Below, in pieces: positions 1-64,000 of a stretch of 64,000 nt of DNA. Position numbers and translations under genes: made by a program. A model generated the notes under the pieces. It did no database searches, was not told the DNA's origin, and worked only from the letters and a program-made list of their open reading frames with translations. Origin of the DNA: an uncultured Opitutaceae bacterium (GTDB lineage: Bacteria > Verrucomicrobiota > Verrucomicrobiia > Opitutales > Opitutaceae). The DNA lies in assembly GCA_903890485.1 (NCBI GenBank), contig CAITBM010000008.1, positions 1 through 64,000 of the forward strand, written 5' to 3'. Within the stretch, counting starts at the first letter, position 1. Every line of letters begins with the position of its first letter.

Positions 1-140
1 CCAAAAAGGTCCTGGAGTACGCTCTCGAAAAAAAATTGTGAGCCCGGCGCACAAGAAGGAGGTCGTGCAAGCGGCCGTCAAAGATGGGGTGTGCTCCGGG
101 CGGGCAGGATGCCGGATCCTCGGTCTGTCGAGGTCGGGCT
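1..140 (+). mobile_element. IS3-family remnant (orfA tail and orfB head)
   Basis: The window opens inside a frame reading KKVLEYALEKKL and ending TGA at 39-41, like the C-terminus of an IS3-family OrfA. In the -1 frame a GTG at 38 starts SPAHKKEVVQAAV, continuing through GCRILGLSRS, which matches the usual start of IS3 OrfB. The two frames are joined by a run of eight A. The OrfB similarity stops at about position 137-147, so the transposase core (DDE domain) is absent and the element is dead here. The left part lies outside the window. The family call rests on recognisable OrfB N-terminal motifs and the overlapping-frame layout. Confidence 0.7.
28..36 (+). other. IS3 programmed -1 frameshift slippery run (A8)
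   Basis: Eight consecutive A (28-35) followed by TTG lie at the OrfA/OrfB overlap. OrfA reads GAA AAA AAA TTG TGA in frame; a one-base backward slip enters the OrfB frame just before its GTG. IS3-family elements are known to make OrfAB transposase by -1 slippage on A-rich heptamers. No product can form now, because OrfB is truncated. Confidence 0.6.
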
Positions 141-960
141 TAAGCAGTTCTACCTTCTCAGGGACTTCTTGGTCTGCGCGCATTGCGATTCGTACTTCAG
201 CGGTCGCCTGTATCGCAAGCAGTACCGAGCGGTCTATTACTGCCCCCGCCACGAACGCCTACGGGACGACCCCTACTCCAAGAACCTCAAGCATTGCGAA
301 CAGAACGCTTACCTTCGGATCGAGGAGACTGACGACCTCGTCTGGAATACGGTAGTAGACGTGCTCTCAACGTCCCATCGCTACAAGGAGGAGATCAAGC
401 TGCTCACCATCAATGCTAAGGGTCCACAACGGGACCGGAAGCAAGAAATAGCGATGCTGACGAAGCGATTGAAGGCGATCGGCGCGGAGCGCCGTCGGAT
501 CGAGACCATGCTCGGAACAGTCGAGGCTGGCAACCTGATCGCTCCCGATAGCGAGAACCGCTTCCAAGGAGTGATCCAGACGCTTAAAAAGGAGGTCGAC
601 GACCTTCAGGGAGAACGCGTCGCGATGGAGAAGCGGATCAAGGACCTTGAAAACGTCTCTCGGTGGACGGACTGGATGGCGGAGTTCGGCACCAAGATCA
701 CGGAATTGAGGCAGCTGACGGGCGAGAAGCGGAAGGACTTCCTCAAGGGAGTGGTAGACACCATCCGGGTAACCAAGACTGCGCCGACTCAGGTCCAACT
801 GGAGATCCTTTTCAAGCAACCGTTCGTGGAGGACCTTCTGGTCAAGTCCAGCGACCCCGGCGACCGTAGAAAATACAAAATCGAGGACGGGAAGTCCTCG
901 ATTCGTATTCCTTTAGTCCTTGGCGGACCAAGGACTAAGGAGCTTTCAGTACCGACCTGA
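139..960 (+). pseudogene. Large serine recombinase, C-terminal fragment
   Basis: This is an open frame of about 270 residues that begins abruptly at the IS3 junction with YLLRDFLVCAHC. That matches the recombinase zinc beta-ribbon: CxxC near the start, then CPRH and a later Cys. It is followed by DDLVWNTVVDVL and a long coiled-coil segment, the usual order at the C-terminus of large serine integrases. The N-terminal resolvase domain with the catalytic serine and the Recombinase domain are missing, so the fragment cannot be active. The stretch looks less GC-rich than the rest of the window, in keeping with acquired DNA. An in-frame ATG exists at 91 but lies in IS3-derived sequence. Confidence 0.75.
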
Positions 961-979
961 ACCGTATGTTATACGGACC

Positions 980-2014
980 TCAGGATGTCGGCACCGACTG
1001 GATTGTCTTCACGATGCGGCCGGCAACCAGGTACGGATCGGCGGCGGAATTCGGACGACGATCCTCGAGGTAGCCCTTGTAGCCATTGTTGACAAAGCTG
1101 TGCGGGATGCGAACCGAGGCGCCGCGGTCGGCAAGTCCATAGCTGAACTTGTCGATCGACTGGGTCTCGTGCAGGCCGGTGAGACGCAGGTGGTTCTCCG
1201 GGCCGTACACGGCGATATGCTCGTCGCGGTGCTTGTTGAACGCCTCCATAAGCTTTTCGAAGTAGGCCTTGCCGCCCACCTCGCGCAGGTACTTGGTTGA
1301 GAAATTCGAGTGCATTCCCGAGCCGTTCCAGTCGAGGGGCTGGTTGAACGGAGCCAGGATCGGCTTGCAGCGCCACTCGATGTCGATCTCGTAGGCCTCG
1401 CCCAGGCGGGCGAGGATGTAGCGGGCGACCCACATCTGGTCGGCAGCGTTCTTGGATCCCTTGCCGAAGATCTGGAACTCCCACTGGCCCTTGGCGACCT
1501 CGGCGTTGATGCCCTCAAGGTTGATCCCCGCGGCCAAGCAGATGTCGATGTGTTCCTCGACGATCTTGCGGGCGACGGAGCCCACATTCTTGTAGCCGAC
1601 ACCGGTGTAATACGGGCCCTGGGGCCCCGGGAAGCCGCCCTTCGGAAACCCGAGGGGGGCGCCATCCTTGTAGAAGAAATATTCCTGCTCGAATCCAAAC
1701 CAGGTATCCGGGTCATCCGGGATCGTCGCGCGCGAATTCGACGGGTGCGGCGTCTTTTGGTCCGGCATCAGGACCTCGCACATGACGAGGACTCCGTCCT
1801 TGCGGGTGATGTCGGGGTAGACCGCCACCGGCTTGAGGACGCAGTCGGAGCTTTTGCCTTCGGCCTGCTGGGTCGAGCTCCCGTCAAAGCCCCACAGGGG
1901 GAGCTGTTCGAGCTTGGGGAAGCTGGCGAACTCTTTGATCTGGGTCTTGCTGCGCAGGCTGGCGAGGGGCGTGTAGCCGTCCAGCCAGATGTATTCGAGT
2001 TTGTATTTGGGCAT
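980..2014 (-). CDS. glnII: Type II (eukaryote-like) glutamine synthetase
   Basis: Makes glutamine from glutamate, ammonia and ATP in the cytoplasm. At 344 residues it has GSII length rather than the roughly 470 of GlnA type I. Motifs seen: LPLWGFDGSST near residue 40 (beta-grasp domain), WFGFEQEYF near 110 (metal and glutamate site), PQGPYYTGVG, NGSGMHSNFST near 230, and the C-terminal RRPNSAADPYLV. The GSI adenylylation region is absent, as expected for the class. It is transcribed alone, away from the next operon, and a sigma-54-like promoter lies about 110 bases upstream, consistent with nitrogen control. The stop is only 20 bases from the recombinase remnant, so the old insertion lies immediately downstream. 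Confidence 0.95.
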   Translation of the reverse strand: MPKYKLEYIWLDGYTPLASLRSKTQIKEFASFPKLEQLPLWGFDGSSTQQAEGKSSDCVLKPVAVYPDITRKDGVLVMCEVLMPDQKTPHPSNSRATIPDDPDTWFGFEQEYFFYKDGAPLGFPKGGFPGPQGPYYTGVGYKNVGSVARKIVEEHIDICLAAGINLEGINAEVAKGQWEFQIFGKGSKNAADQMWVARYILARLGEAYEIDIEWRCKPILAPFNQPLDWNGSGMHSNFSTKYLREVGGKAYFEKLMEAFNKHRDEHIAVYGPENHLRLTGLHETQSIDKFSYGLADRGASVRIPHSFVNNGYKGYLEDRRPNSAADPYLVAGRIVKTIQSVPTS

Positions 2015-2125
2015 GGTGAGAGAAGTGATCTATGGGGGGTTTGGTCGAGCACCCCGGATACCGAAGGCGGGGTGAATAGCGAATTCCACCCGCATTCTGC
2101 AAACGAGAAACTCGGGTCCAGATTC

Positions 2126-2141
2126 AGCACCAAGCGTGCCA
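2126..2141 (-). promoter_or_regulatory. Sigma-54-type promoter of glnII
   Basis: On the minus strand the sequence reads TGGCACGCTTGGTGCT. It has GG and GC dinucleotides with exactly the spacing of the sigma-54 (RpoN) -24/-12 consensus TGGCACGN4TTGCW, with one mismatch in the TTGC half. It points at glnII and would give a leader of about 100 bases. Sigma-54 control of glutamine synthetase by NtrC-type activators is well established in other bacteria; no rpoN or ntrC gene is in this window. Confidence 0.65.
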
Positions 2142-2181
2142 GAGGCAACCAGAAGATGGCTTCCCTTTATTATTTTTTAAT

Positions 2182-2196
2182 GGGAATATTCATCCC
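2182..2196. promoter_or_regulatory. Palindromic site upstream of the glnII promoter
   Basis: GGGAATATTCATCCC contains the perfect 8-base palindrome GAATATTC flanked by GGG and CCC. It lies about 45 bases upstream of the -24 element, beside an AT-rich run (2160-2180). That is a suitable distance for an enhancer-binding activator. The remainder of the 2015-2269 gap holds no gene that I can support. Confidence 0.25.
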
Positions 2197-2269
2197 TCGG
2201 CAGGTGACCTACTTAGACCCGGCGCTTGCAACAATCTGGCCCCCGAGGAACCCTACCCCACCCTCCTAA

Positions 2270-2686
2270 ATGCACGAGATGAAAGATACTGCCCGGGCGC
2301 TGGTGCGGATCAGCTTTGACGGGCGTGTCCACAAGACCTTCCGAGGCCACATGGCCAAGGAGCGATTTGAAAACGAGGTGAGGGTCCTCAAGCACCTCGA
2401 GGAGAAGGGCTGCCCCTTCGTCCCCCGGCTGCTCGAGTCGGACCCCGAGCAGCTGAAGATCGTCACCACCAACTGCGGAACCCGCGTCGACCAGGTCAAT
2501 TCCGAGCGCCTGAAGGAGCTCTTTGCCGAGCTTGAGCCATTCGGCGTACGCCATGAGGACCGGGAGCTTCGCAACATCACGTACCGGACCTCGGACGGGC
2601 GGTTCTGCATCATCGACTTTGAGTTCGCGACGATCCTCGACGGGGGTGCCAACGTCGTCTCCCTGAAGCCCTCGGCCGCACAATGA
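2270..2686 (+). CDS. Minimal protein-kinase-like protein
   Basis: A 138-residue protein with a compressed kinase fold. Lys22 (HKTF) is placed like the ATP-binding lysine, Glu36 (ENEV) like the helix-C glutamate, His95-Asp97 in HEDRELRNI like HRDxxxxN with Asn102, and Asp116 in IIDFEFA replaces DFG. The activation segment and most of the C-lobe are absent, as in small RIO/Bud32-type kinases. The stop overlaps the start of the PP2C phosphatase (ATGA), implying coupled translation and a kinase-phosphatase pair. Substrate unknown. Activity is an inference, since Gly of DFG is Glu here. Confidence 0.7.
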   Translation: MHEMKDTARALVRISFDGRVHKTFRGHMAKERFENEVRVLKHLEEKGCPFVPRLLESDPEQLKIVTTNCGTRVDQVNSERLKELFAELEPFGVRHEDRELRNITYRTSDGRFCIIDFEFATILDGGANVVSLKPSAAQ

Positions 2687-3588
2687 GTTCAGACACCCCG
2701 ACCTCCGGCGAGACCGACCCCAGGGGCTCCGTACCCGCCCTGCACTGGTCGGGCGTCACCGACATCGGGCGGTTCCGCCCGAACAACGAGGACTCCTTCC
2801 TCGCGATGAAGTTCAACGGCCACGAGGTGAGCTACCTGGGAAAGACCGGGGAAGACTCCATGGAGGGGGCCGACTACGTGTTTGCGGTGAGCGACGGCAT
2901 GGGCGGTGCCCGGTCCGGGGAATTCGCAAGCCGGGTCGCCGTCGACCGCATCACGAAGCTGCTCCCCCGGAGCTTCCGACTGAACGCAGCCGGCATCGCG
3001 GGGGGATTCACCGACATCCTCTTGGAACTCTACTCGGCCATCCACGCCGACATGCTCCAGCTCGGCTACTCCTACCAGGAGTGCGCAGGCATGGGCGCGA
3101 CACTCAGCCTCTGCTGGTTCCGCCCGGACTGGATGTATTTCGCCCACATTGGGGACAGCCGGATCTATTACCTGCCGGCCGAGGGCGGCCTCACGCAGCT
3201 CACCCACGACCACACCCATGTCGGGTGGATGCGCCGCAAGGGGGAGCTCAACGAGCGCGAGGCCCGCACCCATCCCCGGCGCAACGCGCTCCAGCAGTCT
3301 CTCGGGGCCGGGACGCAGTTCATCGAGCCCCACATCGGCGCAGTCGGCTACCGGCCCGGGGACCGGTTCCTCATCTGCTCGGACGGGCTGGTCGACGGAC
3401 TCTGGGACCGCCAGATTGAGGAGATCATCCGGACCCAAAGGAGGGCGCCCGGGGAACCGACCGTCGCGCAGCGCCTCGTGAACGATGCCGTCAGCAATTC
3501 CGGTCGCGACAACACCACCGCCCTCATTGTAGAGATACCCCGAACCCCGCAACCCGAGCCGGCCCCGGCCGGCCCAATCCTAACGTGA
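2683..3588 (+). CDS. PP2C-family serine/threonine protein phosphatase
   Basis: A 301-residue cytoplasmic metal-dependent phosphatase. PP2C motifs occur in order: IGRFRPNNEDSF (motif 1 Asp), AVSDGMGG (motif 2), GATLSLCW, HIGDSRIYY, LICSDGLVDG and GRDNTTALIVEI (last metal Asp). The family removes phosphate from Ser/Thr residues using two Mg/Mn ions. Its ATG overlaps the stop of the minimal kinase, and its TGA overlaps the GTG of the next gene, so three genes form one tightly coupled operon. No membrane segment is visible. It probably opposes the preceding kinase or a related one. Confidence 0.92.
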   Translation: MSSDTPTSGETDPRGSVPALHWSGVTDIGRFRPNNEDSFLAMKFNGHEVSYLGKTGEDSMEGADYVFAVSDGMGGARSGEFASRVAVDRITKLLPRSFRLNAAGIAGGFTDILLELYSAIHADMLQLGYSYQECAGMGATLSLCWFRPDWMYFAHIGDSRIYYLPAEGGLTQLTHDHTHVGWMRRKGELNEREARTHPRRNALQQSLGAGTQFIEPHIGAVGYRPGDRFLICSDGLVDGLWDRQIEEIIRTQRRAPGEPTVAQRLVNDAVSNSGRDNTTALIVEIPRTPQPEPAPAGPILT

Positions 3589-3944
3589 ACCTGATCTTCG
3601 TCTACGGCACCCTGAAGCACGGGGGCCACAACCACCACTTCATGGTCGGCCAGACCTTTCTGTCCTCGGGGCACACGCTGCCGGGCTACACCCTCTTCGA
3701 TCTGGGCGGATACCCGGGCCTGGTCGCCCATCCGGACGACACCGAGGGCGTGAGTGGCGAGGTTTGGTCCGTGGACGACGCCTGCCTTGCCGGGCTAGAC
3801 GTCCTTGAGGGCACGGCCGAGGGTCTCTACGGCAGGGCTGCCGTCCCTCTCCTCGCGCCCTTTGACGGGAAGCGGGTCGAGGCCTACTTCTACCTGATGA
3901 GTGTGAGGGACCGGGCGCGAGTCGGGGAGACGTGGAGCAGCTAG
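3585..3944 (+). CDS. Gamma-glutamylcyclotransferase-like (GGCT/YtfP) protein
   Basis: A 119-residue protein with the GGCT-fold signature VYGTLKHGG at residues 5-13 and the later GEVWSVDD and LDVLEG, where the Glu of LDVLEG matches the usual catalytic glutamate position. Relatives cleave gamma-glutamyl-amine links or release 5-oxoproline, but the bacterial YtfP-type function is poorly defined. The start is GTG overlapping the PP2C stop, so it is the third gene of the operon. Convergent with dnaX, 25 bases away. Confidence 0.82.
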   Translation: MNLIFVYGTLKHGGHNHHFMVGQTFLSSGHTLPGYTLFDLGGYPGLVAHPDDTEGVSGEVWSVDDACLAGLDVLEGTAEGLYGRAAVPLLAPFDGKRVEAYFYLMSVRDRARVGETWSS

Positions 3945-3969
3945 AGCCGAGAAGGGGCCCCCTTCCGAA

Positions 3970-5462
3970 CTAGTTCTTGCCCCCTGAGCCTTTGGTCGGA
4001 TCGGACGGCGCCCCGACGGCACTGTACCGCCTTACGCTCGTGAATTTCGCCCTGAAGAGGTCATCGAGAAGCGCCATCACCGGGGCCGGGACCTTGGCCA
4101 CGACGGCGTCGAGCGGGGGGAGCTTGTCGCCCACCAAGGGAAGCGCATCAGGCTCCACCTTGGGCGCAGGGGTATCGCCCCGCGCGGCCGCCTCGGCCAG
4201 GAAGGATGACTCGTCGGCCTCGTCGGGCCATTCGCCCACCTCCTCAGTGGCCGAAGCGGGAGGCTCGACGGAGCCAAGCCCAGCAAGCCGGGACTCCAGC
4301 CTCTCAATCAGTCCTTTTTTTTTTCGCCGCCCTCGCTGCTTCCGGGGGACTCGGCCGCCAGGGCCGCCAATTCCTTGATCAGGCTGTCGATGGCGCGTGC
4401 ACGGCTCGCGTCGACGGCCTTCAGGAGGGTCACCTCAAAATTGATCTTTTCGGCGAGGCCAAGCTTAACGCTCCCCTCTCCCTCCCGAAGGGCGTCCAGC
4501 AGGCGCGTGAGCTGCTCGGTTGTCATGACATTGCCCAGGCGCGTGCTGCGGCCCCCGGAGGAAATCGAATCCAGGAGAGCCGTCCTCACCATCGTCTGGA
4601 GGTCGGTGAGGAGCCGCACCAGGTCCCTTCCCGCCGAGTCGCACTCATCGACGATCGCCACGATCCGGCGTTGGTCCCCCGCCGCAAGCGCCGCCGCGAG
4701 CTCGGAAACCTTGGATTCGGAGACAAGGCCGTACACGTCAAGGACGTCGGCCTCGGCAATCTCCCCGCCGCAGAAGGCGATCATCTGGTCCAGGATCGAC
4801 TGCGCGTCCCTCATGCCCCCGTCGGCAAGTCGAGCGATACAGGACAGGGCGGCCGCATCCACCTTCACCTTTTCGGCGTCCGCGATGGACTTGAGCCGGG
4901 CTGAGATCAGGTCTGCGGAGATGGGCTTCAGGTCAAAGCGCTGGCAACGCGAGAGGATCGTCGGGAGCACCTTCTGGACCTCCGTTGTAGCAAAGACGAA
5001 CTTAACGTGGGGTGGAGGCTCCTCCAGGGTCTTAAGCAGCGCGTTGAACGCGGCCGTCGAGAGCATGTGCACCTCGTCGATGATGTAGATCTTGAACTTG
5101 CCCTGCGCCGGCGTGTAGCGGGAGGTCTCCCTCAAATCGCGGACCTGCTCGACGCTGTTGTTGGACGCGCCATCGATCTCGATGACATCGAGGTGGCTGC
5201 CCTCGGCGATGGCCACGACCGCGGGGTCGGCCAGGTCGAAATCCGCCTTGGGCCCCCCGGTGCAATTGAGCGCCTTGGCGAAGATCCTGGCAATCGAGGT
5301 CTTACCGGTGCCCCTCGGCCCAACAAGGAGGTAGGCATGGGCAATCCGCCCGCGGGCAATCGCGTTTCGGAGGGTGCGCACGACATGGTCCTGGCCGACG
5401 ACGTCGCCGAACGTCTGGGGCCGCCATTTGCGCGCGATGACCTGGTAGGCTGAGGCGGACAA
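3970..5462 (-). CDS. dnaX: DNA polymerase III tau subunit (dnaX, via -1 frameshift)
   Basis: Full-length clamp-loader subunit formed if the ribosome or polymerase slips by one base on the A10 run at 4315-4324. After the slip the frame reads [11 protein letters not shown], then an acidic Ala/Pro-rich linker, then a C-terminal block [13 protein letters not shown], and ends in SGGKN, giving about 497 residues. In E. coli tau comes from full reading and gamma from a -1 slip; here, as in Thermus-type genes, the zero frame is the short form. The tail would bind polymerase alpha and helicase. The start is taken as TTG at 5462, because earlier in-frame codons run into SRP RNA. Confidence 0.75.
4308..5462 (-). 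CDS. dnaX: DNA polymerase III gamma subunit (dnaX zero-frame product)
   Basis: ATPase of the clamp loader, 384 residues from TTG 5462. It opens [20 protein letters not shown], the canonical DnaX start, and shows Walker [25 protein letters not shown], Walker B IIDEVHML, and sensor/arginine-finger segments ([18 protein letters not shown]). It ends EGGEKKKD directly after the A10 run. The Cys4 zinc module normally between Walker A and IDGAS is missing: only one Cys (LNC) remains in about 30 residues. No strong Shine-Dalgarno precedes the TTG. The frame stays open to 5600, but that part overlaps the SRP RNA and has no DnaX similarity. Confidence 0.93.
4314..4325 (-). other. dnaX slippage/frameshift site (A10)
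   Basis: On the minus strand the sequence is GAAAAAAAAAAGGACTGA, a run of ten A just before the zero-frame stop. It holds the A AAA AAA heptamer. A one-base backward slip, or one extra A added in transcription, enters an open frame of about 114 codons. Such runs make the two dnaX products in E. coli (ribosomal) and Thermus (transcriptional). Which mechanism acts here cannot be told from sequence. Confidence 0.8.
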
Positions 5463-5491
5463 GGAGGGGACTCTAGGAGGGAAAGATGAAG

Positions 5492-5589
5492 TGGCCAGGC
5501 ACTCCACGGCACTGGTAGAACGTCGGTACCGTTGCTGCCTTCCGGCCCTGGCGGGGTTCGCGCGTCTGCCCATGCATGGCGCCTGGCCG
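5492..5589 (-). ncRNA. ffs: Signal recognition particle RNA (small bacterial type)
   Basis: On the minus strand the segment runs from GGCCAGGC to GCCTGGCC, which pair perfectly as the closing helix. Between them lies the SRP domain IV signature CCAGGGCCGGAAGGCAGCAA with the GGAA tetraloop that binds Ffh. The length of about 97 bases fits the short eubacterial 4.5S form. It sits directly upstream of dnaX on the same strand, an arrangement common in bacteria, so the two may share transcription. Confidence 0.95.
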
Positions 5590-5626
5590 AGGCGGAACAT
5601 GCGCCCCCGCGCCGGGGCCGCAACAC

Positions 5627-6109
5627 CTATTTAACCGGCTCCGGCGGCGGCGCCTTGGGTTCGCCCTGGAAAAATTTCTGCTGTCCCTGGCGGAATTGCT
5701 GCAAGCGCTCGCGCTGCTGGGAGATAAGCTCCTCAAACTTGACGCGCTGCTCGGTCGTGAGGATATCGGCGATCTGGTCCTGCATCTTCTCGATTGTCAG
5801 GGCGGTGGTGAGCTGCACCTCGCGGCGCTCCCGACCAAGCCGGGCTGCCGTCCGCTTCACGATGGGCTCGATCTTTGCCCTTTGCTCCTCCGTGAGGTCG
5901 AGCTTCTCGGCGAAGCTGCGCATGAGCTGGGGGCCAAATCCCATGGGGCCCTGCGCCGGCCGGATGCCGAGCTGCGAAAGAATGGCGGTGTTTGCCCGCG
6001 GCCTGCCCGCTGCCCACTTGATGATCCCGAGCGCGGTTGCCCCGCCCGTCACCAGACCGGCGACAAAGATGGCGATCGTTGCCAGGACTACTTGCCAGGT
6101 TTTTGCCAT
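5627..6109 (-). CDS. Membrane-anchored periplasmic Spy/CnrX-like protein
   Basis: A 160-residue protein. Residues 5-30 form an uncleaved N-terminal membrane segment ([17 protein letters not shown]). The remainder is helical and periplasmic, with two LTxxQ-like motifs, LTEEQRAKI near 73 and [12 protein letters not shown] near 120. These are typical of Spy/CpxP/CnrX-type chaperone or metal-sensor proteins. A Gln- and Arg-rich segment and the end [10 protein letters not shown] follow. It is the third gene behind the ECF sigma factor and may report envelope stress to it; that role is inferred from position. No metal-binding His/Cys cluster is evident. Confidence 0.7.
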
Positions 6110-6111
6110 GG

Positions 6112-6414
6112 TCAGGTCCCCAGGTTGACGACTTCGGCGATCGGATCATCGACCGAGGCGGTGGTGTCGGCGTCGAACGCCGAGGTGATCGCCGAGAAGT
6201 TGATCGCAACCGCGGCTACGGCGAAAGCGCAGGCAACCAAGGCTGCGCGAAGGGAAAGCCGGGCGAACGCCGAAGCACGCGGCTCGCGCTGCTCAAACGC
6301 GAGCGCGGCCACGCGGGTCGAAAACCCGAACGGGGCCGACTCGTCGCGAGCCGCTGCCGGCGCCTTGCGTGCGGCGGCCAGCAGCTTTTCCAGAGACTGC
6401 TCGGGATTATTCAT
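6112..6414 (-). CDS. Single-span membrane protein, putative anti-sigma factor
   Basis: A 100-residue protein whose start overlaps the stop of the ECF sigma gene (ATGA). It has an N-terminal cytoplasmic helix-rich part (SLEKLLAAARKAP), one membrane segment near residues 54-76 (AALVACAFAVAAVAINF) and a short acidic outside tail. Position and topology suggest an anti-sigma factor. The zinc anti-sigma motif HxxxCxxC is absent and I see no other known anti-sigma domain, so the role is inferred from context. Confidence 0.55.
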   Translation of the reverse strand: MNNPEQSLEKLLAAARKAPAAARDESAPFGFSTRVAALAFEQREPRASAFARLSLRAALVACAFAVAAVAINFSAITSAFDADTTASVDDPIAEVVNLGT

Positions 6415-7001
6415 ACGCGCTCCTTTTCGATAAGTTCACGGTAAAAACGTTGCAACTTCCGTCTGGCCCTAAAGGCCCGCACCTTCACCAAGGTCTGGTT
6501 CCATCCGGTCAATTGGCTGATCTCGGCAATCGAGCGCTGCTCGAGGTCAAGGTACTGGATCACGAGCCGGTCCTCGGGCTTGAGCTGGTCGAGCAGCTTG
6601 TGGACGAGTTCCTTGGCCGAGGCCGCCTCGTCCGGGGCCACGTCGTGCTCGTTCGTGATGACCGAATCCAGGACCTGGGTCTCCTTCTCAGAAAGGTCCG
6701 CCCACCTGAGCTCGGGCCGGCGCTTCTGCGCCCTCAGGTGGTCGATGCACGTCGTCACGGCGATGCGGGACACCCAGTGGGGGAAAGGCACGGCACCCTG
6801 ATACTGGTCTATCCGGGTGAACATTTTCATAAAAACTTCCTGGGCAAGGTCTTCTTCAGGAACCCTGCGGGGGAGATGGGCCCGGACAATGCGGATGACC
6901 AACGGGTGGAGGTGTTCCACGAGCTCTCGCGCAGCAGTCTGATCGCGCTGGCGAACGCGACCAAGACAGCCAGCCAGATCAAACGACTGGTCGTCAGGCA
7001 T
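6411..7001 (-). CDS. ECF-type RNA polymerase sigma factor (RpoE-like)
   Basis: A 196-residue sigma-70-family factor with only regions 2 and 4. Region 2 is at residues 25-95 (DLAQEVFMKMFTRIDQY, FPHWVSRIAVTTCIDHLR). Region 4 is at 135-190 (LKPEDRLVIQYLDLEQRSIAEI with the helix-turn-helix LTGWNQTLVKVRAFRARRKL). It directs core polymerase to a stress or envelope regulon. First gene of a three-gene minus-strand operon with a membrane protein and a Spy-like periplasmic protein, the usual setting for envelope-sensing ECF factors. Confidence 0.93.
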   Translation of the reverse strand: MPDDQSFDLAGCLGRVRQRDQTAARELVEHLHPLVIRIVRAHLPRRVPEEDLAQEVFMKMFTRIDQYQGAVPFPHWVSRIAVTTCIDHLRAQKRRPELRWADLSEKETQVLDSVITNEHDVAPDEAASAKELVHKLLDQLKPEDRLVIQYLDLEQRSIAEISQLTGWNQTLVKVRAFRARRKLQRFYRELIEKERV

Positions 7002-7096
7002 AAGTTAATGGAGGCAACATCGTACACATACTGCAAGACGCCGATGGGACCCGGCCGGTTACCGGGTACTTTCCCCGGTCCGGTCCTTCGGTCCAA

Positions 7097-7124
7097 GGGC
7101 GCCCCAGGAGCCTGGGGGCGGCCC
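7097..7124. other. Strong hairpin in the rpoE-leuA gap
   Basis: CCCCAGG and CCTGGGG (7102-7108 and 7111-7117), flanked by GGGC and GCCC, form a GC-rich stem. A second hairpin, ACCCGG/CCGGGT, lies at 7049-7067. Neither is followed by a T run. They separate two divergent transcripts, and I can assign no function. Confidence 0.35.
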
Positions 7125-7141
7125 TAACCCATCCCGGTCGC

Positions 7142-7171
7142 TTGACTTTCCCCCGTCCGGGCCGATGTAGT
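7142..7171 (+). promoter_or_regulatory. Candidate sigma-70-type promoter for leuA
   Basis: TTGACT at 7142-7147 and TGTAGT at 7166-7171, 18 bases apart, resemble -35 and -10 boxes. Transcription would begin near 7178, immediately before the small leader frame, giving leuA a leader of about 175 bases. Confidence 0.4.
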
Positions 7172-7180
7172 AGCTCAAAG

Positions 7181-7231
7181 ATGGTTCCTGCCTTCCAGGC
7201 CCTTCGACTTACTTTCGCGCACGACCTGTAG
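7181..7231 (+). CDS. Possible leader peptide of leuA (16 residues)
   Basis: ATG to TAG encodes MVPAFQALRLTFAHDL, with three leucines in sixteen codons. The last codons (GCG CAC GAC CTG) form the 5' arm of the hairpin at 7218-7259, so a ribosome on this frame would change folding. This geometry resembles transcription attenuators of leucine operons, but the leucine content is modest and no Shine-Dalgarno is evident. It may be chance. Confidence 0.3.
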   Translation: MVPAFQALRLTFAHDL

Positions 7232-7259
7232 AGGACGCCGCCTAGCGGCGGGTCGTGCG
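7218..7259 (+). promoter_or_regulatory. Nested hairpin in the leuA leader
   Basis: CGCACGACC (7218-7226) pairs perfectly with GGTCGTGCG (7251-7259). Inside, CGCCGC pairs with GCGGCG around a CTA loop (7236-7250), leaving a nine-base bulge. TAGGCCTTTTGACCCTTTT follows, a T-rich tract. It could be an attenuator or a stable leader structure for leuA, whose ATG is 94 bases downstream. Confidence 0.55.
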
Positions 7260-7352
7260 TAGGCCTTTTGACCCTTTTCCGCCCCGGTCGCATGAGACCG
7301 CGCAGGCGTTGTACTCCCGTCAGAAAACCGCCAATCTCAATCTTCCGATTCC

Positions 7353-9023
7353 ATGCAGCCCGCCCCCATTTCCAAATACGCCCCCTTCCCTCCCGTAGAC
7401 CTGCCCAACCGACAGTGGCCGAACCGCACGATCAAGCACGCGCCCATCTGGTGCAGTGTCGACCTGCGGGACGGCAACCAGGCCCTCGCGCAGCCGATGA
7501 GCGTCGAGGAAAAGATCGAGTTCTTCGACATGCTTGTTCGGATTGGTTTCAAGGAGATCGAGGTGGGGTTCCCCTCCGCCTCGCAGATCGAGTTCGACTT
7601 CACGCGCCGCCTCATCGACGAGAAGCGGATCCCCGATGATGTCGCGATCCAGATCCTCTGCCAGTGCCGCGAGGACCTGATCACCCGCTCGCTGGAGGCC
7701 GTCCGGGGCGCCAAGAACGTCATCTTCCACCTCTACAACTCGACCTCGCCGAAGCAGCGCGAGTACGTTTTCAACCTCCCAAAGGAGGAGATTGTGCAGA
7801 TCCCCGTGCGGGCAATCGGCCAGCTCAAGCGGGACGGGGCCGCCCTCATTGCCGCCGGAACCCGCCTGCGCCTGGAATACTCCCCCGAGAGCTTCACGAG
7901 CACCGAGCTCGAGTTCGCCCTCGAGATCTGCGAGGCCGTTTCGGACGTCTGGGGACCGACCCCCGACAACAAGATCATCCTGAACCTCCCGGCCACCGTG
8001 GAGTATGCGACCCCCAACGTCCATGCGGACCAGATCGAGTGGATGTGCACCCACCTGACGCGGCGCGACTCGACCATCGTCTCGCTCCACACGCACAACG
8101 ACCGGGGCACCGGAGTGGCCGCCACGGAGCTGGCGCTCCTGGCCGGGGCAGATCGGGTCGAGGGCACGCTCTTCGGCAACGGCGAGCGGACCGGCAACCT
8201 GGATATCGTCACGGTCGCCCTGAACCTCTACACCCACGGGATCCACCCCGGCCTCGACCTGAGCGACCTGAACGCGGTGCGCGACGTCTACGAGCGGTGC
8301 ACGCGCCTGGAGGTGCCCCCGCGCCAGCCCTATGCCGGGGAGCTTGTGTTCACGGCGTTCAGCGGAAGCCACCAGGACGCCATCAAGAAATCCCTTCCCC
8401 ACCAGAAGCCCGGAAAGCCCTGGGACGTCATCTACATCCCGATCGACCCGGCCGACATCGGCCGCAGCTACCGGGCAATCATCAGGATCAATTCGCAGTC
8501 GGGCAAAGGCGGCGTGGCCTACGTGCTCGAGCAAGCTTTCGGCTACCAGCTGCCCAAGCTCATGCACAAGGAAATCGGGAAAGTCGTAAACGACCTGGCC
8601 GACTCGAAGGGGACCGAGCTCACGGCGGACGAGATCAGGGAGGCCTTCCAGCGCGAGTACCTCGAGCGCACGCAGCCGGTCTCCCTCGAGCACTTCAAGA
8701 CAACCGAGCGCGACTCGACCGTGAAGTGCGAGGCGCGAATCACCGTTGACGGCAAGGTCCATGCGCTCACCGGCACCGGCAACGGGCCGATCGACGCGTT
8801 CGTGCGGGCGCTCGCCACCACCGATCTTCCGAAATTCGACGTCCTGAACTACTCCGAGCACTCGCTCGGGGCAGGTGCCGAGGCCAAGGCGGTGAGCTAC
8901 ATCCAGGTGAAGCTCGAGCGGGGCTCCGCGTATTTCGGCGCCGGGATCGATACCAACATCGAGCTCGCCTCGATCAAGGCGATCGTCAGCGCCCTCAACC
9001 GGGCGATCAAGCCGGCGAAATGA
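7353..9023 (+). CDS. leuA: 2-isopropylmalate synthase
   Basis: First committed enzyme of leucine synthesis: condenses acetyl-CoA and 2-oxoisovalerate. 556 residues, the long LeuA type. DRE-TIM-barrel motifs: VDLRDGNQALAQPMS near 35 (metal Asp and substrate Arg), GFKEIEVGFPSAS near 70, LHTHNDRGTGVAA near 248 (metal HxH), LFGNGERTGN near 275. The C-terminal 130 residues form the regulatory leucine-binding domain (ARITVDGKVHALTGTGNGPIDA). The stop overlaps the start of rlmN. Leucine feedback and leader control are both plausible. Confidence 0.96.
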   Translation: MQPAPISKYAPFPPVDLPNRQWPNRTIKHAPIWCSVDLRDGNQALAQPMSVEEKIEFFDMLVRIGFKEIEVGFPSASQIEFDFTRRLIDEKRIPDDVAIQILCQCREDLITRSLEAVRGAKNVIFHLYNSTSPKQREYVFNLPKEEIVQIPVRAIGQLKRDGAALIAAGTRLRLEYSPESFTSTELEFALEICEAVSDVWGPTPDNKIILNLPATVEYATPNVHADQIEWMCTHLTRRDSTIVSLHTHNDRGTGVAATELALLAGADRVEGTLFGNGERTGNLDIVTVALNLYTHGIHPGLDLSDLNAVRDVYERCTRLEVPPRQPYAGELVFTAFSGSHQDAIKKSLPHQKPGKPWDVIYIPIDPADIGRSYRAIIRINSQSGKGGVAYVLEQAFGYQLPKLMHKEIGKVVNDLADSKGTELTADEIREAFQREYLERTQPVSLEHFKTTERDSTVKCEARITVDGKVHALTGTGNGPIDAFVRALATTDLPKFDVLNYSEHSLGAGAEAKAVSYIQVKLERGSAYFGAGIDTNIELASIKAIVSALNRAIKPAK

Positions 9024-10138
9024 AGTTCGAGCCCGCCAAGCGGCCCCTGACGGGCGAGACGCTTGAGTCCCTGACCGCGTCCCTCACGGCCGCGGGCGAG
9101 AAGCCGTTTCGCGCGGCGCAGATTCTCGACTGGGTCTACAAGAAGCGGGCGCGGAGTTGGGAGGACATGACCAACCTGCCGAAGGCCCTGCGGGCCTGGC
9201 TCGAGGGGGAGTTCACGCTCATGCCCGCGTCGCTTGTCCTCAACCGCCACTCGGCCGACGTGACCGACAAGCTTCTCCTTGAGCTTGAGGACAAGTCGCT
9301 CATCGAGACGGTCATCATCCGGGCCCCGCAGGACGGCGTCGGGCTCGACCACTCGCGCAAGACCATCTGCATCTCGACGCAGGTGGGGTGCGCCATGGGC
9401 TGCGTTTTCTGCGCAAGCGGCCTGGCGGGCCTGAAGCGGAACATGAGCGCCGGCGAGATCGTGGCGCAGCTGCTCCAGGTCTGCTATGCCGAGGACCTTC
9501 GCACGCCGCGGGCGCGAGCGGAGCTGGCATCCTTCGACAACATCGTCGTGATGGGCATGGGCGAGCCCCTCGCCAACTACGACGCCCTGATCCGCGCCCT
9601 CACCATCGTGAATGCCGAGTGGGGACTTGGGTTCGGTGCGCGGCGCATCACGGTTTCCACCAGCGGGCTCGTGCCCAAGATCATCAAGCTCGCCGACGAG
9701 CCGATCGGCTTCCGGCTTGCGATCTCGCTTCACGGGGCAACCGACGAGGTCCGCTCCCAGATCATGCCTGTCAACAAGGCCTATCCCCTGGCGAAACTCC
9801 TTCCCGCCGTGAAGACGTTCACGGAGCGGCACGGGCGGATGGTCACGCTGGAGTTCATCCTGATCGCCGAGGTGAACGACACACCCGACCAGGCGCGCAG
9901 GCTAAGGGACATAGCTCTCGACCTGCATGCGCATGTGAACCTCATCCCTTACAACACGGTGGAGGGGCTTCCCTGGGAGCGCCCCGAGCTTTCCCGTCAG
10001 ATCGCCTTTGCCGAGGTCCTCGACCGCTCTGGGGTGTCGGTGACCCTGCGCCGGGAGAAGGGCCACGACATCGCCGCGGCCTGCGGGCAGCTCAGGTTGA
10101 AGACCGAGCGGGAGCGCGAGGCGACGCCGTCCCATTAG
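9020..10138 (+). CDS. rlmN: 23S rRNA/tRNA adenine-C2 methyltransferase RlmN
   Basis: Radical-SAM enzyme that methylates C2 of A2503 in 23S rRNA, and of A37 in some tRNAs. 372 residues. The cluster motif is CAMGCVFC (near residue 123) within STQVGCAMGCVFCASG; NIVVMGMGEPLANYD and RITVSTSGLVPKI follow, and the second catalytic Cys is in AAACGQLR near 355. The N-terminal helical domain has FRAAQILDWVYKKR. ATG overlaps the leuA stop as ATGA, so the two are translated together despite unrelated roles. Confidence 0.96.
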   Translation: MKFEPAKRPLTGETLESLTASLTAAGEKPFRAAQILDWVYKKRARSWEDMTNLPKALRAWLEGEFTLMPASLVLNRHSADVTDKLLLELEDKSLIETVIIRAPQDGVGLDHSRKTICISTQVGCAMGCVFCASGLAGLKRNMSAGEIVAQLLQVCYAEDLRTPRARAELASFDNIVVMGMGEPLANYDALIRALTIVNAEWGLGFGARRITVSTSGLVPKIIKLADEPIGFRLAISLHGATDEVRSQIMPVNKAYPLAKLLPAVKTFTERHGRMVTLEFILIAEVNDTPDQARRLRDIALDLHAHVNLIPYNTVEGLPWERPELSRQIAFAEVLDRSGVSVTLRREKGHDIAAACGQLRLKTEREREATPSH

Positions 10139-10228
10139 TAAATTTCATCTTGAAAGGGCGAGGGAACTAATGGCTACATATCCGGTTCATAGGGGCCACA
10201 TGGCCCTGTTCCTCCTCCTCTTCACACC

Positions 10229-10951
10229 ATGATCGAAGTCAAAGGCCTCGTTAAATCGTATGGCTTAAAACGCGCGGTAGATGGCGTGAGCTTCACCGTG
10301 AAGCGCGGCGAAATCCTGGGTTTCCTGGGGCCCAACGGCGCGGGTAAGTCCACGACAATGAAGATGATAACCGGTTTCGTCCGGCCCGACTCCGGCACGG
10401 CTCTGGTCGACAATGTCGACGTCCTTTTGGACCCCGTCGCCGTAAAGCGGAAACTCGGCTACCTTCCCGAGAACGCCCCGGCCTACCCCGAGATGACCGT
10501 CCAGGAGTTCCTCGCGTTCATCGCCGAGGTGCGCGGCTACAGCGACCCCCGGGCTCGCGCCGCCCAGGTCGAGCGCGCAATCGGCCTGACCCACCTCTCC
10601 TCGGTCCGGGGCCAGACCATCGAGACCCTGTCCAAGGGCTACAAGCAGCGGGTCGGATTCGCCCAGGCCCTCCTTCACGATCCCCCGGTCCTCATCCTGG
10701 ACGAGCCCACGGACGGCCTCGACCCCAACCAGAAAAACGAGGTGCGGACCCTGATCAAGAACATGGCCGTCGAGAAGGCGGTCATCCTCTCGACCCACAT
10801 CCTTGAGGAGGTCGAGGCCATCTGCACGCGGGTGATCGTGATCTCCCGCGGAAAGCTGGTCGCCGACGAGACCCCAGCCCAGCTCCTGGCACGCAAACCC
10901 GGCGCCCGGATGGATGAAATCTTCAGAAGCCTGACCCACACCGACGTATGA
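10229..10951 (+). CDS. ABC transporter ATP-binding protein (GldA-like)
   Basis: A 240-residue ATPase with Walker A GPNGAGKST near residue 36, Q-loop region GYLPENAP, signature LSKGYKQR near 133, Walker B VLILDEPTDGLDP near 155 and H-loop STHILEEVEAI. Powers an ABC-2-type exporter with the following genes. The set ATPase / ABC-2 permease / GldG-like / DUF4340 is conserved in many Bacteroidetes, Verrucomicrobia and proteobacteria. In gliding Bacteroidetes the homologous GldAFG is linked to motility, but that role should not be assumed here. Overlaps the next gene by four bases. Confidence 0.92.
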   Translation: MIEVKGLVKSYGLKRAVDGVSFTVKRGEILGFLGPNGAGKSTTMKMITGFVRPDSGTALVDNVDVLLDPVAVKRKLGYLPENAPAYPEMTVQEFLAFIAEVRGYSDPRARAAQVERAIGLTHLSSVRGQTIETLSKGYKQRVGFAQALLHDPPVLILDEPTDGLDPNQKNEVRTLIKNMAVEKAVILSTHILEEVEAICTRVIVISRGKLVADETPAQLLARKPGARMDEIFRSLTHTDV

Positions 10952-11673
10952 AACAGGTAAAACCTATCTTCAAACGGGAGTTCGCCGGCTACTTCAGGAC
11001 GCCGGTGGCCTATGTCTTCCTGGTGGCCTTCCTGGTGATGAGCGTGGCGCTCGCCTTCTCCCGCTTCGGGGGATTCTTCAAGGCCGGCATCGCGAGCCTG
11101 GACACCTACTTCGGCTTCTATCCCTGGCTATTCCTCTTCATCGTCCCGGCGGCCGGGATGCGCCTCTGGTCGGAGGAGAAGCGCTCCGGCACCTCGGAGC
11201 TTCTGTTCACGCTGCCCGTGACGACCCTCGAGGCCGTGATCGGGAAGTTCCTGGCCGGATGGGCCTTCCTCGCTCTTGCCGTCCTGCTGAGTTTCCCGAT
11301 GGCAATCACGATCGGGTACCTGGGAAACCCCGACTGGGGCATCGTCTGCACGAGCTACCTGGGGGCGATCCTGATGGCCGGCGGCTTCCTCGGGGTGTGC
11401 TCACTCACGTCCGCCCTCACCAAGAACCAGGTCGTGAGCTTTGTCGTGAGCCTCTGCCTCTGCGCGGTCCTCGTCTTCCTCGGCTACAGCGGCTTCACGA
11501 GCTTCCTCGAGGGCTTCCTGCCGGTGGGCGTCTCCGACGCCGTCTCCAACTTTAGCTTCATCACCCACTTTAACCCCATGGTCCGCGGAATCGTGGACCT
11601 CAAAGACGTGGTGTTCTTCCTCTCGCTGATCGGATTCACCCTCTTCCTCAACGTGGTCGCACTGGAGCGCTGA
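10948..11673 (+). CDS. ABC-2 type permease (GldF-like)
   Basis: A 241-residue membrane protein with about six hydrophobic spans: residues 16-40 (TPVAYVFLVAFLVMSVALAF), 58-75, 97-125 (FLAGWAFLALAVLLSFPMAI), 132-155, 160-185 (VVSFVVSLCLCAVLVFLGY) and 220-238. RLWSEEKRSGTSELLFTLPVT is the family's coupling segment. It starts at ATG overlapping the ATPase stop and forms the channel of the exporter. The substrate is not known. Confidence 0.88.
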   Translation: MKQVKPIFKREFAGYFRTPVAYVFLVAFLVMSVALAFSRFGGFFKAGIASLDTYFGFYPWLFLFIVPAAGMRLWSEEKRSGTSELLFTLPVTTLEAVIGKFLAGWAFLALAVLLSFPMAITIGYLGNPDWGIVCTSYLGAILMAGGFLGVCSLTSALTKNQVVSFVVSLCLCAVLVFLGYSGFTSFLEGFLPVGVSDAVSNFSFITHFNPMVRGIVDLKDVVFFLSLIGFTLFLNVVALER

Positions 11674-11687
11674 ACCCTGGCACCGCC

Positions 11688-13559
11688 ATGAAAATCGGAA
11701 GCAAGACCCTCACCCTCCTCTTTCTCCTCGTCGGGCTCGTCCTGGCGAACTACCTGGCGACATCGGTGCCGCTGCGCTACGATGCCACGTCGGAAAAAAT
11801 CTACACGCTGTCCCCCGGCACCCGAGCCCTGCTCTCGAAGATCGGCGAGACGACCTCGCTTGACCTCTACTTCTCGCACAACGCCGCCGGCCAGTACGTC
11901 GAGTACAAGAACTACGCGGAGCGGGTCCACGAGATGCTCCGCCAGTACGAGCGGGCCTCGGGCGGCCGGATCCGCCTGAACGTGATCGACCCGGAGCCGG
12001 ACACCCCCGAGGAGGAGAAGGCGACGGCGGCCGGGATCGAGCCCCAGACCCTTCCCGGGGGCAGCCAGTTCTACTTCGGGCTCGTCGCGACCCAGGCCGA
12101 CCAGCAGAAGGCTATTCCGGCCCTGACGCCCCAGCGCGAGCAATTCCTCGAGTACGACGTCTCGGAACTGGTCTACGGGGTCAGCCAGACCGAGAAGAAG
12201 AAGCTCGGGCTCATCACGAGCCTTCCGCTCCAGGGCTCCCCCGGCATGCCCATGATGGGCCAGCAGGGAGCCGAGCCCCAGTTTGTCGTGAGCGAATGGG
12301 AACAGACCTACAAGATCGTCCCCGTCCAGGGCCAGGCCACCGAGCTGCCGCCCGACCTCGACGTCCTGGCGATCGTCCACCCCGAGAACCTCTCGCCCAA
12401 GCTGCAGTACGCCATCGACCAGTTCCTGCTCGCGGGAACACCCGTGTTCCTTGCTGTCGATCCCTCGAGCGCCTACTTCAGGCGGCAGGGAGGGCAGGAG
12501 GCCATGTTCGGCGGCCCTCAGCCCAACGTCTCGAGCGACCTGCCCGTGCTCCTGAACGGCTGGGGCATCGCCTACGACTCGCAGAAGGTGGTCGGCGACC
12601 CGGAGAACGCCGAGGAGGTGGAGCTGCGCGACCAGAGCCACCTGCGCTATCCCGTGTGGATCAACCTTGCCCAGGAGGGCTTCAACCCGAAGGCGCTTCC
12701 GACCGCCCAGCTGGCTTCCGCGCTCTTCATCGAGGCCGGAAGCGTGGCGCTTAAGCCCGGCAATACGCTCACGTTCACGCCCCTTGTGGAGACCTCGGCA
12801 AAGTCGGGCGAGGTGCCCGTAGCGGCCCTTCAGTTCGCGCAGCCCGAGGAGGTCGCCCGCCAGGTCACGGCCTCCGGCAAGCGGACGATCGCGGCGCTGG
12901 TCTCGGGACGCTTCAAGACGGCGTTCCCCGACGGGGCGCCAAAGGACCCCCCATCCGCTGATAAGAAGGACTCGAAGCCCGCAAAGGATGCCCCCGCTGA
13001 GTCCCTGAAGGAGTCGAAGACCACGAGCATCCTCATCGTCGTGGCCGACACGGATTGGCTCTTCGACGACTACAGCGTCCGCAAGTTCAGCTTCATGGGC
13101 CAGTCCGCGGCGGAGCCGTTCAACGACAACCTGGCGCTCGCCGCCAACTCGCTCGACTTCATGGCGGGCTCCAGGGACCTGATCTCCATTCGCGGCAAGG
13201 GCAACTCGGTGCGCCCCTTCACGGTCGTCAAGCGCATGGAGGCCGACGCCGCGCAGAAGTACAAGGAGAAGCTGACCGCCCTCGAGGCGAGGATCACCGA
13301 GGTCCAGGGCAAGCTGGCCGAGCTCCAGGGCAAGAAAAACGAGGGAGGTAAGCTGATCGCCTCTCCCGACGTGACCCGCGCCGTGGAGGACTTCCAGAAG
13401 CAGTCCTCGGCGCTCAGGGGCGAGCGCCGCGCCATCCGCCGGAGCCTCCGGGAGGGGGTCGATGCCCTCGAGAACAAGCTCCTCGTCCTGAATCTCCTCG
13501 GCACCCCGCTCCTCGTTTGCGCGTTCGGCCTTTGGTACCGCTCGCGCCGCAGGGCCTAG
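11688..13559 (+). CDS. GldG-like ABC-associated extracytoplasmic protein
   Basis: A 623-residue protein with membrane spans at both ends (residues 8-28 and about 597-616) and a large periplasmic part between. Sequence such as YFSHNAAGQYVEYKNYAERV, then LGLITSLPLQG and LAIVHPENLS, fits the GldG/ABC-type uncharacterised domain. A C-terminal coiled coil (KLTALEARITEVQGKLAELQ) precedes the last span. It ends in a positive tail, YRSRRRA. Third gene of the exporter operon, 14 bases after the permease. It probably acts as the periplasmic partner of the transporter. Confidence 0.82.
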   Translation: MKIGSKTLTLLFLLVGLVLANYLATSVPLRYDATSEKIYTLSPGTRALLSKIGETTSLDLYFSHNAAGQYVEYKNYAERVHEMLRQYERASGGRIRLNVIDPEPDTPEEEKATAAGIEPQTLPGGSQFYFGLVATQADQQKAIPALTPQREQFLEYDVSELVYGVSQTEKKKLGLITSLPLQGSPGMPMMGQQGAEPQFVVSEWEQTYKIVPVQGQATELPPDLDVLAIVHPENLSPKLQYAIDQFLLAGTPVFLAVDPSSAYFRRQGGQEAMFGGPQPNVSSDLPVLLNGWGIAYDSQKVVGDPENAEEVELRDQSHLRYPVWINLAQEGFNPKALPTAQLASALFIEAGSVALKPGNTLTFTPLVETSAKSGEVPVAALQFAQPEEVARQVTASGKRTIAALVSGRFKTAFPDGAPKDPPSADKKDSKPAKDAPAESLKESKTTSILIVVADTDWLFDDYSVRKFSFMGQSAAEPFNDNLALAANSLDFMAGSRDLISIRGKGNSVRPFTVVKRMEADAAQKYKEKLTALEARITEVQGKLAELQGKKNEGGKLIASPDVTRAVEDFQKQSSALRGERRAIRRSLREGVDALENKLLVLNLLGTPLLVCAFGLWYRSRRRA

Positions 13560-13596
13560 GCCGCCTTCCCCTCCTCCCGGCAAATAACGACTCGCG

Positions 13597-14688
13597 ATGA
13601 AACTTCGAAACCTCGTCATCACCGTCGCCATTCTCGCCGTCCTCTCGGCGTTGGCCTACCTGGGCAACCGGCCCGCACCTGCGGCCTCCGACGACCCGCG
13701 CGTCGGAAAGCCTCTCCTGGATTCAGACACGGCGGCCCGGGCTGCTGGGCTCGCCATCTCCGACCAGGGAAAGAAGGTGGAACTCGTGAGGTCCCCGGAG
13801 GGCGCCTGGCGGGTTCCCGGCTACTTCGACATGCCTGCGGACTTCGAGAAGATTGCACGCTTCGTGCAGGACCTGAACGAGGCGAAGGTGGACCGTTTCG
13901 TGACCGCGAGTCCCGAAAGGATCGCGAGGCTCGAGTTCAAGGACTCCGCCGTGACCCTGAGGGACTCAGCGGGCAAGGAAATCTGGGCCATAACCCTCGG
14001 GAAGACTCCCGATTCGGGCAACGGGCGCTTCGTGCGCTTCGGCCAGGAACCGAAAGCCTTCCTGAGCGGCCTCCATGCCTGGCTCGACACCGACCCGAAG
14101 AGCTGGGCCGACACGCGCCTGGTGGCGGTGAAGAGCGAAGACATTGCGAAGGTTGAGGTTTCCTTTGAGGACGGCGCCTCCCTCGTGGTGTCGCGGGCCA
14201 AGAAGGACTCCGCGTGGTCCGCTCCCCAGGCCCCTGTGGGAAAGAAGCTGATTGAGGAAAAAATCTCCTCGCTGGTCGGGACCCTCACCTCGCTGCGGTT
14301 CACGGACACGACGGACACGGGCGACGCCGCGGCACTGGAGGCCGCAAGGCACCCGCGGGCCTTTACCCTCACCACGTTCAGCGGGACCACGCTCAAGGTC
14401 GCCCTTGGGCGAAAGCCCGAGGAGAAGAAATTAAAGGCCCCGGCGGTCGACCCGAACCAACCCCTGCTCACGCCCAAGGATGCCACTGCAAAGCCCGAGA
14501 CCACGCCAATCACGCCCGAGTTCGAGACCGTGCCTGCCGGGCCGGTATTCGTATCGGTGGCCAGTTCGGAGGCAAAGGCGACGATCAACGCCCTCATGGC
14601 CAAGCGGGCGTTCAAGGTCGACGACTACAGCTTCACCGCGCTCCCCCAGAAGCTGGACGAGCTTCTTGAGCCGGAAAAGGCCAAGTAA
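13597..14688 (+). CDS. DUF4340 domain protein
   Basis: A 363-residue protein with an N-terminal signal anchor (residues 4-22, NLVITVAILAVLSALAYLG) and a periplasmic beta-rich body. WRVPGYFDMPADFEKIARFVQDL and related repeats (WSAPQAPVGKKLIEEKISSLVGTL) are characteristic of DUF4340, which has two copies of the unit here. A Pro/Thr-rich insert lies near residues 270-305. Last gene of the ABC operon, where DUF4340 proteins are almost always found. Function unknown; probably part of the export complex. Confidence 0.8.
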   Translation: MKLRNLVITVAILAVLSALAYLGNRPAPAASDDPRVGKPLLDSDTAARAAGLAISDQGKKVELVRSPEGAWRVPGYFDMPADFEKIARFVQDLNEAKVDRFVTASPERIARLEFKDSAVTLRDSAGKEIWAITLGKTPDSGNGRFVRFGQEPKAFLSGLHAWLDTDPKSWADTRLVAVKSEDIAKVEVSFEDGASLVVSRAKKDSAWSAPQAPVGKKLIEEKISSLVGTLTSLRFTDTTDTGDAAALEAARHPRAFTLTTFSGTTLKVALGRKPEEKKLKAPAVDPNQPLLTPKDATAKPETTPITPEFETVPAGPVFVSVASSEAKATINALMAKRAFKVDDYSFTALPQKLDELLEPEKAK

Positions 14689-14728
14689 GGGAACCGGCAT
14701 TCATGCCGGGCGCCTCGGATTTTCCTTT

Positions 14729-14764
14729 ACACATATCAACATTTCGCGATGCGTTGATATGTGT
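14729..14764. promoter_or_regulatory. 12+12 bp perfect palindrome overlapping the metF start
   Basis: ACACATATCAAC (14729-14740) and GTTGATATGTGT (14753-14764) are exact inverted repeats with a 12-base spacer. The right arm contains the GTG start codon of metF at 14761. It may be an operator for a dimeric repressor, or an RNA hairpin that buries the start codon. It is AT-rich in a GC-rich setting, which favours a protein-binding site. Confidence 0.7.
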
Positions 14765-15642
14765 CCCTGACCGATCGTCCCCTCTCCGAGCTCTTCGCGC
14801 AGCGCCGCCCGCTGCGCTCGATCGAGTTTTTTCCTCCCAAGGACGACGCAGGGGTCGAGGCTCTCCGAAAGACGGCTTCGGCACTGAAGTCCATGTCCCC
14901 GGACTTTGTCTCGGTCACCTACGGGGCGGGCGGCAGCACCCGCGAGCGCACCGCCCAGGTCAGCGCCATCCTGAAAGCCGAGTTCGGCTTCACCGTGATG
15001 CCCCACCTCACCTGCGTCGGGCACTCCCGGACGGAGCTCAACGAGGTGGCCGACCGCATCCACGGAGACGGATTCCGCAACATCATGGCTCTCCGTGGCG
15101 ACCCGCCCAAGGGTACATCGGAATTCACGGCTCCGGACGACGGCCTGCGGTATGCCAACGAGCTCGTGGCGCTCCTGAAGGCCCGACACCCGGATTTCTG
15201 CCTCGGCGTGGGAGGCTACCCCGAGAAGCACCCCGAGGCACCGAGCCCGGAGTCGGATCTGGAGGCGCTCAAGCGAAAAGTCGACGCCGGTGCGGCTTTC
15301 GTGACCACCCAGCTCTTTTTCGACAACGCGACGTACTACGGCTTCGTCGAGCGTTGCCGGAAGGCCGGGATCAGTGTCCCGATCATCCCTGGCATCATGC
15401 CGGTGCTCTCGCTTAAGCAGATCCAGCGCTTCACTGCGATGTGCGGGACGGCGCTTCCATCTGCCCTTGTCCGCCGCCTTGAGGCAGCGGGGGACGCGCC
15501 AGAGATCGTCGAGGCGATCGGCATCGACTGGGCGCTCCAGCAAATACGGGGACTGATCGAGAACGGCGCCCCCGGCTACCACCTCTACATCCTGAACCGA
15601 GCCAAGAGCGCCCTCACCCTGGCCGCCGGACTCGCAGCCTAG
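14761..15642 (+). CDS. metF: Methylenetetrahydrofolate reductase
   Basis: Reduces 5,10-methylene-THF to 5-methyl-THF, the methyl donor for methionine synthesis. 293 residues. FAD-barrel motifs: RSIEFFPPKDDAG near residue 20 (catalytic Glu), VSVTYGAGGSTR near 50, MPHLTCVGHSR near 80, NIMALRGDPPKG near 105, GGYPEKHPEAP near 155, and QLFFDN near 185. Start choice: GTG 14761 gives the best-aligned N-terminus (LTDRPLSELF), but it lies in the palindrome with no Shine-Dalgarno, so a leaderless or hairpin-controlled start is possible. The stop shares CTAG with the opposing SUI1 gene. Confidence 0.94.
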   Translation: MSLTDRPLSELFAQRRPLRSIEFFPPKDDAGVEALRKTASALKSMSPDFVSVTYGAGGSTRERTAQVSAILKAEFGFTVMPHLTCVGHSRTELNEVADRIHGDGFRNIMALRGDPPKGTSEFTAPDDGLRYANELVALLKARHPDFCLGVGGYPEKHPEAPSPESDLEALKRKVDAGAAFVTTQLFFDNATYYGFVERCRKAGISVPIIPGIMPVLSLKQIQRFTAMCGTALPSALVRRLEAAGDAPEIVEAIGIDWALQQIRGLIENGAPGYHLYILNRAKSALTLAAGLAA

Positions 15643-16019
15643 CCACCGGCAAACACCGGCCTAAAGCCGGCCTCGGAGAGAATCTTCGCAACCGCCTCGC
15701 GCTGGTCGCCCTGGATCTCGATCCTGCCCTCCTTGACGGTCCCGCCGCATCCGCAGGCGGCCCTCATCTTCTTTGCGAGCTGCTCCTTTTCTGGAAGCCC
15801 GATGCCGGTGAACCCGTCCACGACGGTCACCGTCTTCCCGCCCCTGCCGCCCTTTTCCCGGGTGATGTCCACCCTGCCCCGGTTTCGGGCGGGCTCCGGC
15901 TTCGCCGCTGGTGTCGCCTTTGGCGGACCCGAAAAGGCAGGTAGTCCCTCCAATTCGAGCTTTGCGAAGGGGTTCTGCCCCAGGCGGTTGCCGCCCTCCA
16001 CTGGGATCTTGTCCGCCAC
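15639..16019 (-). CDS. SUI1/YciH-family translation factor
   Basis: A 126-residue protein. The C-terminal half is an eIF1/SUI1 domain (KTVTVVDGFTGIG, LAKKMRAACGCGGTVKEG, IEIQGDQRE). The first 50 residues are a Pro/Ala-rich linker (LPAFSGPPKATPAAKPEP). E. coli YciH can improve start-site fidelity in vitro; the role in bacteria is not settled. The start is GTG at 16019, just two bases after the stop of the upstream small gene, so the two are co-translated. Confidence 0.9.
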   Translation of the reverse strand: MADKIPVEGGNRLGQNPFAKLELEGLPAFSGPPKATPAAKPEPARNRGRVDITREKGGRGGKTVTVVDGFTGIGLPEKEQLAKKMRAACGCGGTVKEGRIEIQGDQREAVAKILSEAGFRPVFAGG

Positions 16020-16021
16020 CT

Positions 16022-16261
16022 TTAGGGCCTCCCGCCACAGGATCCCGCGGGAATGGCCGATTCACCGCCCAAGAACTGGAGCGCCTTGGGATAGCTCCTG
16101 CGCTCAAGGAAATGGACCAGCTGGGGATGAAGGCTCGGGCGGCCCTCCTCCAGGAGCTCGTCCAGTTGGGCCATGCCCGAGGCGATGCAGGCGCCATCAG
16201 CGCGCTTTATGCCGTCCAGGAGCGAGATAAGGGATGCTTTAATGCGGTCTTCCATGGCCAA
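16022..16261 (-). CDS. Small conserved-type hypothetical protein upstream of SUI1
   Basis: A 79-residue acidic protein starting MAMEDRIKASLISLL, mostly helical (MAQLDELLEEGRPSLHPQLVHFLERRSYPKAL is the core, abridged). It lacks a signal peptide or membrane span. It ends two bases before the SUI1 start, and codon use matches the neighbours. I do not recognise a family. The core resembles a small helical adaptor more than an enzyme, but that is only an impression. Confidence 0.6.
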   Translation of the reverse strand: MAMEDRIKASLISLLDGIKRADGACIASGMAQLDELLEEGRPSLHPQLVHFLERRSYPKALQFLGGESAIPAGSCGGRP

Positions 16262-16393
16262 CGGGGGAGAGAACCCAACCTAATACAACCTCTCCCCTTG
16301 TGAAGCGCGATTGCAACCTCCCTGCCCGTTTTCCGCGGGGCTTGAGTTGGCCGGGTTGCCGTGTACTGTGGACCCAAACCCTCCTTTACAAGC

Positions 16394-16415
16394 GCCGGGG
16401 TGGAAACGCCCCGGC
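16394..16415 (+). promoter_or_regulatory. Hairpin in place of the sucA ribosome binding site
   Basis: GCCGGGG (16394-16400) pairs with CCCCGGC (16409-16415) around an eight-base loop. The sucA ATG is seven bases downstream, so the stem occupies the usual Shine-Dalgarno position. It could tune translation or be the end of an upstream regulatory RNA. Confidence 0.45.
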
Positions 16416-16422
16416 ACCACTG

Positions 16423-19179
16423 ATGAATTCCTCCTCTCTTCCCACCCGCGCCAACATCGACGTCATCGAGCCGATGTACCGCCAATGGCTCGACAACCCC
16501 GACGGGGTTGACCCGACCTGGCGTGCGTTTTTCCAGGGATTCTCCCTCGGCACCAACGGAGCCCCAATCACGGATCTCTTTGCCGGGCAGCCCAATCAGG
16601 CGCCGATCATCGACAGCAGCAAGCAGTCGCAGGTCAGGAACCTGGTCTTCGCCTATCGCGCGATCGGCCACCTCCAGGCCCATGTGGATCCGCTCAGCCC
16701 GCCTCCCGCGAAGCTGGCAAAACTCGCCCTGAGCGAGTTTGACCTCGGGGAAGAGGACCTCGATACCTCGTTCAACCTGGTTGCCTACCGCGGCGGCGGG
16801 CAAATGAAGCTGCGCGACGTCGTGGCGTCGCTGGAAAAGACCTACTGCGGGCACGTCGGTGTCGAATACGCCCACATCCAGGACAAGGATTGCCGCCTCT
16901 GGCTGCAGGAGCGGATAGAGTCCTCGATGCTCCAGCCTTCGTTCACCCGCGCCCAGAAGGTCAGGATCCTCAGGAGGGTGCACAAGGCCGAGCTCTTCGA
17001 GAAATTCCTGCACACGAAATATGTGGGCCAGAAGCGCTTCTCGCTCGAGGGCGGGGAAACGATCATCGCCGCCCTGGACGCCGTCATCGACCACTGCCCC
17101 GGAGCGGGCGTCGAGGAGATCGTGTTGGGCATGGCCCACCGCGGACGGCTGAACGTGCTAACGAGCGTCATGCGAAAGTCCTTTGACCAGCTCTTCGAGC
17201 AGTTCTCGGAGAACTACATCCCCGATACGGTCGGCGGCGACGGAGACGTGAAGTACCACCTGGGGTACGAGTCGATCCTCACGACCACCTCGGGCGAGAA
17301 GGTTGAAGTGCGCCTCGCGGCCAATCCCTCCCACCTGGAAATCGTGGACCCCGTGGTCGAGGGCAAGGCGAGGGCCCGCCAGAGGATCCGCGGGGATTCC
17401 GAGGAACGCAGGCGGGTCATGGCGCTCCTCATCCACGGCGACGCCGCTGTCGCCGGCCAGGGAATCGTCGCCGAAACCCTTAACTTCTCCCAGCTGCCCG
17501 GATACCGGACCGGGGGCACCGTGCACTTCGTCATCAACAACCAGATCGGGTTCACGACCGACCCGCAGGACGCCCGCTCGACACGCTACTGCACGGATGT
17601 CGCCAAGATGATCGAGGCTCCCATCTTCCACGTGAACGGGGATGACCCCGAGGCCGTTTGCATGGTGGCGCAGCTCGCGCTCGACTTCCGGGTGCGGTGG
17701 AAGCGCGACGTGTTCATCGACATGTACTGCTTCAGGCGCCACGGCCACAACGAGACCGACGAGCCGTCCTTCACGCAGCCGATGCTCTACAAGAAGATCG
17801 CGGTCCATCCGCTGGTCTCCGCGCTCTACACCGAAAAGCTGGTCGCAGAGGGCTCGATCTCCACGGCCCAGCGCGACGCCATCAAGGCCGAGTATTCCGC
17901 CGCGCTCGAGGAGAACCTCGCCAAGGCCAAGGAGCGTGAGGCCGCGAAAGCCGCCAGGCGCGCCAGGCCGAGGGACCCATTCAAGGGATCGACGGCACAG
18001 TTCCAGCCGGCCTACCACCACAGCCGGGTGAAGACGGGCGTCGCGGCGGCCCAGCTTGAGACGATCGTCAAGGGCCTCACCACGGTTCCCGAAACCTTCA
18101 AGGTCAACCCGAAGATCAAGCGGCTCCTCGATGCGAGGCTAGCGGCTTTCCGCGAGGGCGGCCCGGTGGACTGGGGCTTCGGCGAGGCCCTTGCGTTCGG
18201 CTCGATCCTCATCGAGGGGCGGCCGGTTCGCCTTTCCGGCCAGGATTGCGAGCGCGGAACCTTCAGCCACCGCCACGCCGTCCTCACGGACATTGACACC
18301 GGCCAGAAGTACACGCCGCTAAAGAACCTGGACCCCAAGCAGGCTCGATTCTGCGTGTACAATTCGCTCCTTTCCGAGGCGGCGGTGCTTGGCTTCGACT
18401 ACGGGTACTCGATGGACTATCCCGACTTGCTCTGCCTCTGGGAGGCCCAGTTCGGGGACTTTGCCAACGGCGCCCAGGTCGTGATCGACCAGTTCATCGT
18501 GAGCGGCGAGTCCAAGTGGCAGCGCACGTGCGGCATCGTGCTGCTCCTGCCGCACGGCTACGAGGGCCAGGGCCCCGAGCACTCGTCGGCGCGGCTCGAG
18601 CGTTTCCTCCAGTCGTGCGCCGAGGACAACATCCAGGTGGCGAATGTCACCACGCCCGCGCAGTACTTCCACCTGCTGCGCCGCCAAGTGATGCGGGAGT
18701 TCAGGAAGCCCCTGGTCATCATGTCGCCGAAGTCGCTCCTGAGGCATCCCTCCGCCGTATCCAGGATTGCCGAGCTGACGGACGGATCCTTCCAGGAAAT
18801 CCTCGACGACCCCGCGCAGCAAGCGACGGCGTCCCGCGTCATCCTCTGCTCGGGCAAGGTCTATTACGACTTGATCGACTACCGGGAGAAGAACGGGGTC
18901 AAGGACACCGCGATCGTGCGGATCGAGCAGCTTTACCCGCTGCACACCGACCGCCTCAGCGAGATCGCCGCCAAGTACGAGGGCGCCCGCATCGTATGGT
19001 GCCAGGAGGAGTCGCTCAACATGGGTGCGTGGTCATGGATCTGCCCCCAACTGACCGACATATTCAGGAAAATCCCCCTCTATGCCGGCAGGGGCGCTTC
19101 CGCATCCCCCGCAGTCGGCTCCCTCGCCCTGCACAAGCTCGAGCTGGCCGGTCTCCTTGAAGACGCCTACACCTTATAA
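16423..19179 (+). CDS. sucA: 2-oxoglutarate dehydrogenase E1 component
   Basis: TPP-dependent E1 of the TCA-cycle 2-oxoglutarate dehydrogenase complex. 918 residues from ATG 16423 ([18 protein letters not shown]); the frame extends upstream without similarity. Motifs: N-terminal helical domain ([19 protein letters not shown]), [30 protein letters not shown] and [11 protein letters not shown] (TPP region), and [18 protein letters not shown] in the pyrimidine domain; [12 protein letters not shown] near the end. Followed nine bases later by sucB, then lpd, forming the whole complex in one operon. Confidence 0.97.
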
Positions 19180-19187
19180 CCACTAAC

Positions 19188-20384
19188 ATGTCCTTCGACG
19201 TCAAAATCCCGCCCATGGGCGAGTCCATTAGCTCCGGAATCTTGGCCAAGTGGCACGTTAAGAACGGAGACACCGTCAAGCCGGAGCAGCCGCTCTTCGA
19301 GCTTGAGACCGACAAGATCACCTCCGAGGGAGCCGCCGAGGCTTCGGGCGTCATCACGCTGAAGGTCGAGGCCGGCGCCGAGGTGAAGATTGGGCAGGTG
19401 GTGGCGACGATCGAATCCACCACGGGCACCGTCTCTACGGAAAAGCCCGCGGCGGCACCCGCCGAGGCGGCTCCGCTGGCAGCCGCGGCCCCCGTGTCGC
19501 CTGCCGTCCGCAGGCTCGCCTCGGAGACCGGGGTCAACCCGGCCGAGGTCGCGGGCTCGGGCAAGGCCGGGCGCGTCACCAAGGGCGACATGCTGGCCGC
19601 GGCAGAGAAGCCGGCGCCCGCGGCCCCCACCCCCACAGCCCCGTCGCCGACGCCCCCGGCACCAATCATTGCCCCAAAGGCCGGGGACCGGCAGACCCGG
19701 CGCAAGCTCACGCCGCTCCGCCAAAAGATCGCCGAGCGGCTGGTCTCCGCCCAGCACCAGGCGGCGCTCCTCACCACGTTCAACGAGGTGGACATGTCAG
19801 CCGTCATGGCGCTCCGCGCCAAGCACCAGGAGGAGTTCGTCAAGAAGTACGGGTTCAAGCTCGGCTTCATGTCCTTCTTTGTGAAAGCCGTCGTGCACGC
19901 CCTCAGGGAAGTGCCGGCGATCAACTCATTGATCGAGGGGGATACCCTGGTCCAAAACCACTACTACGACATCGGGGTCGCCGTCTCAACAGAGAAGGGA
20001 CTCATGGTCCCGGTGCTCCGCAACTGCGACACGCTGGCAATGCCGGCGATCGAGCGCGCCATAACGGACGCCGCTGGACGCGCCCGGGAGGGAAAGATCA
20101 CCCTCGCCGACCTCGAGGGCGGCGTGTTCACGATCACCAACGGAGGCACCTTCGGCTCCCTGCTCTCGACCCCAATCATCAATCCGCCCCAGAGCGCGAT
20201 CCTCGGCATGCACGCCATCAACGACCGTCCGGTCGCGGTTGCCGGCCAGGTCGTCATCCGTCCGATGATGTACATCGCCCTCACCTACGACCACCGCCTC
20301 GTGGACGGCCGCGAAGCGGTGACCTTCCTGGTCAAGGTGAAACAGGAGATCGAGGACCCGGCGCGGCTGCTGCTGGGCCTCTGA
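19188..20384 (+). CDS. sucB: Dihydrolipoyllysine succinyltransferase (E2)
   Basis: 398 residues in three domains. A lipoyl domain covers residues 1-77, with the lipoylated lysine in [11 protein letters not shown]. The peripheral E1/E3-binding domain is at about 100-138 ([29 protein letters not shown]). The catalytic domain is at 165-398, with the active-site His in [14 protein letters not shown] near 370. Ala/Pro-rich linkers separate them. The core forms a 24-mer and passes succinyl groups to CoA. Between sucA and lpd, all in one direction with 8-10 base gaps. Confidence 0.96.
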
Positions 20385-20394
20385 CCGTATCGCC

Positions 20395-21792
20395 ATGGAC
20401 ACCTATGACGTGGCGGTGGTGGGCGCAGGACCGGGCGGCTACGTGTGCGCGTTCCGCGCGGCGCAGCTTGGGCTGAAGGTGGCCCTGATCGAGAAGCGGC
20501 CCACCCTGGGCGGCACCTGCCTCAATGTGGGGTGCATCCCCAGCAAGGCCCTGCTCCATTCATCGGAGCAGCTGGTGTTCACCCGGGACCATGCGGCCGA
20601 CCACGGGATAAAGACGGGGCCGGTGACCGCGGACATCGCGGGGCTCATGCGGCGAAAGGACGCGGTCGTGACCAAGTTGGTTGGCGGCGTCGCGGCGCTT
20701 GCCAAGGCGCGCAAGGTGACGGTCATCACGGGTTCGGCATCCTTCACTTCAGCCACGTCCCTCACTGTCACGGGCGCGGCAGGCCAGACGGTCATCGGGG
20801 CGAAAAACTTCGTGATCGCGACCGGGTCGGCACCGGTCGAGCTGCCCTTCATGAAGTTCGACGGGAAGACAGTCGTCTCGAGCGACGACGCGATCGCATT
20901 CGCTTCGGTTCCCACTTCACTGGTGGTGGTCGGCGGCGGCGCGATCGGGCTCGAGCTCGGGTCGGTGTGGTCGCGCCTGGGAAGCGCCGTCACGGTCGTC
21001 GAGTTCCTCCCAAAGATCGCCGCGAGCTACGACGACGACATTGTGCGCACCTTCACCCGGGTGCTCCAGAAACAGGGACTAAGGATCGAGACGGGCACCA
21101 AGGTGACCGGCCTAAAGACGGACGGCGGAAAGAGCGTGCTCCTGGCCGAAAAGGACGGCAAGGGGCTGGAGTTTCCCGGGGAGAAAATACTCGTGGCCGT
21201 GGGTCGCAGGCCGTTCACCGACGGCCTGGGCCTCGACAAGGCAGGGGTTGTCCTGGACGAGAAGCGTCGGGTAAAAGTCGACGCAAGGCTCCGGACCTCG
21301 TCGCCGGGAATATGGGCCATCGGCGACGTGGTCGCCGGCCCAATGCTCGCCCACAAGGCCGAGGAGGACGGGGTTGCGGTTGCCGAGTGGATTGCCGGGA
21401 AGGCCGGCCACGTGAACTGGGACCTTGTTCCGGCGATCGTCTACACCGATCCCGAGGTAGCCTCGTTCGGCATCGGGGAGGACGCCGCAAAGGCGAAGGG
21501 CCTTTCGGTCAACGTCGGGCGCTTCAATTTTGCGGCCAATGGTCGCGCAATCGCCAGCGATGCCACCGACGGGTTCGTCAAGGTGATCGCCGATGCAAAG
21601 ACCGACCGGATCCTAGGAGCGCAAATCATTGGCAAGGGTGCCGGGGAGCTCATCTCCGAGGTCGTCACCCACATGGAGTACGGCGGCAGCGCAGAGGACC
21701 TCGGCCGGACGATCCATGCCCATCCGACCTTCAGCGAGGCGGTCAAGGAAGCCGGTCTCGCCGTCTCCAAGTCGGCGATCCATGCGATTTGA
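20395..21792 (+). CDS. lpdA: Dihydrolipoamide dehydrogenase (E3)
   Basis: FAD flavoprotein that reoxidises dihydrolipoyl groups with NAD. 465 residues. It opens with the FAD site [19 protein letters not shown], the redox disulfide is in [16 protein letters not shown] near residue 45, the NAD site is [20 protein letters not shown] near 180, the second FAD motif is [21 protein letters not shown] near 310, and the active His is in [13 protein letters not shown] near 448. Last gene of sucAB-lpd. The same E3 may also serve the fused E1 at 30932. Confidence 0.97.
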
Positions 21793-21819
21793 CACGGGGA
21801 TAGGGAATCTGAAATCTTG

Positions 21820-21859
21820 GCACGAAGTCCCGGACAGAGTGCCGGGATCCTGATCGTGC
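21820..21859 (+). terminator. Bipartite hairpin after lpd
   Basis: GCACGA pairs with TCGTGC, and inside it TCCCGG with CCGGGA around an eight-base loop. The stem starts 27 bases after the lpd stop. No T run follows, so it may stabilise the mRNA end or act with Rho rather than being a classic intrinsic terminator. Confidence 0.45.
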
Positions 21860-21950
21860 GTGCCAACAATCCCACAACCCAACACCCGCGCAAGACCCTA
21901 GGGGACCGCGCGCCAGGAGGCCGGTTCGGCCGGGCCCATTTACTGCGTCC

Positions 21951-22658
21951 ATGACCCCTGCAGAACGCGAAGAAGCCCTTCAACGCCGCGAGGCCAACGC
22001 CGCGCTCCTGATGGCGAAGCTGGAAAAGGACCGCCAGGCGCTCGAGTCGGAGATATCGGCTTCAGCGGCAGCATCCAAGGCCGCCTCCGCAATCACGAAG
22101 GCCCTGCAGGCCGACGCCGCCAAGAAGGCCAAGAATCTGGAGGCCGAGTGCGTGCAGTGGGAGGCCAAGCTGGCACGGCTCAAGTCGGACGTCGCGAAGG
22201 CGACCCCGGTCGTCCCGGTGCTCTCGCGCAGCGAGGAGGAGATCACCAAGGACAAGGCCGAGATTGCCGCGGCAAAGGCACAGCTCGCGATCGACCGATC
22301 CGCCCTGGACGCCGAGCGTGCGGCCTTTGAGAAGGATTCCTCGGCCATCCAGGCAAAGAACAAGACTGAGACCCAGGCGCTGGCCGAGCTCAGGGCGCGC
22401 CTGGTCTTGATCCGGAGCGAAATCGAAGGAAACGTGAAGTTGCGCGAGGCCGAGGTCCGCAAGAAGGAGGCGGCCATCGAAGCCGAGCGGGCCAAGCTCC
22501 AGGAGAATGCCGACGCGCTCATGAGGGCGGAGGCGCAGCAATCCGAGGACCGCGCCAAGCTCGAGGCGCAGATCGCCTCGCTTGCCGCCAAGGAGGTCAT
22601 GTTCGAGGAGCGCAGCCGCCAGCTCCAGGAGCGACTGAAGAATTTCGCAAAGGCCTAG
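21951..22658 (+). CDS. Coiled-coil protein of unknown function
   Basis: A 235-residue soluble protein, almost entirely Ala/Glu/Lys/Gln-rich heptads from residue 3 to 230. Blocks such as LMAKLEKDRQALESEI, IRSEIEGNVKLREAEVRKKE and LQERLKNF are typical long coiled coils. One break occurs near residue 85 (ATPVVPVLSRSEE). No signal peptide, membrane span or catalytic motif. It lies 36 bases before the PilM/PEGA/TonB fusion, and I infer that they form an operon and that this is a cytoplasmic scaffold for it. Low-complexity similarity to SMC-like coils is not evidence of homology. Confidence 0.75.
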   Translation: MTPAEREEALQRREANAALLMAKLEKDRQALESEISASAAASKAASAITKALQADAAKKAKNLEAECVQWEAKLARLKSDVAKATPVVPVLSRSEEEITKDKAEIAAAKAQLAIDRSALDAERAAFEKDSSAIQAKNKTETQALAELRARLVLIRSEIEGNVKLREAEVRKKEAAIEAERAKLQENADALMRAEAQQSEDRAKLEAQIASLAAKEVMFEERSRQLQERLKNFAKA

Positions 22659-22694
22659 CGTCGAATTTCGAACCGACCCAACGCCAAACGCCCA

Positions 22695-25622
22695 ATGGCC
22701 GACGACCCCAAGGTATTTCTGGAGATCTCCGAGTACTCCCTGCACGCCATGCGCGTCGCAAAGGGGACGGTCGAGGCTGGCGGCGAGTGCCTCCTTGAGA
22801 ACAAGGCGGCGGTCCAGGCGCTTCTTGATGCCGTTGAGCCGGCCAGGAAGACCTCCGGGCTGAAAGTCACCGTAGGGGTCTGGCCCAACCAAGCCGACTG
22901 GCACGTGTCGACGGACACCGAGGCGATGCTCGACCGCACCGGCGACGCGCTCCGCGCCATCGCCTCCGCCGATCAGAAGGACCCCCTGCTCTACGCGGCC
23001 TGCAACGCCACCGACGGGGGCAAGGTTCTCCCTGACGGCCTCGACAAGTGGGTGTTGGCCCACTCGCCCCAGGCCGCGCAGATGAAGGTCGGCTCGGTCA
23101 TGAAGGACCTCGACGCAGATGCCGACGGCGCCTCGCCCGCGGCATTTGCCTCACTGGGCACGATAACGGCAGCCCTGAAGGGCGAGAGCGCCGACGGGGC
23201 GGTCATCCTTTGGGATATCGGGGCAAAGCGCTCGAACCTTATCCTGGTGACGGCGCAAGGCGTCGAGGCAGCCAGCCCCTGCGCAATCGGGATGGAGTCC
23301 ATTTTTGAGGCGGTCCAGATGGCCCTTAAGCTCAAGTTCCGCGGGGCCGGTGAGCGCCTCTTCTTCAACGAAGCCTACGATTTCACGGAGGCGGTCCCGA
23401 AGGTGGGCGCTGCCATTGCCGCGCGCCTGAAGGAAGCCATCGAGAAGCTGCCGACGCCCCTGAGCCCACCGGCCCTCACCTGCCTCGGGCTAACCACGAA
23501 GCAATCCTGGTTCGTGCGCGAATCGGCTGCGGCGGCCGGGCTCTCCCCTTGGGCACCCGATCTCGCGTCACTCGTGGCCAAAATCGGCCTGTCGTTCTCG
23601 GGCGAGGAGGTTAAGGCCCAATTTTCCGCCGCCTCGGCCGGCCTGTTCGGACTGGCGTCGACCTCGATCAAGGGCGCCTCCGAATGGCTGCCCGAATGGA
23701 TCGAAGCGGAACCGGCTCCAGTGGAGGAAGCCCCCGCCCCCGAGCCCGTCGAGGAGCCTGAGCCGGCTCCGGCTCCGGCCCCGAAGCTCACAACCCCTCC
23801 CATGAGGGCGAAGCCCTCCTTGACGACCGAGGGATCCGCCGGACCCCAGGTTACCTTCTCCACCAAGCCTGCGCGGCCTGCGGTGCCCCCAAGGTCGGTC
23901 GCGACCCCGCCGGCACCCTCAATGGCGCCCCCATCTGGGGCGACCCGGCCGCCGATCCCCGTGGCCGCGCCGGTGCGCTTAAGCACCTCCTCGGCTCCCC
24001 TGCCCCCGTCGGCCGCACCTTCATTTCCGTCACCGGCAGGCTCGCCGTTTCCGGCGCCCGCAGCCCCATCCTATCAGGCCCCGCCGCCCGCCGGCAGGCC
24101 GCCCTCCTTCTCCAACCCCGGGTTTCCGATGCCCGAGCCCCCGGCGGCAGGACGCTCGGGATCGTTCTCCAATCCGGGATTTCCGATGCCCGAGGGAGCG
24201 CCCCCGCCACCCCCGGCCTCCGCCCAGCCGAAGGCAACCATCGCAATCCCGAAGAGCCCGGAGTCGGCTGCGGGATCCCCGCCCGCGCACACCGTAACCG
24301 CGCTGCCCTTCGAGGCCGTGAAGCTCAAGCCTGTTCCCCCGGGAACCGTCCTCCCAGTGAAGACGCCGCCGAAGAGCAAGATGGGCTTCTACATCGGTAT
24401 CGGTGTCGCGGCGGCCCTGGTCTTCGCCGCCATCGCCGTCGTCGTTGAGGCCAGGCTCGAGAAGATCAAGGCAAACGACCTGGAGCAGCAGCAGGCCCTC
24501 CTTCGCCAGGTAGCCGAGCAGCGCCTCAAAGAGGAGCAGAAGGCAAACCAGGAGCGGGAAATCCAGCAGCAGAAGGAAAAGGAGGCCGAGTTAGAGCAGG
24601 CGAAGAAACAGGCGGAGGAGGAAACCCGCCGGCGGGTGCTTGCAGAGGTCGAGGCCGACCGTCTTTCAAAGCTTCCGGGCATCCTGACCGTCGCCACCTC
24701 ACCCGCCGGCGCCTCGCTTTCAATCGATGGGGCCGCACCGGTGAAGACTCCGGCCAGGGTCGAGGGCCTAACACCCGGGAGCCACCGCGTGCAGATCACC
24801 CTCGCCGGCCACGAATCGGTCGACACGAGCGTCGAGATCCGGGGATCGAAGACCACGGACATGGGATCGCTCGCGCTCCCTTCGGTCTACGGCTCGCTCG
24901 AGCTCACCAGCACCCCGGACAAGCTGGAATTTGCCCTGCGCCTGGCAGACGACCCGGCGGGCAAGCCCGTCCGCACCGGGCGCACCCCAGCATCGTTCGA
25001 TGACATCCCGCACGGCAGCTACATTGTGACGTTCTCCCGTCCCGGGTGCAAGGACCACACCTCGCCCGTCGCCATCGAGAAGGCGACGAAGTCTGCCGTC
25101 GACACCAAGTATGTGGACGGATCCCTCGAGCTGACGAGCGACCCGAGCGGTGCCAATGTTAGCAAGGACGGAAGCTTCCTCGGGACAACTCCCCTCACGC
25201 TCCACGACCTGACGCCCAAGCTCGCGTCGTTCGACCTCACCCTGCCCGGATACGATCCGACTCCCATTTCCTGCCAGATTCCCGAAGGCGACACCCTGAA
25301 GTATTCGGCCCAGCTCCTCAGGAAGGACCGCGTCTTCAAGTCTAGCGAGGTGAAGACGGCGCCGGTGCCGCTCGACTCGCCCGCCCCAGTACTCAGCGCC
25401 GCCCAGAAGAAGCTCGGCGCCGAGATCGTGCTGTCTCTTGTCGTCCGCCGGGACGGGACGGTGACGGGCGTCGAGGTGGAGAGCACCACCGACGACGACA
25501 TCGCCCGCCGCTGCAAGTCGGCCGTCGAAAAATGGAGATTCCGCCCCGCGACCGCGCCCGACGACCGAGTCGTCCAGGCCCGGATCGAGGTGCCCTTTAA
25601 GTTCCCTGCGGGCGCCCAGTAA
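22695..25622 (+). CDS. PilM-like ASKHA / PEGA / TonB C-terminal fusion protein
   Basis: A 975-residue protein. Residues 1-340 are soluble, with a phosphate-loop-like GAVILWDIGAKRSNLIL (168-184) as in FtsA/PilM-type actin-fold proteins. Residues 340-560 are a Pro/Ala/Ser linker with FSNPGFPMPE twice (472-481 and 491-500). One membrane span is at 563-586 and a charged coiled coil at 587-660. PEGA-type repeats begin at 661 (GILTVATSPAGASLSIDG) and 808 (GSLELTSDPSGANVSKDG), with a weaker one at 733. The TonB C-terminal domain is at about 900-970 (VVRRDGTVTGVEVEST, EKWRFRPAT). The topology puts the actin-like part inside and PEGA/TonB in the periplasm. The function is unknown. Confidence 0.82.
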   Translation: MADDPKVFLEISEYSLHAMRVAKGTVEAGGECLLENKAAVQALLDAVEPARKTSGLKVTVGVWPNQADWHVSTDTEAMLDRTGDALRAIASADQKDPLLYAACNATDGGKVLPDGLDKWVLAHSPQAAQMKVGSVMKDLDADADGASPAAFASLGTITAALKGESADGAVILWDIGAKRSNLILVTAQGVEAASPCAIGMESIFEAVQMALKLKFRGAGERLFFNEAYDFTEAVPKVGAAIAARLKEAIEKLPTPLSPPALTCLGLTTKQSWFVRESAAAAGLSPWAPDLASLVAKIGLSFSGEEVKAQFSAASAGLFGLASTSIKGASEWLPEWIEAEPAPVEEAPAPEPVEEPEPAPAPAPKLTTPPMRAKPSLTTEGSAGPQVTFSTKPARPAVPPRSVATPPAPSMAPPSGATRPPIPVAAPVRLSTSSAPLPPSAAPSFPSPAGSPFPAPAAPSYQAPPPAGRPPSFSNPGFPMPEPPAAGRSGSFSNPGFPMPEGAPPPPPASAQPKATIAIPKSPESAAGSPPAHTVTALPFEAVKLKPVPPGTVLPVKTPPKSKMGFYIGIGVAAALVFAAIAVVVEARLEKIKANDLEQQQALLRQVAEQRLKEEQKANQEREIQQQKEKEAELEQAKKQAEEETRRRVLAEVEADRLSKLPGILTVATSPAGASLSIDGAAPVKTPARVEGLTPGSHRVQITLAGHESVDTSVEIRGSKTTDMGSLALPSVYGSLELTSTPDKLEFALRLADDPAGKPVRTGRTPASFDDIPHGSYIVTFSRPGCKDHTSPVAIEKATKSAVDTKYVDGSLELTSDPSGANVSKDGSFLGTTPLTLHDLTPKLASFDLTLPGYDPTPISCQIPEGDTLKYSAQLLRKDRVFKSSEVKTAPVPLDSPAPVLSAAQKKLGAEIVLSLVVRRDGTVTGVEVESTTDDDIARRCKSAVEKWRFRPATAPDDRVVQARIEVPFKFPAGAQ

Positions 25623-25702
25623 CAATGGAGCCTGCCGAATCGGCTTCGATAGGTGGCAAGGAACTTGCTGACCCGGGATCGTGGCCTAATCCAAAATAAC
25701 AC

Positions 25703-27145
25703 GTGTCGCTCCTAAGTAACCCCTACGATCCCGGCGACTTCTTTGACGAGATGTACGCAGCCGGGGGCGAGGTGCGGCCTCACTACCGCAGCCTCGTCGA
25801 ACGCCTCAGCAACCTTGCCTTGCCCGAATTCGAGCGCAGGCGGGCCGCAGTGGACCTCGCGTTCCTGCGCCGCGGCGTGACGTTCACGGTCTACAACGAC
25901 TCCGAGGGCACCGAGCGCATCTTCCCGTTCGACCTGATTCCCCGGATCATCCCGGCCCGCGAATGGTCGAGGCTTGAGGCGGGGCTGATCCAGCGCATCA
26001 CCGCGCTCAACCTCTTCCTCCACGATATCTACCACGAGCAGAAGATCCTTAAGGATAAGGTGATTCCCGCCGCCCAGATCCTCAGCGCCAAGCACTTCCG
26101 GCGCGAGTTCATGAACTTCTCGGTGCCGCACGGCATTTACGTTCACATCTGCGGCACCGACCTGATCCGCGACCGCGACGGCACCTACCTGGTCCTCGAG
26201 GACAACCTGCGCTGCCCGTCGGGCGTCTCCTACATGATCGAGAACCGCTCGGCGATGAGGAGGGCGTTCCCGAACCTGTTCCAGAGCTACGGTGTGCGGC
26301 CCGTGGAGGGCTATTCGGAACTCCTCCTTAAGTCGCTCCTCCACATTGCGCCGAACCGGAACGAAAAGCCGAACGTCGTGCTCCTGACCCCGGGAGTCTA
26401 CAACAGCGCCTATTTCGAGCACTGCTTCCTCGCCCGGCAGATGGGCATCCCCATCGTCGAGGGCCGCGACCTCCTGGTGCAGGACACGCGCGTCTTCATG
26501 CGCACGACCGCGGGCCTCCTGCCGGTCGACGTGATCTACCGCAGGATCGACGACGACTTCCTCGACCCCTCCGTCTTCCGCCCCGACTCGATGCTCGGCG
26601 TGCCGGGCCTGATCGCAGCCTACAGGGCGGGCAACGTCGCCCTGGCCAACTCGGTCGGGACGGGAGTGGCCGACGACAAGGTGGTCTACGCCTACGTGCC
26701 AAAGATGATTAAGTACTACCTCGACCAGGAGCCGATCCTGCCGAACGTGCCGACTTACCTGGCCTCAGAACCGGACGACCGGAAGTACATCCTCGAGAAC
26801 ACGGAGAAATTAGTGGTCAAGTCGGCCAACGAAGCCGGGGGCTACGGCATGCTGATTGGGCCCGCGGCGACCAAGGAGGAGGTGGCGGACTTCAGGGCGA
26901 AGGTGGCGGCCAACCCGCGCAATTTCATCGCCCAGCAGCCGATCATGCTCTCCCGCTCCCCGACGTGGTGCGAGAAGGGCCTGGAGGGCCGCCACATCGA
27001 CCTTCGGCCCTATGTCCTCTGCGGGGAGAAGACCGTGGTGACCCCGGGCGGGCTCACGCGCGTGGCGCTCCGCAAGGGCTCGCTTGTCGTCAACTCGTCG
27101 CAGGGCGGAGGCTCAAAGGACACGTGGGTGTTGGCAGAGGACTGA
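25703..27145 (+). CDS. Circularly permuted ATP-grasp protein
   Basis: A 480-residue ligase-like protein of the circularly permuted ATP-grasp type (DUF404/DUF407). Motifs: [21 protein letters not shown] at the start (abridged), [37 protein letters not shown] near 165, [16 protein letters not shown] near 372 and [14 protein letters not shown] near 432. The family is predicted to form amide or peptide bonds using ATP; the substrate is unknown. Start is GTG 25703, giving the usual N-terminus. First of three genes always seen together: ATP-grasp, alpha-E, transglutaminase. Confidence 0.93.
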
Positions 27146-27171
27146 CCCGGGAACCCATCTCGCAAAACGCC

Positions 27172-28221
27172 ATGCCTCCCGCCTCCAAAGCCCCCCAGCC
27201 CCGCCCGCAGGCAAATGTGATGCTGTCCCGGGTCGCGCACTCCCTCTACTGGATGAGCCGCTACATCGAGCGGGCCGAGAACGTCGCCCGGTTGCTCGAG
27301 GTTAACCTTCAGTTCATCATCGACTTTAGGAGCTACGATGACGCCCACCTTCGGGAACACTGGGGCTCGATCCTCGCCAGCTCCGGCGACGCCGAGCTCT
27401 TCGAGAAGCACTACGAGACTGCGGATTCCCGCTCGGTCACGGAGTTCTTCGCCTTCGACCTGAGGAACACCAACTCGATCCTCTCGTGCGTCTTCGCGGC
27501 CCGCGAGAATGCCCGGATGATCCGCGACCAGATCTCCGTGGAGATGTGGGAAACGATCAACGAGCTCTATCTCTTTCTCAAGTCGCGGAGCACGGCCGAC
27601 GTCTGGGCCGCTGGGCCCTACGAATTCTTCCAGGACATCAAGAGGAACTCCCACCTCTTCCAGGGGCTGACCGACGCCACCTACTCCCGCAGCGAGGGGT
27701 GGGAATTCATCCAGTTCGGGAAGTTTGTCGAAAGGGCGCACAAGACGACGAGGATCCTGGATGTGAAGTACCATATCCTTCTGCCGAGCGCCGGGGACGT
27801 CGGGGGGGCGCTTGACACCGCGCAGTGGCAGGCGGTCCTGCGGTCCGCGAGCGCGCTGGAGGCCTACCGCCGGTTCTACGTGAGGGAGATCCTCCCGTGG
27901 AAGGTCGCGGAATTCCTGATCTTTTCGGACTCGTTCCCCCGCTCCGTCCACTTCTGCGTGGCCCAGGTCGACGAGTTCCTGAGGCGCATCCTGGGCGAGT
28001 CCGGGACCAGGCCGAAGTCCGAGGCCGCCCGCGCGTCCCGCCGGCTTTTGGCGGACCTCCAGTCCCTCTCCATCGACGAGGTCCTCAAGGAGGGGCTCCA
28101 CGAGTTCCTGGTTGAAATCGGGGAGTCGCTTGAAAAGATCAGCGACGACGTGGTCCAGACGACGATGTTCTACCAGGCCGAGTCGACCCAGGAGGAACAG
28201 CAGCTCCAGCAACAGCAGTGA
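27172..28221 (+). CDS. Alpha-E domain protein
   Basis: A 349-residue all-helical protein of the alpha-E (DUF403) family. The hallmark start is MLSRVAHSLYWMSRYIERAEN (abridged) with NVARLLEVN following. Later blocks are FFAFDLRNTNSILSCVFAARENAR, IRDQISVEMWETINELY, and FVERAHKTTRILDVKYHILLP. It ends in a Gln-rich tail (EEQQLQQQQ). No enzyme motif is known; it is thought to assist the ATP-grasp partner. ATG 27172 is taken as the start; an ATG at 27220 would give a slightly shorter form. Confidence 0.9.
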   Translation: MPPASKAPQPRPQANVMLSRVAHSLYWMSRYIERAENVARLLEVNLQFIIDFRSYDDAHLREHWGSILASSGDAELFEKHYETADSRSVTEFFAFDLRNTNSILSCVFAARENARMIRDQISVEMWETINELYLFLKSRSTADVWAAGPYEFFQDIKRNSHLFQGLTDATYSRSEGWEFIQFGKFVERAHKTTRILDVKYHILLPSAGDVGGALDTAQWQAVLRSASALEAYRRFYVREILPWKVAEFLIFSDSFPRSVHFCVAQVDEFLRRILGESGTRPKSEAARASRRLLADLQSLSIDEVLKEGLHEFLVEIGESLEKISDDVVQTTMFYQAESTQEEQQLQQQQ

Positions 28222-28252
28222 AAGCAGCCCCACAGACTTCTCTCCCACTTAA

Positions 28253-29116
28253 ATGCTTATCAGCCTTCTTCATAGAACCACTTTCCTCTACGCCGGGAAG
28301 GCGCAAGATAGTTTCAATGAGGTTCGGCTGAGGCCTGTTGACGACGCGAACCAGATCTGCCGCAGCTTCGACCTGACGGTGGATCCGGCAACCCAGATCC
28401 GGGACTATGTCGATTTCTACGGAAACGCGGTCCACTACTTCGATGTCGTGGCCGGCCATGAGAAATTGATGATCGAGGCCGTCTCCGAGATCGAGACGAC
28501 CCCAAATTCCGCCCGTCCCGCGGTGCCGGTCGTTCCCCAGTCGGTCACGGAACGCTCAAGCGAGAGCGACCTCCACCAGGAGTTCCTGGTCGACTCCCAC
28601 TATGTGCCGCTCTCGGTCGAGATTTGGAAGGAGTCGAAGGACGCCCTGTCCGAAGGGTCGACCGATGTTTGGTCCGATGTCCGAAAGATCTGCAGGCACG
28701 TCTACACGACCTTTTCCTACAAGCCCCGCTCAACCGGGGTGGCGACCCTCTCCACGGACGCCGTCAAGCTGCGGGCAGGAGTCTGCCAGGACTTTGCCCA
28801 TGTTGCCCTGGGCATGTGCCGGTGCTCCGGGATACCCGCGCGCTACGTGAGCGGCTATTTCATCAAGTCCCAGCGATCCGATAACGAGGAGGAGGCGTCG
28901 CATGCCTGGATCGAGGCCTTTGTCCCGGGGTTCGGCTGGGCGGGGTTCGACCCGACTCACGACCGCGCGGCGGACGAGCGCTACATCAAGGCCGCTTCAG
29001 GCCGAGACTACGCCGACATCCGCCCAGTGAGCGGGACCTACCGAGGCGGCAAGACCCGGTCGCTCCTGGTCGACGTGAAGGTGCGCGAGGCCCAGGCCGC
29101 AGGGGCCCAGCCCTAA
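28253..29116 (+). CDS. Transglutaminase-like cysteine protease/transferase
   Basis: A 287-residue protein. The N-terminal beta-domain typical of bacterial transglutaminase-like proteins starts LISLLHRTTFLYAGKAQDSF. The catalytic triad is visible: Cys in LRAGVCQDFAHVALGMCR (near residue 180), His in EASHAWIEAFVPG (near 215), and Asp in GFDPTHDR (near 230). No signal peptide, so cytoplasmic. It may cut or exchange peptide bonds made by the upstream ATP-grasp enzyme. The stop overlaps that of the opposing lipoprotein gene by four bases. Confidence 0.93.
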   Translation: MLISLLHRTTFLYAGKAQDSFNEVRLRPVDDANQICRSFDLTVDPATQIRDYVDFYGNAVHYFDVVAGHEKLMIEAVSEIETTPNSARPAVPVVPQSVTERSSESDLHQEFLVDSHYVPLSVEIWKESKDALSEGSTDVWSDVRKICRHVYTTFSYKPRSTGVATLSTDAVKLRAGVCQDFAHVALGMCRCSGIPARYVSGYFIKSQRSDNEEEASHAWIEAFVPGFGWAGFDPTHDRAADERYIKAASGRDYADIRPVSGTYRGGKTRSLLVDVKVREAQAAGAQP

Positions 29117-29562
29117 GGCTTCTCCTCCTCGATCCCGGTGACGCGCCGGTTCTGGTCGAAGATCACGAGGATCCGGTCGTGGATTCGCGCGCGGAAGCCC
29201 TCGTAATAGGGGACCCCGCCATAGAAGGACGGCCCGCCCCAACCCCACCTGCGGTGATAGTAACCGGTGAAGATGATGACCCCTTGGGCGTCCTCGTAGG
29301 TGACGTAGTGCCACACCTCATGCTGGCCGGAGGCGTCCGTATGGAGGATAATCCGGTCGGGGTCGCCGAGCGCCAACCTGACCGAGTCCATGTCGAACCC
29401 GGGAGCGACACGCCCCGCCTTGACGAGCGCCTGCTGGTCGGGGTTGAGCCGGGCAAAGACGTCAGGGCTCTTCTGGATTCGCGTCTCGGGCGTGGAGCAG
29501 CCGGAGACTAGGATCAGGCAGCCGAAAAGAAGGGCCGCGCCTAATTTCTGGGAGATTTTCAT
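29113..29562 (-). CDS. BamE/SmpA-like outer-membrane lipoprotein
   Basis: About 149 residues from ATG 29562. The signal peptide ends in the lipobox LVSGC (Cys near residue 22). GRVAPGFDMDSVRLALGDPD followed by HEVWHYVTY is the small alpha/beta pattern of BamE/SmpA-type proteins. A Gly/Trp/Tyr-rich strip (YHRRWGWGGPSFYGG) follows and may be surface-exposed. An upstream in-frame ATG at 29619 lacks signal-peptide features. Transcribed singly, divergent from the HAD gene. Whether it works in the Bam complex is unknown. Confidence 0.75.
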   Translation of the reverse strand: MKISQKLGAALLFGCLILVSGCSTPETRIQKSPDVFARLNPDQQALVKAGRVAPGFDMDSVRLALGDPDRIILHTDASGQHEVWHYVTYEDAQGVIIFTGYYHRRWGWGGPSFYGGVPYYEGFRARIHDRILVIFDQNRRVTGIEEEKP

Positions 29563-29652
29563 GGTAGGGTTGGACATCTTACACTGCTTAAATTGAATGG
29601 TTAGACCGTCATTGTGCAAAGACGTTCGCCCAAGAACAGAGTTTCAACACCC

Positions 29653-30336
29653 ATGCAAAAGACCCTGATACTCTGGGATATAGACGGAACGATACTCCAT
29701 TCGACAGGGGCCGGCATGCGGGCGCTCCAGCGGGCGCTGGGCGAGGTTTTCGGGATCTCCGGCTCCTTCGAGGGCATCGAATTCGCGGGCCGTACCGATC
29801 CCCTGATCATGCGCCAGATCCTCGTGCGCTACGGGATTGAGGCGTCGAAGGAGAACATCATCCGGTTCACCGACGGCTACATCAGGGTCCTCCCGGGTGT
29901 CCTGGGAGAAAGCGACTCAAGGATCCTCCCGGGAGCCGAGGAACTGATCCGCGAGGCGGCAAGCCACACGCAGGTCGTCCAGGGCCTCCTTACGGGCAAT
30001 TTCCGTCGGGGAGCGCAGGTTAAGCTCGGGCACCACGGCCTTTGGGATTACTTCCCGATAGGGGCCTTTGCAGACGATAGCGAGGTTCGCAATGATCTCG
30101 GCCCCTTCGCGCTGGAGCGCGCGCGAAGCCACTGGGGCACGGAGTTCTCCGAGCAGAGCGTGTGGATCGTGGGAGACACCCCCCACGACATCGCCTGCGC
30201 CCGGGCCTTCGGGGGCAGGGTTCTGGCGGTGGCGACGGGCAAGTCGAAGTCTTCCGAGCTCAGGGGCCATGGCCCGGATGCGGTGCTCGAGGACCTGGCC
30301 GACACCCGGGCATTCTGGAGTGTTCTCAGGGCTTGA
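29653..30336 (+). CDS. HAD-family hydrolase (phosphoglycolate-phosphatase-like)
   Basis: 227 residues from ATG 29653. Motif I is LILWDIDGTIL (nucleophile Asp, then DxDGT), motif II VVQGLLTGNF, and motif III/IV SVWIVGDTPHDIACARAFG. The alpha-helical C1 cap lies between residues 15 and 85 (GMRALQRALGEVFGI). Hydrolyses a small phosphorylated substrate, possibly 2-phosphoglycolate, but the fold does not fix this. An in-frame ATG at 29614 adds 13 unlikely residues. rpiB follows at 92 bases. Confidence 0.88.
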   Translation: MQKTLILWDIDGTILHSTGAGMRALQRALGEVFGISGSFEGIEFAGRTDPLIMRQILVRYGIEASKENIIRFTDGYIRVLPGVLGESDSRILPGAEELIREAASHTQVVQGLLTGNFRRGAQVKLGHHGLWDYFPIGAFADDSEVRNDLGPFALERARSHWGTEFSEQSVWIVGDTPHDIACARAFGGRVLAVATGKSKSSELRGHGPDAVLEDLADTRAFWSVLRA

Positions 30337-30428
30337 GCCGGGATGCTCCCCTGCCAGTAGTAGTTGTTGCCCGGGGGCCCGACACACGGGTCGCCCAGCC
30401 CAAGACCCAAGAAAACCCACGCTGCTCG

Positions 30429-30872
30429 ATGCCCAAGACCTTCACGATCGCCATCGGTTCGGACCACGCCGGATTCAAGTACAAGGAGATCCTCAAAGCC
30501 GCGCTTCTGGCCGATGGCCACAGCGTCCGCGACCTGGGAACCGATTCCGAGCAGCCGTGCGACTATCCCGACTTCATTCGACCGGTGGCCGAGGCCGTGG
30601 CGCGGGGCGAGTTTGAACGGGGCATCGTCCTTGGCGGCTCCGGCAACGGGGAAGCGATCGTCGCCAACCGGGTGAAGGGCGTCCGGTGCGGCGTGTGCTG
30701 GACCGAGCAGGTGGCCGTCTGGAACCGCTCGCACAACGACGCGAACTGCATCTCCCTGGGCCAGCGGACCATCACTGCCGACGAGGCCGTGAGCATCGTG
30801 CGCATCTGGCTTGCAACAGAGTTTGAGGGGGGCCGGCACCTGGCCAGGGTCCGCAAAATCGACGGCGTCTAG
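30429..30872 (+). CDS. rpiB: Ribose-5-phosphate isomerase B
   Basis: Interconverts ribose-5-P and ribulose-5-P in the pentose pathway. 147 residues. Motifs: IGSDHAGFKYKE (residues 9-20), LGTDSEQPCDYPDF (37-50), GGSGNGEAIVANRVKGVRC (69-87) and WNRSHNDANCISLGQR. The E. coli active-site Cys in CGTGIG is replaced by GGSGNG, and Glu75 occupies the position of the catalytic base in the mycobacterial-type enzyme. A longer upstream frame exists but overlaps the HAD gene. Confidence 0.94.
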   Translation: MPKTFTIAIGSDHAGFKYKEILKAALLADGHSVRDLGTDSEQPCDYPDFIRPVAEAVARGEFERGIVLGGSGNGEAIVANRVKGVRCGVCWTEQVAVWNRSHNDANCISLGQRTITADEAVSIVRIWLATEFEGGRHLARVRKIDGV

Positions 30873-30931
30873 GAGCCCCTTAAGGCAGGCTTGCCCACCC
30901 GCCGCGGCAAGCTCAGCGTCGCTCCTTGGCC

Positions 30932-32965
30932 ATGGCTTATCCCATTGTTCCCGCGATCCTAGCCTCGCATGAGCTGCGTGTTGCCGACCTGGAGGCAGCC
31001 CCGAACGAGACCCTGGTGCGCCTCTATGCCTGGATGCAGCTGGCGCGGGTGGCCGACAACAGGATCCTTGACCTTTTCCGCCAGGGGCTGATCCGGGGCA
31101 CGGTCACGGGCGGCCAGGGAAACGAGTGGATGATCGTGCCGCTGGCGCTCCTCGCCGACAAGGCCACGGACGTCGTGTCCTTCACCCACCGGGACCTCGG
31201 GGGGCACCTGATATGGGGCGGCCACCTCTGCGAGCACCTGAACCAGTATTTCGCGAACGCGGACAGCCCGACCCGGGCGCGCGAGGGCAACATCCACCAC
31301 GGCGACCCGGCCAACCGGTCCCTGCCGATGATCAGCCACTTGGGGGCCATGTGCGGCCCGGTCCTGGGCGCCACCGATTCGCAGCGCCGCCTGGGCCGGA
31401 AGGCCGTGGGCTTTGCGTTCTTTGGGGACGGATCCTCGAGCACAGGCGACGTGCACGAGGCGATGAACCTCGCCTCCCTCATGTCGTTTCCGATCGTATT
31501 CGTGATCGAGAACAACGGCTACGCCTATTCGACCCCGGCCGACGAGCAGTTCTCAAAGGGCACCGAGCTCTGGAGGCGCGCGGCGGGCTATGGGATGGAG
31601 GGCATCGTGATCGAGCGCGGTCACCCCGATGCGACCGTCCGGAGCCTGGCCGCCGTGATCGACCGGGTCCGCGAGACCTCGCGCCCCATATTGGTCGAGA
31701 TGAAGACACTAAGGCTCAGGGGGCATGCCGCCTACGACACCTGCGACTACCTCAAGCCCGGCGAGTCCGACGGTTTCTTTGCCGCCGATCCGCTGCCCAA
31801 GTTTCGCGAGAGGATGGTCGGGCTGGTGGGGGCTCCGCGCATCGAGTCCGTGGACGCCGAGATCTCCAAATACGTCGAGGACTCGATCGCCCAGACGCTT
31901 GCCGTGAGGCGGCCCGAACCCGAGGGAATGGAGGGGGATCTTTTCGCCCCGCCGCCCGCACCCTTCGCATGGAAGGCGGAGCCCAAGGCGCCCGAGAGCC
32001 TCACCATGGCCCAGGCGCTCAACAAGGCGCTCCGAAAGGTGCTCCTCGAGCGGCCCGAGTCCATCGTCCTCGGCCAGGACATCGCCACCTACGGCGGCGC
32101 ATTCAAGGTGACCGAGAACCTGTTCAAGGAGTTTGGGCGGTCGCGGGTCATGAACCTTCCCTTGGCCGAGAGCACCTGCACCGGGTATGCGATCGGTCTT
32201 GCCGTAAACGGCCACAGGCCGATCGAGGAATTCCAGTTTGCCGACTTTGCGACGGACGCGACGACCCAGATCACGCTCAACGCAGCGACGATGCACTTCC
32301 GCTCGGGTGCCGCCTGCCCCCTGGTCCTGAGGATGCCCTGCGGCGGGGGCCTCACTTTCGGCTCCTTCCACTCCCAGGAACTCGAGTCGTTCTTCCTCTC
32401 GATGCCCGGGATCAAGGCCCTCTACCCAAGCAGCCCCCAGGACGCCTTCAACGCCATGCTCTCGGCCTGCGAGGAGAACAACCCGGTGATCCTCTTTGAG
32501 CACAAGGGCCTCTATCGGCGCGGAAAACACGCAGTGGCATGGGACCCCGACTACCGGGCAGTCTGGAAGCCGAGGAAGGTGCGCGAGGGACACTACGCGA
32601 CCCTGGTCACCTACGGCGAGATGGTGCACCTGGCTGCCGATGTGTGCGCCTACCTGGCCTCCGAATACGAGTCCGACATCGAGGTGTTCGACCTGCGGTG
32701 CCTTTCCCCGCTGGACCTCTCCCATGTCGCGGCGTCGGTCGAGAAGACGGGGCGGCTGATCGTTCTCCACGAGGGCCGGCGCACGCACGGCTTTGGCGCC
32801 GAGGTCGTCTCGAGCATCGTCGAGGGCTGCCGCAAGGCCCTCAAGGCACGCCCCCTGCGCATCGCCTCGATGGACCTTCCAGTCCCCTTTGCCCCGGAGC
32901 TTGAGGCCGCATTCCGTCCGACCAAGGACAAGGTGATCCAGATCATCACGGGGTGGATGTCATGA
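30932..32965 (+). CDS. Fused alpha/beta E1 of a 2-oxoacid dehydrogenase
   Basis: A 677-residue TPP enzyme. The alpha part (residues 1 to about 330) has the TPP motif FFGDGSSSTGDVHEA...ENNGYAYS. The beta part (about 350-677) has VLGQDIATYGGAFKVTENL, AESTCTGYAIGLAVNG and LVTYGEMVHLAADVC. Two-chain E1 enzymes usually have separate genes; here both are one chain with a Pro-rich link (FAPPPAPFAWKAEPK). The substrate could be branched-chain oxoacids, pyruvate or acetoin. No E2 is adjacent, so it may use one encoded elsewhere. The ATG at 30932 is preferred to a TTG two codons before. The stop overlaps kdsC. Confidence 0.9.
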   Translation: MAYPIVPAILASHELRVADLEAAPNETLVRLYAWMQLARVADNRILDLFRQGLIRGTVTGGQGNEWMIVPLALLADKATDVVSFTHRDLGGHLIWGGHLCEHLNQYFANADSPTRAREGNIHHGDPANRSLPMISHLGAMCGPVLGATDSQRRLGRKAVGFAFFGDGSSSTGDVHEAMNLASLMSFPIVFVIENNGYAYSTPADEQFSKGTELWRRAAGYGMEGIVIERGHPDATVRSLAAVIDRVRETSRPILVEMKTLRLRGHAAYDTCDYLKPGESDGFFAADPLPKFRERMVGLVGAPRIESVDAEISKYVEDSIAQTLAVRRPEPEGMEGDLFAPPPAPFAWKAEPKAPESLTMAQALNKALRKVLLERPESIVLGQDIATYGGAFKVTENLFKEFGRSRVMNLPLAESTCTGYAIGLAVNGHRPIEEFQFADFATDATTQITLNAATMHFRSGAACPLVLRMPCGGGLTFGSFHSQELESFFLSMPGIKALYPSSPQDAFNAMLSACEENNPVILFEHKGLYRRGKHAVAWDPDYRAVWKPRKVREGHYATLVTYGEMVHLAADVCAYLASEYESDIEVFDLRCLSPLDLSHVAASVEKTGRLIVLHEGRRTHGFGAEVVSSIVEGCRKALKARPLRIASMDLPVPFAPELEAAFRPTKDKVIQIITGWMS

Positions 32966-33498
32966 GGAAGCGCCCGATCTCCAAGGCCCAGTGGCGGAAG
33001 ATCAGGCTCTTCGCGATGGACGTCGACGGGGTCCTGACCGACGGCGGGGTGTTCATTTCCTCGGACGGGACCGAGACCAAGCGTTTCTGCATCATTGACG
33101 GACTCGGGCTCCTGCTTGTCCGCGAAGCCGGCGTTGATCTCGCCTGGGTCTCGGGGAGGCCCTCGGCGGCGACAACGCTCCGCGCCACCGAGCTCAAGAT
33201 TCCGCACCTGGTCCAGGGCAGGAAGGACAAGCTGGAGGCCCTTAAGGAGCTCGCCTCCTCTCTCGGGATCGCCCTGGGCGAATGCGCGTACATGGGAGAC
33301 GACTTCATCGACGCCCCCGCCATCCGGGCCGCCGGGATCGGGATAACCGTTCCCACGGCACTTCCGGCGGCGACAGAGGCTGCCGACTACGTTACCCGCA
33401 GCAACGCCGGTTACGGCGCCGTCCGCGAGGTTTGCGACCTGATCCTCGCCGCGCGGGCCCCGAAGGCCGGGAACCGCGGGACGCGGCGGAGTACATAG
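32962..33498 (+). CDS. kdsC: 3-deoxy-D-manno-octulosonate 8-phosphate phosphatase
   Basis: Removes phosphate from KDO-8-P in lipopolysaccharide core synthesis. 178 residues. HAD C0 type without a cap: IRLFAMDVDGVLTDGGVF (nucleophile DxDGV), LAWVSGRPSAATTLRA, LVQGRKDKLEAL and AYMGDDFIDAPAIRAAG (motif IV). Start ATG 32962 overlaps the E1 stop as ATGA. It is followed within three bases by an LptC-like gene, so the order kdsC-lptC-lptA-lptB matches the LPS transport cluster of many Gram-negatives. Confidence 0.93.
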   Translation: MRKRPISKAQWRKIRLFAMDVDGVLTDGGVFISSDGTETKRFCIIDGLGLLLVREAGVDLAWVSGRPSAATTLRATELKIPHLVQGRKDKLEALKELASSLGIALGECAYMGDDFIDAPAIRAAGIGITVPTALPAATEAADYVTRSNAGYGAVREVCDLILAARAPKAGNRGTRRST

Positions 33499-33500
33499 GC

Positions 33501-33944
33501 ATGGTGAACCCGCTACGAAAGTTGGTCTGGGCGCTGATCCTGGTCGGCCTTTGCCCCTCGGTCCGGTCCCAGGACATTGCCGTCGCTCCCCCTGCCAGGA
33601 ATTGGACGCTCCCCTTGTTCACCCGGGAGGGGTTCCGCCAGATGACGCTCCGCGGAGACGAGGTGCGGCCGATGACATCGGACCGGATCGACATCATCGG
33701 GATGAACGTGACCGTCTTCTCGGGAAAGGCCGACGGCCGGATCGACTCCGTCCTGCTCAGCCCCGAGGCAAGCTTCCTGATCAACGAGAAGGTGGCCAGC
33801 GGCCAAAAGACCGTGCGGTTGATCCGCGACGACATCGACGTCACCGGTGAGGTGTGGACCTACAGCTACAATGAGAAAAAAGTTCTCATTTCCAAGCATG
33901 CCCATGTAGTGTTCCACTCGGCGCTGCCGGACATATTGAAATGA
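33501..33944 (+). CDS. lptC: LptC-like LPS export protein
   Basis: 147 residues from ATG 33501. The N-terminal hydrophobic segment (LVWALILVGLCPSVRSQ) is a signal or anchor. The rest is beta-rich with paired strands (LFTREGFRQMTLRGDEVRP, GRIDSVLLSPEASFL, DIDVTGEVWTYSYNEKKVLI), as in the OstA/LptC jellyroll. Sequence similarity to E. coli LptC is not obvious, and the call depends on place between kdsC and lptA. It would bridge the inner-membrane transporter to LptA. The stop overlaps lptA by four bases. Confidence 0.68.
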   Translation: MVNPLRKLVWALILVGLCPSVRSQDIAVAPPARNWTLPLFTREGFRQMTLRGDEVRPMTSDRIDIIGMNVTVFSGKADGRIDSVLLSPEASFLINEKVASGQKTVRLIRDDIDVTGEVWTYSYNEKKVLISKHAHVVFHSALPDILK

Positions 33945-34474
33945 GACCCCTCACCCTCCTCGCGACCGTGGCGTCACTGGTCCTCCTGCGAGCGGCCAAT
34001 GCCGCCGAGCCGACCCCCACGACGATCGATGCCATCTCCGCGGAGTCCGTGAGCACGGACAGCGAGACCACGACCACGTTTCGTGACCAGGTCGTGGCGG
34101 CCGGAAACGACCTGACCCTTTCCTGCGACTACCTGAAGGTGATTGCGACACGCATCGGCGACAAGTCGGCGACGCTCGGCAAGTACGGCAAGTTCAGGTA
34201 CCTCCTTGCGACCGGGCACGTGCGCATCGTCCAGGGTGACCGGGTGGCGACCTGCGGTCGGGCCGAGGTGTTCCCCGGGGAGGACCGGATCGTTCTCACG
34301 GAGAACCCGGTCGTGAAGATCGAGGCCGAGCATTACGAGGCACGGGGCCCAAGGATGGTGCTCTACCGCGGACAGCGCCGCGCCGTGATCGAGGGCAGCC
34401 CTCAGGATCGCACGCACATCTCACTGCCGGCGATCAAGGACCTGGGCTTCCCCTCGGAGACTCCCGCCAAGTAA
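33941..34474 (+). CDS. lptA: LptA/OstA-like periplasmic LPS transport protein
   Basis: 177 residues with a cleavable signal peptide (LLATVASLVLLRAANAAE). The OstA-like repeats are beta strands of the form TTTTFRDQVVAAGNDLTLSCDYL and GHVRIVQGDRVATCGRAEVF, ending with VKIEAEHYEARGPRMVLY. Forms the filament that carries LPS across the periplasm. It is coupled to the LptC-like gene at its start, and lptB begins one base after its stop codon. Confidence 0.82.
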   Translation: MRPLTLLATVASLVLLRAANAAEPTPTTIDAISAESVSTDSETTTTFRDQVVAAGNDLTLSCDYLKVIATRIGDKSATLGKYGKFRYLLATGHVRIVQGDRVATCGRAEVFPGEDRIVLTENPVVKIEAEHYEARGPRMVLYRGQRRAVIEGSPQDRTHISLPAIKDLGFPSETPAK

Positions 34475-34475
34475 G

Positions 34476-35204
34476 ATGGAAACCTCCTCGATCGTTACCG
34501 ACGGCCTGGCGAAGACCTACGGCAGCCGTGCCGTCGTCGACGGTGTGGACCTGAAGCTAAAGGGGGGCGAGGTGGTCGGACTCCTGGGCCCGAACGGGGC
34601 CGGAAAGACGACCACATTCTACATGGTGGTCGGGCTCATTCCGGCGACCCGGGGGCGGGTGCTCCTGAACGGGGAGGACATCACCGGGCTCAAGATGCAC
34701 CAGAGGGCGCGCCGGGGCATTGGCTACCTTCCCCAGGAGGCGTCGGTTTTCCGGAAGCTCACCGTGGAGGAGAACATCCTCGCGATCCTCGAGGCGATCC
34801 ACGTGCCGAGGAGGGAGCGAAAGGGGCGCGTGGCCGAGCACATAGAGGAGCTCTCGCTGGGGCACGTCGCCAAGCAAAAGGCCTACACGCTCTCCGGCGG
34901 CGAGCGCCGCCGCCTGGAAATCGCAAGGGCGCTCGTGACGAAGCCCCATTTCCTCCTCATGGACGAGCCGTTCGCCGCCATCGACCCGATCTCCGTGGCC
35001 GAGGTCCAGAAGATCATCCTTCAGCTCAAGGGCCGGGGAATAGGCATCGTGGTGACCGACCACAACGTGCGTGAAACCCTCAGGATCGTCGACCGCGCCT
35101 ACTTGATCCACAAGGGGCGCGTGCTGGCCGAGGGCACGGGCGATTTCCTGATCAAGGACGAGAACGCCCGCAGGTTCTACCTCGGCGAGGACTTTAACCT
35201 CTAG
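34476..35204 (+). CDS. lptB: LPS export ABC transporter ATPase
   Basis: 242 residues. Walker A GLLGPNGAGKTTTFYM near residue 38, Q-loop GYLPQEASVFRKLTVEENI, signature TLSGGERRRLEIARALVT near 135, Walker B FLLMDEPFAAIDPISVAEV and H-loop VTDHNVRETLRIVDRAY. These match LptB, including FRKLTVEENILAI. It powers LPS extraction from the inner membrane with LptF/G, not found here. A weak terminator follows the stop. Confidence 0.95.
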   Translation: METSSIVTDGLAKTYGSRAVVDGVDLKLKGGEVVGLLGPNGAGKTTTFYMVVGLIPATRGRVLLNGEDITGLKMHQRARRGIGYLPQEASVFRKLTVEENILAILEAIHVPRRERKGRVAEHIEELSLGHVAKQKAYTLSGGERRRLEIARALVTKPHFLLMDEPFAAIDPISVAEVQKIILQLKGRGIGIVVTDHNVRETLRIVDRAYLIHKGRVLAEGTGDFLIKDENARRFYLGEDFNL

Positions 35205-35210
35205 CCGCAC

Positions 35211-35232
35211 CGGGTGCCCGGAACCCGTTTTT
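35211..35232 (+). terminator. Weak intrinsic terminator after lptB
   Basis: CGGGT (35211-35215) and ACCCG (35223-35227) form a five-pair stem with a seven-base loop, followed by five T. It lies seven bases after the lptB stop and 40 before hprK, so it may separate the Lpt operon from hprK. Confidence 0.4.
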
Positions 35233-35270
35233 CCGTGCGTTCCCCGGCACGATTGTGCTGATATCCGCCC

Positions 35271-36287
35271 ATGCAGAAGGCCATCCACGGCATCACGGTC
35301 GCCCACTTTTACGATACCTACCGTGAAAAGCTCAGGCTGGAGCTGGTGACGGGAGACGCGGGCCTCCATCGTCTGATCCGCGAGGGCAGCATCAACCGCC
35401 CCGCGCTCGCCCTGACCGGGTTTTTCAAGTACTTTGCCAACAAGCGCATACAGGTCATCGGTGCGGCGGAAATGACCTACCTGAAGACGCGCAGCCAGCT
35501 CGACCAGACGTTGATCTTCCGCGAAATGGCCAAGCGGAGCGTTCCGTGCGTGATCCTCACCCGTAATTATAATCCGACAACCGCGATGCTGACCGTTGCC
35601 TCGGAGATGAACCTTCCGGTGTTTAGGACCCCGCTGATCACCATGAACCTGGTGAACTTGGCGACGCTGTGCATCGACAATGAATTTGCGCCGAGCGGCA
35701 TTGAGCACGCGACGACGCTCGATGTTAAGGGGGTGGGCGTGATGCTCCGGGGCGACTCGGGGGTTGGAAAGAGCGAGTGCGCCCTGGCCCTGATCGAGCG
35801 CGGGCATTCCCTGGTGGCCGACGATCTCACGATCATCAAGCTCCTCGACGAGCGGGAGCTGATGGCTTCAAGCCGGGCGCTCAATCGCGGCTACATGGAG
35901 TGCCGCGGAATCGGGATCATCAACATAGCCGAGATGTTCGGCGTGAAGTCGATCCGGCTGGAGAAGCGGATCGACCTGGTGGTGTCACTGCACGAGTGGA
36001 CCCCCGAGGTGATCGAGGAGCGCACCGGGCTCGAGGAGAACAACTACGAGATCCTCGGCATGAAGGTTCCCCATATCGAGCTGTACGTCCGCCCGGGACG
36101 GGACATGGCGCGCCTTGTCGAGGTTGCCTCGCTTACCCAGGCGCTCAAGCGGATGGGCCACGACCCGGCGAAAGACTTCAACGACCGGCTGATCGCGTTC
36201 ATGTCCGAGGACAGCCCGGCGAAGCGGATGAAATTTAAGCCCATAGAGCGCGAGGAACGCGCACCGGGACGCCTCAGACAAGAATAG
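35271..36287 (+). CDS. hprK: HPr kinase/phosphorylase
   Basis: 338 residues. N-terminal domain of about 130 residues (LLTVASEMN-type helix-strand pattern), then the catalytic P-loop GDSGVGKSECALALIERGH near 165 and ECRGIGIINIAEMFG near 210. The family signature GMKVPHIELYVRPGRDM near 265 and TQALKRMG follow. Phosphorylates and dephosphorylates Ser46 of HPr in response to metabolites. In Gram-negatives it often controls non-sugar processes. No ptsH is visible here. rph starts three bases after its stop. Confidence 0.95.
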   Translation: MQKAIHGITVAHFYDTYREKLRLELVTGDAGLHRLIREGSINRPALALTGFFKYFANKRIQVIGAAEMTYLKTRSQLDQTLIFREMAKRSVPCVILTRNYNPTTAMLTVASEMNLPVFRTPLITMNLVNLATLCIDNEFAPSGIEHATTLDVKGVGVMLRGDSGVGKSECALALIERGHSLVADDLTIIKLLDERELMASSRALNRGYMECRGIGIINIAEMFGVKSIRLEKRIDLVVSLHEWTPEVIEERTGLEENNYEILGMKVPHIELYVRPGRDMARLVEVASLTQALKRMGHDPAKDFNDRLIAFMSEDSPAKRMKFKPIEREERAPGRLRQE

Positions 36288-36290
36288 CCC

Positions 36291-37040
36291 ATGCCCATCA
36301 CCGAACGCGCCGACGGGCGCAAACCCCACCAAATCCGCCCGGTCACGTTCGAGGCCAATTTTGCGCCCCATGCGACCGGATCGGTTCTCATTCGCTATGG
36401 GTCCACGCAGGTCATCTGCGCCGCTACAATAGAGAGCGGTGTCCCGACCTGGATGAAGCAGCAGGGGGTGAAGGGCGGATGGCTCACCGCCGAGTACTCG
36501 ATGCTCCCTTACTCGACCCACGAGCGCAAGGGTCGCGACATCAACAAGGGACGGCTCGATGGGCGCACGGTCGAGATCCAGCGCCTGATCGGCCGATCAC
36601 TCAGGGCGACCCTCGACCTGGACAAGCTCGGCCAGAACACGCTCTGGCTCGACTGTGATGTCCTCCAGGCCGACGGCGGCACGCGCACCGCGGCCATCAC
36701 GGGGGCGTACGTCGCCGCCAGGCTTGCCGTGCAGAAACTCCTGGATGCCGGAAAGCTCAAGGAGAACCCCCTGATCGACTCCGTTGCGGCCGTCAGCGTG
36801 GGACTCTTCAACGACGGCGCCCTCCTGGACCTCGCCTATGTCGAGGACAAGGATGCCCAGGTCGACTTCAACGTTGTCATGACGGGCCAGGGAAGGTTTG
36901 TGGAGGTCCAGGGCACGGGCGAGGAGTCCACCTTCAGCCAGGAGCAACTCGACCAGCTCCTCGCCCTCGCCCAGGTCGGCCTCAAGGAAATCTCGGCTCT
37001 CCAGGCCGCCTTTCTCGCCAGAAGTCTGCTCTCAAAGTGA
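36291..37040 (+). CDS. rph: Ribonuclease PH
   Basis: Phosphorolytic 3'-5' exoribonuclease that trims tRNA 3' ends. 249 residues. Motifs: ADGRKPHQIRPV (near 5), GSVLIRYGSTQVICAATIE, GWLTAEYSMLPYSTHER and RDINKGRLDGRTVEIQRLIGR near 85, LDCDVLQADGGTRTAAITGAY near 120, QVDFNVVMTGQGRFVEVQGTGEE near 185. It follows hprK directly. The length and motifs are full, with no sign of the E. coli K-12 frameshift. Confidence 0.97.
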   Translation: MPITERADGRKPHQIRPVTFEANFAPHATGSVLIRYGSTQVICAATIESGVPTWMKQQGVKGGWLTAEYSMLPYSTHERKGRDINKGRLDGRTVEIQRLIGRSLRATLDLDKLGQNTLWLDCDVLQADGGTRTAAITGAYVAARLAVQKLLDAGKLKENPLIDSVAAVSVGLFNDGALLDLAYVEDKDAQVDFNVVMTGQGRFVEVQGTGEESTFSQEQLDQLLALAQVGLKEISALQAAFLARSLLSK

Positions 37041-37044
37041 GGCC

Positions 37045-38877
37045 GTGGATCTCTCGGAGAGACACTACCGCTGGACATGGCAGCTGAAGTCGTCGCCTGA
37101 CGCGCTCTGGCCCCTGGTCTCGGACACGGACCGCACGAACCGCGACTGCGGATTCCCGCCATTCGAGGTCCGCCCCCCGAGGAAGGGCGAGCCGGCCGCG
37201 GAGCCGGGTGTAAGAAGGCTACGGTCGGTCTACCTCGGAATGGTCGGGGAATGGGAGGAGCGGGAATTTGAGTGGATCAGGCCGGCGCGCTTCATTGTCG
37301 ACCGCCGCTTCTCCAAGGGCCCCATTTCGCGGATGATCCAGTCCTGCGAACTCACGGCACGGGACGGCGCAGGAACAACGGTAGTCTATGAGATGAGGGT
37401 CACTCCCGTGAACCTACTCGGGGCAATCGTGGTGCCCCTGGCGGTCGGCGTTCGGATGAGGAGGGCCGTCGAGCGAGTTTTCCGACACTACGACCGCCTG
37501 GCCGGAGCGCAGACAAAGCAAGGGGACGCGGCCGTCCTCTCCGCTGCGACGAAGCCGGCAGACTCCCGGCTTGCCCGCATCGCCCAGAAGCTGGTCGGCA
37601 ACGCCGGGCAGCCTGAGGCGCTGGTCCGTCGCCTCACCCACCTTGTCGAGTCGGGGGACGACCCCTCGCTCGCGAAGATGCGTCCCTACGCGATCGCCGA
37701 CTCCTGGGGCACGGAGAGGGGCGAGACGCTCGACCTTTTCCTACACGCTACCCGCGAAGGAATGCTCGACTTTAGCTGGGACGTCCTGTGCCCCCACTGC
37801 AGGGGCTCGACCGGCGGAAAGTCAGACCTATCCGGGGTGACGAGCGAAGCCCGATGCGATTCGTGCGGCGTGGATTTCGAGGTCAATTTCGACCAGAGCG
37901 TCGAATTGAACTTTGTGCTCGATCCCGGGATCAGGAAGGTCACCCGCACGCAGTACTGCCTGGGGGGACCCCAGATCACCCCCCATGTGGTCGCCCAGAA
38001 GTCCCTCGCCCCCCGGGAGAGCCTCTACGTCGCCATGGCCTATCCCGAAGGGCGGTACCGGGTGAGGGTGAGGGGCGTTGCCGTCATGCAGGCGTTCCGG
38101 ATCGAGCGCGGGGGAGCCGCAAGGGTGCGGATAGACGTGGGTCCCGACCCCAGGCCCATGGATGAGCCCATCGTGGCGCCCGACGGCATCCTGAACATCG
38201 AGAACACCGACGCGAGCGTGCACATGGCCTTTGTCGAGCGGGTGGCCTGGAGCGACCAATCGGTCACGGCGGCCGCCGTGACCTCCCGCCAGATCTTCCG
38301 CGACCTGTTCTCCAGGGAGATACTCCGGCCGGGCGAGCGCATCTCGGTCGGCACCATCACGATTGTCTTCACCGACCTGAAGAACTCGACGCAGCTCTAC
38401 CGCGATATCGGCGATGCACCGGCGTTCGGCAGGGTTCTCGGCCACTTTGACGTGATCAAGGACTCGGTGGCTGCCGAGGGCGGCGCGATCATCAAGACCA
38501 TGGGCGACGCGGTGATGGCGGCGTTTGTCCACCCGGACGCCGCATTCAGGGCCATGAGGCGTGCCCAGCAGAGCCTCTCCTCGCCGGAGACCGCGCGCTC
38601 GCCGTTCGCCCTCAAATGCAGCATCCACCAGGGTCCTTGCCTGGCGATAAACCAGAACGATCGGCTCGATTACTTCGGCACGACCGTCAACATCGGGTCG
38701 CGGCTGTGCTCACTGTCCACGGGCTCGGACATCATCCTTTCCGAGCAAGTCGCGGCCGACCCCGAAGTGGGTAAGATCTTAAACAATTCATCCACAACCA
38801 TTTCAGCGATCAAGGATGCCTCCACGCTCAAAGGCATCGCAGGGGCCCCGTTTCCCTTCTGGAGAATCGCGGGTTGA
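37045..38877 (+). CDS. Adenylate cyclase (class III) with START-like and DUF5939 regions
   Basis: 610 residues from GTG 37045, five bases after rph. An N-terminal START/SRPBCC-like region covers residues 1-150 (RYWTWQLKSSPDALWPLVSDT-type start). The middle holds a zinc-ribbon-like CPHC (249-252) and CDSC (271-274) and a DUF5939-like region. The catalytic domain runs 435-590: metal Asp in VFTDLKNSTQLYRDIGD (Asp444), Lys484 and Asp488 in IIKTMGDAVMAAF, and LDYFGTTVNIGSRL. The Lys/Asp pair indicates ATP rather than GTP. No membrane span is clear. It makes cAMP; the trigger may be a ligand in the START domain. Confidence 0.86.
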   Translation: MDLSERHYRWTWQLKSSPDALWPLVSDTDRTNRDCGFPPFEVRPPRKGEPAAEPGVRRLRSVYLGMVGEWEEREFEWIRPARFIVDRRFSKGPISRMIQSCELTARDGAGTTVVYEMRVTPVNLLGAIVVPLAVGVRMRRAVERVFRHYDRLAGAQTKQGDAAVLSAATKPADSRLARIAQKLVGNAGQPEALVRRLTHLVESGDDPSLAKMRPYAIADSWGTERGETLDLFLHATREGMLDFSWDVLCPHCRGSTGGKSDLSGVTSEARCDSCGVDFEVNFDQSVELNFVLDPGIRKVTRTQYCLGGPQITPHVVAQKSLAPRESLYVAMAYPEGRYRVRVRGVAVMQAFRIERGGAARVRIDVGPDPRPMDEPIVAPDGILNIENTDASVHMAFVERVAWSDQSVTAAAVTSRQIFRDLFSREILRPGERISVGTITIVFTDLKNSTQLYRDIGDAPAFGRVLGHFDVIKDSVAAEGGAIIKTMGDAVMAAFVHPDAAFRAMRRAQQSLSSPETARSPFALKCSIHQGPCLAINQNDRLDYFGTTVNIGSRLCSLSTGSDIILSEQVAADPEVGKILNNSSTTISAIKDASTLKGIAGAPFPFWRIAG

Positions 38878-38932
38878 GCTTTATTAGCGTGCCCCCCAAC
38901 CCCAAAATGTGCCACACATCAAGCGGTCGTAA

Positions 38933-40123
38933 ATGAACATACACGAGTACCAGGCCAAGGCCCTCCTAGAGAAATTCGGCGTTCCTATCCCCAAGGGCGC
39001 AGCGGCAAAGACCCCGGAGGAGTTCATCAACGCGCTCACGGAGCTGCCCGAGGGACCGACGATGGTGAAGTCGCAGATCCACGCCGGCGGGCGCGGCAAA
39101 GGCACGTTCACGGACGGCTACAAGGGGGGCGTTAAGTTCTGCAAATCCAAGGCCGACGCCAAGGAAGTCGCGGCGCGCATGCTCGGCAACACCCTGGTGA
39201 CAGCGCAGACCGGACCCGCCGGACGCAAGGTGCAGACGATCTATTTCACGGTGGCGAGCGACATCAAGAAGGAGTACTACCTGGCAATCCTCCTGGACCG
39301 CGTCGCATCGCGGCCCGTCATCGTCGCCTCGACCGAGGGTGGCGTGGAAATCGAGAAGGTTGCGCACGAAACCCCGGAGAAGATCTTCAAGGTCGTGGTC
39401 GACCCGGCCTACGGGCTCGCCGACTTCCAGGTGCGGGAACTCGTCACCAGGCTCGGCTTCGCCGGCAACGAGGCCAAGAACGCTTCGAAGCTCATCCGCT
39501 GCCTGTACGCGATGTACTGGGAGACCGACGCCGCCATGGTGGAGGTGAACCCGCTCATCAGCACCCCCTCGGGCGAAGTCCTGGCGCTCGATGCCAAGGT
39601 CTCCTTCGACGACAACTCCCTCTTCAGGCATCCGGAGATCGTCACCCTGCGCGACCTGAACGAGGAGGATCCGAAGGAAGTCGAGGCCTCCAAGCACTCG
39701 CTTAACTATATCGCTCTTGATGGGAACATTGCATGCCTGGTGAACGGTGCGGGCCTGGCCATGAGCACGATGGACATCATCAAGCATTTCGGGGGCAGCC
39801 CCGCGAACTTCCTGGACGTCGGCGGCGGGGCGACCCGCTCCCAGGTTGTCGCGGCCTTCAAGATCATCCTCGGCGACCCCAACGTGCAGGGAATTTTCGT
39901 CAACATCTTCGGCGGCATCATGGACTGCAACGTGATCGCCACCGGCATTGTCGAGGCCGTGCGCGAAGTCGGCCTGAAGCTGCCGCTTGTTGTGCGACTC
40001 GAGGGAAACAACGTGGAGGCGGGCAAGGCCACCCTCGCCTCCTCGGGCCTCACCATCGTTTCGGGCGATTCGATGGCGGATGCCGCGCAGAAGATCGTCA
40101 AGCTCGTGGCAGCCGCGGCCTAG
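38933..40123 (+). CDS. sucC: Succinyl-CoA ligase beta subunit
   Basis: 396 residues. ATP-grasp nucleotide domain: MNIHEYQAKALLEKFGVPIPKG start, VKSQIHAGGRGKGTF near 45, and SRPVIVAS/ GGVEIEKVAHETPEKI near 135. The ligase CoA domain carries NGAGLAMSTMDIIKHFGGSPANFLDVGGGAT near 265 (abridged) and NIFGGIMDCNVIATGIVEA. Makes ATP or GTP from succinyl-CoA in the TCA cycle. First gene of sucC-glyoxalase-sucD. Confidence 0.96.
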   Translation: MNIHEYQAKALLEKFGVPIPKGAAAKTPEEFINALTELPEGPTMVKSQIHAGGRGKGTFTDGYKGGVKFCKSKADAKEVAARMLGNTLVTAQTGPAGRKVQTIYFTVASDIKKEYYLAILLDRVASRPVIVASTEGGVEIEKVAHETPEKIFKVVVDPAYGLADFQVRELVTRLGFAGNEAKNASKLIRCLYAMYWETDAAMVEVNPLISTPSGEVLALDAKVSFDDNSLFRHPEIVTLRDLNEEDPKEVEASKHSLNYIALDGNIACLVNGAGLAMSTMDIIKHFGGSPANFLDVGGGATRSQVVAAFKIILGDPNVQGIFVNIFGGIMDCNVIATGIVEAVREVGLKLPLVVRLEGNNVEAGKATLASSGLTIVSGDSMADAAQKIVKLVAAAA

Positions 40124-40154
40124 ACGCGGCGCACACCAAAAGGAGCCCCACCCC

Positions 40155-40529
40155 ATGTCCGCCAAAATACGCATCAAGGAGATCGCATTCGTCTTCCATC
40201 CGGTTTCCGACATCGATCGGGCCCGGGCCTTCTACGGGACACTGCTGGGACTAAAGGTCCTCCTGCAGCTCGAGATCCAGCCGGGCGTCTGGTGGATCGA
40301 ATACGACGTGGCCGGCGCTGCGCTCGCGATCTCCAACATGGGCGGGCCCCTGGGGTCACCCGGGGCCAACCTGGCGCTCGAGGTGGAGAGCCTGGACGAC
40401 TGCCTGGCGGTGGTTCGCGGGGCGAAGATACCCCTCACGATCGAGCCTCAGGATTTTCCCCCGTGCAGGATGTTCGGCATCAACACCCCCGACGGGCACG
40501 GCATCATGTTCCACCAGCGCAAAGCGTGA
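40155..40529 (+). CDS. Glyoxalase/bleomycin-resistance fold protein inside sucCD
   Basis: 124 residues from ATG 40155, with AGGAG 13 bases upstream. One VOC fold unit is visible: [22 protein letters not shown] at the start, [33 protein letters not shown] and a final [19 protein letters not shown]. The metal-binding His at position 15 and the closing Glu/His pattern are only partly conserved, so function is uncertain. Sits between sucC and sucD with short gaps (31 and 7 bases), in the same direction. Confidence 0.86.
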
Positions 40530-40536
40530 TTTTCCC

Positions 40537-41460
40537 ATGGCGATACTCGTAACTCCTGAGACCCGGATCCTTGTCCAGGGCATCACCGGCGACTTTGGTG
40601 GCCGGCACGCAAAGCTCTCGCTCGACTACGGCACGAAAGTCGTGGCGGGCGTCACACCGGGCAAGGGGGGCCAATTCTTCGAGCACGGGACCCACCGCGT
40701 CCCGATCTTCAACTCTGTCGCCTCCGCGGCCCGGGAAACGGGAGCCACGGTCTCCGCGATCTTCGTGCCGCCGCCATTCGCCGCCGACGCCATTCTCGAG
40801 TGCGCCGACGCCGGCCTGGATCTGGCCGTGGCGATCACCGAGGGCATCCCGGTCCGCGACATGGTCCGCGTCAAGCGAGCCATCGCGGAGAAGAAGATGC
40901 GGCTAATCGGCCCCAACTGCCCCGGGGTCGTGACTCCGGGATCCGGCGAAAAATCCTATGGCGGCTGCCGGATCGGGATCGCGCCGGGATACATCCACAA
41001 GAAGGGACACGTCGGGGTGGTGTCCCGCTCCGGGACGCTCACCTACGAGGCGGTCTACCAGCTTACCGTCCTCGGCATTGGCCAGAGCACCTGTGTCGGG
41101 ATCGGCGGGGACCCGGTCAACGGGACCTCCCACCTCGACGTGATCAAGATGTTCAATGACGACCCTGAGACCGTCGGCATCGTGATGATCGGGGAGATCG
41201 GCGGAAACGCCGAGGTCGAGGCGGCGCGCTGGATCAAGGCCAACTGCAGGAAACCCGTAGCCGGGTTCATCGCCGGGGCCACCGCACCGGCGGGGCGCCG
41301 CATGGGACACGCCGGCGCCATTGTCGGGGGAGCCGAGGACACCGCTGCAGCCAAGATCGCGGTCTTTGCCGAGTGCGGCATCGAGGTCGCGGTCACGCCG
41401 TCGGATATGGCCGCCGCCCTCATCCGGGCGGCCAAGGCGCGGGGCGTCACCCTCTCCTAG
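40537..41460 (+). CDS. sucD: Succinyl-CoA ligase alpha subunit
   Basis: 307 residues. CoA-binding Rossmann start [20 protein letters not shown], then [19 protein letters not shown] and [17 protein letters not shown] near 170. The phosphorylated active-site His lies in [18 protein letters not shown] near 255. Partner of sucC with one gene between. The stop is in CTAG, shared with the opposing glycosyltransferase. Confidence 0.96.
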
Positions 41461-42233
41461 TCCGATTCCCGCGAGGGAAGCTGGTGCGCGACCAGCTTCG
41501 CGTGCTTGTAGAAGGAATTCTCGAAGCGCAGGACCGCGATCACCAGGCCCGGACCGCCGTCCAGAAACCCGAGTTGAAGCACGTAGGCCTTGAAAAAGGA
41601 CCAGCAGGCCCGCGAAAAGGCCTTCACGTATCCGCCCTTGGCACCCTGGCGGACCTGCTTGTGCACGCCGAGCGCCGTATACCGGTTCATCTTGCCGATC
41701 GCCTCGTCTAGGGTCGCGTAGGGTATCTGGTTGATCGGAGAAGTCATCCGGCCGAGCCTGCCGTCAAGGACCCATCCCTCGTGGACGTCGTCCTCGGAGA
41801 CGTAGGTCATCTTGCCGCGACGGAAGAGCTGGGGCTGCCGGTAGTCGGGATACCAGCCGCTGTGCCTGATAGCCCGCCCGAGGAGAAAATTGCGGCGGGG
41901 AACAAGATAGGCGTCGGCCGATCCCGGATCGGACACGATGCGCAGGATCTCGTCGCGAGCCTCGGGCGTGCAGCGTTCGTCGGAATCCAGGCTGAAGATC
42001 CAGGGCTGAGTCGTGTTCAGGATGCCGCTTTGGCGCAGCTCGCCAAACTTGCTGAATTCGACCTGCACCACCCTGGCGCCGTGGCTCCTTGCGATCTCGA
42101 GCGTGCCGTCGGTGCTGTTCGAGTCGATGAGCACGACCTCCGCGGCCCATGTGACGCTCTCCAGCGCCGGGCCGATCTTTTTTTCCTCGTTCCGGGAGAG
42201 GATGAATACGGAAACCGGTGGTTTGGACGCCAT
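41457..42233 (-). CDS. Glycosyltransferase family 2 (WaaE-like)
   Basis: 258 residues from ATG 42233. It starts [21 protein letters not shown], continues [13 protein letters not shown] (nucleotide-binding strand), and has [12 protein letters not shown] (metal DxD, here DSDE). The middle has [17 protein letters not shown] and [12 protein letters not shown], as in KDO or heptose beta-1,4-glucosyltransferases of the WaaE/KdtX type. The C-terminus has one hydrophobic helix pair. Probably adds a sugar to the LPS core. Second gene of a two-gene minus-strand operon. Confidence 0.88.
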
Positions 42234-42253
42234 GGCGGGCTTGGGATCGAATC

Positions 42254-43198
42254 TCAGACCAATCCCACCACAGAGCGAGCGATTTGATAGAGGTAGCCGC
42301 AGGACCGCCACGTCCTGACGAAGGCCCGCTTGGCGTTGTCACCCTGGAGCGTGAGCAAGCATGCGACGGTGGTGAGGGAGAAGCCCGCGAGCTTGAGCAT
42401 CGCGCCAAAGGCCCGCGACGAAAGGTACCCGTAAGGGGACTGGTTTGAGGCGCGGAGCGTGCGGACCCGGTCCACAACCCTGGAGCGCGCGGAGTCGAAT
42501 GCGTGGCGGAGCGCATAGCCCATGGTGAGGCGGCTTGCCGGGATCTGGTGGAGCACCTTGGCCCCGGGGACAAACCAGGCATCGAGCCCGACCGCCCGGA
42601 TCCTGCGGATCATCTCACTGTCCCCGCCCCCGAAGAGCTTCCCACCCTTCCTGTCGAGGCTCGTGTCAAAGGATCCAAAGCGGGCAAAAACCCACTTTGG
42701 GAAGGCAAAGTTGGCGCCCATCGGGACCTGGTCCGGGGGAAGGGGACCGGGATCCATCCGGAAGCCGAGCGGCCTGTGGGATCCCTCAAGCCACCGCGGG
42801 ATGCCGTCCGGAAAGACCGGCACGACCTCCCCGCCGACCACACCGATCGAGTGCGCCCGGTCCGAAGAGAATGGGGCGACCATCTGCTCAAGCCAGGTGG
42901 GCTCCATCAGGATGTCGTCGTCCACCAGAACCACGATATCACCCTGCGACTCCTCGATTGCCCGGTTGCGCCCGTGATCCAGGCCCTGGCGCATCTCAAG
43001 CACGTGCCGGGGCGCAGGCGATGAGGCCATGAAGGAGGAGACCACGTCGCGCGTGTCGTCCTTCGAGTTGTTGTCGATCACCAGGAGTTCCCAAAGCTCG
43101 TGCGGGTAGGTCTGGCGCACGAGCCCCGCCAGGGTCTCGCGCAGGAACCGGGAACGATTGAAAGTGATGACGGCGACCGTGATCCGCAGGAGGGGCAT
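42254..43198 (-). CDS. Glycosyltransferase family 2
   Basis: 314 residues. The GT2 start is RITVAVITFNRSRFLRETL, then LVIDNNSKDDTRDV and GDIVVLVDDDILMEPTW (the DDD metal site, near residue 95). GANFAFPKWVFARFGSFD and GGGDSEMIRRIRA (near 210) are the acceptor side with the ED-like motif. A hydrophobic segment near 280 (FSLTTVACLLTL) suggests membrane association. First gene of the pair with the WaaE-like enzyme, 20 bases apart. Exact sugar and acceptor unknown; surface polysaccharide is likely. Confidence 0.9.
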   Translation of the reverse strand: MPLLRITVAVITFNRSRFLRETLAGLVRQTYPHELWELLVIDNNSKDDTRDVVSSFMASSPAPRHVLEMRQGLDHGRNRAIEESQGDIVVLVDDDILMEPTWLEQMVAPFSSDRAHSIGVVGGEVVPVFPDGIPRWLEGSHRPLGFRMDPGPLPPDQVPMGANFAFPKWVFARFGSFDTSLDRKGGKLFGGGDSEMIRRIRAVGLDAWFVPGAKVLHQIPASRLTMGYALRHAFDSARSRVVDRVRTLRASNQSPYGYLSSRAFGAMLKLAGFSLTTVACLLTLQGDNAKRAFVRTWRSCGYLYQIARSVVGLV

Positions 43199-43299
43199 CT
43201 ATTCGAATGGGCTAGCGAGTATAATTTGCTTCTGATAACCAACGAGTTGCAATAAACCAAGCTCTATTGCGAAAAAAACTCTGGACGGATGCCCCCGAA

Positions 43300-43480
43300 A
43301 TTTCATGATTCGCGACGCATCAGGAACGAATCGGCCCTAAAAAGCTGGTTCTGCCAACCGGGCCGGGAGCGGCCACGGTGGATCGGGCGAAAGCCCGGAT
43401 GTGCGGAGCTCAAAAGGCCCCGAACCGAAACGCTCCCGAAAGCGACAGCCGACCTGATGCCCAGGTCGGCTTTTTGTTTT
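43300..43480 (+). ncRNA. Structured RNA with intrinsic terminator (leader or sRNA)
   Basis: The 325-base gap before the small arm-domain gene holds four consecutive helices. GATTCG/CGAATC pair at 43307-43332. A long nested hairpin runs 43347-43426: GGTTC/GAACC, GGGCC/GGCCC, GAGC/GCTC, then CGGGC-GAAA-GCCCG capped by a GNRA tetraloop. CGCT/AGCG pair at 43431-43444, and a terminator follows. GGTT at 43347 can instead pair with AACC at 43356, giving alternative folds. It matches no RNA family I recognise. The 5' end and promoter are not certain; 43199-43299 holds nothing I can assign. Confidence 0.55.
43448..43480 (+). terminator. Strong intrinsic terminator
   Basis: GCCGACCT (43448-43455) and AGGTCGGC (43463-43470) form a perfect eight-pair stem with a seven-base loop, followed by TTTTTGTTTT. 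It lies 44 bases before the next ATG, so it ends the structured RNA or works as an attenuator for the following gene. Confidence 0.88.
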
Positions 43481-43523
43481 CAGCCCTGTTGCGCGATTAA
43501 ATCCACAAAGATCATCACGCACC

Positions 43524-43748
43524 ATGACAAACCTAGAAGAACAGCCCGGTATCCGCATCACGGCCGACAACCCGAACCACCACCTGTGGAACAACCACGG
43601 AACCTGGTTCCTGCACTACACGATCCACCCCACCCCGTTCACCAAGGAACGCATCCGACGTTCCCTGGGAACCAAGGACCTGGCGACCGCCCAGGCAAGG
43701 AGGGACGCCTTCTTCGCGGCGTTCCTGAGGAAGCAGGTCGCGGCCTAG
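43524..43748 (+). CDS. Small protein resembling a tyrosine-recombinase arm-binding domain
   Basis: 74 residues. WFLHYTIHPTPFTKERIRRSLGTKD followed by ATAQARRDAFFAAF (abridged) fits the three-strand-plus-helix arm DNA-binding domain of phage-type integrases: a WxxxY strand, a basic R-R-SLGT turn, then a helix with AxxRR. No core-binding or catalytic domain follows. The ATG is 44 bases after a terminator, and the stop shares CTAG with hemW. It may be a stand-alone DNA-binding regulator, an excisionase-like protein or a remnant; the intact small frame argues against simple decay. Confidence 0.6.
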   Translation: MTNLEEQPGIRITADNPNHHLWNNHGTWFLHYTIHPTPFTKERIRRSLGTKDLATAQARRDAFFAAFLRKQVAA

Positions 43749-44944
43749 GCCGTCGCCGCAGCCTCGGGGGCCCGAAACGCGGACATGACCTCCATGCCGA
43801 CCGAGTCGGCCAGGAGCCGGCCCCGTCGTTCCAGCCGCACTCGCGACCCGTAGCGGGTGGCGAGACCCTCCGAAACGAGCCGCTCCACAAGGGCCGATAC
43901 CCGTTGCCAGGGGGCCAACGGGCACCTTTCGCGGAGCTTTTCCAGGTCGACGCCCTCATTCATCCTCAGCCCGAAGACCAACGAATCCTCGACCAATAGG
44001 GACGGCGTCAGGAGGGTGCGGTCCTCGGTCGACCTCTCACCCCGCTCGACCTGGGCCGTCCATTCCTCGAGGTTTGCGATGTTCGAGGATCTCCAACCGC
44101 CGTGCTGCGAGGCGCCGGAGGGTCCCAGGCCCACCCACTGGGCCATCCTCCAGGTGTTCACATTGTGGAGGCATTGGTGGCCGGGGCGCGCGAAGTTGGA
44201 GACCTCGTACTGGTCGTAGCCAGCCGCGCCAAGGCGGTCCCAGGTTCGCTCGTACATCCGGGCCTCGTTTTCGGGATCAAGCCTGACGCGGCCCTGGGAG
44301 AGTTTCACCCAGAGTGCCGTGTCCTCCTCGAAGGTGAGGCAGTAGGTCGAGATGTGGTCGGGCCTTAAAGCCAGGGCCTCGTCGATGTCGCTCTCCCACT
44401 CCTCGGCAGTCTGCCCCGGCAGGGCGAACATAAGGTCGATGTTCACGCTTGGAAACCCGGCTTCCCTCAGCCGGTCATAAGCGCGGTAGACCTGCTCGCG
44501 GGTGTGGGCCCGGCCGAGCGCGTCGAGAAGGGCGGGCCTGAAACTTTGTACCCCCATCGACACCCGGGTGACGCCGGCCGAGCGCAGAGCCGAGAGCCTC
44601 TCGCGGGTTACCGACGCCGGTGCCAACTCCACGCTCCACTCCTGCGGCGACTCCCCTCCCAGAAGCCCGTGGACGACCTCCGCGACCCGACCGAGGTCAG
44701 CCGGCGACAGGAGCCCCGGTGTGCCACCGCCGAAGAACACGGTCTTGATCGGCCGGTCCCAGGTGACGAGCCGGGCCTCGTCGCCGAGGGATTTGATGAA
44801 ACCCTGAACCGATTTGGCGGTCGGACTGACTTGGTAAAACGCACAGAAGTCGCAAGTACTGGCACAGAAGGGCACGTGGACGTAAAGGCCCAGCGGGCCC
44901 GGGTCCTCACCTTTGGCTTGCTCCCCTATGGCGACACCCCTCAT
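43745..44944 (-). CDS. hemW: HemW-like radical SAM protein
   Basis: 399 residues from ATG 44944. The cluster motif is YVHVPFCASTCDFCAFYQ (CxxxCxFC plus the extra Cys pattern of the HemN/HemW family). Then VFFGGGTPGLLSPADL, RVSMGVQSFRPALLDALGR and NIDLMFALPGQTAEEW. HemW is a heme-binding relative of coproporphyrinogen oxidase HemN, thought to insert heme. The N-terminal region lacks HemN-specific residues. ATG 44953 is an alternative start. The gene starts only 13 bases from the divergent lipoprotein gene. Confidence 0.88.
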   Translation of the reverse strand: MRGVAIGEQAKGEDPGPLGLYVHVPFCASTCDFCAFYQVSPTAKSVQGFIKSLGDEARLVTWDRPIKTVFFGGGTPGLLSPADLGRVAEVVHGLLGGESPQEWSVELAPASVTRERLSALRSAGVTRVSMGVQSFRPALLDALGRAHTREQVYRAYDRLREAGFPSVNIDLMFALPGQTAEEWESDIDEALALRPDHISTYCLTFEEDTALWVKLSQGRVRLDPENEARMYERTWDRLGAAGYDQYEVSNFARPGHQCLHNVNTWRMAQWVGLGPSGASQHGGWRSSNIANLEEWTAQVERGERSTEDRTLLTPSLLVEDSLVFGLRMNEGVDLEKLRERCPLAPWQRVSALVERLVSEGLATRYGSRVRLERRGRLLADSVGMEVMSAFRAPEAAATA

Positions 44945-44957
44945 TAATATCATCGAA

Positions 44958-45884
44958 ATGGACCTCAAACGATTTTCCTTCGCGAGACAAATCCTCCCCG
45001 CGACCGGCGCTGCCGTTGCGATGGCCCTCCTGTCGGGCTGCGCCACAATGAGCCTGACGAACCTAACCCCTTCGTCGCTCCCCGAGAATCCATCCGGGAT
45101 CTACACCTTTACCCTGAGGGCGATGCCAAAGTCGGTGAACGTCGTCCAGCAGACCATCGCCCCGCACGTCGTGGTCGGCGAGCAGAGCCACGAGATGAAG
45201 CGCAGCGACGCGATCCCGGGAATCTACGAATTCGACTACAAGCTGCCCACCGGCCAGAGCTCGATCGGCTACTACTATTTGGTGAACTACCAGGTTGAGG
45301 GCAACGGGGCCCTGGACAACCGCGAGGCCTACACCGAGGTCTACCACGCGGCCGTGGTGAACCGCTACGTACTCTCCCTCGAGGTGAATCGCGGGCCCGT
45401 CGGGGCCCGCATCGGCGTCCTAGGCCGCGGCTTCACCCCGCAGGACCTTGTCGGCTTCGACGGGACGCCCGTCCGGACCGTCTATGAGTCCCCGACTTCA
45501 CTCGGCTTCTTTGTCCCGGCGCTCGCCCCCGGCCGGTCCTACAAGGTCACGATCTCCAGCGCCGCGGGCAATTCCGTGGTCGGGAGCTTCCGCATCGATT
45601 CGAGCGAGGTGACCGTTGAGCCCGCGTCGGTCAACCTTGCCCCTGGCAAGAAGCAGAATGTCACCTTCTCAATCGGGCACCCGGCCCCCGCCGGGGGCCT
45701 CCTCCTGGACGTCACCACCGATGTGCCGGAAAGCGTGATCATGCCCGAGGTGGTCGTTCCCGAGGGTCAGACCTCCGCCACCGTCACGATCCAGGGTGGA
45801 AAGCCCGGGTCCGGAAGCCTCTTCCTGAAGGGCTACGGGAGCGGCGAGGTCTCCGTCCCCGTCGCGGTTGCGCCGGGCCGCTAG
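44958..45884 (+). CDS. Lipoprotein with IPT/TIG-like and Ig-like domains
   Basis: 308 residues from ATG 44958. The signal peptide ends in the lipobox LLSGC (near residue 29). Residues 45-140 are a beta domain (GIYTFTLRAMPKSVNVVQQ, GYYYLVNYQVEG). Residues 150-225 resemble an IPT/TIG domain (GARIGVLGRGFTPQDLVGF, RSYKVTISSAAG). Residues 228-308 resemble a bacterial Ig-like domain (VTVEPASVNLAPGKKQNVTF, VPEGQTSATVTIQGG). Likely outer-membrane anchored, possibly an adhesive or structural protein. The domain names rest on pattern only. Confidence 0.75.
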   Translation: MDLKRFSFARQILPATGAAVAMALLSGCATMSLTNLTPSSLPENPSGIYTFTLRAMPKSVNVVQQTIAPHVVVGEQSHEMKRSDAIPGIYEFDYKLPTGQSSIGYYYLVNYQVEGNGALDNREAYTEVYHAAVVNRYVLSLEVNRGPVGARIGVLGRGFTPQDLVGFDGTPVRTVYESPTSLGFFVPALAPGRSYKVTISSAAGNSVVGSFRIDSSEVTVEPASVNLAPGKKQNVTFSIGHPAPAGGLLLDVTTDVPESVIMPEVVVPEGQTSATVTIQGGKPGSGSLFLKGYGSGEVSVPVAVAPGR

Positions 45885-45911
45885 CCCGCCCGCCCCCCGG
45901 CCCCACGCCCA

Positions 45912-45948
45912 AAGATTGTTTGAAAAGCCGCGAGGTCGCGGCAATCTT
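45912..45948 (+). promoter_or_regulatory. Hairpin just upstream of xseB
   Basis: AAGATT pairs with AATCTT and GCCGCG with CGCGGC, forming a two-part stem with an eight-base one-sided bulge and a four-base loop. It ends seven bases before the GTG at 45956, in the usual Shine-Dalgarno position. A TTG at 45920 lies inside it. It may tune xseB-dxs translation. Confidence 0.5.
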
Positions 45949-45955
45949 GCGACCT

Positions 45956-46201
45956 GTGGACAAAAAGGACCCGAAGCTGTCATTTGAGACGGCGCTCACC
46001 AACCTGGAGACCATCGTCGAGTCGATGGAGTCAGGGGAAGTACCCCTGGCCGAGCTCTTGGCTAAGTTTGAGGAAGGCAATAAGTTACTAAAGTTCTGTG
46101 AGGCCCGACTGAAGGAAGCCGAGCTCAAGATCGAGCAACTTAAGAAGGAGCGTGACGGGGTCTCGTTCTCCAAGTTCGAAACGGAGCGAGAAGGCGGATG
46201 A
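45956..46201 (+). CDS. xseB: Exodeoxyribonuclease VII small subunit
   Basis: 81 residues from GTG 45956. LSFETALTNLETIVESMESGEVPLAELLAKFEEG is the full family motif (abridged here), then NKLLKFCEARLKEAELKI. Combines with XseA to degrade single-stranded DNA. No xseA is in the window. The stop overlaps the dxs start by four bases, a xseB-(ispA)-dxs arrangement common in bacteria. ispA is absent here. Confidence 0.93.
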   Translation: MDKKDPKLSFETALTNLETIVESMESGEVPLAELLAKFEEGNKLLKFCEARLKEAELKIEQLKKERDGVSFSKFETEREGG

Positions 46202-48123
46202 GCGAGGCAAAGATCCGCCTGCTCTACAAAATCCAGGGCCCGGCCGACGTGAAGGCCTTGCCAGCGGCAGCCCTTCCGCAGCTCGCCCAGGAAATCCGCG
46301 AGGAGATCATCGCCGTCACGGCAAACCGCGGCGGCCACGTCGGACCCAACCTGGGCGTCGTCGAGCTGACCCTCGCGCTGCACCGGGTTTTCGACACGCC
46401 GACCGACTCTTTGGTCTTCGACGTCGCCCACCAGGGGTACGTGCACAAGCTCCTGACCGGCAGGGGTGGAGACTTTTTCAGCAGGCTGAGGCAAACCGAC
46501 GGGGCGAGCGGCTTCCTGTACCGCCCCGAGAGCGCCCACGATTCCTTCGGCGCGGGCCACGCCGGGACGGCGCTCAGCGCGGCGCTCGGCATGGCGACCG
46601 CCCGGGACCTGAAGGGGACGTCCGAACATGTCGTCGCGGTGTGCGGCGACGCTGCGTTCACCTGCGGCATCACGCTGGAGGCGCTCAACAATGTGGTGAG
46701 CTCCACCAAGAGGTTGGTCGTCGTCCTGAACGACAACCAGTGGTCCATCGCCCGGAACGTGGGCGCAATGGCGAAGTACCTGAATCGCCTGAGCACGAGC
46801 ACGACCTACAACCGCATCCACCACGACTTGGAAAAGTTCTTCACCGGACTTCCCCACGGCCACGAGATGAACCAGCTCTGGATGAAGTGGAAGCGGGAGA
46901 CGAAGGACTTCTTCGTCAATTCGAGCCTCTTCGAGAAGTTTGGCCTGCGCTACATCGGCCCCATCGACGGCCACAACCTGGAAGAGCTCCAGAAGAACCT
47001 CGAGTTCGCCAGGAGCTGCGACGTCCCGGTCCTGCTCCACGTGATGACGGTGAAGGGCAAGGGCCTCGACGCTGCGCTCAATTCCCCCGAGAAATTCCAC
47101 GGCGTCGGAGGGTTCGACCCGTCGACGGGCGACAGTCTGAAGCCCAAGCCCGGCACACCGCCTGCCTACCAGGACCAGTTCGGCAGCGCGATGGTGCGCT
47201 TTGCGAAGGCCGATCCGCGCGTCGTCGGCATCACCGCGGCAATGCCGAGCGGAACGGGGCTCTCGAGGCTCGCCGCGGAGGTTCCCCGGCAGTTCTTCGA
47301 TGTCGGCATCGCCGAGGAGCACGCGGTCCTCTTTGCGGCCGGGATGGCCACGAAGGGAATGAGGCCCGTGTGCGCCATCTACTCGACGTTCCTGCAGCGC
47401 GCCTACGACCAGATCATCCACGACGTCGCCCTGCAGAACCTGCCGGTCACCTTCTGCCTCGACCGCGCGGGCCTCTCCCCCAACGACGGGCCTACCCACC
47501 ACGGACTCTTCGACCTTTCCTACCTCAGGTGCGTGCCCAACCTGACCGTGATGCAGCCCAAGGACGAGGACGAGCTGGTCGACATGCTCCACACGGGCAT
47601 CGAGCTCGGCACTCCGGCGTTCATCCGCTACCCCAGGGGCCCGGGCCTGGGGCTTAAAATCAAGGATAAGCCCGAGAAGCTCGAGATCGGCCATGCCGAG
47701 GTGCTGCGCGAGGGATCGAACATCGTTCTCTGGGCATTGGGCCCGATGGTGAGCGACGCGATCGCGATCGCCGACAGGCTCAGGGATGAGGAAAACCTCT
47801 CGGTCGGTGTCGTGAACGCGCGCTTCGTCCGCCCCCTGGACCGAACCCTGCTGCTCAGCCAGGCAGCCGTGGTGCCGCTCATCGTGACGCTGGAGGACAA
47901 CGTGCTGGCGGGGGGGTTCGGGACCGCCGTTCTCGAGGCGCTCCAGGAGGCCAACTGCCCGGCGGCGGTCGAGCGTATTGGGTGGCCCGACCGATTTGTG
48001 GAGCACGGCTCGAACGTCGAGATCCTCCGGGCAGCCCACGGACTCTCGGCCGAGCACATGCACCGGCGGGTGCTCGACAGGTGGCGCCACCTGAGCGCCG
48101 AGCGGGTCGAGGCGGGCGCCTAG
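46198..48123 (+). CDS. dxs: 1-deoxy-D-xylulose-5-phosphate synthase
   Basis: First enzyme of the non-mevalonate isoprenoid pathway; joins pyruvate and glyceraldehyde-3-P using TPP. 641 residues. Motifs: GGHVGPNLGVVELTLALH near 45, VCGDAAFTCGITLEALNN near 148 (TPP GDG variant GDA), YIGPIDGHNLEEL, VGIAEEHAVLFAAGMATKGM near 370, and HDVALQNLPVTFCLDRAG near 420. Coupled to xseB, and shares CTAG with the opposing hydrolase. Confidence 0.96.
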   Translation: MSEAKIRLLYKIQGPADVKALPAAALPQLAQEIREEIIAVTANRGGHVGPNLGVVELTLALHRVFDTPTDSLVFDVAHQGYVHKLLTGRGGDFFSRLRQTDGASGFLYRPESAHDSFGAGHAGTALSAALGMATARDLKGTSEHVVAVCGDAAFTCGITLEALNNVVSSTKRLVVVLNDNQWSIARNVGAMAKYLNRLSTSTTYNRIHHDLEKFFTGLPHGHEMNQLWMKWKRETKDFFVNSSLFEKFGLRYIGPIDGHNLEELQKNLEFARSCDVPVLLHVMTVKGKGLDAALNSPEKFHGVGGFDPSTGDSLKPKPGTPPAYQDQFGSAMVRFAKADPRVVGITAAMPSGTGLSRLAAEVPRQFFDVGIAEEHAVLFAAGMATKGMRPVCAIYSTFLQRAYDQIIHDVALQNLPVTFCLDRAGLSPNDGPTHHGLFDLSYLRCVPNLTVMQPKDEDELVDMLHTGIELGTPAFIRYPRGPGLGLKIKDKPEKLEIGHAEVLREGSNIVLWALGPMVSDAIAIADRLRDEENLSVGVVNARFVRPLDRTLLLSQAAVVPLIVTLEDNVLAGGFGTAVLEALQEANCPAAVERIGWPDRFVEHGSNVEILRAAHGLSAEHMHRRVLDRWRHLSAERVEAGA

Positions 48124-48950
48124 CTCCCCTCCGGGGACGACAACGAAGCGGCGATGGCCGCGACAAGGGCCTCCCGCGCATCAATATGGGGGTTGTGACC
48201 GGAACCCTCGAGGACGAGGAACTCGGCGCGGGGAAAATGGCGCCGGGTCTGCTCCCGGTCCTCGCTAGAGACGTAGCCCGATTTGCCCCCGATGACGAAA
48301 AGCACCGGGCCCTCAAATCGGTCGCCCGAGGACAGGGAATTGCGCTCGAGCGCCGACTGGGCCGCCGTCATCGCCGACAGGTTCACCAGCCAACGGAAGG
48401 TGCCGTCGGGGCTCCGCTCCAGGTTGGTCGCGAGAAACTTTCTCATGGCCCAGCTCGGCACACGGCCCTCCATGCGGGTCTCGGCCTCAGCCCGTGACTT
48501 CAGGCCCCCAAGCTCGAGCTCGTTCATCGCGGCGAATTCGTCCCGGTGCGCCTGCCCCTGGTAGTCCTTCGGGGAGATGTCCACGACCACGAGCCCGGAG
48601 ACGCGCTCCGGGTGCCTGCAGGCCAGGAGCATGGCAACCTTGCCCCCCATGCTGTGGCCGACCAACTCGATCCTCGAGAGGCCCTGCCCGTCCATCCAGG
48701 CCAGGACGTCCGCGACCATCGCCTTGTAGGTCATGGTGCCGGCGTGGGGGGACAGGCCGTGATTCCTTAGGTCCAGGGCGAAGACCCTCCGGTGCTCGGC
48801 AAGGTGGCGCCCCGCCGTCTGCCAGTTGCGGGAGGAGCCTAGCATGCCGTGAAGAATGACCACCGCAGGCAGAAGGCTCCCGCCAAGCTCCCGGTGGAAG
48901 AGGGCGACGGGCTGGATTTCGGGCGGGGGGAGCATGGTTGGCGGGGCCAT
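48120..48950 (-). CDS. Alpha/beta hydrolase (YbfF-like)
   Basis: 276 residues. VVILHGMLGSSRNWQ is the oxyanion strand, LVGHSMGGKVAML the nucleophile elbow (Ser near 105), then VVDISPKDYQGQ. The catalytic Asp/His pair lies in VIGGKSGYVSSEDRE and VLEGSGHNPHIDARE. Esterase or thioesterase of broad specificity. No signal peptide. Divergent from mutS. Confidence 0.88.
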   Translation of the reverse strand: MAPPTMLPPPEIQPVALFHRELGGSLLPAVVILHGMLGSSRNWQTAGRHLAEHRRVFALDLRNHGLSPHAGTMTYKAMVADVLAWMDGQGLSRIELVGHSMGGKVAMLLACRHPERVSGLVVVDISPKDYQGQAHRDEFAAMNELELGGLKSRAEAETRMEGRVPSWAMRKFLATNLERSPDGTFRWLVNLSAMTAAQSALERNSLSSGDRFEGPVLFVIGGKSGYVSSEDREQTRRHFPRAEFLVLEGSGHNPHIDAREALVAAIAASLSSPEGS

Positions 48951-49015
48951 CGTGGCAAAGGTCCCCAGCGGTCCAACATTGAATTCTGCAAATCTAGAGG
49001 TTCGAATGAATCCCG

Positions 49016-51562
49016 ATGTCCGAACCCGAGAAACTCACCCCGATGATGCAGCAGTACTTCGAGGTGAAGCGCGGACTTCCCAAGGACACGCTCCTCCTTT
49101 TCCGGCTGGGCGATTTCTTCGAGCTCTTCTTTGAGGACGCCGTTGTGGCGTCGCGCCTCCTCGGCCTAACTCTCACCAAGCGCCAGGAGCACCCGATGGC
49201 GGGCCTTCCCCACCACGCGGTCGACAACTACGTGAGCAAGCTTCTCGCAGCGGGCAAGAAGGTGGCTATCTGCGACCAGGACGAACCCGCCCAGGCCGGG
49301 AAACTTGTCCGCAGGAAACTGACCCGGATCCTGAGTTCCGGCACGACGCTGGCCGCCAACCAGCTCGAGGCGTCGCGCAACCGCTACCTCTGTGCACTCT
49401 CCCTCGACAAGCGGGGCCTCCACGCCGCCTGGATCGAGCTCTCGACAGGCGAGTTCAGGGTGGCGACCTCGGCGCGGATCGACGACCTGCTGCCCGTCCT
49501 GGTCTCCCTCGACCCCGCCGAGCTCCTCCTGCCCGAGGGGGAAAGCGAGCGATGGAAAAACGCGCCGCACGATCAGGCTCCACTCCACTCCCTTCACGCC
49601 TTCGTCAGCGGCCGGACCCAGACGGAGCTCCAGACCTACCACTTTGAGACCGCAAAGGGGGCCAAAAGCGTGGCCGAGGCGATCGGGGTGCTCGGCCTCC
49701 AGGGCTTCGGGATCGAGAGCGACCACGCGGGCCTCGGGCCGGCCGGCGCCCTCGTGACCTACGCCACGGATAACCTGCGGGCAAAGCCCGAGAACTTGAG
49801 GGGGCTCCAGGAGTACCGAAGCAGCCGGACCCTGCTCCTCGATCCCGCCACCCTGCGCAACCTGGAAATCTTCACCTCGGTTCGCGGCGGGCGCCAGGGA
49901 ACGCTCCTGTCGGCGATGGACCGAACCTCGACCTCAGCGGGCGCCCGGCTCCTCGAGCGCTGGCTCTCCACGCCCACGCTCGACCTCGACGAGGCACGAA
50001 GGCGCCACGCGCTGGTCGGCGAATTCATGGCCCAGCCCTCGACGCTGGCCGAGATCACGGTCGCGCTGGGGACGATACGCGACCTACCCCGCATCCTCGG
50101 CCGGCTCCAGAACCGCCTTCGGAACCCGCGTGAACTCTGCGGCGTGCGCGACACACTTCGGGGACTTCCCACCCTCGGAACCCTTCTCGGGCCCCTGGGG
50201 CCGCGCGCCACCCAGATGCGCTCGCGGCTGAGCGAGCTGCCCGCCCTCAGGGACCTCCTGGCCGCCGCGCTCGTCGAGGAGCCCCCGACGGACGTCTCCG
50301 AGGGAAACTTCGTCCGGGAGGGCTACGACGTCGAGCTCGACCGCCTGCGGTCACTCATGAGCGGGAACAAGGCATGGCTCGCGGACCTTGAGCGGGGCGA
50401 ACAGGAGCGCACGGGAATCAGGAGCCTTAAGGTCAGGTACACGAATAACTTCGGATACTACATCGAGGTCACAAAGGCCAATCTCCACCTGGTCCCCTCC
50501 GACTACGTGAGGCGCCAGACCACGGTGGGCGGCGAGCGGTACGTGACCGACGCGCTCCGCCAAAAGGAGCGAGAGATCCTCCACGCCGAGGACAACGCGC
50601 TCCTGCGCGAGAAGGAGATCCTCGAGTCCCTGATCACGGCCGTTCTCGCCGAATCCCAAGCCCTGGCGGCGACGGCGGACGCCCTGGCCGAGATCGATGT
50701 CGTGGCCGGTTGGGCGGCGCTCGCGCGCGACTGGGGATATTGCCTGCCCCAGATCGAGGAAAGCGACGTCCTGGAAATCCTCGACGGGCGCCACCCGGTG
50801 GTCGAGCAGGGCTTCCGCTCGGGACAGGGCATCTCAACCGCCCAGGCCTTCGTGCCCAATGACACGATCCTTTCCTGCGACGACGCCCAAATAGCCCTCC
50901 TTACCGGACCCAACATGGCCGGCAAGTCGACGTACATCCGGCAGGTTGCGCTCATTGTATTGATGGCCCAGGTCGGATCGTGGGTCCCGGCCAAGAGCTG
51001 CAGATTCGGGGTCGTCGACCGCATTTTCTCGCGCGTCGGGGCCAGCGACGACCTAGCCAGGGGAAACTCGACCTTCATGGTGGAGATGAACGAGACCGCG
51101 AACATCCTGAATAACGCCTCGGATCGTTCGCTCATCATCCTGGACGAGATCGGGAGGGGGACCTCCACCTACGACGGGCTGAGCATCGCCTGGGCGGTGG
51201 TCGAGCACCTTCACCGGGACGGGGCGAAGGGGCCCAGGACACTTTTCGCCACGCACTACCAGGAGCTCACGCAACTCGACAAGCACCTGCCACGGCTCCG
51301 CAATTTCTCAGTGGCGGTAAAGGAGTGGAACGACGACATCGTGTTTGTGCGCCGCGTGATCGCCGGGCCAGCCGACCGAAGCTACGGGATCCAGGTTGCG
51401 CGCCTGGCCGGCCTGCCCCCGAGCGTGATCGACCGAGCCAAGGCGATCCTCTCGAGGCTGGAGGGCGATGACTCCAGCGTCACCCTTCCGGGCCCGCAGG
51501 CGCGGCCCAAGAAAAAGATCACCATTGTGAAGGCCGATGAGGGGCAGATGGACTTGTTGTAA
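49016..51562 (+). CDS. mutS: DNA mismatch repair protein MutS
   Basis: 848 residues of MutS1 type. The mismatch-reading F-x-E motif lies in FRLGDFFELFFEDAV at the N-terminus. The connector and lever domains follow. The ATPase has Walker A TGPNMAGKSTYIRQVALIV near 630, GNSTFMVEMNETANILNNA, and DEIGRGTSTYDGLSIAWAV near 705. The C-terminus ends PKKKITIVKADEGQMDLL, a likely beta-clamp or MutL contact. Reads mismatches and recruits MutL (not in this window). Starts at ATG 49016. Confidence 0.97.
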   Translation: MSEPEKLTPMMQQYFEVKRGLPKDTLLLFRLGDFFELFFEDAVVASRLLGLTLTKRQEHPMAGLPHHAVDNYVSKLLAAGKKVAICDQDEPAQAGKLVRRKLTRILSSGTTLAANQLEASRNRYLCALSLDKRGLHAAWIELSTGEFRVATSARIDDLLPVLVSLDPAELLLPEGESERWKNAPHDQAPLHSLHAFVSGRTQTELQTYHFETAKGAKSVAEAIGVLGLQGFGIESDHAGLGPAGALVTYATDNLRAKPENLRGLQEYRSSRTLLLDPATLRNLEIFTSVRGGRQGTLLSAMDRTSTSAGARLLERWLSTPTLDLDEARRRHALVGEFMAQPSTLAEITVALGTIRDLPRILGRLQNRLRNPRELCGVRDTLRGLPTLGTLLGPLGPRATQMRSRLSELPALRDLLAAALVEEPPTDVSEGNFVREGYDVELDRLRSLMSGNKAWLADLERGEQERTGIRSLKVRYTNNFGYYIEVTKANLHLVPSDYVRRQTTVGGERYVTDALRQKEREILHAEDNALLREKEILESLITAVLAESQALAATADALAEIDVVAGWAALARDWGYCLPQIEESDVLEILDGRHPVVEQGFRSGQGISTAQAFVPNDTILSCDDAQIALLTGPNMAGKSTYIRQVALIVLMAQVGSWVPAKSCRFGVVDRIFSRVGASDDLARGNSTFMVEMNETANILNNASDRSLIILDEIGRGTSTYDGLSIAWAVVEHLHRDGAKGPRTLFATHYQELTQLDKHLPRLRNFSVAVKEWNDDIVFVRRVIAGPADRSYGIQVARLAGLPPSVIDRAKAILSRLEGDDSSVTLPGPQARPKKKITIVKADEGQMDLL

Positions 51563-51642
51563 TACGTCGATAGTCAATCGATTAACAGGGAATCAGGTTA
51601 GGAGTGGACAATTGCCCGCAGCGGGGGAGCATAGACCTGCGC

Positions 51643-52314
51643 ATGGGACAACTTGATCATCTTTTTGCCCGGAATCGCGAATGGGCAGACTCGATCCGCA
51701 GGCGGGACCCGGAATTTTTCACGACCCTCTCCCGTCAGCAGTCCCCCGACTACCTGTGGATTGGGTGCTCCGACAGCCGCGTCCCGGCCAATGAGATCGT
51801 TGACCTCCTGCCGGGCAAACTCTTCGTCCACCGCAACATTGCGAACGTCGTGGTCCATACGGACCTGAATTGCCTCTCAGTGATGCAGTTCGCCGTCGAT
51901 GTGCTCAAGGTGAAGCACATCATCGTCTGCGGGCACTACGGGTGCAGCGGCGTCCGCGCGGCGCTGCGCTGCGACCGCATCGGGCTTGCTGATAACTGGC
52001 TCCGCCATGTGCAGGATGTTTCCGAGAAGCACCATGCCTGCGTGCACGCCATTGCCGGGGACCAACCCCGCACCAACCGCCTGTGTGAGTTGAACGTGCT
52101 CGAGCAGGTGTCCAACGTCTGCCAGACGACGATCGTGCGCGACGCCTGGGGGCGGGGCCAGAAGCTGACCGTGCACAGTTGGGTCTATGCCCTGAAGGAC
52201 GGTTACATCCGCAACCTAGGAATGAGCGTCAGTTCCTCGGCGGAGTTTGCCCCCCAATACAACCTGGCGCTTGCCGCCCTCCAGGCGGGCCAGCCCTTCT
52301 CGGACGCCGTCTAG
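51643..52314 (+). CDS. can: Beta-class carbonic anhydrase
   Basis: 223 residues from ATG 51643. Zinc ligands: CSDSR (Cys and Asp) and HYGC (His-x-x-Cys) in IIVCGHYGCSGVRAAL. Interconverts CO2 and bicarbonate in the cytoplasm. It starts QLDHLFARNREWADSI, and QSPDYLWIGCSDSRVPANEI is the usual leading strand. An in-frame GTG at 51604 gives a longer but atypical start. Six bases separate its stop from that of the opposing DAHP synthase. Confidence 0.95.
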   Translation: MGQLDHLFARNREWADSIRRRDPEFFTTLSRQQSPDYLWIGCSDSRVPANEIVDLLPGKLFVHRNIANVVVHTDLNCLSVMQFAVDVLKVKHIIVCGHYGCSGVRAALRCDRIGLADNWLRHVQDVSEKHHACVHAIAGDQPRTNRLCELNVLEQVSNVCQTTIVRDAWGRGQKLTVHSWVYALKDGYIRNLGMSVSSSAEFAPQYNLALAALQAGQPFSDAV

Positions 52315-52320
52315 CGGGAT

Positions 52321-53364
52321 CTAGCCGGCGACGGGCGCGTGCCTGAGCGACCACACCTGGCGGGCCTGGCTGATCGTTTCCGCGAGAACCTGGGGAGTGA
52401 GCGCCTGCTTCGGGTCGTCCCCGATTCCGTGGCTGGGGTCGACGTGGGCCTCGATACAGAGGCCATCGGCGCCGTAGGCGACGGCGGCGAGGGCGCACGC
52501 CGGAACATAGGAGGCCTTCCCAACCGAGTGCGAAGGATCGACGACGACAGGAGCCCAGGTTTTCTCCTTGAGGAGCGGGGTGATGCTCTCGTCGGGGTGG
52601 TTTCGGTAGCCGTCAAGGGTCGGCGACGTGCCGCGCGGGCAAAGCAGGACGTTGGGGTTGCCAAACGCCGCGATGTACTCGGCCGCCGAAATGAACTCGC
52701 TCAGCGTCCCCATGTGGATGCTGCGTTTGAGGAGGACCACCGTGTCGCGCTTGGCGACCGCCCTGCCGATGGAGCGGAGCAGGGAGTAGTTGAGCGCATT
52801 GCGGGCGCCGACCTGGAGCATGTGAACGCCGGCATCGAGCGCCGTGCGCAGCTGCTCCTCGTCCATCACCTCGGCGTCCACCGGGAGGCCCGTCCTGCGG
52901 GACGCCTCCATCAGGATCTCGATCGACTTGCTGTCGCCCTGGAACGTGTAGGGATTGGTTCTCGGCTTCCACACGCCGCCCCTGAGGACGTGGGCCCCGG
53001 CCTCTTTCACCGCCTGCGCCGTCTCGAGAAAATAGTTGGGGTTCTTAGGGTCGATCGTGCATTGCCCGGCAATGATCAGTAGTTCCTCCCCGAGGGTGAT
53101 CCCTCCCAGCTTGATCCGGTGGGTGGCCAGGTCGCTCCGGCGGTCCATCAGCTTGAAGGGCGACTGGATCCGGTCGATCCGCTCAACGTAGGTAAGCCCC
53201 TCCAAGCGGTTGATCATCAACTCATCCCGCTCGTCGCCCACGATCGCGTAGATCGTGCGCACCGCTCCAACAATCGGTTGGATGGAGCACCCGAACTCGC
53301 GGACAATCTCGGTGATCTCGGCGACTTGTTCGGGATTCAGCCGGTTAGACTTGGGCAGGATCAT
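52321..53364 (-). CDS. 3-deoxy-7-phosphoheptulonate (DAHP) synthase
   Basis: 347 residues, AroF type with an N-terminal ferredoxin-like regulatory domain (residues 1-75, EQVAEITEIVREFGCSIQPIVG) and a KDO8P-synthase-like barrel. Motifs: IAGQCTIDPKNPNYF, VLRGGVWKPRTNPYTFQG, LLKRSIHMGTLSEFISAAEYI, CPRGTSPTLDGYRNHPDE, and VVDPSHSVGKASYVPA. Makes DAHP from PEP and erythrose-4-P, opening aromatic amino-acid synthesis. The regulatory domain suggests feedback or allosteric control. Confidence 0.95.
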   Translation of the reverse strand: MILPKSNRLNPEQVAEITEIVREFGCSIQPIVGAVRTIYAIVGDERDELMINRLEGLTYVERIDRIQSPFKLMDRRSDLATHRIKLGGITLGEELLIIAGQCTIDPKNPNYFLETAQAVKEAGAHVLRGGVWKPRTNPYTFQGDSKSIEILMEASRRTGLPVDAEVMDEEQLRTALDAGVHMLQVGARNALNYSLLRSIGRAVAKRDTVVLLKRSIHMGTLSEFISAAEYIAAFGNPNVLLCPRGTSPTLDGYRNHPDESITPLLKEKTWAPVVVDPSHSVGKASYVPACALAAVAYGADGLCIEAHVDPSHGIGDDPKQALTPQVLAETISQARQVWSLRHAPVAG

Positions 53365-53432
53365 GGGTCAAAAGGGTGCGTGGAGAGGAACGGACATCGT
53401 GCCAAATCCCACCCCGACCGTCCATTCCGAAC

Positions 53433-54194
53433 TCACCCGAGCTGCTCAAATTCCTGGGGAAGCGGGGCCTCTGCCGAGAATGCGTGCGTTGCGCCTGCGA
53501 AGGCGTAGTCGAAGGAGAGGGACAGGGAGTGAAGGAACATCCGCTTAAGTCCGGACGCCTTTGCAAACTCTCGGTTCGCGGAAAAATTCCCGTAGGTTCG
53601 GTCCCCGACGATCGGGAGCCCCCTCTTGGCGCACTGTACGCGAAGCTGGTGGCTGCGGCCAGTCTGCGGCTCGAGCTTCACGAGCGACACGCGCAGGGGC
53701 CCCGCTCCCGGCCTAAGGAGCGTCATCCGGCTCTCCGCCGGGAGATCGCCGCCGCCCGCGGCCGTCCGGATGAACCCGCCGGACTTCTGAACCCTGAGCA
53801 CATCCTTCCACGTGTCCTTAGGCTTCCGGGGCACGCCAAAGACGAGGGCCTCATAGGCCTTCCGGACCTGCCTGCGCTGGAACTGGGACCGGACCTCCCG
53901 GGCGAGGGCCCCGTCCGTCGCGGCCAGGATCAGGCCCGAGGTAGCGGAATCCAGGCGGTTGATCAGCCACAACCTATGAGTTCCCACGCCCGGCGCCTGC
54001 CACTCGAAGCACTCGGCATCCTTGTCGTAAGCGGCGCGGAGCAAGGACCGGGACTCGTCCTTGGGTTCGTTAGGATGGGAGAGGACGCCCTCGGGCTTGT
54101 CCAAAGCGACGAGCCCGTTCGGGTCCAAAGCCACCCTCTTGACCCCGGCGCCAAACGGAACGTTCGCCCAGAAGGCTTCGTCGCCCGGATTCAC
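53433..54194 (-). CDS. RluA-family pseudouridine synthase
   Basis: 253 residues from GTG 54194. VALDKPEGVLSHPNE opens the domain, LWLINRLDSATSGLILAATD holds the catalytic Asp (RLD), and LEPQTGRSHQLRVQCAKRGLPIVGD is the family's C-terminal block. It isomerises uridine in rRNA or tRNA; the target is unknown. The first 20 residues lack an S4 domain. It overlaps the TonB-like gene by four bases, an unusual pairing. Confidence 0.9.
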   Translation of the reverse strand: MNPGDEAFWANVPFGAGVKRVALDPNGLVALDKPEGVLSHPNEPKDESRSLLRAAYDKDAECFEWQAPGVGTHRLWLINRLDSATSGLILAATDGALAREVRSQFQRRQVRKAYEALVFGVPRKPKDTWKDVLRVQKSGGFIRTAAGGGDLPAESRMTLLRPGAGPLRVSLVKLEPQTGRSHQLRVQCAKRGLPIVGDRTYGNFSANREFAKASGLKRMFLHSLSLSFDYAFAGATHAFSAEAPLPQEFEQLG

Positions 54195-55297
54195 TCGTAG
54201 TAAAACCTAAACGTGAGTTCCTGGGAGTTGCCCAGAACGGCGATCATGTCGTCGGTCCACTCGCCGTAGGGCGCCGTCAAGGTGATGGCCGAAATGCTGC
54301 TCTGCTTGCCCTGCTCGCTCGACGTGCTTTCGACGTCGAGGATCTCGGTGATCTTACCATGGAGGTCCATGGTGAATTTGACCGTCACATAGCTCCCCGA
54401 CGGGGGATAGGTCCGGCTCTCGATCAAGATTCGATCCCATTGTATCTGGATCGCCTCCATCATCTTGTGAAGATAGGCCCCGTAGTTGCTCCATTTCGCG
54501 CTGTACGCGACCGGACCGATGTTGCTGGTCCCAAACTGATTGTCCTCGAAGACCGCCGGCCGCGTGTGGGTGTTCTCGAGCACGGGGCGGGCCCTCGGCT
54601 TCCTCGGGTCGATCGCGGGCACCAGGGTCTGCGCCCCTTCGACCAGCGGGGCGTCCTTGGCCCCCTCGACCTTGTTGGGCATCGGTTTCGACACATCGGG
54701 CACCTTCCCCAGGTTGCTGCCAAAGCCATCGTTGCCGTCCTTCATCTTGTCGAAACCGGCGAGCGGGTCCTGGGCCTGCTTGGGCGCCATCTCGGTCTTC
54801 GCCGTTGTGGTCACCGTGGGGGCCGCGGGAAGGGACTCCTCGGGCTTGGTCAACCGGCCGTTCACGGTCTGGTTCGACTCGATATCCTTTTTCCCGTCGA
54901 GCTTCGGCTTGTCGTTGTGCTGGTCGAGCTGGGGTTTCTCCTGCGCGAGCACCTGGTTCTTGGAGCTGAAATTGTTGGTGTTGTCGGGAACCTTGTCCGG
55001 GGCGTCGGGATTGGCCTCGATGTACTTGTTGGGAACCGGCGGCTTGAGCGCCGGGTTCACGAACTCGTCCGGGGCGATCTCAATGTTGAACTGGCGTGGG
55101 ATCGCCTGCTTGCGGGCGACCGGGCGGATCACGTCGCTTCGAAGCAGGTACGGCGCAATTAGGAACAGCAGGAGATGGACGATCAGCACCGCCATCAGGC
55201 CGATGCCCACGGACCTCGACTCGGGATCCTCGCGCACGCGGGCCACAAATCGCCTCAGGGCGGCGGCGGGGGTTGTGGCGGTGAGCGTGTGGGTCAT
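54191..55297 (-). CDS. TonB/TolA-like periplasmic energy transducer
   Basis: 368 residues. A cytoplasmic N-terminus is followed by a membrane span at about 30-50 (IGLMAVLIVHLLLFLIAPYLL). A long Pro/Lys/Asn/Asp-rich periplasmic linker covers 60-250 (KPPVPNKYIEANPDAPDKVPD). The C-terminal domain at 265-368 has YLHKMMEAIQIQWDRILIE and FTMDLHGKITEILDVESTSS, as in TonB/TolA C-domains. Probably transmits proton motive force to outer-membrane receptors. No exbBD is near. Confidence 0.78.
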   Translation of the reverse strand: MTHTLTATTPAAALRRFVARVREDPESRSVGIGLMAVLIVHLLLFLIAPYLLRSDVIRPVARKQAIPRQFNIEIAPDEFVNPALKPPVPNKYIEANPDAPDKVPDNTNNFSSKNQVLAQEKPQLDQHNDKPKLDGKKDIESNQTVNGRLTKPEESLPAAPTVTTTAKTEMAPKQAQDPLAGFDKMKDGNDGFGSNLGKVPDVSKPMPNKVEGAKDAPLVEGAQTLVPAIDPRKPRARPVLENTHTRPAVFEDNQFGTSNIGPVAYSAKWSNYGAYLHKMMEAIQIQWDRILIESRTYPPSGSYVTVKFTMDLHGKITEILDVESTSSEQGKQSSISAITLTAPYGEWTDDMIAVLGNSQELTFRFYYE

Positions 55298-55323
55298 CTA
55301 GCGGCTAGGGAAAGGGACCAGAG

Positions 55324-55905
55324 TTAGCCCTGTAGGACGTCCTGGGTCAAAATTTGTTTCGTGGCTTCCATGGGCAGACCCATAATATTTGAAAACGAGC
55401 CTTTGAAGCCCGCGATGATCAGGTCGGTCTGCTCTTGGATCGAGTAGGCCCCGGCTTTATCTAGCGTGTTCACCCGGGTGATATAATCCTCTATCACAGC
55501 ATCCCCGAAGGGTTTAAACTCAACCAGGCTCGAGACCCCGGTGTCGATTTTCAGCCCCCGGGCGGCGTGCCGCACCGCCACACCGGTGAAGACCGTGTGC
55601 TCCCGCCCCGACAACCGGCGGAGGATCGCCCGGGCCTCGTTTAGGTCTCTGGGCTTGTTGATCGCTTCGCCGTCCAAAAAGACCGTGGTGTCAGCTCCCA
55701 GGACCACGCAATCGGGATGGCGCCCTGCGACCCAATCGGCCTTCAGGGCTGCGTTGTGGGCCACCATCACCCGGGGGTCCGTTGCAGGGTCCTCGTGCTC
55801 CACGACATCGGCGACCACGACGTCAAAGTCCATGCCCAGCTGGGCGAGAAGCTCCCGGCGGCGGGGTGAGGCTGAAGCGAGGATCAGGCGGTGCGGTGTG
55901 GGCAT
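55324..55905 (-). CDS. maf: Maf-like nucleotide pyrophosphatase
   Basis: 193 residues. LILASASPRRRELLAQLG opens the fold (SxSPRR). Then LGADTTVFLDGEAINKP, LSGREHTVFTGVAV, and a closing DKAGAYSIQEQ (AGAY) and GSFSNIMGLPMEA motif. Hydrolyses non-canonical or dTTP/UTP-type nucleotides, or acts in septum regulation. Expressed from the minus strand opposite nadE. Confidence 0.95.
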   Translation of the reverse strand: MPTPHRLILASASPRRRELLAQLGMDFDVVVADVVEHEDPATDPRVMVAHNAALKADWVAGRHPDCVVLGADTTVFLDGEAINKPRDLNEARAILRRLSGREHTVFTGVAVRHAARGLKIDTGVSSLVEFKPFGDAVIEDYITRVNTLDKAGAYSIQEQTDLIIAGFKGSFSNIMGLPMEATKQILTQDVLQG

Positions 55906-55988
55906 CCGTGAATTAGTTGATGGCCGTCAGCCGAATATGTTGAAAGAAAACCGATTAGAGTCCATCTTGACCCCTTACATTTAAACGC

Positions 55989-57656
55989 ATGCGCCTTGGG
56001 CTGGCACAAATCAATACCACCGTGGGCGACCTGGCGGGCAACCGCAGGCGCATCCTAGACGCCTATTCGGCGCTCGTGGCCCGCGGGGCTGAGCTGGTGG
56101 TCTTCCCCGAGCTCGTGACCTGCGGCTATCCCCCAAGGGACTTGCTTTTCAAGCGCCACTTTGTTGCGGATGTCGAGGCATCGATGAGGGAGATCGCCTC
56201 CGGGATCGGCGACGTTCCCGCGCTCGTGGGAACCGTGGAGACCAACACGTCGGGGACCGGGCGGCCGTTTTTCAACAGCGCCGTGTTCTGCCTCGGTGGA
56301 ACGATCCAGTCGGTGGCCCGCAAGTGCCTGCTGCCCACCTACGACGTCTTCGACGAGGACCGCTATTTCGAACCAGCGGCGCAGACCACCGTGATCGTTC
56401 ACCAGGGGATCCGCATCGGGGTGACCATTTGCGAGGACATCTGGACGCACCCGATGATCAGCACGCGCCGGCTCTACAATGGCCTCGAGCCGCTCAAGCA
56501 GCTCGCCACCCAGAAGTGCGACCTGATGGTCAACCTCTCGGCGAGCCCCTGGAACCACGGCAAGTCGGGCGTTCGCCAGACGCTCGTCACCGACGCGGCC
56601 CGCGCGCTCGGCTGCCCGGTGGCTTACGTGAACGCCGTGGGCGGGAACGACGAGCTGATCTTTGACGGCCGCTCCCTGGTGAGCGACCCTTCCGGGAGCG
56701 TTGTGGCGGGTCTGGCGGCGTTCGCCGAGGACCTGGGGATCGCGGAGACCAACGCGGGGCCGCTGGGCGCCGTGCTCTCGCCCTCGTTTGAGCAGCCCGA
56801 CATGGCGGATATCCATGCGGCGCTCACCCTCGGCCTCAGGGACTACGCCCACAAGGTGGGATTCAAGACCGCCCTGGTCGCGCTTTCCGGGGGCATCGAC
56901 TCCGCCGTGGTGGGCGCGATCGCCGTGGCCGCCTTCGGACGGGAGAATGTGATCGGCGTCTCCCTTCCCTCGGAGATATCCTCCCAGCACTCGCGCGACG
57001 ATGCCTTCCTCCTCGCGAAAAACCTGGGCATCCGGATCGAGACGATCGGGATCGCCGACGTCGTCGCCCGGACCGAGGCCGCGCTCGCGCCCGTGTTCAA
57101 GGGCAGGGCCCGCGATGTCACCGAGGAGAACATCCAGGCCCGCGTGCGCGGGGTCATCATGATGGCGCTCTCCAACAAGTTCGGGGCCCTGCTGCTCACG
57201 ACCGGCAACAAGAGCGAGATGGCCGTGGGCTACTGTACCCTCTACGGCGACATGTGCGGAGGGCTGGCGGTGATCTCCGACGTCTTCAAGACGCAGGTCT
57301 ACGCCCTCTCCAACTGGATCAACGCCGACGCAAGGCGGTCCGGCCGGACCCCGCCGATCCCGCAGTCGAGCATCGACAAGCTTCCAAGCGCCGAGCTCCG
57401 GCCCAACCAGACGGACCAGGACAGCCTTCCGCCCTATGACCTCCTGGACGCGATCCTGAAAGGCTACGTCGAGGAGGGCCTCTCGCGCCGCGACCTGGTC
57501 GCGCAGGGTTTCTCGGAGTCGGTTGTCAACGACATCGTCCGCAAGGTGGACTTGAACGAGTACAAGCGTAAGCAGGCGGCGCCGGGACTCAAAATCACCC
57601 CCCTAGCCTTCGGCGTTGGCCGGAGGATACCAATCGTGCAGAAATACGTGAATTGA
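55989..57656 (+). CDS. nadE: Glutamine-dependent NAD synthase
   Basis: 555 residues. The N-terminal nitrilase-like glutaminase covers about 1-260: [31 protein letters not shown] (Glu), [17 protein letters not shown] (Lys) and GVTICEDIW (Cys). The synthetase domain starts near 275 with [19 protein letters not shown] (P-loop), [10 protein letters not shown] and [21 protein letters not shown]. Makes NAD from nicotinate adenine dinucleotide. Its TGA overlaps the hemL ATG. Confidence 0.97.
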
Positions 57657-58933
57657 TGGACCTCTCCAACGAACTCTTCGCCCGCGCGCTCAAACTGATC
57701 CCCGGCGGCGTGAACTCGCCCGTGCGGGCCTTCAGGTCGGTCGGCGGATCCCCGTTCTTCGTCAAGTCGGCGCACGGGGCCACGCTCGTCACGGCCGACG
57801 ACCGAGAGCTGATCGATTTTGTCTGCACGTGGGGGCCGGCGATCCACGGCCACAACCCCCCCGTGATCAAGGCGGCGATCGCCGCCGCCCTGGAGGAGGG
57901 CACGAGCTTCGGAACGCCCAATCCCTACGAGGTGAGGATGGCGGAGCTGATCCACGCGCTCGTTCCCTCGATCAAGAAGGTGCGCATGTGCAACAGCGGC
58001 ACCGAGGCAACGATGTCGGCCATCCGTCTGGCCCGAGGGTTCACCCGGCGCGACAAGATCATCAAGTTTGCCGGCTGCTACCACGGGCACTCGGACTCGC
58101 TCCTTGTGAAGGCGGGCTCCGGGGCGCTCACCCACGGAAACCCGGATAGCGCCGGGATCCCCGCGTCTTTCGCGAGGGAGACCGTGGTCCTTCCGTACAA
58201 CGACCCGGGGGCCATCGACAGGGCCTTCGCCGCAAACCCGGGGGCGATCGCGGCGGTGATCGTGGAGCCCTACCCGGCGAACGTGGGCCTGATCCTGCCT
58301 TTGTCCGGCTACCTTGCCCATTTGAGGAAGGCCTGTTCGGCCAACGGAGCCCTCCTGATTTTCGACGAGGTGATGACGGGCTTCCGCCTGGCGCGGGGTG
58401 GCGTCCAGGAGATCGAGGGGATCGTCCCGGACCTCACCGCGCTCGGGAAGATCATCGGCGGCGGACTCCCCGTGGGCGCCTTTGGTGGACGGGCCGAAGT
58501 CATGGACCAGCTTGCACCGGTAGGTCCCGTGTACCAGGCGGGCACGCTGAGTGGCAATCCGCTCGCCATGGCAGCCGGCATCGCGGCTCTCGAGCTTCTC
58601 GACCGGAACAACCCCTACCCTGCGCTGGACGCGCTCGGCAGGAAGGTGCGCGACGCCCTGAGGGCCGCCTGCAAGTCGAAGGGACTTGCAGCCCAGGTTC
58701 CCCAGACGGGATCGATGTTCAGCATCTTTTTCACGGACAGGGAGGTCCACAACTACGAGGACGCCCTGACCGGGGACGCGAAGATGTTCGGACGGTTCTT
58801 CCATGGCTGTCTTGAGCGGGGGGTGTACCTGCCCCCGAGCGCCTATGAGACCGCCTTCATCAGCACGGCCCACGAAGGCGCCGCGATCGACCGCGCCTGC
58901 GAGGTAATGGATTCGGTGATCAGGGGCCTTTGA
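57656..58933 (+). CDS. hemL: Glutamate-1-semialdehyde 2,1-aminomutase
   Basis: 425 residues, PLP enzyme for 5-aminolevulinate by the C5 route. [17 protein letters not shown] starts the family signature, [18 protein letters not shown] binds PLP phosphate, [12 protein letters not shown] has the Asp, and the Schiff-base Lys is in [19 protein letters not shown] near residue 265. Coupled to nadE. Together with hemW it shows heme synthesis. Confidence 0.97.
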
Positions 58934-58954
58934 GGCCTCGCAAGACGCAGCGCA

Positions 58955-60739
58955 ATGCGTAGGCTCCATTCCCTACTGATGGGCCGAATTCTCCTGATCC
59001 TCCTCGCTGCCGCCTGCACCGCGCTGGGTTCCCGGGCGCAGCCCGTGAGCCCGGGCATCATGACCCTTGCCGAGGTTAGGCCGGGCCAGGTGGGCCAGGT
59101 TTGGACCGTGTTTCAGGGGACCAAGCCCGAGCCGTTCGCGGTCGAGGTGACCGGGGTCGTCCTCAACGCTCTGGGCCCGGGAAAATCGATCATCTTGTGC
59201 AAGCTCACGGACCCGCGCGTCCAGCAGATGGGAGCCGTGGCGGGGATGAGCGGAAGCCCCCTCTATATCGACGGCAAATTTGCCGGCGCACTGAGCTACC
59301 AGATGCAGCGCTTTGAGACGGTGCGCTACGCGGGATTCACCCCTGCCATGGACATGGGGGAAGTCGCTGACCGGGTAGTGTCCAACCGCCAGGCACCCAC
59401 CGCCCAGGCGCAAGAGCCCGCACCGGCCGGCGTCGCAGATTCCACGGACACGTCGTTCCGGGCGATGAAGCCTGTGTTCGCCCTGGGCGGGGTCTCCCCG
59501 CTCACCGCATCGATCATGGCCCCTCGATTCGAGAGCCTGGGGCTCGGCATTGTCCCTCTGGCGGGGAGCAGCCCGGGCTCCGCAGCCGCCCCGGGCGCGG
59601 CAACCCCGACGCTCATCCCGGGGGACGCGGTGTCGGTGGCCCTCACAACCGGAGACATCACGCTCGCCGGGACCGGCACGGTGTCCCGGGTGGACGGAAG
59701 CCGCGTGGTTGCATTCGGTCACCCCATGCTCGGGCTCGGGGACGTGCAGTTGCCGATGTGCTCGGCCGAAGTGGTCGCGATCCTGCCCTCCACCATGGAA
59801 TCCTTCAAGGTGGCCAATATAGGGCCGGTAATCGGCTGCATCAGCCAGGATCGGCTGTCTGCGGTATCGGGCCTGCTGGGTCCGGGCCCCGAAATGACCG
59901 ACGTGGAGGTGGTGTCCGGCAAGCAGGGGACGCCGCTGCGCACCCTGCATTTCCAGGTGATCAAGGAGAAGCACATCGCCCCCATGATCATGCTCACGGG
60001 CGTCGTCGAGGCCGTGTTCGGCTCCAACGACGCCGAGTCGAGCGAGGGATTCCGGATTCTGAGCACCGTCAACTTCTCTCCGTCGCAGCAGATCACGCGC
60101 GAGTCCGTCTACACCGGCCAGCAGGGTTTCGTCCAGGGCCTGGTGGATTTCCTCGGCAATCTCTCCGGGGAGATCGAGAACCCGTTCGAGAAGGCCATGC
60201 CCACCTCGGTCGTGTTCCGCGTCGAGCCCCTTGACGCAAATCCCTCGGTAAGCATCGAGCGACTCGACGTCTCTCGGTCCACGGTGCGGGCCGGCGACTC
60301 GTTCGATATCACCCTTGGGTGGCGCAATTACCAGGGCTCGGAGGCGACGAGCACCCTTTCCGTCCCGGTCGACCCGTCCTGGGCCGGCAAGACCCTGGAG
60401 GTCATTGTCATGCCGGGTCGCGTGCTCGATGAGCTTACGGGACATGGCCGGATGTTTCGTCCCGGCCAGCTGCGGAGCTTCGGCGCCTACCTGGACGCCA
60501 TGAAGCTCACGAGACCCGACGACGGCCTGTGCATCGCGGTCGTCGAGAAGTCATCCCTGTTCTTCGACCAGGCTGCCTCCACGCCCGAGGCTCCCGCCTC
60601 GATTGAGCGCATTGCGGGGGCCTCCGACTCTGCCCGTTACCAGCGGCACGAAGCCTTGATCCCGCTCTGGGAGGCCCATGTCCTGGACGGAAAGGTGTCC
60701 TTCACGGACCTCCACCGCACCGTCCGCGTGGTCGAGTAG
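58955..60739 (+). CDS. SpoIVB-type (S55) serine peptidase-like secreted protein
   Basis: 594 residues with a signal peptide (about 1-28). The S55 signature is split: VAGMSGSPLYIDGKFAGALSY (near 92, the GMSGSP catalytic Ser region) and VAFGHPMLGLGDVQLP (near 248, the His). An Ala/Pro insert lies at 148-165. The C-terminal 200 residues are beta-rich (VRAGDSFDITLGWRNYQG). SpoIVB is a sporulation protease in Firmicutes; here it must have another role. Next to a propeller-like secreted protein 26 bases on. Confidence 0.8.
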   Translation: MRRLHSLLMGRILLILLAAACTALGSRAQPVSPGIMTLAEVRPGQVGQVWTVFQGTKPEPFAVEVTGVVLNALGPGKSIILCKLTDPRVQQMGAVAGMSGSPLYIDGKFAGALSYQMQRFETVRYAGFTPAMDMGEVADRVVSNRQAPTAQAQEPAPAGVADSTDTSFRAMKPVFALGGVSPLTASIMAPRFESLGLGIVPLAGSSPGSAAAPGAATPTLIPGDAVSVALTTGDITLAGTGTVSRVDGSRVVAFGHPMLGLGDVQLPMCSAEVVAILPSTMESFKVANIGPVIGCISQDRLSAVSGLLGPGPEMTDVEVVSGKQGTPLRTLHFQVIKEKHIAPMIMLTGVVEAVFGSNDAESSEGFRILSTVNFSPSQQITRESVYTGQQGFVQGLVDFLGNLSGEIENPFEKAMPTSVVFRVEPLDANPSVSIERLDVSRSTVRAGDSFDITLGWRNYQGSEATSTLSVPVDPSWAGKTLEVIVMPGRVLDELTGHGRMFRPGQLRSFGAYLDAMKLTRPDDGLCIAVVEKSSLFFDQAASTPEAPASIERIAGASDSARYQRHEALIPLWEAHVLDGKVSFTDLHRTVRVVE

Positions 60740-60765
60740 AGAAACGCGCCAACCAAATAATCTCC

Positions 60766-63111
60766 ATGCCCCCCATTCGCACCCTGCGCGGCGCCTCGCA
60801 CCTTGCCCTCCTCTTCGCGTCCGCCCTCGCCGCCTCTGCAGACCCGCTCTCCAGGAAGACCGAGGTCGATTTTTACCGCGATGTTCCCAGCCGCGACCTC
60901 CACGGATTGGCCACCCGTTCTGACGGCCGCCTAGTCTCGGGCCCGGTCATGACCGACCTTAAAGGGCAGTCCCCAAGCGACCTCCTGTGGTGCCTGGACG
61001 CCCTTCCGGGCGGCAAGTGGCTGGTCGGGGGAGGACCCGGCGGGCGAATCCTCGCCGTAACCGCCGACTACGCCGCCGGGACCTTTTCATCGAGCGACCT
61101 TGCGAGGATCGGCGACGTCCAGGTGTACGCCATCAGGGCGCTGCCCAACGGGGATGTCCTGGCGGGGACCTCCCCGAGCGGAGGGCTTTACCTCGTGCGC
61201 GGGGCGAAGGTCCTCGCGAGGACCGGCCTGCCCGTGGATTCGATCTTCGACGTCCTGCTCCTTGACGCCGGTAAGGCGGCGCTCGTGGCGACCGGCAACC
61301 CGGCGCGCATTTACCGCGTGGACCTCGCCTCCTTTGCCTCCGCGGGGGTCTCAGCCGACCGCGTGTCCGACCTGAAAACGCTGGGTGGGCGGGGCGTGAC
61401 GCTTTTTGGCGAGGTTACCGATCGCAACCTCCGCCGGATCGCAAGGCTGGCCGACGGCAGGATCGTCGCGGGATCCGCCCCCAGGGGCACGGTCTTTGTC
61501 TTCGGGCCCGAGGGAGGGAGTGCCTATATCGCGGAAGAGAACCACGACGCCGAGGTGACGGACCTGCTGCCGGTCGCCACGGGAGGCTACTATGCGACCA
61601 TCGTCTATTCCGGCGGGGAAATCCACCCGGTCCAGTCGAGCATCCAGATCAGCGCGCCGCCCGACAACTCGGCCCAGGTCGTTACGCCTTCGGGCCCGGC
61701 ACCGGCCCCCGGCCCAGCCCCCACCCCGACCCCGACGCCCCAGGGGCCGAAGGCCAAAGACAATACAATCGAGATCGTGGGCCCGCCCGCGCAGCTCGAG
61801 CGCTTCACGGGACGGAGCGCCCTGAAGTGGTTCTCCCCGGAGGGATTCGTCGAGACCCTTGCCTCGCGCCAGGGCGTGGCCTTCTACAGGATGGCCACCC
61901 TGGGCGACCTGGTCGTGGTGAGCGGCGGGGAGTTGGGGGAGATGTCGGGCTACGACACCAAGAACCGGCTCGCCCTGACCTTTGGGGGAAGCGCCTCGTC
62001 ACAGGTGAACGCGCTCGAGCCCGTTCCCGGTTCCCCGGGCCGGTTCTTCGCGATCCGCAACAACGCTCCCGGATTCTCGGTCCTCGATTTCAACGCGCAG
62101 GCGCCCCGGTCGGCAACCACCAAGCGCGTGGACCTCGGCTCGCCGGCCCGGCTGGGAGCCCTCAGGTTCAACCGCACAAGGGACCTGGACCCGACACAGA
62201 TCTCGTTGTCGGTCAGGACGTCGAACGGATCCAGTGAGACCGACGGCTGGAGCGCTTGGGCCCCAATGGCTGACCGCGACGGGTGGAGGGCCACGGCGCC
62301 GGTGGGGCGCTTCGTCGAACTCAAGCTCTCGCTCCCGCAGTCAACGGCGCCGACAGCCGAACTCGACAAGGCCTCGATCTACTCCCTCGGGCAGAACCAC
62401 AGGCCGCTCCTGCAGGATTTCAGGCTGCTTTCCCCGAATTTCGCAGTGGTCGTTCCTCCGGAATTGCCCCCGCCCGTCGTCACTACCGTCGGCCAGCTGC
62501 TGCAGTCCGGCGACCGCGAAGGGGAGCGCCGCAAGGCGGGCTTCCTCGGCAGCCAGGTTGTCGCCTCGCCCGGAACCCGGGTCGTGTTCTGGACCGTTTC
62601 GGACCCGGACGGGGACAACCTCCTGTACACGTTCTCGATCCGAAAGGACGGGGAGGCCGCGTGGACGGACCTCGCGGTCGACAGCCCCGAATCCTTCGTC
62701 CAGTTCGATACGCTTCACCTCGATGAGGGAACCTGGTTCACGCGACTGGTCGCCAAGGAGACCTCGCCGCGGCCCGAGCAGGAGCGCCTTTCCGTGACCT
62801 TTGAGACCGACGACCTCGTAGTCGACCACACCCCGCCCGTGATCGAGGAGGCCGCCGTGCACAGTGACCGCGGCAGGCTCACGGTTACGGTGCGCGGCCG
62901 CGACCAGCTCTCGCTGCTGAGCGGCGCCGAGTTCACGTTCAACAACGGTGTCCATGAGACCGTGGAGCAACCCGCCGACGGGATCCTCGACGGCAAGGAG
63001 GAGACCTTTGTGCTGGAGCTGCCCCTTTCGCGGGTCGCAGGCGCCACGTCCGTGGAGGTCACCCTCTACGACGCCGCCGGCAACGGGGCGACCCGCCGGC
63101 TTGGGCTCTAG
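60766..63111 (+). CDS. Secreted beta-propeller-like protein
   Basis: 781 residues, signal peptide 1-26 (LALLFASALAASADP). Repeats with an Asp/Gly-turn spacing, such as LATRSDGRLVSGPV, ALPNGDVLAGTSPSGGLYLV, RLADGRIVAGSAPRGTVFVF and LPVATGGYYATIVYSGGEI, suggest a WD- or Kelch-like propeller over 45-295. A Pro-rich strip is at 307-330. The C-terminus (570-775) has Ig-like beta motifs (VVFWTVSDPDGDNLLYTFSI). No enzyme motif. It probably partners the upstream S55 protein, in the same operon. Confidence 0.68.
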   Translation: MPPIRTLRGASHLALLFASALAASADPLSRKTEVDFYRDVPSRDLHGLATRSDGRLVSGPVMTDLKGQSPSDLLWCLDALPGGKWLVGGGPGGRILAVTADYAAGTFSSSDLARIGDVQVYAIRALPNGDVLAGTSPSGGLYLVRGAKVLARTGLPVDSIFDVLLLDAGKAALVATGNPARIYRVDLASFASAGVSADRVSDLKTLGGRGVTLFGEVTDRNLRRIARLADGRIVAGSAPRGTVFVFGPEGGSAYIAEENHDAEVTDLLPVATGGYYATIVYSGGEIHPVQSSIQISAPPDNSAQVVTPSGPAPAPGPAPTPTPTPQGPKAKDNTIEIVGPPAQLERFTGRSALKWFSPEGFVETLASRQGVAFYRMATLGDLVVVSGGELGEMSGYDTKNRLALTFGGSASSQVNALEPVPGSPGRFFAIRNNAPGFSVLDFNAQAPRSATTKRVDLGSPARLGALRFNRTRDLDPTQISLSVRTSNGSSETDGWSAWAPMADRDGWRATAPVGRFVELKLSLPQSTAPTAELDKASIYSLGQNHRPLLQDFRLLSPNFAVVVPPELPPPVVTTVGQLLQSGDREGERRKAGFLGSQVVASPGTRVVFWTVSDPDGDNLLYTFSIRKDGEAAWTDLAVDSPESFVQFDTLHLDEGTWFTRLVAKETSPRPEQERLSVTFETDDLVVDHTPPVIEEAAVHSDRGRLTVTVRGRDQLSLLSGAEFTFNNGVHETVEQPADGILDGKEETFVLELPLSRVAGATSVEVTLYDAAGNGATRRLGL

Positions 63112-63120
63112 CCCCGGCGA

Positions 63121-64000
63121 CTAGGCCCTCGGATGGGCCTTCTTGTACACATCCTTCAGGCGTGCGATGCTCACATGGGTGTAGACCTGGGTCGTGACCA
63201 GCTGCGCGTGCCCGAGCAGCTCCTGGACAATGCGGAGATCGGCGCCGGCATTGAGCAGGTGGGTCGCATAGGAATGCCTGAGCTTGTGCGGCGTGAGGTC
63301 AAGGGGCAGTCCCGCAAGCGAGAGGTGCCGCTTGAGCATGAGCTGCACCGACCGGGGAGTCATCCGGCTCCCGTCCTTGTTGCACAAAAGGGGGGACATG
63401 GGCGCCGAGCTCGGACTGAACTGGTCCCTGAAGCGCACCAACACCGTGCACGCGACCTTTCCCAGGGGGCAGACCCGCTCCTTGCGCCCCTTTCCCATGA
63501 CTCGGGCCACCCCTTCGGAGAGCTCGACGTCCCGGTGGTTTAGCCCCACCAGTTCGCTCACGCGGAGACCCGCCCCGTAAAGCAGCTCCATTGCCAGCAG
63601 GTCCCGGCATGCGGTGAAAGCGTCGCAGCCCTCGTTCTCAAGGAGCCTTTTCGGGCTCGAGAGCAGGGTTCTCACCTGGTCCTCGGTGAGGAACTGCGGC
63701 AGCCGCTTCTCGAGCTTCGGGAGCGGGGCCCCCGTGAACGGATTTCGGGAAAGGCGCCCCTTGCGCAGCCAATACCGGCACAGCGTCCTCAGGCCCGAGA
63801 CATGGTTGTGGAGGGTTCTCCTGCCATACCGGCGCTGGGCCTCGATAACAAAGTCGCGGATCTCCCGGGGCCCGAGGGCGTCGATCCCCTTGGCCAAGAG
63901 ACCCGAGGAGGCCAGCCAGCGGTAAAAGTCCTCGAACGCGGTCCGGTAATTGCGGACCGTGTACGCGGAATAGCGCATCTCAAGGGCCAGGTGCTCGCCA
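63121..64000 (-). CDS. Tyrosine recombinase XerC/XerD (5' end outside window)
   Basis: At least 293 residues are visible. The frame stays open past the ATG at 63978 to the window end (EHLALEMRYSAYTVRNYR matches the family's N-terminus), so the start lies outside. Catalytic set: Arg in YGAGLRVSELVGLNH, Lys in GKGRKERVCPLG, HKLRHSYATHLLNAGA (His, Arg), LLGHAQLVTTQVYTH (His and Tyr). Resolves chromosome dimers at dif, or has a related role. No dif site is visible nearby. Confidence 0.93.
   Translation of the reverse strand, partial: GEHLALEMRYSAYTVRNYRTAFEDFYRWLASSGLLAKGIDALGPREIRDFVIEAQRRYGRRTLHNHVSGLRTLCRYWLRKGRLSRNPFTGAPLPKLEKRLPQFLTEDQVRTLLSSPKRLLENEGCDAFTACRDLLAMELLYGAGLRVSELVGLNHRDVELSEGVARVMGKGRKERVCPLGKVACTVLVRFRDQFSPSSAPMSPLLCNKDGSRMTPRSVQLMLKRHLSLAGLPLDLTPHKLRHSYATHLLNAGADLRIVQELLGHAQLVTTQVYTHVSIARLKDVYKKAHPRA

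Follow-up and report, generated by a model that had tools for sequence, protein, structure and literature searches.

The leader at positions 43300–43523 of the window (the whole 64,000-nucleotide stretch of Opitutaceae DNA that was analysed) lies directly upstream of a small gene, and the following features were recognized in and around it.

43281–43309, forward strand: probable promoter, with a −35 element CTGGAC (43281–43286), a 17-base spacer and a −10-like element CATGAT (43304–43309).
43316–43321, forward strand: 5′ strand of helix P1, pairing with 43398–43403 (98.9 % of cells paired).
43317–43324, forward strand: switch strand a, GCAUCAGG, comprising P1 5′ strand and J1/2; invariant in 29 Opitutaceae-type leaders.
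43328–43351, forward strand: P2 hairpin (43328–43335 with 43344–43351), with two-sided changes in seven of eight pairs.
43354–43381, forward strand: P3 and the SAM-pocket segments CCAACC (43354–43359) and GGUGG (43377–43381); invariant core, 99.3 % paired.
43365–43370, forward strand: 5′ strand of the pseudoknot, P3 loop GGGAGC (94.2 % of cells paired with 43432–43437).
43384–43397, forward strand: P4 hairpin with a GAAA loop (two-sided changes in two of five pairs; 89 % of cells paired).
43398–43403, forward strand: 3′ strand of P1, GAUGUG, of which GAUG is invariant.
43404–43422, forward strand: P5 hairpin, with basal pairs 96.6 % paired and a variable outer part.
43432–43437, forward strand: 3′ strand of the pseudoknot, GCUCCC, with complementary versions in divergent relatives.
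43447–43480, forward strand: intrinsic terminator, a 10 bp stem followed by TTTTTGTTTT (88.6 % paired, six double-change pairs).
43453–43460, forward strand: antiterminator partner a′, CCUGAUGC, in the 5′ arm and loop of the terminator; complement of GCAUCAGG.
43485–43493, forward strand: second partner a″, CCUGUUGCG, with 8–9 of nine letters kept in 29 of 29 relatives.
43487–43524, forward strand: start-codon hairpin (43487–43497 with 43514–43524), the last base being the A of the ATG.
43524–43748, forward strand: small gene of 74 codons, DUF6538-like, the predicted target of the riboswitch, downstream of the RNA in all alignable relatives.

Window positions equal 43310 plus the index in the first row of our alignment A1, where P1 occupies 6–11/88–93, P2 18–25/34–41, P3 47–54/61–69 together with 44–45/70–71, P4 74–78/83–87, P5 94–112 and the pseudoknot 55–60/122–127.

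The sequence-only reading of this stretch described a structured RNA, and its landmarks are all present: GGTT at 43347–43350, AACC at 43356–43359, GAACC at 43422–43426 and a GAAA-capped stem at 43384–43397. The folding energy of the leader is −80.4 kcal/mol, as against −64.1 ± 4.2 kcal/mol in shuffled sequences (z = −3.9), and none of 200 shuffled leaders was as stable. The strong terminator is likewise as described, the stem at 43447–43471 being followed by the run T5GT4, with the ATG at 43524 starting 43 bases on; it is the strongest of three terminator-like sites in 42800–44200, a region in which the minus-strand matches of the terminator scan were weak. The switch proposed there, in which GGTT would pair alternately with AACC or GAACC, can be formed on paper, but the conserved structure differs. 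We rejected GGTT as a switch strand, as it lies in the 3′ strand of P2, a helix that covaries; AACC is a universally conserved SAM-pocket/P3 segment and GAACC a conserved linker ahead of the pseudoknot strand. Two pairings absent from that reading are the complementarity of the P3 loop GGGAGC with GCUCCC and that of GCATCAGG (43317–43324) with CCTGATGC (43453–43460).

An Rfam scan of the window at gathering level gave no match at the leader, whereas a permissive scan of 43150–43560 returned SAM-I-IV (RF01725) at 43312–43438, over the full-length model, with 36.1 bits (E = 2.7e-4). The gathering score of RF01725 is 41.1 bits, and the standard scan misses the element because it falls just short of this cut-off. 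Close homologues of the element score 38–39 bits with RF01725, and small-gene leaders from other families 41.6–44.9 bits. The class that the sequence-only reading did not recognize is thus most probably that of the SAM-I/IV riboswitches, and the match to a known family that it had named as speaking against a novel class was found, albeit below gathering level. A bacterial small SRP RNA (RF00169, 62.1 bits) was also noted in the window, at 5490–5588 on the reverse strand.

The architecture of the element agrees with published descriptions of SAM-I/IV, in which P2 is undivided, P4 is present, PK-1 is absent and the pocket is common to SAM-I and SAM-IV (PMC6890682), and in which the variant has no internal loop in P2 (PMC2864571). 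P2 consists of eight contiguous pairs with neither internal loop nor kink-turn, P4 is found at 43384–43397, the P3 loop forms a pseudoknot with the 3′ tail beyond P5, and PK-1 is absent on inspection, the P2 loop varying freely in the alignment. With RF01725 ('SAM-I-IV-variant') the element therefore shares P1, the uninterrupted P2, the P3 pocket segments, P4, P5, the pseudoknot and the pocket bases, and sister copies have methionine-gene neighbours; it differs in its score below the Rfam cut-off, in a J1/2 of AGGAA, in having an uncharacterized small gene as target, and in a single switch strand common to terminator and start-codon hairpin. Membership of SAM-I (RF00162), whose pocket core and P1 to P4 order it shares, was rejected: the P2 kink-turn is missing, the P3-loop/3′-tail pseudoknot is absent from SAM-I, and RF00162 had no match in the window leader or in 57 relatives. 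SAM-IV (RF00634) resembles the element in ligand-pocket core, P5 and the pseudoknot PK-2 of P3 loop with 3′ tail, but has P2a/P2b and PK-1 and no P4 (PMC6890682); with P2 a single helix and P4 present, this assignment was rejected also.

The covariance check against related genomes that had been suggested for this RNA bears the structure out, as the helices covary in 29 aligned relatives. Standard pairs occupy 93.2 % of cells of the 50-pair structure in the 29 sequences, two-sided changes occur in 21 pairs compared with a shuffled mean of 11.3 (none of 500 shuffles being as high), and sliding the partners by 1–3 columns lowers pairing to at most 43 %. Divergent relatives (L026–L029) keep the pseudoknot as GGGAGU/ACUCCC and GAGGAGU/ACUCCUC.

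The pocket was compared with that of a SAM-I sequence. The list of SAM-I residues within 5 Å of SAM was taken from PMC6890682, with the numbering mapped by our own alignment. Equivalents of nt 6–8, 11–12, 44–47, 57–58 and 87 match SAM-I and do not vary among the 29 sequences; the sole difference within the list is nt 59, where C is replaced by G, and its paired nt 43 changes from G to C. Because all pocket bases are intact, the ligand is most likely S-adenosylmethionine. J1/2 reads AGGAA in place of AAGAG, and we attribute this unusual sequence to covariation of base 43323 with its switch partner rather than to a new ligand.

The switch strand GCAUCAGG has three possible partners, namely the other strand of P1, CCUGAUGC in the terminator, and CCUGNUGCG (43485–43493), a second copy of a′ that is otherwise paired over the start codon. 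Partner a′ keeps 7–8 of its eight letters in 28 of 29 relatives, and among 80 leaders one or both of a′ and a″ were found, usually with all eight pairs. At base 43323 the window's family has G, the metK-type leaders L101, L102, L103 and L105 have A, L111 has U, and L114 and L117 have C; the base facing it (43454) is correspondingly C, U, A and G. Of nine leaders in which the switch base is changed, two (L104, L106) lack a clean partner. Folding energies, which are secondary-structure estimates without pseudoknot or ligand, favour a forced antiterminator over a forced P1 in five of five loci, by 3.8–8.4 kcal/mol, when the transcript ends just past a′ (window, −65.7 versus −57.4 kcal/mol), whereas P1 plus terminator wins by 4–13 kcal/mol once the U-tract is included (window, −77.6 versus −70.2 kcal/mol). 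Off switches under kinetic control are usually built in this way, and such control may be inferred here. The riboswitch-type attenuator envisaged by the sequence-only reading is thus borne out, in that a known aptamer, a terminator and a covarying antiterminator partner precede the gene; conservation, covariation and energies together point to a transcription attenuator in which the terminator and an antiterminator using the P1 strand would be mutually exclusive. The evidence for a translational layer is weaker than that for the terminator: the start-codon hairpin is paired in 79.6 % of cells and has two-sided changes in four pairs, and in the window, as in many relatives, one base of a″ does not match the switch strand. 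In relatives lacking the terminator (e.g. L107, CTCCTGATGCGTAATT...AATTACGCATCCATG) the switch strand appears to work on the start-codon hairpin alone.

A consensus promoter scan found no sigma-70 match at the leader, and from the putative promoter listed above the transcript would begin with P1, whose first base is at about 43316. In 48 of 80 leaders the motif CT[GC]GAC precedes the switch strand by 36–38 bases. A further motif, TATGACA, is present in 31 of the 80 leaders (e.g. L010, L132, L137 and L109) compared with 0.34 expected, at no more than 110 bases and mostly 52–71 bases ahead of the switch strand, and is absent from the window's genus; it is possibly an activator site.

Of 95 genomes covered by a DNA search, 31 have the element, and a covariance model, R1, built from 29 of the element-bearing genomes, was positive in 98 of 200 genomes of the family and in 26 of 49 genera. 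Named records of the small gene are from Opitutaceae, including Opitutus, Cephaloticoccus, Candidatus Didemnitutus and many MAGs, and leaders followed by the small gene, with the terminator/start-hairpin layout, were also found in other families (L132, L135, L137, L139, L161 and L167). In six genomes (G021, G038, G127, G013, G119 and G191; leaders L101, L102, L105, L106, L114 and L115, the last more divergent) the order is leader, small gene, metK, the last coding for a SAM-synthesizing enzyme, and at these loci the small gene stop overlaps or touches the metK start; G021 and G013 carry an additional, separate metK elsewhere. The metK loci of the window genome and of relatives without the operon gave no R1 or Rfam match. 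Other SAM-I-IV matches in the phylum sit upstream of genes which we take, from recognized sequence motifs, to be metY-like, metK and homocysteine methyltransferase genes.

The genome of the window holds a second, weak SAM-I/IV-like element (L040:1501–1612; G000:C40:15925–16036; 34.7 bits with RF01725 and 24.6 bits with R1), upstream of an uncharacterized 226-residue ORF. It has a P3-loop CCACGG facing a tail CCGTGG, together with GGUGGUCCAAUGAUGUG, and seemingly no P4. The small-gene leaders L115, L116 and L172 have a common core around GGTGGTCC(A)ATGATG, apparently also without P4, and are possibly another sub-type of the SAM clan.

We consider it highly probable that 43316–43480 is a SAM-I/IV riboswitch with SAM as its ligand, which would turn off the small gene at 43524 by termination, backed by start-codon masking. 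The class architecture, covariation, pocket conservation, partner exchange and gene association were computed directly, and from them we infer SAM binding, the off direction and the use of both layers. The aptamer would consist of P1 to P5 and the pseudoknot of the P3 loop with the 3′ tail. When SAM is low, GCAUCAGG would leave P1 and pair with CCUGAUGC, so that the terminator is blocked and the gene transcribed; when SAM is high, P1 would be kept closed and GCAUCAGG occupied, so that the terminator forms and transcription stops. In read-through RNA, GCAUCAGG could pair with CCUGNUGCG, which would otherwise pair over the start codon, a probable second, translational layer.

A SAM-family aptamer with changed ligand, controlling the small gene through another metabolite, would account for the altered J1/2, the sub-threshold Rfam score and a target that is not a classical methionine gene, and has a documented precedent in the spermidine riboswitches, SAM-I variants that show that the SAM fold can switch ligand (PMC10853860). 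We consider it unlikely. The pocket bases are altered in those variants (PMC10853860) but conserved here, and nt 10 of J1/2 is not among the residues listed within 5 Å of SAM and changes in step with its switch partner. Sister copies upstream of metK and metY-like genes also argue against a new ligand.

It might be supposed instead that the terminated RNA of about 165 nt is mainly a trans-acting small RNA, with the downstream gene incidental; the strong terminator does stop the RNA before the gene, and trans-acting SAM riboswitches are known from Listeria. The same small gene nevertheless lies downstream in 29 of 29 aligned relatives, and in other families of the phylum, and the conserved antiterminator partner and start-codon hairpin make sense for control in cis, which renders this reading very unlikely, and the independent sRNA offered by the sequence-only reading unlikely. 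Least probable of all is autoregulation by the small protein, acting at RNA or at repeated GCATCA/TGATGC DNA sites with no metabolite involved: GCATCA or its near complement does occur four times in the leader, and the protein resembles, below threshold, the DNA-binding arm domain of integrases, but the RNA switch explains the repeats, the bases of the SAM pocket have been kept, related aptamers stand before metK and metY-like genes where there is no small gene, and one genus of the same class has the protein but not the RNA.

The small gene is real, as judged from substitutions of 178/105/548 at codon positions 1/2/3 (44-codon core), from conservation of the protein and from its occurrence in 64 of 289 genomes of the phylum. 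The window protein matches DUF6538 (Pfam PF20172) with 22.6 bits, below the gathering cut-off of 27; such sub-threshold matches were seen in 29 of 29 members, and Arm-DNA-bind_3 in four. Two AlphaFold runs gave pLDDT values of 61.5 and 71.7, the latter model comprising a beta-hairpin and two helices, features that, with the weak match, liken the protein to these families; unlike them, it stands alone at 70–100 residues without a recombinase domain. PDB fold searches with the predicted models returned chance matches only, and a PDB sequence search with the protein found no match. Binding of DNA or RNA by the protein can only be guessed at, given its weak likeness to integrase arms. More broadly, we tentatively suggest that it may be an unrecognized factor in SAM metabolism, either regulator or partner, that is produced under SAM shortage. 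It could be an integrase arm domain that has been domesticated and binds DNA, RNA or MetK, and its riboswitch would set termination and start-codon access through a single strand that has three partners.

The small protein is also found across a heavily sampled genus of this class with genomes of 2–3 Mb, conceivably Akkermansia, and the loci read there (among them L173 and L174) have no recognizable SAM leader. Some genomes hold three or four paralogues, several without riboswitch (G051; L118, L119 and L120), of which L119 is preceded by another leader that carries a terminator-like hairpin of its own. A 75 % identical copy on a contig of an Anaerolineales MAG (L263, JADZEK010000080.1) is probably a binning error.

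Our literature search found no paper on SAM riboswitches in Opitutaceae or Verrucomicrobia and none on DUF6538; the riboswitch class is known, and this literature gave no description of its members in Opitutaceae, of the expression platform with its shared strand or of the small gene as target. An RNA first read as an unknown structured element is now placed in a known sensor class, with a reason for its being missed by standard scans, and roughly one in two of the Opitutaceae genomes sampled can now be annotated for it. For evidence drawn from sequence alone, the covariation of a switch-strand base through all four letters supports an expression platform unusually clearly. Finally, a conserved small protein is tied to SAM supply by the upstream riboswitch, by the metK operon in some relatives and by the same layout in other families, so that its role can be put to a direct test.
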